Shown piece by piece: positions 1 through 22,154 of a DNA stretch of 22,154 nt. Under the pieces are notes generated by a model that was not told the DNA's origin, searched no databases, and saw nothing but the letters and a program-made list of their open reading frames with translations. The stretch covers positions 1 through 22,154 of the IMG/VR virus record IMGVR_UViG_3300037502_004040; one strand, written 5' to 3'. Source of the DNA: a virus. The translations under genes were made by a program, and so were the position numbers. How positions within the stretch are numbered: position 1 is the stretch's first letter; the number at the start of each line of letters is the position of its first letter.

Positions 1-127
1 GGAACCTTTTTTGAACACCCCACTTTGTGTTTTCTGAGATGGACCGTGACTCTTCCTGGGCCATGGATGAAAGGATAGTTAGGAACAGCTCACTTTTGCT
101 ATCAAGTGTATCGAGGTTCTCTTTTTC
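1..127 (-). pseudogene. Truncated large serine recombinase (fragment of catalytic domain)
   Basis: Conceptual translation of the minus strand from 127 down to the window edge gives an uninterrupted recombinase segment: EKENLDTLDSKSELFLTI, then SSMAQEESRSISENTKWGVQ. This is the second half of a resolvase-type catalytic domain and closely parallels residues of the 555-residue recombinase at 6170-7837 (DSKSEVLLTIISSIAEEESR, then VSWGVQKRF). The frame is open to the edge, so the C-terminal part probably continues outside the window. Above 127 the homology stops abruptly: the frame meets a stop within three codons, and no catalytic-serine (RVS) or SRFARN segment lies upstream. The N-terminal third is therefore missing here. 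It is either a decayed gene or the target gene split by prophage integration; the sequence alone cannot decide. Confidence 0.85.
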
Positions 128-208
128 GCCTCGAATCTAAAAGGATAAAAAGGAAACCCAATACACAGAAGAATGTCAATAAAAAGGTGATTTTGGACAA
201 AAAAAAGA

Positions 209-235
209 AACCCACCACAACGAATGTGATGAGTT
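209..235 (-). terminator. Intrinsic terminator hairpin
   Basis: The minus-strand RNA folds AACTCATCACA / TGTGGTGGGTT (11 bp with G-U pairs) around a TTCGT loop. A pyrimidine tract rich in U (TTTCTTTTTTTT) follows at about 197-208. No gene now ends just upstream of it, so it may be a leftover of a lost cistron or may insulate the recombinase fragment. Its right half and flank resemble the terminator at 544-566. Confidence 0.7.
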
Positions 236-458
236 GAACTTTGGTTTCTGTATATACTCGTAGAGCAATTTATAAGATGTGTTTTATAAAATTAATGCTA
301 TCCATACAAAAAACAGCAAATTTTAAAAGGCCTTTTTAAAAAACGAGCCTTCAGTTTGCCCTATAACGGCTTTTTTTAGAAATTAGGTCCTGTAAGTTCG
401 TCTTTAAGCTTTATCCCCTAAAATCGCTTATAAACCCATTTTTTAAAGAAAAGCAGCA

Positions 459-521
459 AACCCACCAAGATTCAGTCTAAGTTCGGTACATTTCCGAGCC
501 TAGATACCTTCTTGGCGGGTT
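459..521 (-). terminator. Long two-part hairpin, probable terminator
   Basis: On the minus strand a 12-bp basal stem (AACCCGCCAAGA / TCTTGGTGGGTT, one G-U pair) closes a second 11-bp stem (486-476 with 504-494, one mismatch and a wobble) with a 7-nt loop. U-rich sequence follows on the minus strand. The fold is far longer than a normal terminator. It shares the CCCACCAAG arm with the terminator at 2270-2312. It could also act as a structured RNA end or a DNA cruciform. Confidence 0.55.
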
Positions 522-543
522 CCTTTTACCGAGCAAAATAAAA

Positions 544-566
544 AGCCCACCACATTGTGATGAGCT
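544..566 (-). terminator. Terminator of the Panacea toxin-antitoxin operon
   Basis: AGCTCATCACA and TGTGGTGGGCT, which overlap in the middle, form a 10-bp hairpin with a 3-nt loop. A U-rich run (TTTTTATTTT) follows, and the hairpin starts 9 nt after the stop codon of the antitoxin gene. Confidence 0.85.
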
Positions 567-574
567 AAACTTTT

Positions 575-1594
575 TTAATGGATTGAAAGCTTTTCTGCAT
601 AAGAAAAGGGAATTGTACAATTCCTACCTGTGCATTTATATGCATCTTCATCATGCATTTTATCTATAATCTCCTGGGAGTTTAAATGCCCAACTTCTGC
701 TATAACTGTATCCAATATTTCAATTTCCTGAGGAGTTAGTTCTTTGATTTTAAAACCTTCCACCGGGTAAAACTTATAGCCCATACGATCTAAATCATAT
801 AGAACTGTTTCAAATTCCACGCCATCCAAATCTAAAATCTGTTCATATCCTTCTGGTACTGCACCCATAGGTAAAGCGCTATACACTAGGCCAGTTATAG
901 ATTTTCCTCTTCTTTTATAGCTAACACTATCTCCATACCATAGCATCTTCATTAACTTTACTTTGTGAAGACTGGAAACTTTTGAAGCGTAATAATTAAT
1001 GATTTCTATCACTTTATTCAAATTCAGTTCTACCCCACCAGTTATAATGTCATCAACAAAATCAGCATATAGGGCTTGAATCGAATCCATCAAGTAACGA
1101 TTTTTCATTCTTCTGAACTCTGTGCTTGCTGATTTATGATATTTGTCATAGGCTTTATCGGAGATTTTACCTTTAGCTCTAGTTAACATTTGTAGAAACC
1201 ATTTAGGATCTGAATCGATTTTTCTTAGTACATCGTCATGAGCACGATCCTGGACTTGATGGTTTTCATATCTTGTAATTGTAGCTCTTCCCCAGTCTAA
1301 GATTTCTGAAAAGTCCTTTTGACTTACTTCATACTTATCTCTAATCCTAATGATTTCTTGAGAGGTTAATAGACCTACTTTTTCTCTATAAGCATCTTTC
1401 ATCGCTAGGCTATTAGCCTTGATCATATCTTCTGTTTCAAGATATTCATCTGCATGAGCACAATACTCATATGTTGCATCAAAGGATACTTCTATACCTT
1501 TAAACTCTTCTATATCCTCTAGAATAACTGTTTGCACTTCATGCTCTTCCATACAGATGAGACATAATTTCTTTTCTTTTTTAATTGTTTTCAT
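575..1594 (-). CDS. MqsA-like antitoxin with C-terminal Panacea (SocA-like/DUF4065) domain
   Basis: This 339-residue protein is a probable antitoxin and autorepressor. Residues about 8-50 resemble the MqsA zinc domain: C11-x2-C14, then YEYC45-AHA where MqsA has C-x2-C. The fourth cysteine is replaced by alanine, so the metal site is incomplete or uses H47. Residues about 72-130 form an Xre-type helix-turn-helix (LTSQEIIRIRDKYEVSQKDF ... GRATITRYE) matching the MqsA DNA-binding domain. Residues about 170-300 look like the Panacea/SocA-like domain (VKLMKMLWYGDS, then TGLVYSALPMGAVPEGY), which is known to neutralise diverse toxins. The start at 1594 is chosen for its strong GAGGTG site, which overlaps the stop of the upstream toxin; an in-frame ATG at 1630 lies inside the toxin gene and has no ribosome site. 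Together with 1605-2057 it forms a toxin-first operon. Confidence 0.8.
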   Translation of the reverse strand: MKTIKKEKKLCLICMEEHEVQTVILEDIEEFKGIEVSFDATYEYCAHADEYLETEDMIKANSLAMKDAYREKVGLLTSQEIIRIRDKYEVSQKDFSEILDWGRATITRYENHQVQDRAHDDVLRKIDSDPKWFLQMLTRAKGKISDKAYDKYHKSASTEFRRMKNRYLMDSIQALYADFVDDIITGGVELNLNKVIEIINYYASKVSSLHKVKLMKMLWYGDSVSYKRRGKSITGLVYSALPMGAVPEGYEQILDLDGVEFETVLYDLDRMGYKFYPVEGFKIKELTPQEIEILDTVIAEVGHLNSQEIIDKMHDEDAYKCTGRNCTIPFSYAEKLSIH

Positions 1595-1604
1595 TTTTCT
1601 CACC

Positions 1605-2057
1605 TCAAACTTTCTTATATGGAAAGTCACTTTCTTTGAAATCCCACTCAGAGTAGTGGAATGACATCACCATTATAAAACTATCTCCGCTAGCATGGGC
1701 AATACTAACCAATTCTACTCGTATCTTAATATATACGTCATCTCCTGAATATTGTTTCCCAAAGACTCGCATTTCACTCCGTTTGGGAAATCTTGTATCC
1801 TTCACTGTTTCAATGTATTCCTCAACAGTAAGAAGTGACAACTCCCTTTTTAATGCTTCAACCTCATCTTCATCAGGAAATAATTGTCCCATAGTATATC
1901 TATTTGTATATTTCTTATTACGGCCCTGATCAACATTTCTGTCTTTTTGAAAATTAATGGTCACAGAACCACTCTTGATTGCATATTTTAACCTGTCAAT
2001 ATAGGTCTGAACTTCTAGTTTGGATTCTTTTCTTTTAACTTCTGTTATCTTGCTCAT
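1605..2057 (-). CDS. Putative MqsR-like toxin (150 aa)
   Basis: The gene lies directly upstream of the MqsA/Panacea antitoxin and ends 10 nt before the antitoxin ATG, the toxin-first order of mqsRA. The C-terminal half (LLTVEEYIETVKD ... VFGKQYSGDDVYIKIRVELV ... SFIMVMSFHYSEWDF) aligns by eye with the end of E. coli MqsR (YKSMTTYSDHTIWQDVY ... VTGQVYLKITVI ... VLIVSF). The key tyrosine of the VYIK motif and a lysine before the loop are retained. The N-terminal 50 residues are longer and more basic than MqsR. If the match is right, the protein is a RelE-superfamily mRNA interferase; otherwise it is an unrelated toxin neutralised by Panacea. The start at 2057 is chosen because upstream in-frame ATGs at 2105 and 2078 fall in the operator and promoter. 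Confidence 0.62.
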   Translation of the reverse strand: MSKITEVKRKESKLEVQTYIDRLKYAIKSGSVTINFQKDRNVDQGRNKKYTNRYTMGQLFPDEDEVEALKRELSLLTVEEYIETVKDTRFPKRSEMRVFGKQYSGDDVYIKIRVELVSIAHASGDSFIMVMSFHYSEWDFKESDFPYKKV

Positions 2058-2061
2058 CTTT

Positions 2062-2090
2062 ATTATAACACTCCCCATGGTCAAGGTCAA
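2062..2090 (-). promoter_or_regulatory. Sigma-A-type promoter of the Panacea toxin-antitoxin operon
   Basis: A TTGACC -35 (2090-2085) and a perfect TATAAT -10 (2067-2062) are separated by exactly 17 nt. The -10 ends only 4 nt before the toxin ATG (2057), so the transcript would begin at or within the start codon region. Confidence 0.75.
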
Positions 2091-2093
2091 TAA

Positions 2094-2117
2094 TTTTGGT
2101 ATCAATTGATGCCAAAA
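2094..2117 (-). promoter_or_regulatory. 24-bp near-palindromic operator
   Basis: The minus strand reads TTTTGG-C-ATCAATTGAT-A-CCAAAA, symmetric except for one base pair per arm. It abuts the -35 of the toxin-antitoxin promoter, a natural place for autorepression by the HTH domain of the antitoxin. Confidence 0.65.
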
Positions 2118-2269
2118 ATTTGATTTTAAAATCTCCTAACTTATATTGTATACCATATAACCCTATCTTTCTACATAGAATTACATTTTTATCAATGGTT
2201 AATCCTGTTGTATCAACATTTTAAGGCATTTCTATTTTGCTTTCAATTTTATTTATAAATAAAAAATAA

Positions 2270-2312
2270 CCCACCAAGTAGCTTGATTACTCCTATCAGG
2301 CAACTCAGTGGG
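2270..2312 (-). terminator. Terminator of the recombinase operon
   Basis: CCCACTGAGT pairs with ACTTGGTGGG (10 bp, two G-U pairs) around a 23-nt loop that can itself form a small CCT/AGG hairpin. A T-rich run (TTATTTTTTATTT) follows on the minus strand. It lies about 80 nt after the stop of the fused recombinase. Nothing else is evident between here and the operator at 2094-2117. Confidence 0.75.
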
Positions 2313-2389
2313 TTTCATTATGTGTTTTTAATTTTGTCTTGTTTTTCTTTATTTTTAAAGAATACTGTTCCATTTATAAAAAAGCATTA

Positions 2390-5300
2390 CTACTTTTTTA
2401 CTGAATAATATTTTTGCATTCTATGAATAGGCTGGTCTGGAATTGTTCTTTTTATTTTTCCCTGATCTATTAGAGGATTAAGGATAAAATTTCTAAAAGC
2501 ATTCTTAGAAGAATATTTCCCTAAAAAATCAATCATCTCAGTCATCTTTTTTGGCTCTTCACAATATTTTAGTAAAGCCTTCACCTCAGGTCCTTTTAAA
2601 AACTCTTTCTTTTCTAATTGATATTTTGCTTTTTTCCTTCTTTTCTCCTGTTCTTGAAAGGCTCTGTAGTTTATTGGCGATCTCCACTCAAAACCGGAAT
2701 TGAACCGATAAACAATTTGACCATCTTCTATAATAGTGCCTCTTTCAATGAAGCGCTCAAATAGTTCAGGTTGAAACTCCGGTGCATTTAGGTAATAGCC
2801 AAGATCGTCTCTTCCTACATCTAGATAGATTGACAGAACCTTTCTAAGGGTTTTTATCTCCTCCTCTATCTCGGCTTGCTGTTCTTCTCGGGCCATAAAA
2901 TCAACAATTTGCTCTCTTATCTTCATAATCTCTTCTGTCAAATGATCCACCAGTTTTGCATCTTTTCCTTTTCTGCCCAGCTCATCTTCAACCGCTTTAT
3001 AAAGCTTCTGGTTTAAATCATCTTTGTCTTTTTCTAATATATCTCTTTGCATTTCTTCCTCTGGCTTTATTCGCAAGTCTTCAATGAAGGCATCAATGTA
3101 CATGTTAAATGCAGGGTTGAATTTTATGTCCATCATTAGCTGAGAGAAGTTTTCTTCAACATACTCCTGGTTAAGGTGCATGGAATCACATTGGCCTTTC
3201 GATGATTGATTGCAGCACCACCACCTCACCTCATAATTTTTCTTCTGTCTGTTGATGGCTCTACTATATCCCACTAGACTTCCACATTTACCGCAATAGA
3301 ATTTTTTTGAAAAAGATTCATTCTTGCCGTGGTCATCTGGATATTTTTGATGGCTCTTTTTCCGTTCCTTTTCATTTGTTTCAGTCAATTTTTGAACCCT
3401 TTCCCACTGCTCTTCTTCAATAATTGGTTTATGGTGATTCTCAATGAAATACATAGGCAGTTCTCCAGAGTTTTTTACACGTTCGTTTACCAAAGTAAGA
3501 CCTGAATGAAACCTCTGATAGATGTAATTTCCTCGGTAAATTTCAGAGCGCAGTATCCTTCCAATGGTGGTGTCAGACCACGCTCTTTGTCCACCAGGAG
3601 TAGGAACCCCTTCAGATATTAGTAAATTTCTTATAGCCCTAATTGTCGTTCCTTTTTCATACTCATCATAAATCCGCTTCACAATTTTTGCTTCTTCATC
3701 GTTTATTACCCATTCTTTATTTTTATTGTATTCATAGCCGTAACCTTGGACTGCAGGCCTTACAATTCCTCTTTGGGCTAAGCTTCTTCTGCCCCAAGCA
3801 ATGGCTTCACCGATATTGACACTTTCTTCCTGCCCAAGTGCGGATAACAGATTAATCAGGACATTACTTTTACTGTCAGATGCTCTTAAATTTTCACGTT
3901 CGAACCATACATCTACGGGCGGGTCCAAGCTTTTTAGCATGTTCAAATAGGTTAATGTATCTACAGTATTTCTAGCAAATCTAGAAATTGATTTTGTAAT
4001 AATAAGGTCTATTTTTTGAGCTTTACAGTCTTCTATCATTCTTTTAAACTCCACTCTGTTCTCAGTGGATCTTCCACTTTTCCCATCATCTATATAGATA
4101 TCAGCTAAGATGTAGCGTGGGTCCTTGAGGATTAGGTACAGATAATATGAATATTGAGTTTTGATGCTTGTTTTTTGCTGCTCCAGTTCTGTAGAAACAC
4201 GAACGTAGGCAGCCACTTTTAACTTCTTTTCTCTAATAACAGGAACATTCGTCCACATCACCACAGAATTACTCAATTGTTTTTGAATATTTTTAACCAT
4301 TAAGTTCGGCTCAAGTTTTCTTTCTGCTATCATATTTGCGTCCTCCTCATCTACATAATTTAGATCACCCCCTTTCTCCAAGGTGGTTTGATTGTTTTGC
4401 ACAATTTCAAATTCAGGTTCTATGTCGACCACAAAATCCCCTTTAGGATACACTTCTGAAGAGGACTCTTTTATGTTAGGTTTTATGGGTTTACAGATTC
4501 CAACTTCAGTTTCTTTACCATCAATCCAGTAAACTTTATAATCATCTTTGGAGTAGATATCCATGGAAAGAATCCAAGCTCTCATGTATTCAATTGTTGC
4601 TTTTTCTGAGAATTCTTCAAATGTTTTAATATTCTCAAGCCAGTTTATGGAGTCCAGGCGATACTTCCTATCATCTTCGATTTCTACAAGCCGATTCTCA
4701 AATTTCGCATAATCCCTTTCCATCTGATTAATATCTTCATCTGTAAATTGAATATCTCTCAACCTTTTAGCCAATTGAATCTGCGTCAAGGCTTTAAGTC
4801 GATGGAACTCAAAGTAGTCATTCTGGTTTATTCTAATCAACATTCTTTGTAGCATTTTAATAAGCTTTGGATCTTCAATATCAAACTTTACTCTAAAGGC
4901 TTTAAGCATCATTTGAACCATTAGGTCTTCCCTTATAGTTGGTAAGCTGCAGAGGCTTTTGCTGGTTATGGCAGAGACACACTTAAAATAATTCCATGGA
5001 TTAATTCTATTCCTTGTAACACTTTGACCGCAATTGCCACATTGAATACGCTTTGACAACGGATGAGGCATTGATGATTGAGGTTTGGATTCTTTTTTAT
5101 TCTTGTTTCTGCCTTCCTGAACCCGATCAAAGACTTCCTGGCTGATAATCGCTGGATGGTGATTCTCTATAAAATATTGATCCCGTATCCCTTCTGATGA
5201 CCTTCTTTTATTGCTCATCAGGTCTCTTGTGATTTTTCTGGTCTTTGCATTTCCTGTATAAGCAATGTTTGATAAGATTGAAGCTATCGTCTTCGGCCCC

Positions 5301-6037
5301 CACAGCTCCTTCCCGAAGTAGGTCTTAATCCCTCTCTTGGTTAGTTCACCTGCGATAGCGTTATTACTCATACCGTCAAGATGCATTTGATAAATCTGTC
5401 TAACAACGTGGGCCTGCTCTTCGTTGATTGTAATAACTGTCTCATTACCAACTTTTGTTTTATCATAGCCGTATGTGTGCCCGATGCTAACCTTACCTTT
5501 CATCATTCTTTTTTCATGCCCCCACTCTATAGCCTGAGAAGTAGCCTCAAGCTCTCCTTGGGCAATGCTGGCATAGGTTTTTAGAAGGTAGGTTGTATCA
5601 CTTCTGGTGCTTTCAATATTTTCCGTTTCAAAATACACTGTGATATTTAATTCTTTAAGCCGCTCAATGACTTCAATGAGTTCTTGAGTGTTTCTTGAAA
5701 ATCGAGATACATTTTTTACAAGAATTAAATCAATTTTGTTTTCTTCACAATGTCTTAACATACGGGTGAATCCTCTTCTTAATGAAGCTTTTCTTCCTGT
5801 TACTAGATCATCAAAATAAATACCAACAAAGGTCCAATTGTCCCTGCTATTTATCACATGGGTGTAGTGGCTTACTTGACTTTCCAATGAATGGGACATT
5901 CCCCGTGAATCAAGACTCACCCTACAATAGGCTGCTACTTTGATTCCTTCACGTTTACTATAAAGTGGACTATCATCTATCTTTTTTAGAGGATCCCATA
6001 ACGTATTGATCCACAAGCTTTTATCTATTTGGTCCAT
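2390..6037 (-). CDS. Double large serine recombinase (two complete recombinases fused in frame) with winged-helix C-terminus
   Basis: At 1215 residues this is about twice the normal length of a large serine recombinase. Module 1 (residues about 32-545) has a resolvase domain (KVAAYCRVS with nucleophile S41; NVSRFSRN), a recombinase domain (about 190-300), a zinc ribbon (CGNCG ... C ... C, about 330-365) and a coiled coil. A linker with no recombinase motif leads to M569. Module 2 repeats the plan: KVAAYVRVS with S615, KSISRFARN, QEES, a zinc ribbon (CGKCG ... CC ... C) and a coiled coil. The last about 73 residues (PEVKALLKYC ... NPLIDQGKIKRTIPDQP ... QKYY) resemble the winged helix found at the end of RecG-like and Fic-associated proteins, which is unusual on a recombinase. 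All visible catalytic residues are intact in both modules. The protein would cut and rejoin DNA at attachment sites. RBS AAAGGAG lies 7 nt before the ATG. Module 1 is most like the 539-residue protein and module 2 most like the 555-residue protein. Confidence 0.93.
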   Translation of the reverse strand: MDQIDKSLWINTLWDPLKKIDDSPLYSKREGIKVAAYCRVSLDSRGMSHSLESQVSHYTHVINSRDNWTFVGIYFDDLVTGRKASLRRGFTRMLRHCEENKIDLILVKNVSRFSRNTQELIEVIERLKELNITVYFETENIESTRSDTTYLLKTYASIAQGELEATSQAIEWGHEKRMMKGKVSIGHTYGYDKTKVGNETVITINEEQAHVVRQIYQMHLDGMSNNAIAGELTKRGIKTYFGKELWGPKTIASILSNIAYTGNAKTRKITRDLMSNKRRSSEGIRDQYFIENHHPAIISQEVFDRVQEGRNKNKKESKPQSSMPHPLSKRIQCGNCGQSVTRNRINPWNYFKCVSAITSKSLCSLPTIREDLMVQMMLKAFRVKFDIEDPKLIKMLQRMLIRINQNDYFEFHRLKALTQIQLAKRLRDIQFTDEDINQMERDYAKFENRLVEIEDDRKYRLDSINWLENIKTFEEFSEKATIEYMRAWILSMDIYSKDDYKVYWIDGKETEVGICKPIKPNIKESSSEVYPKGDFVVDIEPEFEIVQNNQTTLEKGGDLNYVDEEDANMIAERKLEPNLMVKNIQKQLSNSVVMWTNVPVIREKKLKVAAYVRVSTELEQQKTSIKTQYSYYLYLILKDPRYILADIYIDDGKSGRSTENRVEFKRMIEDCKAQKIDLIITKSISRFARNTVDTLTYLNMLKSLDPPVDVWFERENLRASDSKSNVLINLLSALGQEESVNIGEAIAWGRRSLAQRGIVRPAVQGYGYEYNKNKEWVINDEEAKIVKRIYDEYEKGTTIRAIRNLLISEGVPTPGGQRAWSDTTIGRILRSEIYRGNYIYQRFHSGLTLVNERVKNSGELPMYFIENHHKPIIEEEQWERVQKLTETNEKERKKSHQKYPDDHGKNESFSKKFYCGKCGSLVGYSRAINRQKKNYEVRWWCCNQSSKGQCDSMHLNQEYVEENFSQLMMDIKFNPAFNMYIDAFIEDLRIKPEEEMQRDILEKDKDDLNQKLYKAVEDELGRKGKDAKLVDHLTEEIMKIREQIVDFMAREEQQAEIEEEIKTLRKVLSIYLDVGRDDLGYYLNAPEFQPELFERFIERGTIIEDGQIVYRFNSGFEWRSPINYRAFQEQEKRRKKAKYQLEKKEFLKGPEVKALLKYCEEPKKMTEMIDFLGKYSSKNAFRNFILNPLIDQGKIKRTIPDQPIHRMQKYYSVKK
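4333..4347 (-). promoter_or_regulatory. Internal ribosome binding site for recombinase module 2
   Basis: Within the fused gene, a perfect AGGAGG (4347-4342) stands 8 nt before an in-frame ATG (codon 569, 4333). Translation from it would give a free 647-residue module 2 protein. It looks like the start of a formerly separate gene. Confidence 0.7.
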
Positions 6038-6169
6038 TTAAAAACTCCTTTCCCTTTAAAAATTGTACTTGGTTCTAATGTTTGCATGGGCGCAAAACTA
6101 TTGCAAGTACTATCTTCATATGGCAAAGGGGTATTTTATTTGCTTAGATAAATTCTTCTCTTGTAACTG

Positions 6170-7837
6170 CTACTCGTTCTTCCCACGTCTCCATCCGTGA
6201 GCTATTCTTTTAACTCCACATTTAAAAATAAATTCAATCTCATAACCTTTATGGAGAATGCCTCTTTCAACAAGCTTTTTAAATTCAGTGGCATCAAAAG
6301 TTTCAAAGCTACTTTGGTTTTCAAGATATGTTATTAAGGCTTCTAAATTCTGCCTCATATAGATTTCCTCGTCCTGGCTTTTGACAAGTGCTTCATGTTC
6401 CTGCTGGTAGATTTGTGATTCATAAATCATATTTCTAAGAGTTGCATCATAGATTGGGTCATTGGTAATACTTTCTCTCATGGCCATTTCACTTATTCGG
6501 TCGTTAATTCTATCGATAATTTCTTCAAGTTCTTTGAGCCTTTCTTTTTCATCATATGTTAAACTTACATCCTCAATGGCTTCCTCACCCTCAGCTTTTA
6601 TAATGTCAATTTCCTCCGTCATTTTTAGAAGCATTTTGTTATATGCTGCTTCTATAACCTCTTCCCAAACATACTTTGAACGGCAGTCAAAGTCAGCTTC
6701 TACTTTTTGGGCCGCCAGTCTGCAGTGCCAAACGGTGAACTTGTAGGGCTTACCATCTTTCTTTGATGTAATTCGCCTTCTATGAACCGGCATTCCACAC
6801 TCCCCGCAGTAAAGCATATTTGAAAATGGTGCCTTTCCACTATAGGTTCTATGGTATTTCCCATCGGGATCGTGCTTCATTTTACCTCTTCTATCCAGTT
6901 CCTTTTGTACATAATTCCAATCTTCTTCAGAAATAATCGCAGGATGATTGTTCCGTATAAAGTACTGCGGTTTATGGTTTTTATTTCTTACTCGCTTATG
7001 GGTTAAAGGGTCCAGGGTCACTGACTTCTGACAAAGTGCATGACCACAGAATTTTTCATTTCGAAGTATTTTCAAAACGGAATCACTGGTCCATTTGGTA
7101 TTATCCCTTGCAGTTTTTACTTTGTCTTTTGTTAGACCCTTTGCTATTTGCACCGACCCTTTTCCAGAGATAAACTCTTGAAAGATTCGCCTTACGGTTT
7201 TTGCTTCTTCTTCATTTATAATAAGATTTCCTTCTTCGTCCTCGTCATAGCCTAAGAAGTAGGTTGTTGGAATATGAGGTATTCCTTGAGAAAACCTCTT
7301 TTGAACACCCCAGCTAACATTAGCACTTATTGTACGGGACTCTTCCTCAGCTATGCTAGATATTATTGTGAGTAGGACTTCAGATTTTGAGTCAAGGCTG
7401 TCGATGCCTTCACGATCGAAAATCACCCCGACCCTCTTATCCAGACTTTTAAGCATCCTCACATAGGTTAAACAATCCAGGGTATTTCTTGCAAATCGGC
7501 TGATGGATTTTGTGATGATGTAATCAAATTTTCCTTCCTTGGCATCTTGTATCATTTGATTGAATCCAGTTCTGTATTTCGTATTGGTTCCAGTAACACC
7601 TTCATCGCTGTAGACCTTATAAAGCTCCCAGCCTTCTCGTTTCTCAATGTATTCTTTAAAGTAAGAAACCTGTAGCTTGTAACTGGACTGTTGTTCTTCT
7701 TCATGGGTAGATACCCTGGCATAGGCTGCTACTTTGATTTTTCGCTCTTCATTTCTTCTATAATCAGGGTTATTCATATTTGCAGGGATTACCCTAACCC
7801 GAGGATTCATCGTCGATATGTTTCTACTTCCTTCCAT
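6170..7837 (-). CDS. Large serine recombinase (555 aa)
   Basis: This is a site-specific DNA recombinase of the large serine family. The resolvase catalytic domain (residues about 35-185) has AAYARVS with S43 as nucleophile, the YSDEGVTGT loop, and the SRFARN and EEESR motifs. The recombinase domain (about 195-300) ends in HPAII. A zinc ribbon CGECG ... HC ... C (about 345-395) and a long coiled coil (about 420-510) follow. Length is normal for the family. Its ATG overlaps the last 14 nt of the preceding recombinase gene and uses an RBS (AGGGGAGG) inside it, so the two are translationally coupled. A 132-nt gap separates it from the fused recombinase downstream. Closest in the window to module 2 of the fusion and to the left-edge fragment (shared RNT.D.LTY..MLKSLD and DSKSE segments). 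Confidence 0.95.
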   Translation of the reverse strand: MEGSRNISTMNPRVRVIPANMNNPDYRRNEERKIKVAAYARVSTHEEEQQSSYKLQVSYFKEYIEKREGWELYKVYSDEGVTGTNTKYRTGFNQMIQDAKEGKFDYIITKSISRFARNTLDCLTYVRMLKSLDKRVGVIFDREGIDSLDSKSEVLLTIISSIAEEESRTISANVSWGVQKRFSQGIPHIPTTYFLGYDEDEEGNLIINEEEAKTVRRIFQEFISGKGSVQIAKGLTKDKVKTARDNTKWTSDSVLKILRNEKFCGHALCQKSVTLDPLTHKRVRNKNHKPQYFIRNNHPAIISEEDWNYVQKELDRRGKMKHDPDGKYHRTYSGKAPFSNMLYCGECGMPVHRRRITSKKDGKPYKFTVWHCRLAAQKVEADFDCRSKYVWEEVIEAAYNKMLLKMTEEIDIIKAEGEEAIEDVSLTYDEKERLKELEEIIDRINDRISEMAMRESITNDPIYDATLRNMIYESQIYQQEHEALVKSQDEEIYMRQNLEALITYLENQSSFETFDATEFKKLVERGILHKGYEIEFIFKCGVKRIAHGWRRGKNE

Positions 7838-9443
7838 CCTGATAACCTCCCCTAAACCTTCCGACTACCGTCTCCTTCCCGTCAATCCATTTGATGGTAA
7901 ATAAAAAAGGTGACTCCACTTTGATGTGAATCACCCACGCTCTCATAAAAGAGATGTCTAGTATTTGATTAATTGCTTTATCGGAACCTTTTAATTCTTT
8001 TAATCGGTTTAGAGAGGATTCCCTAAATTCATAGTCCTTATCGAAGTCTTCCCATAACTTAGCTTTTTTTGCGATTTCTTTTTCAATTTCTTGTCGCTTT
8101 TCTTTTAACGCCTCAGTATCAAGATTTTGAAGAATAGCCTTATTTTCTGCTATCAAGCACTTTTCAAGTTCAACTCGCAGTAGGTTTTGCTCTCGTTCCC
8201 TTACAGCTTCAGCACTGGATAATTCTTTCGTCAGCTGCTTAATCAATAATCCATCGTTGGTTCTTTGATTGATGCTGTAGCGCTTTTCAAAACCTTCCTT
8301 TAGCAGCTTTTCAATTTCATTTTCCTCAATAGGGTCTGCTTCACAAAGTAGCTCGCTTTTTTTATTGGATGAACATCGCCACATTGTTTTCTCTAGGTTT
8401 TTACCGAAGCGATGAAAGTTCTTTCCGCAATGAGTACATATTACTCTGCTAGTAAATGGTGTTTTTTCATACTCACTCCTGTTAAATTCAGATTTATTAA
8501 CCCTTAGTATTTCTTGAACCTTTTCATAGTCTTCTTTTGAAACGATGCCTTCATGATGGCCTTCTATATAATACTGAGGTTTATGACCTTTATTGATAAC
8601 TGTCTTATGGGTTCTAAAATCCAGTGTACAGGTCTTTCTGCTAAGGGCATCACCAGCATATCTTTCATTAGTCAACATGCTTCTGATGTTATTGTTATCC
8701 CAGTCAATCTCACCCGAACGCTTCTTATATCCTCTTCTAATAAAATGTCTGGCGATCTCTGTCATGTTATACCCATTAAGAAAAAGGTCATAAGCTTCTC
8801 TTACAATCTGAGCTTCTTTTTCAATAATGGTCCATTCTTTATCCTTGTTGACCTCATATCCAAAGAGCTGCCCCGCAACAACTTCACCCCTCTCGAATCG
8901 CTTTGTATAGGCCCAATCAATATTCTCCGATGTAGCTCGGCTTTCTTCTTCAGCGAAAGTTGCAAGGATTTTTATTAGCAGTGAACTGGTCATGTCTTTG
9001 GTGTTCAATCTCTCCTTTTCGAAGATTACGTGAACACCCTTTTCTGTAAGCTGTCTCACAATATCCATTGTGTCCACAACATTCCGCGCAAATCTAGATA
9101 TGGATTTGCAGATAATCAGGTCAATCTCTCCATTCAGAGCATTTCTAATCATCCGATTAAAACCAATTCGTTTGGTCATATCTGTTCCAGACTTACCTTT
9201 ATCGGAATAAACTCCTGCGTAAATCCATTCAGGATTAGATCTGATATAGTTGGTGTAATGAATGATTTGATTTTCAAGGGAGCCTAATCGAATCTCTTCT
9301 TCACTGCTGACCCTACAGTAACAGGCCACTTTGGGTTTAACTGCTTCTCTTTGAGGTCTAAAATCATTTAATCCTAGTCCTGCATTTATTACTGATACCG
9401 CTGAGTTTTGCAGAGGTATCTCTCTAACTCTTTGCTGATTCAT
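7824..9443 (-). CDS. Large serine recombinase (539 aa), first gene of the operon
   Basis: The resolvase domain (residues about 37-190) carries ACYCRVS with S46 as nucleophile, KSISRFARN and EEES. A recombinase domain, a zinc ribbon (CTHCG ... C ... C, about 355-390), a coiled coil (about 400-480) and the terminal WIDGKE segment follow. The same WIDGKE segment closes module 1 of the fused protein, so the two are close relatives. The start is well supported: AAGGAGG lies 8 nt before the ATG. The 3' end encodes both its own C-terminus and the RBS of the next recombinase. It may form a pair or heteromeric set with its neighbours, as CcrA/CcrB do in SCC elements, but that is inference. Confidence 0.95.
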   Translation of the reverse strand: MNQQRVREIPLQNSAVSVINAGLGLNDFRPQREAVKPKVACYCRVSSEEEIRLGSLENQIIHYTNYIRSNPEWIYAGVYSDKGKSGTDMTKRIGFNRMIRNALNGEIDLIICKSISRFARNVVDTMDIVRQLTEKGVHVIFEKERLNTKDMTSSLLIKILATFAEEESRATSENIDWAYTKRFERGEVVAGQLFGYEVNKDKEWTIIEKEAQIVREAYDLFLNGYNMTEIARHFIRRGYKKRSGEIDWDNNNIRSMLTNERYAGDALSRKTCTLDFRTHKTVINKGHKPQYYIEGHHEGIVSKEDYEKVQEILRVNKSEFNRSEYEKTPFTSRVICTHCGKNFHRFGKNLEKTMWRCSSNKKSELLCEADPIEENEIEKLLKEGFEKRYSINQRTNDGLLIKQLTKELSSAEAVREREQNLLRVELEKCLIAENKAILQNLDTEALKEKRQEIEKEIAKKAKLWEDFDKDYEFRESSLNRLKELKGSDKAINQILDISFMRAWVIHIKVESPFLFTIKWIDGKETVVGRFRGGYQDGRK

Positions 9444-9484
9444 TCTTTTTTCCTCCTTCCCTTTTTATCCCTTAACTCGTGTCA

Positions 9485-9609
9485 TATCCATCAAGTCATT
9501 TAGTGCAAAGGATAAAAATAATAATCCTCAAAACCTTGTTGTTTCAAAGGTTTCAAGTTTTGTGCGTATTACATATATCACTCAGAAGCGAGTATTTATC
9601 AAGTCATTT
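9485..9609. repeat. Direct repeats flanking an inverted repeat upstream of the recombinase operon
   Basis: Two 17-bp copies of TAT(CC/TT)ATCAAGTCATTT lie at 9485-9501 and 9593-9609 (15 of 17 identical, 108 bp apart). Almost midway between them is a perfect inverted repeat AAACCTT-N9-AAGGTTT (9531-9553), which extends imperfectly on both sides. The arrangement covers the leader of the recombinase operon. It could be a recombinase-binding (attachment-like) site or an operator. A weak promoter with TTGAAA and TTATTA 17 nt apart overlaps the inverted repeat. Confidence 0.6.
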
Positions 9610-9633
9610 CTACTATATATAGGGATAAAAATA

Positions 9634-9661
9634 AGCCGATGCTAAGGGGATAACACCGGCT
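9634..9661 (-). terminator. Terminator at the end of the phage late operon
   Basis: AGCCGGTGT pairs with GCATCGGCT (9 bp, two G-U pairs), followed by TATTTTTAT. It lies about 20 nt after the amidase stop and separates the late genes from the recombinase operon, which therefore needs its own promoter. Confidence 0.8.
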
Positions 9662-9680
9662 CTAAATTTAAAAATTTTTC

Positions 9681-10664
9681 TTAATCGTATTTCATATAGG
9701 CATCAAATCCTGCCTTTTTAAGGCGATCCATTAGAGCCTTAGCATTCTCTTTTTTACTAAAGGCCCCTACCTGGACCCGATAGAACTTTTGAGTAGTTTT
9801 CGTTTCAGGCTTAGGCTCTACCTCTACACCTTTACTCACTAAATCTAAAATGTCTTTATCTGCCCAGGTCATAATGCCATCTTTTTCATCCATGTTACTT
9901 TTAAGAATGGTCCTACCTAAGAGAACACATTCTTTTCCACCTTTAATAACCGGCCTATTGCCAGACTTATCTTGAGTGATTAAATGATAGTTCCATTTCA
10001 CCCAATTTGGAATAATAGGCCCATTTGGATAATAGCGTTTAGCTGAGGCTTTAATTTCTACAATATCTCCAGCTTCTAGATCATCTTCACTATCAATAGA
10101 AATACCTGTTGTAAGACCTTTCTTTACTTCAGCCCTAAAGGTATCCATACTCTCACCATGCTTTGGATACCAGTGCATGGGGTCTGCATGATTGCTGGCT
10201 ATACCCTGCCTGTGACCTTCAGCGTGACCTATGATATCCTTCTCCGTCAGACCATATTCCTTACAAAGAAAAACACATAAGTCTACTGCATTTTTCCAGG
10301 CAGCTCTAAAGTAGGCTTCATTCTTTTTTACATCATAGTTCACCATAGTGGATCCTTGATAGGAGTGTCCTCTCGGCTCGCAGATTTCAATCCCTATATG
10401 ACTATTATTGGCAGCACCACCTGCATGCCAGCCCCTGTGATTCCAAGGAAGGTACTGCCATATTTCTTTATCGTCTAAAAAGGCATGGACACAAACCTGC
10501 CTGTTAATCTCTCCGGCTCTAAAGGACTTATTCCATCTACTGAACCAAGCACCTGCCATTACTCCGGGCGTGGCTGTGGAGTGGATCATAATACCTTTTG
10601 GTGTGATCTTACGATTTGCTGTATAGCAGTCATTTCTTGTCATGAATTTGGTTTTTAGATTCAC
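9681..10664 (-). CDS. N-acetylmuramoyl-L-alanine amidase endolysin
   Basis: The phage endolysin cuts the bond between muramic acid and the stem peptide during lysis. The N-terminal Amidase_2 domain (residues about 20-170) shows the zinc-site histidine H28 in MIHSTA, the WHAGG loop, and the EGHRQG ... NHADP region with the remaining His/Asp ligands. A middle region of about 100 residues with no clear family follows. A C-terminal half-length SPOR-like repeat (FYRVQVGAFSKKENA ... AGFDAYMKYD) probably binds peptidoglycan. There is no signal peptide, in keeping with release through the holin encoded just upstream. The start is GTG, with AGAGGG 6-7 nt upstream; the nearby ATG at codon 8 has no ribosome site. 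Confidence 0.93.
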   Translation of the reverse strand: MNLKTKFMTRNDCYTANRKITPKGIMIHSTATPGVMAGAWFSRWNKSFRAGEINRQVCVHAFLDDKEIWQYLPWNHRGWHAGGAANNSHIGIEICEPRGHSYQGSTMVNYDVKKNEAYFRAAWKNAVDLCVFLCKEYGLTEKDIIGHAEGHRQGIASNHADPMHWYPKHGESMDTFRAEVKKGLTTGISIDSEDDLEAGDIVEIKASAKRYYPNGPIIPNWVKWNYHLITQDKSGNRPVIKGGKECVLLGRTILKSNMDEKDGIMTWADKDILDLVSKGVEVEPKPETKTTQKFYRVQVGAFSKKENAKALMDRLKKAGFDAYMKYD

Positions 10665-10703
10665 ATTAATCCCTCTCTTTCTTAAATTTTGGGTATAAAA
10701 AAA

Positions 10704-10723
10704 GACACCTCCATTGAAGTGCC
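10704..10723 (-). terminator. Intrinsic terminator between holin and amidase
   Basis: An 8-bp hairpin (GGCACTTC / GGAGGTGTC region, AATG loop) is followed directly by seven U residues (10703-10697). It lies inside the lysis operon, so amidase expression needs read-through, antitermination or a local promoter. Confidence 0.75.
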
Positions 10724-10782
10724 TTAAAAAGTAGATATTCTATTTATTTTAATGTCAGTGGAAATTTGAACTCGTCCTTTTG

Positions 10783-10809
10783 GTTCGTATTTTAAATTTA
10801 TTTACGAAC
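10783..10809. repeat. Inverted repeat GTTCGTA-N13-TACGAAC
   Basis: Perfect 7-bp arms lie in the gap between holin and amidase. The AT-only spacer makes a stable RNA hairpin doubtful; it could be a protein-binding site. Confidence 0.35.
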
Positions 10810-10833
10810 AAAAAAGACGCATCTCATATATTT

Positions 10834-10875
10834 TTATCCAAGTAGCTTAAATAAGTCCTTGTTATCTATTGCCAT
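10834..10875 (-). CDS. Possible 13-residue peptide overlapping the holin end
   Basis: The reading frame MAIDNKDLFKLLG starts inside the last codons of the holin gene in another frame. It has a perfect GGAGGTG ribosome site 6 nt upstream, better than those of many genes here. No family is recognised. It may be a real small peptide, a truncated relic of a lost gene between holin and amidase, or chance. Confidence 0.3.
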   Translation of the reverse strand: MAIDNKDLFKLLG

Positions 10876-11278
10876 CCTTATCACCTCCACTTTTTAGCTG
10901 TTCTAAAACATCTACCAGTTTCTTAGGTATAGGTAGTCCAAGCCTTGTAGCATTTTCAATGATGCTGATTCCCTCATTGGATAAATAGAAGAAAATAACT
11001 GCAGTCCGAATGGCACTGCCATCACCGATGATGTTCTGGTCAATAATATGGGCCACACCTACTAAAGAGAAAATCACTACTTTCTTAAAAATCCCTCTAG
11101 CACCTACATCGCTGGACAGGTGTTTTTCTAAAATTGAGCAAAGAACACCTGTAATATAATCAATAACCACAAAAGCTATCAGAGCATATAAAAACCCATC
11201 GTAACCTCCAAGAAACCATCCAAGCCACCCACCGATGGCGGCAAATATCATCTGACTAATATTCCAAACTTCTCTCAT
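10862..11278 (-). CDS. Phage holin (TcdE/holin_4 family)
   Basis: This 138-residue membrane protein forms lesions that release the endolysin. Three to four hydrophobic segments are visible: about 9-27, 29-47, 67-85 and 90-104. The N-terminal GGWLGWFLGGYDG, the YITGVLCSILEKHLSS turn, the GxxGIFKK motif and the charged C-terminus are typical of the Bacteriophage_holin_4/TcdE family. Length is normal. A GTGAGGGG site lies 6 nt before the ATG. It is followed by the amidase, forming a lysis pair with an unusual 197-nt gap. Confidence 0.92.
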   Translation of the reverse strand: MREVWNISQMIFAAIGGWLGWFLGGYDGFLYALIAFVVIDYITGVLCSILEKHLSSDVGARGIFKKVVIFSLVGVAHIIDQNIIGDGSAIRTAVIFFYLSNEGISIIENATRLGLPIPKKLVDVLEQLKSGGDKDGNR

Positions 11279-11319
11279 GTACTTCCCCTCACTTTCATAA
11301 AAGTTTTATCTATTAAAAA

Positions 11320-11339
11320 GACGCCCTATGAAGGACGCC
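11320..11339 (-). terminator. Intrinsic terminator between receptor-binding gene and holin
   Basis: An 8-bp hairpin (GGCGTCCT / AGGGCGTC, loop TCAT) is followed by five U residues. It lies 13 nt after the stop of the upstream tail gene and so separates the tail and lysis modules. Confidence 0.75.
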
Positions 11340-11352
11340 ATTATCTTTTTCT

Positions 11353-12423
11353 TTAGTATGGAGCGTAATAAACAAAGCCGTTACCCTTAACGTAAAAGCC
11401 ATCTCCTGGCACATAAATAGCCCCACCAAACATATTACCGTGTGGTGAAAGAGCAAAGCCTGGCTGCTCTACCCCTTCCCAATAAATCCCGTCTGCTGAA
11501 GCGTACAGCATATTTTGAGTAAAGAGGGCGTATTTCCCCCAGTCCTTCATCCATACAATGTTTTGAGGATTTGGCGCTCTGTTATCTGCCAGATCTCCAT
11601 AGTGGGATAGGTTAGTTTCAATCAGCTGGGTTGCGCTATCATTTAGAACACAAAGATTTACACTAAAATTCCCCGGAGATCCATGGTATCTAAAGCGGTG
11701 GACAAAGAGTTTGTTATTAACGGACCTAATATACATATAGCGATGATCCAATGGATCTTCTGGAATAGTTGTAGTCCATGCCCAAGGAGAAGCAGAACTT
11801 GCTACAGCTATGGATTTATCTCCTCCAACCACCCCTACAAAGGTTCCTTTATGAGCGGTTAAATATTTAAAGATAGGTACTGAGTTTCCATCAGAGCCTG
11901 TAAGGGTCCATTCTGTTCTTTCCGTAAGGGAATCAAAGCTGTAATAGACAGGTGACTTATACCACCACCAGCTTACTACTCCTACGTTTCTAGTTATGTC
12001 ATAGGCTCCAGTCTCCATATGGTTTTGGGCACCTCTACAAAATCCTGCATTATGCCAGGTGATGCCATCAAAGGAAGCGATGATGTTAGCAAGCCCTACG
12101 ATTCTAGCTAAAAACACACCATCTCCTGCCCATAGGATTTCTGGTATTCCGTGATTCCACCAAGGCACATCGGCAATGGTCCACTGCCCCGTTTGATGGT
12201 TGAAATATGACATTCTAGGGTTAGCAGCCCGGTACACGGCTATTTGCGCCAGACCATTATCAAAGACATCAATCCTTGTAGCACTGCCGGTTTGAGGGTA
12301 GCCAAAATGATGATAATAGCGTTTTGTCCACTTTAATGTTGGGATGGGAAGGATAAGATTTCCTCTACCACCAAAGGCTGTCCATATGGCCAGTGTATTA
12401 TTAAATCTTTCATGATAGGTCAC
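11353..12423 (-). CDS. Beta-propeller-like tail protein, probable receptor-binding protein
   Basis: The 356-residue protein is rich in Trp, Tyr, Gly and Asn and has no membrane segment. Repeating short units each contain a beta-rich stretch, and several carry the Asp-box-like pattern S-x-D-G-x-x-W (SFDGITW at about 117, SADGIYW at about 310, with a looser one near SFDSLTERTEW). This is the hallmark of sialidase-like or BNR beta-propellers. I see no catalytic sialidase residues. Position right after the endopeptidase-tail gene (1-nt gap) and before the holin is where siphophages carry the tip fibre or receptor-binding gene. The start is GTG, with a GGAGGGGGA site 5-6 nt upstream that overlaps the preceding gene's end. 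Confidence 0.65.
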   Translation of the reverse strand: MTYHERFNNTLAIWTAFGGRGNLILPIPTLKWTKRYYHHFGYPQTGSATRIDVFDNGLAQIAVYRAANPRMSYFNHQTGQWTIADVPWWNHGIPEILWAGDGVFLARIVGLANIIASFDGITWHNAGFCRGAQNHMETGAYDITRNVGVVSWWWYKSPVYYSFDSLTERTEWTLTGSDGNSVPIFKYLTAHKGTFVGVVGGDKSIAVASSASPWAWTTTIPEDPLDHRYMYIRSVNNKLFVHRFRYHGSPGNFSVNLCVLNDSATQLIETNLSHYGDLADNRAPNPQNIVWMKDWGKYALFTQNMLYASADGIYWEGVEQPGFALSPHGNMFGGAIYVPGDGFYVKGNGFVYYAPY

Positions 12424-12424
12424 T

Positions 12425-13822
12425 TTACTCCCCCTCCCATACCTTTTCTATAGCTGTAATTCTGCCACTACTATCTGTGGTAAAGTTGTATTTTGCCTTT
12501 TTCCCGTCAGCGTAAACAATATCGAAACTTGTCATATCCACTATCAGCGTGGATACTTCTTTTAATAAAAGTTCTGAAAATATTCCTTCTAGAGTAATAC
12601 TGGTCATACGGCCTGAGTCATCTAAGGTAAAACTGTAATCTGCATGGTACTGATGGGTACTGCCCCTCTCCACTTCATAGGTGACGTGGATCATGTTTTC
12701 TTCAATCTTAATGTTTTTTACAATGGTATAGGAGACTCCCAAATCATCTAGCTGAGTCCTAATACCACCAATGGATTCATCCACTTCTTGAAAGTTTTCA
12801 TCTACATTTTCTTTAAATTCCTCGATGTATTGGTCAAGTGTATAAAGAGGTTTTCCTAGTTCTACTTTCGTGTTTTGAGATCTTAGGATGTCCTTTTCAA
12901 TGGAGATCACTTTTATTTTAAAATCTACACCAAGAAGCTTATGCTTTACGGTTACAGTGTCTCCAATGCTTACTTTTAAAAGCGGTTTAAAATCCTCATA
13001 CTCCTTGGTTTGTTCAAGCTGGATAAAATCCACTTGATAGTTAACTGCAAAGCCTGCATGTTCATAAAGGTAGTTCTCCGCCATTTGTCTAAGGCTTTCT
13101 TCATCCTTGGCTTCTTTAAAGTCCACTCTCTTGATGAGTTTAAAATCCGGATAGTCTGCTCCTGACCACTGGGCATTAATAAGATATTTCTCTGGCAGGG
13201 TTAAGCCTTCTGCCCCTACAGGATAAATTCCTGTTAGGACTTCTTCAGCACTGAGCTTCTCATTAATCCCGGTGATGTTTTTTCCATAGGCTACAGTAAC
13301 CCCTTTATCATTTAAGTGTCTTCCATTAATCTTTATATGAAAATTATCTCTGAAAATCTCACCCTTCCACCTATTGGCCACCATAAACATGGCCTGTGAA
13401 GCGGACCTTCTAATAAAATACTGGGTGTTTAATGCTTCAATATCGCTTTCAATGGTATAGATATCTGTTAAACCTGCTTCATCTAAAACCATCTCCATAG
13501 CATCGATGGCCTTTTTATCTACTGCCCTTCGATCTTCGATGAAATAATGATTAAGATCATAAAAGATATGCCTTCCACTAACCCTAAGAAGGTTACTGGG
13601 TGTGTCTTTTTCCACATGATAGATCCTAAAAAGCTGTCCATCAGCTTTGATGATATTAAAGGGCTTTAGATACTTTTTCTTCTCTAAATGTAGGGGATAG
13701 GAGAGCTTAATTTCATATATTCCGTTTAGCTTTTCTAGGGTTTTACACTCTGAGCACTTATCTAAAATACCTAGACCATTGGTTGAGAAGTTACTTTCCT
13801 TCTTGTCATAAATCGTAATCAT
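12425..13822 (-). CDS. Prophage endopeptidase tail protein (Tal-like)
   Basis: This is a tail-tip protein of the Prophage_tail/gp44-like family that caps the tail and anchors fibres. The N-terminal about 330 residues carry the family pattern (IYDKKESNFSTNGLGIL ... YEIKLSYPL ... IIKADGQLFRIYH ... GRHIFYDL ... GIYPVGAEG). The C-terminal about 110 residues form beta-rich repeats (YSFTLDDSGRMTSITLEG, YNFTTDSSGRITAIEK) that may attach the following fibre. The start at 13822 is chosen because its ATG overlaps the stop of the distal tail gene as TAATG; a further in-frame ATG at 13837 lies five codons upstream inside that gene and cannot be excluded. Confidence 0.87.
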   Translation of the reverse strand: MITIYDKKESNFSTNGLGILDKCSECKTLEKLNGIYEIKLSYPLHLEKKKYLKPFNIIKADGQLFRIYHVEKDTPSNLLRVSGRHIFYDLNHYFIEDRRAVDKKAIDAMEMVLDEAGLTDIYTIESDIEALNTQYFIRRSASQAMFMVANRWKGEIFRDNFHIKINGRHLNDKGVTVAYGKNITGINEKLSAEEVLTGIYPVGAEGLTLPEKYLINAQWSGADYPDFKLIKRVDFKEAKDEESLRQMAENYLYEHAGFAVNYQVDFIQLEQTKEYEDFKPLLKVSIGDTVTVKHKLLGVDFKIKVISIEKDILRSQNTKVELGKPLYTLDQYIEEFKENVDENFQEVDESIGGIRTQLDDLGVSYTIVKNIKIEENMIHVTYEVERGSTHQYHADYSFTLDDSGRMTSITLEGIFSELLLKEVSTLIVDMTSFDIVYADGKKAKYNFTTDSSGRITAIEKVWEGE

Positions 13823-14529
13823 TATAACCACCGCCAATTCGGGAGAACTTCAAGCTTTGTCACATTCCCAGTCCAGGATATAATATTTTCCCCGGTCTTT
13901 AGAAGTGGAAACTCCCCTACCATTTTAGAGTTAAGATTGTTCATGGCGTCGTCATAGCAGTCCTGGATTTCAGAGTTTAAGATGATTTTTCCTTGAGCTC
14001 CATTTAGCCCTATGGATTGATCATTAATATTTAATAGGATATCCCCAGTTCCATACACATAAATCACAGGTTCACTCTCTAGGGATCCTGGATTGTTGAT
14101 TAACTCTCCGCTTGTATTCAAAGTTATTAACTGATTTTGAACTTCATATTTAAAAGGATGGCAGTTAAAAACAACTGGAAAACTTGAAGTGTATTTATAG
14201 ACTTGGGTGAAGTCGATGGCATTTACCACTTGAGCGATGTATTTCTTATCCTCAGAAAAACTAAAAATAAGGTCACTTTCCCCAGCATTAAAAAGCCAAG
14301 CCTTTATGGTATCTAGCCTTTCCACTAAATTCTCTGTATCTATAAGACCACATTCCACCACGATGGTAATATCTTCATAGGTGTTTTCATCGTACTGAAC
14401 CCTGCCATGCCTTCCTGGAATATCCATATAATGTACTCTTCTTTTAGGAGAGGGAAGGTTAGGCCTTTTAGAAATGACGATGCCATAATCTGTGAAGCTG
14501 TTTTTCCCACCAAATGTAAAACTAAGCAT
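13822..14529 (-). CDS. Distal tail protein (Dit, Sipho_tail family)
   Basis: The 235-residue protein forms the hub between the tail tube and the tip. The N-terminal segment FTFGGKNSFTDYGIVISKRP followed by PGRHGRVQYDENTYEDI is the conserved start of the phage tail component/Dit family, and the FNCHPFKYE segment in the middle is also typical. The C-terminal half resembles the galectin-like domain of short Dits. The gene is coupled at both ends: its ATG overlaps the tape measure stop (TAATG), and its stop overlaps the next ATG in the same way. Confidence 0.9.
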   Translation of the reverse strand: MLSFTFGGKNSFTDYGIVISKRPNLPSPKRRVHYMDIPGRHGRVQYDENTYEDITIVVECGLIDTENLVERLDTIKAWLFNAGESDLIFSFSEDKKYIAQVVNAIDFTQVYKYTSSFPVVFNCHPFKYEVQNQLITLNTSGELINNPGSLESEPVIYVYGTGDILLNINDQSIGLNGAQGKIILNSEIQDCYDDAMNNLNSKMVGEFPLLKTGENIISWTGNVTKLEVLPNWRWL

Positions 14530-17114
14530 TAGCCTCTCCCCCTTCCAAGTGATACTCTTTGACGATAGAACTCCAGCTCATAAGCCAGTTGTTCGATGTC
14601 TTTCTCTGTATTGTTTACAAATTTATCTATATTAAGGGTAAGTCCTCCACGACCAGTGCTATCTCCCATAATTTGATTGGTCTGATAATCGTTATAGATT
14701 TTACTTCCACGAGGTAGCTCTACAAGCTCTGGTCCAAGTTCTCCTACCATGGTAAGTCCCCCTTGAAAGAAGGAAGTTCCTGCAAAGTTCTTTCTAAAAG
14801 GAGTTGTTACTGCATTTACCACATTCTCCGTGATATTTCTAATTCTATTGGTGAAAGTTGCTTCTTTGTTTTCCACCCTCTGATTATTCCATTCACGAAG
14901 CCGGTTGATTCCGTTTTGAATAGCATCTCTAACTTTTGAAAAAGCATTAGAAACTTTATCTGCCATGGCTGAAAACTTTCCACCTGTAAGGCTGTCCATG
15001 GTGTTTAGTGCTGTACTCCATACAGACTTATAGCCTTCAGTATAGGTGACTATAACACCTCTAATACCTCCACCATTTTCTTCAATTCGACCTTTGATAT
15101 TGCTCCAAGCTGAAGCTGTGTTACTCTTTAAGAACTCCCATGTTTCATTAGTCCTGCCCTTGACATTGTCCCAGCCATTTTGAATAGACTCACCCATGGA
15201 AGATAAAGTTTCGCTGGTACTTTCCTTGATGCTAGTCCATCTTTCACTAATCCCTGTTTTTACATTCTCCCAGGCTTCAGCTGTACTTTCTTTGATAGAG
15301 TTCCACCTTTCAGAGATGGCATCTTTCAGTTCTCCTGCCTTCTCCTTAATGGTATCCCAGTTTTTATAGAGGGCTACACCAACTGCAGTAATCCCCACTA
15401 TAGCTGCTACAGCAATTCCAATAGGTCCTGTTAAGGCTGTAAAGGCGGCAGCTAATACTCCTTTTATTGCAACAAGTCCACCTGCAGCTGCAGAGGCCCC
15501 TCCTACGGCGGCTGTTTTGCCTGCGATAGCAAGGGATATCTTAGAGAACGCACCAATAATGGCACCCGCTCCAGCTACAATTTTCCCACCAATAATTAAA
15601 AGTGGTCCTACTGCTGCAGCTAGGGCAGCTACTTTTACAATGGTTTCTTGGGTAGCTGGACTAAGATTTGAAAACCACTCCACTGCCCTTTGAAGATTTT
15701 CAACTAAAGTCTTCAGATGAGGAACGAGGATTTCAAAGATCTCAATGGCCACTCCTTCAAGTTGAGATTTTAAAATGGTAAGTTGCCCCTGAAGGTTGTC
15801 CTGCATAATATCTGCCATTTCACCGGCAGCACCACTATATTCTCTTGTAGCATCTGTAAGCTTTTTATAATCTTCATCGGTGGCATTAATGACCGCAAGC
15901 ATTCCACTCATGGCTTCTTTTCCAAATAAAGTAGCGGCATATTGGGCCTGCTGTTCTTGAGTCAGGTTTCCAAAAGAACCCCTAAGTTGATCCATCACAT
16001 CTTTAAAGGGAAGCATATTCCCCTGAGCATCGGTTAAATTAAGGCCTAGTTCTTCAATAATGTCTGCCGCTTGTGATGTAGGCTGAGTAAGCCTGGTAAT
16101 AGCACCTCTTAAAGTTGTACCTGCTTGAGACCCTTTAATTCCTGCATTGGCCATAAGCCCAAGGGCCAAAGCGGCATCTTCTGCACTATAACCAAGTGAA
16201 CCAAAAAGTGGTGCCACATATTTAAAGGACTCTCCTAGCATTCCTACATTGGTGTTGGCATTACTTGAGGCACTGGCAAGTAGGTCTGCAAAGTTCCCGG
16301 CATCACTTGCCTGCATACCAAAGGCGGTGAGGGCATCAGTGACGATATCAGATACAGAAGCTAAACTTTCCCCACTGGCTGCTGCAAGCATCATGACACC
16401 ATTTAGACCATCCATCATTTGAGTTGTATCCCAACCTGCCATGGCCATATAGTTTAAAGCTTGGGCAGATTCACTAGCACTAAACTTTGTACTTGCTCCC
16501 ATCTCTTTTGCTTTATCAGTTAGCTTTTGGAGATCATCCCCTGTTGCTCCTGAGATGGCTTGAACTTTACTCATTTCAGCTTGGAAGTCTGAGCCTATCT
16601 TAACAGCTGCAGCTCCAATACCCACAATAGGGAGGGTGACTTTCTTCGTTAGGTCCTTCCCTACGCTCTCCATCTTCTTACCGATGTCCTGCATAGACTG
16701 GCCGATTGGCTCTAGGCTTTTACCAAGCTTGTACCAACTAGAGGATTGGACTTCGATTTGTCTATTAATGCTAGTTAGGTCCTGCTCCATCTGAACGAGT
16801 CTTGTCCTAGCTTGATTTAGTTTTATTTCTAAGTCTCCAGTAGCCTTAGCATCTTTTCCTTTGGTTTCTACTGACTTTTGATGGGCCTTTTCTAAAGCCT
16901 CTACCTTTTGTCTTTGGAGTTCTTTTTGTTTGGTTAGGGAATCAGATTTAGTTCTTAGTTTATCAAGCTCACTACCGTGTTTCCCAAGTTCAGTACTTGC
17001 AAGCTTAAACTCCGATTGAACTTTCTTCATCTCTTGATTAAGTTTCCCAATGCCGTTTTGAAATCCAGTGGAGTCAAGACCTACCCTGACATTAAGTTGA
17101 CCGATATCTGCCAT
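14529..17114 (-). CDS. Tail tape measure protein (TP901 family)
   Basis: At 861 residues it sets tail length and is ejected with the DNA. An N-terminal helical coiled coil (about 15-130) is followed by the conserved TP901 core (GAAAVKIGSDFQAEMSKV ... GWDTTQMMDGLNGVM ... GTTLRGAITRL, about 165-440). A strongly hydrophobic Ala/Gly/Ile-rich stretch (about 500-590) probably forms membrane helices. Tandem amphipathic repeats spaced by Trp (ERWNSIKES, ENVKTGISERWTSIKES, NGWDNVKG, SAWSNIKG; about 605-680) follow. An in-frame GTG at 17123 lies inside the ribosome site, so the ATG at 17114 (AAGGAGG 8 nt upstream) is taken as the start. Two terminators stand immediately upstream. Confidence 0.95.
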   Translation of the reverse strand: MADIGQLNVRVGLDSTGFQNGIGKLNQEMKKVQSEFKLASTELGKHGSELDKLRTKSDSLTKQKELQRQKVEALEKAHQKSVETKGKDAKATGDLEIKLNQARTRLVQMEQDLTSINRQIEVQSSSWYKLGKSLEPIGQSMQDIGKKMESVGKDLTKKVTLPIVGIGAAAVKIGSDFQAEMSKVQAISGATGDDLQKLTDKAKEMGASTKFSASESAQALNYMAMAGWDTTQMMDGLNGVMMLAAASGESLASVSDIVTDALTAFGMQASDAGNFADLLASASSNANTNVGMLGESFKYVAPLFGSLGYSAEDAALALGLMANAGIKGSQAGTTLRGAITRLTQPTSQAADIIEELGLNLTDAQGNMLPFKDVMDQLRGSFGNLTQEQQAQYAATLFGKEAMSGMLAVINATDEDYKKLTDATREYSGAAGEMADIMQDNLQGQLTILKSQLEGVAIEIFEILVPHLKTLVENLQRAVEWFSNLSPATQETIVKVAALAAAVGPLLIIGGKIVAGAGAIIGAFSKISLAIAGKTAAVGGASAAAGGLVAIKGVLAAAFTALTGPIGIAVAAIVGITAVGVALYKNWDTIKEKAGELKDAISERWNSIKESTAEAWENVKTGISERWTSIKESTSETLSSMGESIQNGWDNVKGRTNETWEFLKSNTASAWSNIKGRIEENGGGIRGVIVTYTEGYKSVWSTALNTMDSLTGGKFSAMADKVSNAFSKVRDAIQNGINRLREWNNQRVENKEATFTNRIRNITENVVNAVTTPFRKNFAGTSFFQGGLTMVGELGPELVELPRGSKIYNDYQTNQIMGDSTGRGGLTLNIDKFVNNTEKDIEQLAYELEFYRQRVSLGRGRG

Positions 17115-17144
17115 ATCCCTCACCTCCTTTTGGGCATAAAAAAA

Positions 17145-17161
17145 ACACCTGATTTAGGTGT
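17145..17161 (-). terminator. Terminator immediately upstream of the tape measure gene
   Basis: ACACCT-aaatc-AGGTGT is followed by eight U residues, ending about 23 nt before the tape measure ATG. There is no room for a promoter between it and the gene. Confidence 0.85.
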
Positions 17162-17177
17162 CTTGTTCCACTAAAAA

Positions 17178-17198
17178 AGCACCTGATTATCAGATGCT
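17178..17198 (-). terminator. Terminator of the RelE/YefM-type operon
   Basis: A 9-bp hairpin (AGCATCTGA-taa-TCAGGTGCT) with six U residues begins right at the toxin stop codon. It shares TCAGGTG plus the U-tract with the terminator 17 nt further on. Confidence 0.85.
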
Positions 17199-17199
17199 A

Positions 17200-17520
17200 T
17201 TAAAGTAAACTTTGATATTTTTGTCTCCCGTATAAAATCCTCATGATGTTTACCTGTTCTTTTTCTTCGTCAATGAGATAAAACACGATGTAGTTACCTA
17301 TAATAAGCTTTCGGTATCCTTTCTGTTTCAAAAATTCATCCTCTACATAGTTACAAGAAAAAGGATAATCTTTAAGCCTCATGACACTCTGTTCGATCTT
17401 CTCCAAAAGATTAACTGCTGCCCCTTCAGCATGTAATTCTTTTGATATATAGCGGTAAATTTCTTCTAAGTCCTCACTAGCAATAGGTGTAAACTTAATC
17501 CGATAGTTTCTACTTTCCAT
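17200..17520 (-). CDS. RelE/ParE-family toxin
   Basis: The 106-residue protein has the compact RelE/ParE pattern: YRIKFTPIASEDLEEIYRYI at the N-terminus, a central helix (LLEKIEQSVMRLKDYP), then YRKLIIGNYIVFYLIDEE and IMRILYGRQKY at the C-terminus. RelE members cut mRNA in the ribosome and ParE members poison gyrase; the sequence alone does not settle which. It overlaps the antitoxin gene by 11 nt (ATG inside the antitoxin's last codons), so the two are coupled. It lies between tail chaperone and tape measure genes, which is not a structural position; it is therefore an inserted cargo pair. Confidence 0.9.
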   Translation of the reverse strand: MESRNYRIKFTPIASEDLEEIYRYISKELHAEGAAVNLLEKIEQSVMRLKDYPFSCNYVEDEFLKQKGYRKLIIGNYIVFYLIDEEKEQVNIMRILYGRQKYQSLL

Positions 17521-17773
17521 ACTTACCTTTTAATCTTTCAAATACATTTTCTGCATCTTCTAGGGGCGCTCCATTTTTAAGTTGCTCTTCTGCTTTGGCT
17601 AGCTTCTCATAAAGTTCAGCTTTTGCTAATTTCTTTTCATAGGTTTCCATGCTCATCACAACCATATCACCATAGCCATTTTTTGTGATAAAGATAGGCT
17701 CTTCATTCTCATGGCATAGCTTTGAAATCTCCGTCGTATTTCGTAAGTCTTTTATAGGTCTAATCTCAGGCAT
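17510..17773 (-). CDS. Phd/YefM-type antitoxin
   Basis: The 87-residue protein starts with the DNA-binding fold typical of the family (MPEIRPIKDLRNTTEISKLC ... PIFITKNGYGDMVVMSMETY). A helical C-terminal tail (KLAKAELYEKLAKAEEQL ... ENVFERLKGKYGK) probably wraps the toxin. The ATG at 17773 has AAGGAG 8 nt upstream; an in-frame GTG at 17791 precedes the ribosome site and is rejected. It precedes the toxin gene, the usual antitoxin-first order, and probably represses its own promoter through the repeats at 17799-17827. Confidence 0.9.
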   Translation of the reverse strand: MPEIRPIKDLRNTTEISKLCHENEEPIFITKNGYGDMVVMSMETYEKKLAKAELYEKLAKAEEQLKNGAPLEDAENVFERLKGKYGK

Positions 17774-17798
17774 AATAATCGCTCCTTCCACATAAAAT

Positions 17799-17827
17799 AT
17801 TATGCTTTAATTATAGCATAATTATGC
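17799..17827 (-). promoter_or_regulatory. Promoter and operator of the RelE/YefM-type operon
   Basis: An extended -10 (TGCTATAAT, hexamer at 17815-17810) has only a weak -35 (TAGAAA). Three copies of GCATAAT surround it: a 12-bp palindrome GCATAATTATGC (17816-17827) and an inverted repeat ATTATGCT-N8-AGCATAAT (17799-17822) that share the middle copy. The inverted repeat spans the -10, a classic place for autorepression by a Phd/YefM antitoxin. Confidence 0.75.
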
Positions 17828-17846
17828 CCGCTTTTCTATATACCCT

Positions 17847-18020
17847 TTACAAAATCTCATCAATATAGGTTTGTTCCGTGGAAATCTTTCTTTTAAGAAG
17901 CTTTAAATAATAGATCATATCCATCTCATCAATTTCATAAAGCTTCCAGCCTTTGTTTAAGAGAACCAGATAAAACTGATCAATAAAATCCTGGGGATCC
18001 ATGCAGTTCCCCTCTATTCG
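17847..18020 (-). CDS. gpT extension of the tail assembly chaperone, reached by -1 frameshift
   Basis: The frame begins at the slippery site and adds 57 residues (RIEGNCMDPQDFIDQF ... YLVLLNKGWKLYEIDEMD ... YLKLLKRKISTEQTYIDEIL) to the chaperone below, giving a fusion of about 155 residues. In siphophages the short G and long GT chaperones bind tail tube subunits and the tape measure protein during assembly. The frame contains an ATG at 18002 with AGAGGGG 6 nt upstream, so a free 51-residue T protein might also be made. It sits exactly where the GT extension belongs, between chaperone and tape measure, though the toxin-antitoxin pair now intervenes. Confidence 0.82.
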   Translation of the reverse strand, partial: RIEGNCMDPQDFIDQFYLVLLNKGWKLYEIDEMDMIYYLKLLKRKISTEQTYIDEIL

Positions 18021-18026
18021 TTTTTT
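17993..18026 (-). promoter_or_regulatory. Programmed -1 frameshift signal (slippery heptamer plus stem)
   Basis: The heptamer A AAA AAC (18026-18020) lies in the correct X XXY YYZ phase, two codons before the TAG of the zero frame. After a 7-nt spacer a GGGGA/TCCCC stem with a 10-nt loop (18012-17993) follows, the usual layout of a frameshift stimulator. Confidence 0.82.
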
Positions 18027-18313
18027 TCATCACCTGCTGTGGCTTCTCCCATTTCCCCTACCACTTCATTAATACAATTCATCATGGTAGGTATCAGCTG
18101 TTTCGACGGTAGCCCCTCATAGACATCATCAATGGTAAACTGATGAGAAAACAGTTCTACAATAAAGCCTACCATTTGATCCAGTTCCTCTGGAGCCATG
18201 TCATTAAAGTTAATGCCCTTTGACACTTCAATGGTTCTTCTCACCATTCTTGCTGAAATAAAATCAGTTATAAAGGTTTTATCTTTCCCCTTTATCTTTA
18301 ATGTAATCTGCAT
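18014..18313 (-). CDS. Tail assembly chaperone (gpG-like)
   Basis: A 99-residue protein directly after the major tail protein gene and preceding the tape measure. It has a short beta-rich start (MQITLKIKGKDKTFITDFIS), a helical middle (ARMVRRTIEVSKGINFN ... ELDQMVGFIVELF ... QFTIDDVYEGLPSKQLIPTM) and an acidic, flexible end (GEATAGDEKNE) that holds the frameshift site. This layout is typical of Gram-positive siphophage chaperones. GGGAGG lies 7 nt before the ATG. A fraction of ribosomes should continue into the T frame. Confidence 0.88.
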   Translation of the reverse strand: MQITLKIKGKDKTFITDFISARMVRRTIEVSKGINFNDMAPEELDQMVGFIVELFSHQFTIDDVYEGLPSKQLIPTMMNCINEVVGEMGEATAGDEKNE

Positions 18314-18328
18314 CTTTTAACCTCCCAT

Positions 18329-18925
18329 CTATTCTTCTAATCCCTCTCCGTTTTCTTTACCATTTTCCTCTTCCAGTGCATCACCTGGTACTTTTTCAAA
18401 CCAGCTATCAGCTCCTATAAACTCAGGTGTCCCTTCATCGGCAGTCCTCTTCCACTCTCCATCATATGCCCTTGGCATAAAAACAAATTTTAGCTGTGGT
18501 GTCTTATGCTCCACATTGTCTTTTTTGGTGGAGTAGTCCTCTGCCATGGGCTGGGCCACACCTTTTAATAGCCAGATGTATCTATACTTCCCACTTGACT
18601 TTTGACTTCTAAAACCTAGGGCCACATGAGGTGGTTTATCAGAGGCCTTTTCGATTAAAACCCCATCCTTTACTTCACTTCCTGTAAGCTCTGCCCTGGT
18701 CTTCAGCTGAAGGTCTGCAGTTTCAATTTCTACATCAATCTTTCCAAGAGCCGATACGGATTCCCATAGCTGGTCATCTGCATAAAGTTCCTGGGTATTG
18801 ACTGTAGGGTTAATGGTGGCGTTCATGGCACCTGCCAGAGGTTTAATTACACCATAAAGCACACCCTCGTTTGTATCTTCTTCTAAAATAGCATAGTGTA
18901 AATCTTTAAGTCCTACTTGAGCCAT
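18329..18925 (-). CDS. Major tail tube protein (phi13 family)
   Basis: The 198-residue protein polymerises into the tail tube. The N-terminus (VGLKDLHYAILEED ... YGVIKPLAGAMNATINP) and the core with SVSALGKIDVEIETADL, ALGFRSQKSSGKYRYIWLLKGVAQP and QLKFVFMPRAYDGEWKRTADEG match the phi13-type major tail protein family. The C-terminal about 20 residues are highly acidic (EEENGKENGEGLEE), probably a disordered tail. RBS GGGAGG lies 7 nt upstream, and the ATG directly follows the previous stop. Confidence 0.92.
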   Translation of the reverse strand: MAQVGLKDLHYAILEEDTNEGVLYGVIKPLAGAMNATINPTVNTQELYADDQLWESVSALGKIDVEIETADLQLKTRAELTGSEVKDGVLIEKASDKPPHVALGFRSQKSSGKYRYIWLLKGVAQPMAEDYSTKKDNVEHKTPQLKFVFMPRAYDGEWKRTADEGTPEFIGADSWFEKVPGDALEEENGKENGEGLEE

Positions 18926-19252
18926 TTACTTTTCCTCCCTTCGATAGCGCATCACTTTGTGATACACCTTTGTATCTTTTTCATAAAGGTCATAAAAATT
19001 CAGTTTTATAAATCCTGCCTCTTTCATCTGCTTGTGTACTTCTTTTACTAAATCCGTATAGTCTTCTTTAGACCACAAGTCTATCTGAATATACTGGCCA
19101 CCGATTTCCTCTTCATCATCTGCATGAAGCTCTGCCTTTTCCAGATAAGAAAAGAAGGTAATATAGGTGTCTGCCTTTCCACTATAGGTTTGAAAAGCTA
19201 CTGGAATACTTAAAGGGCTAAGAGCAAGCAGAATATCTTTATTTAAACTCAT
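18926..19252 (-). CDS. Putative tail terminator / tail completion protein
   Basis: A 108-residue protein between the gp10-like protein and the major tail protein, the usual site of the tail terminator (gp17/gpU-like, DUF3168-type). The sequence shows SLNKDILLALSPLSIPVAFQ, a central beta strand pair (YIQIDLWSKEDYTDL) and a C-terminal KVYHKVMRYRREE strand, compatible with that fold. Assignment rests largely on gene order. Its ATG overlaps the end of the gp10-like gene by 4 nt. Confidence 0.72.
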   Translation of the reverse strand: MSLNKDILLALSPLSIPVAFQTYSGKADTYITFFSYLEKAELHADDEEEIGGQYIQIDLWSKEDYTDLVKEVHKQMKEAGFIKLNFYDLYEKDTKVYHKVMRYRREEK

Positions 19253-19620
19253 AGCCCCAGCCCCTTTCTAATCTCTTCTGATATCTTATTCATGGCTTCA
19301 TTTTTAGATTTTTCATAGCCTCTACCCATAAAGGGATTAGCCTTAATGTGGACCGTTCCAAATTCTATAAACTTGCCATAAAAACCATCATTTCCTGGCC
19401 CTACTTCCACATGTTTCATCCCATCTTTGGTTTTTACACCAGAGGTTTTAATGCTTTTCTTAAGGGTTCCGGAGCGAACAGGCGCTTCATTTTTTATGGC
19501 GTCTTCCACCACACTGCCGGCTTCTCTTAAGGCTTTATTCTCCACCCTTTTACTCTGATCACCTAACTTCCCAAGTTCTGATAAAAGCTCTTCAACTCCT
19601 TCAAGTTCCATCTTAGCCAC
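19249..19620 (-). CDS. HK97 gp10-family protein (neck/tail completion)
   Basis: The 123-residue protein shows the gp10-family pattern: ELEGVEELLSELGKLG helix, EAGSVVEDAIKNEAPVRSGTLKKSIK, then HVEVGPGNDGFYGKFIEFGT and ANPFMGRGYEKSK. Members act at the head-tail joint. The first codon is GTG, with AGGAGG 9 nt upstream. An ATG three codons further in is 18 nt from that site, so GTG is preferred. It overlaps the head closure gene by 8 nt. Confidence 0.9.
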   Translation of the reverse strand: MAKMELEGVEELLSELGKLGDQSKRVENKALREAGSVVEDAIKNEAPVRSGTLKKSIKTSGVKTKDGMKHVEVGPGNDGFYGKFIEFGTVHIKANPFMGRGYEKSKNEAMNKISEEIRKGLGL

Positions 19621-19939
19621 TAGGCATCACCTCCTGGCCACGAATTTCAATCCACTTATTTTTGTATTTGATATTATCGATTGCGATGATGTTATAGCGT
19701 TTCTCATTAAAAAGAATTACCATGGAAGGTTCTATGCCTTTTACATACCGAATGGTAAACTTCACTGTATGCTCTGCCTGCACCTGAGCCGCTTCGTAAA
19801 ATTCTCTACCATGAAGATGGCTCGCTGCTGCCCATACTGTCTTTACATCTTCCCATGTTTCTATTTCAAATCCATTGGGATTTATGGTGATATTTTTCTT
19901 TTGAAAGGTAATCCTATGTCTTAATTCTCCTATCTCCAT
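19613..19939 (-). CDS. Head closure protein (head-tail adaptor, SPP1 gp16-like)
   Basis: The 108-residue protein begins MEIGELRHRITFQKKN, the characteristic start of phage head-tail adaptor proteins, followed by NGFEIETWEDVKTVWAAASHLHGREFYEA and ending in NIIAIDNIKYKNKWIEIRGQE. It joins the connector ring to the tail. The start at 19939 is preferred over in-frame upstream codons because the protein then has the family length and the gene lies just after the connector stop with a TGGTGA site; starts further up would extend into the connector gene. Confidence 0.9.
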   Translation of the reverse strand: MEIGELRHRITFQKKNITINPNGFEIETWEDVKTVWAAASHLHGREFYEAAQVQAEHTVKFTIRYVKGIEPSMVILFNEKRYNIIAIDNIKYKNKWIEIRGQEVMPSG

Positions 19940-19943
19940 AACA

Positions 19944-20216
19944 TCACCAGCTTTCTTTTCTGTAAGGGCTAAGAAGTCTTTTGATGACATCAAGGGTAGT
20001 TTTAAAGCCTTCTCCTTCCCTTTTTTCATACATTGAAGCTATGGAAAATAGGACTGCATTTTTCACAAGCTCTGGAACCTCTTCAAAATCTGTTAAGGGG
20101 TATCTTAGGATTCCTTCGCAAAGTTCTACCGATGCTTCTATCAAAGATGTAATAAGGGAATCTTCTTCATCTCCATCAATTCTTACATATAATTTAACCT
20201 CATCAAGATCTAACAT
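19944..20216 (-). CDS. Head-tail connector protein (gp6-like)
   Basis: The 90-residue, mainly helical protein has the Phage_gp6-type pattern LDEVKLYVRIDGDEEDSLIT, SLIEASVELCEGIL, then PELVKNAVLFSIASMYEKRE and VIKRLLSPYR. It forms the adaptor ring under the portal. The gene lies between the capsid block and the head closure gene, the standard order. Confidence 0.9.
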   Translation of the reverse strand: MLDLDEVKLYVRIDGDEEDSLITSLIEASVELCEGILRYPLTDFEEVPELVKNAVLFSIASMYEKREGEGFKTTLDVIKRLLSPYRKESW

Positions 20217-20224
20217 CTTCCCAC

Positions 20225-20404
20225 CTACCCATCGGTTTTAGGCTTCGTAGTACTGGCTTTCTTTGGCGGCTCTTTTCCTTTTACTTCTGTAGCCACACCA
20301 GCTTCAATCCATTCTTTTGCTTTTTTATCTTCCAGCTCCACTTCTTCACCTTTTTTATAACTAAAATCTAGTCCCGAAAGGGATGTCTTTAATTTTACTT
20401 TCAC
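20225..20404 (-). CDS. Small phage protein of unknown function
   Basis: A 59-residue, lysine-rich protein: a predicted small beta domain (VKLKTSLSGLDFSYKKGEEV, then WIEAGVATEV) and a basic disordered tail (KGKEPPKKASTTKPKTDG). Similar short genes often sit between capsid and connector in clostridial prophages, but I cannot assign a function. The start is GTG at 20404, with GGAGGTG 6 nt upstream; an upstream in-frame GTG lies within the ribosome site. Confidence 0.7.
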   Translation of the reverse strand: MKVKLKTSLSGLDFSYKKGEEVELEDKKAKEWIEAGVATEVKGKEPPKKASTTKPKTDG

Positions 20405-20434
20405 CCATCTCACCTCCACTTTCTTTAGAAACCC

Positions 20435-20475
20435 TTAAAGAGAGGCATAAAAAAAGACCTCTCTTTAAAAGTCTT
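20435..20475 (-). terminator. Terminator after the capsid gene, overlapping an alternative hairpin
   Basis: The minus-strand RNA can form a 9-bp terminator hairpin (20475-20454, AAGACTTTT / AGAGGTCTT region) followed by seven U residues. It can instead form a perfect 11-bp hairpin TTAAAGAGAGG / CCTCTCTTTAA (20468-20458 with 20445-20435) that uses part of the terminator and encloses the U-tract. Only one can exist at a time. Confidence 0.75.
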
Positions 20476-20499
20476 GGGGTATTCTAATAATTAATTTTT

Positions 20500-21690
20500 C
20501 TATGCAGATTTCATGGTTAGTACCTTCACCGCTTCAGGAAGGATTAACTTTCCATCTACCCTTTGGTAAGCCCTAAAACCTACTTGACCACTTGCAGCAT
20601 AAAGCTCACTTAATCTTTGGAATGATCTACCCTGTCTATCTGCAATCCAGTAGTAGGAGTAATCTCCAAAGGCTAGTGCCTTTTCTCCTGCAGCAATCTC
20701 AGGCATAAAGGTTGAAGTTTTCACCGGGTTATTTAAAATCTTATCCGGCACTCCCACCTGTACAGATGGCTGCCAGATATATTGCCCGTTGTCATCCTTA
20801 AGCTTTCTGATGGCCTTGGCAGTGCTGTCATTGAGTAACCATGTGGCATTTTTTCTATAAGGCTCTCTTAGTGAATGCCAAAGGTCAATCACCTCATCAA
20901 AGGTAATGGCATCTGCCACAACACTTGTTACCCCAACTTGTGCTGAGTTAAGAACTCCCGTTGGCTTATTGGTTCCATTCCCTTTAATAAAAGCTTCCTC
21001 TTCAGCTGCACCAATACGTCTGGCAAACTCTGTGGCAATATAATTCTCAAGATTAAATACACTGTCATTTAAAAGCTCCTCGGAAACCTTGATAATGGTT
21101 CCAAGCTTATGGGCACCTAAAATCACTTGGCTAAAGGTATCGTCACTTTCAGTAAAGGCTCCACCCTCTTCAATCCATGAAGCTGTTCCCTTAGAAGAAA
21201 CTACTGGGATCTGTCTGTCTCCATAGGATGTGGTGATGACCTTAGCAAGGGTTCTCATAATATTGGCATCGTTTAAAGCCTGAATTAAGGTGGCTTCAAA
21301 CTCATCGGGAACAAGGTAGCCCCCTTCTGAATCCTGACCAATACGAAGGGCATTTTCTGCCCCAAAGCTCCCTTTACTTCTCATGGCATTCCAGAAGGCA
21401 TTTTTGTACTCCTTTGATCCTTTGCCTTTTCTTTCCGGCTCATCTGGATTCATAGGGTTAGATGCGATAGGGTTACTTGTTGCCCTTGAAAGTTCTAAAT
21501 CAAGTGCAGCTTGTCTTTCTAATCGCTCCACCTCTTTTCCAAGGGCCACAACCTCTGCTTCCATCTTTTCATAGACTGCTTCATCCTCTGGTGCAATCAG
21601 ACCATCTTTTCCACGTTTTTCATCGAGAAATGCCTTAGCATCTTCCCACACCTTAGCTCTTTTTTCACGTAATTCTAAAATTCTATTCAT
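20500..21690 (-). CDS. Major capsid protein (HK97 fold) with N-terminal scaffold domain
   Basis: The 396-residue protein starts with a charged coiled coil (MNRILELREKRAKVWEDAK ... VVALGKEVERLERQAALD, residues 1-70) that acts as an internal scaffold and is normally cut off by the protease encoded just upstream. The shell domain begins near residue 95 and carries family motifs: GYLVPDEFEATLIQALNDAN, ASWIEEGGAFTESDDTF, KLGTIIKVSEELLNDS, then AEEEAFIKGNGTNKPTGVLN and YYWIADRQGRSFQRL. RBS AGGAGG stands 9 nt before the ATG. Length is normal for the group. Confidence 0.96.
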   Translation of the reverse strand: MNRILELREKRAKVWEDAKAFLDEKRGKDGLIAPEDEAVYEKMEAEVVALGKEVERLERQAALDLELSRATSNPIASNPMNPDEPERKGKGSKEYKNAFWNAMRSKGSFGAENALRIGQDSEGGYLVPDEFEATLIQALNDANIMRTLAKVITTSYGDRQIPVVSSKGTASWIEEGGAFTESDDTFSQVILGAHKLGTIIKVSEELLNDSVFNLENYIATEFARRIGAAEEEAFIKGNGTNKPTGVLNSAQVGVTSVVADAITFDEVIDLWHSLREPYRKNATWLLNDSTAKAIRKLKDDNGQYIWQPSVQVGVPDKILNNPVKTSTFMPEIAAGEKALAFGDYSYYWIADRQGRSFQRLSELYAASGQVGFRAYQRVDGKLILPEAVKVLTMKSA

Positions 21691-21702
21691 TATCCATTCC
21701 TC

Positions 21703-22154
21703 CTATTTTAAAAGTTCTAGCCTTTTGGCTAAATGTTTGTACTCAGTTCCCTTTTCTGCCTGTTCCGTTTCTTTTTCTTCTTTATTCTTCAGTGGCTTTA
21801 CCCTTTGAAACTTTCCTAAGAAGTTATTGGTTACTGTCACCTTGTCAAAGATAAAGCTTGCTGTTACATTTTCAGGAACTACTGACTCTTGATACAAGAC
21901 TTCATCACAAAACTTAAGCTCTAAGGCTTTTCCAGCACTCATCCAGGTTTCCCTGTCCATCATTTGGGATATATTGTTTCTAGGTAGCCCTGTTTTGGTT
22001 TCATAGGCATTGATAATCCCTTCTTTTACTTCTGAAAGTATCTCGATACCACGCTTCATGTCTGACGCTTCTCCCCACACAATTGTGGATGGATTGTGGA
22101 TCATTAGCATGGCAGTGGGAGACATGTACACCTTATCCCCAGCCATAGCAATAA
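21703..22154 (-). CDS. ClpP-like head maturation protease (5' end outside window)
   Basis: The visible 150 residues are the C-terminal part of a ClpP-family prohead protease. IAMAGDKVYMSP follows directly on where the catalytic serine motif should be, just beyond the window edge. MLMIHNPSTI carries the catalytic histidine, and MDRETWMSAGKALELKFCDEV is the conserved C-terminal helix region. A Lys/Glu-rich tail (KPLKNKEEKETEQAEK) follows. It removes the capsid scaffold domain. It ends 12 nt before the capsid ATG. The codons at the edge remain open, so the gene continues to the right, where portal and terminase genes are expected. Confidence 0.92.
   Translation of the reverse strand, partial: IAMAGDKVYMSPTAMLMIHNPSTIVWGEASDMKRGIEILSEVKEGIINAYETKTGLPRNNISQMMDRETWMSAGKALELKFCDEVLYQESVVPENVTASFIFDKVTVTNNFLGKFQRVKPLKNKEEKETEQAEKGTEYKHLAKRLELLK

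Follow-up and report, generated by a model that had tools for sequence, protein, structure and literature searches.

The locus described in this study raises the question of how a single phage gene comes to encode two complete large serine recombinases (LSRs) in one chain, and what role such a protein might have. Serine integrases are generally thought to be tetramers of identical single-module subunits. The DNA analyzed here, hereafter the window, is a stretch of 22,154 nucleotides (IMG/VR record IMGVR_UViG_3300037502_004040) whose minus strand carries, in order, capsid, tail, holin and amidase genes, the LSR genes A, B and C and two cargo genes. This gene content, together with the isolates that harbor relatives, points to a fragment of a tailed prophage of Clostridia. 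The features on which the following analysis is based are collected in Table 1.

Table 1. Features of the window around the fused recombinase gene C (m1 and m2, modules 1 and 2 of C).
Feature	Position	Strand	Details
Gene A, LSR	7824..9443	-	539 aa; 14-bp out-of-frame overlap with B; ORF list, Pfam, tree
Gene B, LSR	6170..7837	-	555 aa; ORF list, Pfam, tree
Gene C, fused double LSR	2390..6037	-	1215 aa, ATG start, without internal stop; 47 stop-free fused homologues
m1, residues 1-513	4499..6037	-	Resolvase N-terminal domain with S41, recombinase domain, zinc ribbon and coiled coil; sister of gene A
Linker, residues 514-604	4226..4498	-	Predicted disordered; variable sequence, stop-free throughout
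Internal Shine-Dalgarno GAGGAGGA (4348-4341) and in-frame ATG (4333-4331, residue 569)	4331..4348	-	Predicted separate start of m2
m2, residues 605-1130	2648..4225	-	Resolvase N-terminal domain with S615, recombinase domain, zinc ribbon and coiled coil; sister of gene B
C-terminal tail of gene C, winged-helix-like Fic-like_C (PF21247)	2390..2647	-	Residues 1151-1210, 30.1 bits, cut-off 27
Cargo between C and phage end	575..2105	-	166-aa protein without family match; 351-aa MqsA-type HTH and Panacea (PanA-like) antitoxin; profile matches
Conserved right end of prophage (P arm), 51 bp, TTGACATTCTTCTGTGTATTGGGTTTCCTTTTTATCCTTTTAGATTCGAGG	129..179	-	Identical in G014, 98% in G012/G013; beside further targets too
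Target start, B-type LSR gene without N-terminus	1..128	-	From FE|KE codons (EKENLDTLDSKSELFLTILSSMAQEESRS...); left edge of window

The Pfam scan of gene C returned two copies each of the Resolvase (PF00239), Recombinase (PF07508) and Zn_ribbon_recom (PF13408) domains. The catalytic serines (S41 in AAYCRVS and S615 in AAYVRVS), the arginine segments (SRFSRN at 111-116 and SRFARN at 685-690) and the zinc-ribbon cysteines (C333/C336/C353/C363 and C915/C918/C942/C950) were conserved among homologues, and the key residues of both modules were invariant or near-invariant in alignments of 6 and 14 sequences. The AlphaFold model displayed two LSR-like folds with a long helical hairpin in each, separated by a disordered stretch at residues 520-603 (block pLDDT of about 22-34); the overall pTM of 0.33 renders the placement of the modules relative to each other uninformative. 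Each module thus possesses a resolvase N-terminal domain with catalytic serine and arginines, as well as a recombinase domain and a zinc ribbon with coiled coil (from Pfam and from the hairpins of the model), whereas an LSR is defined by a single module of about 450-650 aa per chain and C has two modules in 1215 aa. The DUF4368 domain of the multi-targeting LSR class (PMC10083194) had no match in C in the Pfam scan. The claim of the initial annotation that two complete serine recombinases occupy one 1215-residue chain is therefore borne out by the open reading frame, the Pfam domains and the conserved catalytic residues. The winged-helix-like tail and the internal start before m2 go beyond that annotation, as do the mosaic nature of C and the cut recombinase gene beside the element, both described below.

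A search for homologues with both modules in one chain, proposed in the initial annotation, retrieved 47 stop-free fused sequences that formed 15 clusters at <65% identity. The fused gene was present at full length in independent metagenomes, in isolate assemblies (IMG isolate contigs included), among them Anaerotalea alkaliphila F-3ap, and in one complete phage record, the gut phage PV036459. The idea that a sequencing or assembly indel made the fusion, for which nothing was found, has practically no probability left, since it is ruled out by these dozens of independent homologues. Moreover, the linkers of 19 sequences contained no in-frame stop, compared with 205 and 218 stops in the other two frames; at cluster level (12 clusters), the counts were 0 versus 114 and 145. 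The linker varied from 81 to 121 aa in length and, between types, shared only 9-21% identity with that of the window, so that the linker stays open although its sequence is free to change. Because the A/B overlap is out of frame, the in-frame join of m1 and m2 is not explained by tight gene packing. The fusion is genuine, old and long-conserved. Close relatives were present in only 2 of about 780 Clostridia genomes surveyed, and the fused double integrase is a feature of a phage family from gut and environmental Clostridia. Split versions also occur in nature: L109 has four genes, A-B-m1-m2, with an ATGA overlap, G011 has a frameshift in the C linker, and the outer Anaerotalea element is probably another split version, which indicates that tethering is dispensable. 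A distant fused gene of 1118 aa was also observed in L106 (4103-7459), with modules closer to A and B than to m1 and m2; it is possibly an independent or very old fusion.

In the relatives, C was almost always part of an operon A-B-C. A maximum-likelihood tree of 63 modules, in which the two-LSR pairs of other phages were included, resolved A, B, m1 and m2 each as a single group (100%) and supported the groupings A+m1 (100/99) and B+m2 (92/96). Tandem LSR pairs from several other phages branched outside, with the first gene beside A+m1 and the second beside B+m2. This topology suggests that an ancestral pair was duplicated and that the second copy was fused, in agreement with the initial annotation, which had likened m1 to the 539-residue and m2 to the 555-residue neighbor and regarded the fusion as the same pair duplicated and joined. 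An A-B type pair without C is common among related phages.

In addition to the fused protein, the linker appears to encode a start of its own. When every in-frame start of C was scored for Shine-Dalgarno pairing, the top-scoring start of the whole gene in the window was the ATG at residue 569 (gatgaggaggacgcaaatATG). The best start in the linker just before m2 ranked first in all scored sequences except G002a (second) and G022 (fifth), with ATG, GTG or TTG as start codon in the other sequences; in L101, for example, the internal ribosome-binding site reads AAGGAGGTGA. The top start of the gene fell in the linker in nine of the 12 clusters, compared with 1.2 expected. Furthermore, the position of the internal start was conserved across types, and the frameshifted copy in G011 keeps it. 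Upon synonymous recoding of the linker, equally strong sites arose in 0.2 to 55% of cases depending on type. Taken type by type, the internal start therefore stands out in only a part of them, and the evidence lies in the combination across types. These sequence features suggest that free m2, of about 75 kDa, is probably made besides the fused protein of about 140 kDa. In the absence of a linker stop, any ribosome initiating at m1 yields the fused chain.

Gene C was also the variable part of otherwise near-identical phages. The window phage and the L018 phage (in G014) were 97-100% identical in DNA from the amidase gene through A and most of B, 92-94% identical at the B/C border and 98-100% identical in the cargo genes. 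In C, the catalytic domains shared 96% (m1) and 90% (m2) amino acid identity, whereas the DNA-binding domains shared only 73/68% (m1) and 61/62% (m2). The targets of these two phages differ, being B-like and m2-like genes, respectively, with A and B near-identical. Across ten proteins of the window type, C was 88-100% alike in the catalytic domains, and the DNA-binding domains of m1 and m2 occurred as discrete alleles combined differently. Such a mosaic C is what would be expected of a part exchanged to change specificity. When the similarity of C alleles was compared with that of the target half-sites, the true pairing tied for best of 15 pairings, with six cases only, too few to demonstrate a correlation.

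The targets were recognized from the right ends of the prophages, which lie downstream of C and the cargo and abut a gene broken at a type-specific position. Beyond the cargo, the terminal 51 bp of window-type elements are identical or closely similar (...TTTCCTTTTTATCCTTTTAGATTCGAGG), and all seven right ends of these elements, including one with a shortened phage end (G010), adjoin recombinase genes that lack the N-terminus and are cut at FE(K/R)E codons (FE|KE). These seven targets comprise A-, B-, m1- and m2-type genes. In the other C types, the breakpoint was at ILxNEKF of B (four cases), at SSxAxEES of B (G002, L077 and L048) or at SRFxRN of m1 (L101). Host genes were also used, namely ugd (G014), a SEC-C gene (L081) and a wzx-like gene (PV036459), so that, with the g014b type using such genes, recombinase targeting is not family-wide. 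The G014 locus reads as a triple nest: ugd holds an element that has, just upstream of its A gene, a second one, whose m2 in turn contains the L018 phage. Alternatively, homologous recombination between similar prophages could have left the broken recombinase genes beside phage ends as decayed relics, in which case they would not be integration sites, a view favored by the frequency of tandem related prophages (G013, G014 and G015) and by the lack of recovered left ends. Against it stand seven different genes of four types that share one breakpoint codon next to one and the same phage end, as well as two interrupted targets that are 99-100% identical to intact genes on another contig exactly from the breakpoint onward, and we consider such an origin improbable. 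Integration is thus the preferred reading, and phages of this family appear often to have inserted into the integrase genes of related phages. Within the window-type phages themselves, the targeted lysine codon was absent from their own B, m1 and m2 modules (0 of 26) and present in A (5 of 5), while lysine occupied the same position in 10 of 10 B and 9 of 10 m2 modules of other types. This loss of the codon, with few evolutionary events behind the counts, hints at avoidance of self-insertion.

The junctions seen were right ends only. Left ends (attL) were not found in G014 at 21-26 kb, at the ends of PV036459 or among N-terminal target halves in four genomes, and a candidate in G016:C48 proved to be an unrelated fragment; attP was likewise sought and not recovered. 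A model in which units of truncated B, C and cargo move alone as a shuffling cassette was rejected because the left neighbor of A is the phage lysis region and not the N-terminal half of a target. Just upstream of A (at about 9450-9540 in the window, and in relatives too), inverted TTTTTATCC arms about 39 bp apart flank a variable center. These arms resemble the phage-end arm, and the site was weighed as a candidate attP, although the prophages run through it. The inverted pair may serve as another att-like site or have a regulatory role. In nearly all relatives, a conserved GAGTGATATATGTAATACGC element lies ahead of A, and in G014 another element is seemingly inserted right beside it.

Serine integrases act as tetramers with two subunits per site, for which structural models have been presented (PMC3783163). 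In the working scheme proposed here, A, B, m1 and m2 would be four kinds of module in one integration machine, the simplest arrangement being one kind per half-site. Translation would yield free m2 alongside the fused chain; m1-m2 in tethered form would constitute an obligate heterodimer on the two half-sites of attB, and A and B would bind attP. Swapping of the DNA-binding domains of C would re-target the phage. As suggested in the initial annotation, a covalent dimer could also alter synapsis, site pairing or directionality. Window-type phages would target the stretch of serine recombinase genes that encodes the conserved FE(K/R)E motif, and so would insert into such genes in related prophages already resident. 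That C is a tethered heterodimer selecting attB together with A and B is, in our judgment, slightly favored. The fuller proposal, that covalent m1-m2 is an exchangeable attB-reading subunit, made also as free m2 from the internal start, and that several lineages have specialized on the integrase motifs of rival phages (FE|KE, SRFxRN, SSxAxEES and ILxNEKF), is more tentative, its chances falling somewhat short of even. If true, an incoming phage would cripple the excision genes of the resident prophage.

Two other explanations of C deserve consideration. The active proteins might be a separate m1-containing product and m2, with the fusion a tolerated read-through, free m2 active and tethering without function; the strong internal start of most types and the survival of the split versions (L109 with its ATGA overlap, and G011) are compatible with this. 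Such tolerance nevertheless sits poorly with a linker that keeps the frame and lacks stops in all intact fused types examined, with about ten stops in each of the other frames, and with an A/B overlap that, unlike the m1-m2 join, is out of frame; moreover, all ribosomes starting at m1 would make the fused chain. We regard this explanation as unlikely, although it retains some weight. A slightly smaller chance is given to the view that A and B are the integrase and that C serves excision, inversion or the disabling or regulation of a resident prophage, so that the diversity of C would reflect an arms race and not attB choice. The many related phages with an A-B type pair and no C would fit such a division. 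On the other hand, both modules of C appear, from their conserved residues, to be kept catalytically intact, and phages whose targets differ have nearly identical A and B genes. The attB-selecting tethered heterodimer is retained as the preferred role of C.

CcrA/CcrB of SCCmec is the classic two-LSR system, and, as there, two different LSRs are encoded together on one element here; the phage context and the fusion of modules set the present case apart. The best NCBIfam match for m1 and m2 was CcrB, at 117.7 and 133.6 bits, respectively, far below the equivalog cut-off of 900 for CcrB. Structure and sequence searches with the C modules matched the SPbeta, phiC31, Bxb1 and A118-family integrases, and the closest solved full-length relative was YokA/SprA of SPbeta (9dxh/9dxd). 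These integrases have the same domains and fold as each C module, but they differ from C in having one module per chain and one gene per element. Tandem LSR pairs without C are likewise found in the two-LSR phages (e.g., Ca. Heliusvirales NatCom_17901, Anaerosphaera phage; Streptococcus Javan630), and, the placement of Javan630 excepted, these pairs were outgroups of A+m1 and B+m2 in the tree. The complete genome of PV036459 (IMGVR 517045; human gut, Ca. Heliusvirales) has the full set, with A of 537 aa, B of 571 aa and a fused C of 1276 aa, all annotated only as hypothetical proteins; its C shares 34% identity with that of the window, and its right end falls within a wzx flippase-like host gene.

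The layout of the locus is closest in kind to the serine integrase triplets of Streptococcus ICEs, which have three tandem LSR genes and for which a target in another element (traG) is known (Ambroset et al. 2016, PMC4701971). Compared by layout, both have three LSR genes at one end in the same orientation to the target gene, the order in the window and its relatives being A-B-C, cargo, end and target. In the ICE triplets, CDSs are sometimes found between the LSR genes and the target, the triplets were derived by duplication, and genes, including traG of another ICE, serve as targets; intervening CDSs, duplication and genic targets recur here. The members of the ICE triplets are, however, single-module, whereas the third gene here encodes a fused pair, giving four modules, and the carriers are phages, several types of which insert into recombinase genes. 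In the gin element of B. cereus, which has three LSRs, GirC alone catalyzes integration in vitro (PMC5595907), a warning that not every neighboring LSR is needed. The literature searched, with most subscription journals outside its scope, yielded no report of a natural double serine recombinase. A large LSR survey restricted its high-quality candidates to proteins of 400-650 aa (PMC10083194), a filter at which the fused class would drop out. LSR tandem pairs and triplets were known already; what appears to be new is the third gene as a natural fused pair.

The region between C and the phage end carried diverse cargo. In the window, the 166-aa and 351-aa (Panacea, SocA-like) genes overlap, and the two resemble a toxin-antitoxin pair of the Panacea kind, whose toxin would be undescribed. 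Defence-like cargo at the same place in relatives included AbiD in L018 (15039-16055; 1e-56), an AbiEi/AbiEii-like pair in L016 (11011-12721, by eye) and a protein matching BnzB in L043 (9918-12893; 4e-44). Cargo proteins of L048 (853-2283) and G019:C45 (4343-5764) combine an AlbA_2-like start (by eye) with the winged-helix-like tail of C, at about 50% identity to it, which suggests that this tail is a module shared by gene C and cargo proteins. Elsewhere in the window, between the tape-measure and tail genes (17200-17791), two further proteins were recognized by eye: a 106-aa RelE/ParE-like toxin and a 93-aa type II antitoxin-like protein. In Anaerotalea G015:C15 (3543-6791), a tyrosine-recombinase-like three-gene set (by eye) lies in the opposite orientation inside the prophage head/tail genes.

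In conclusion, two open questions about serine integrases are how they distinguish different half-sites and how they change target. A system in which four modules share the job, two of them tied together, would offer a direct handle on both. It could also serve as a template for integrases whose target recognition is separable and swappable. If the targeting of rival integrases is confirmed, it would represent a form of phage-phage conflict, one that would also lock older prophages in place.
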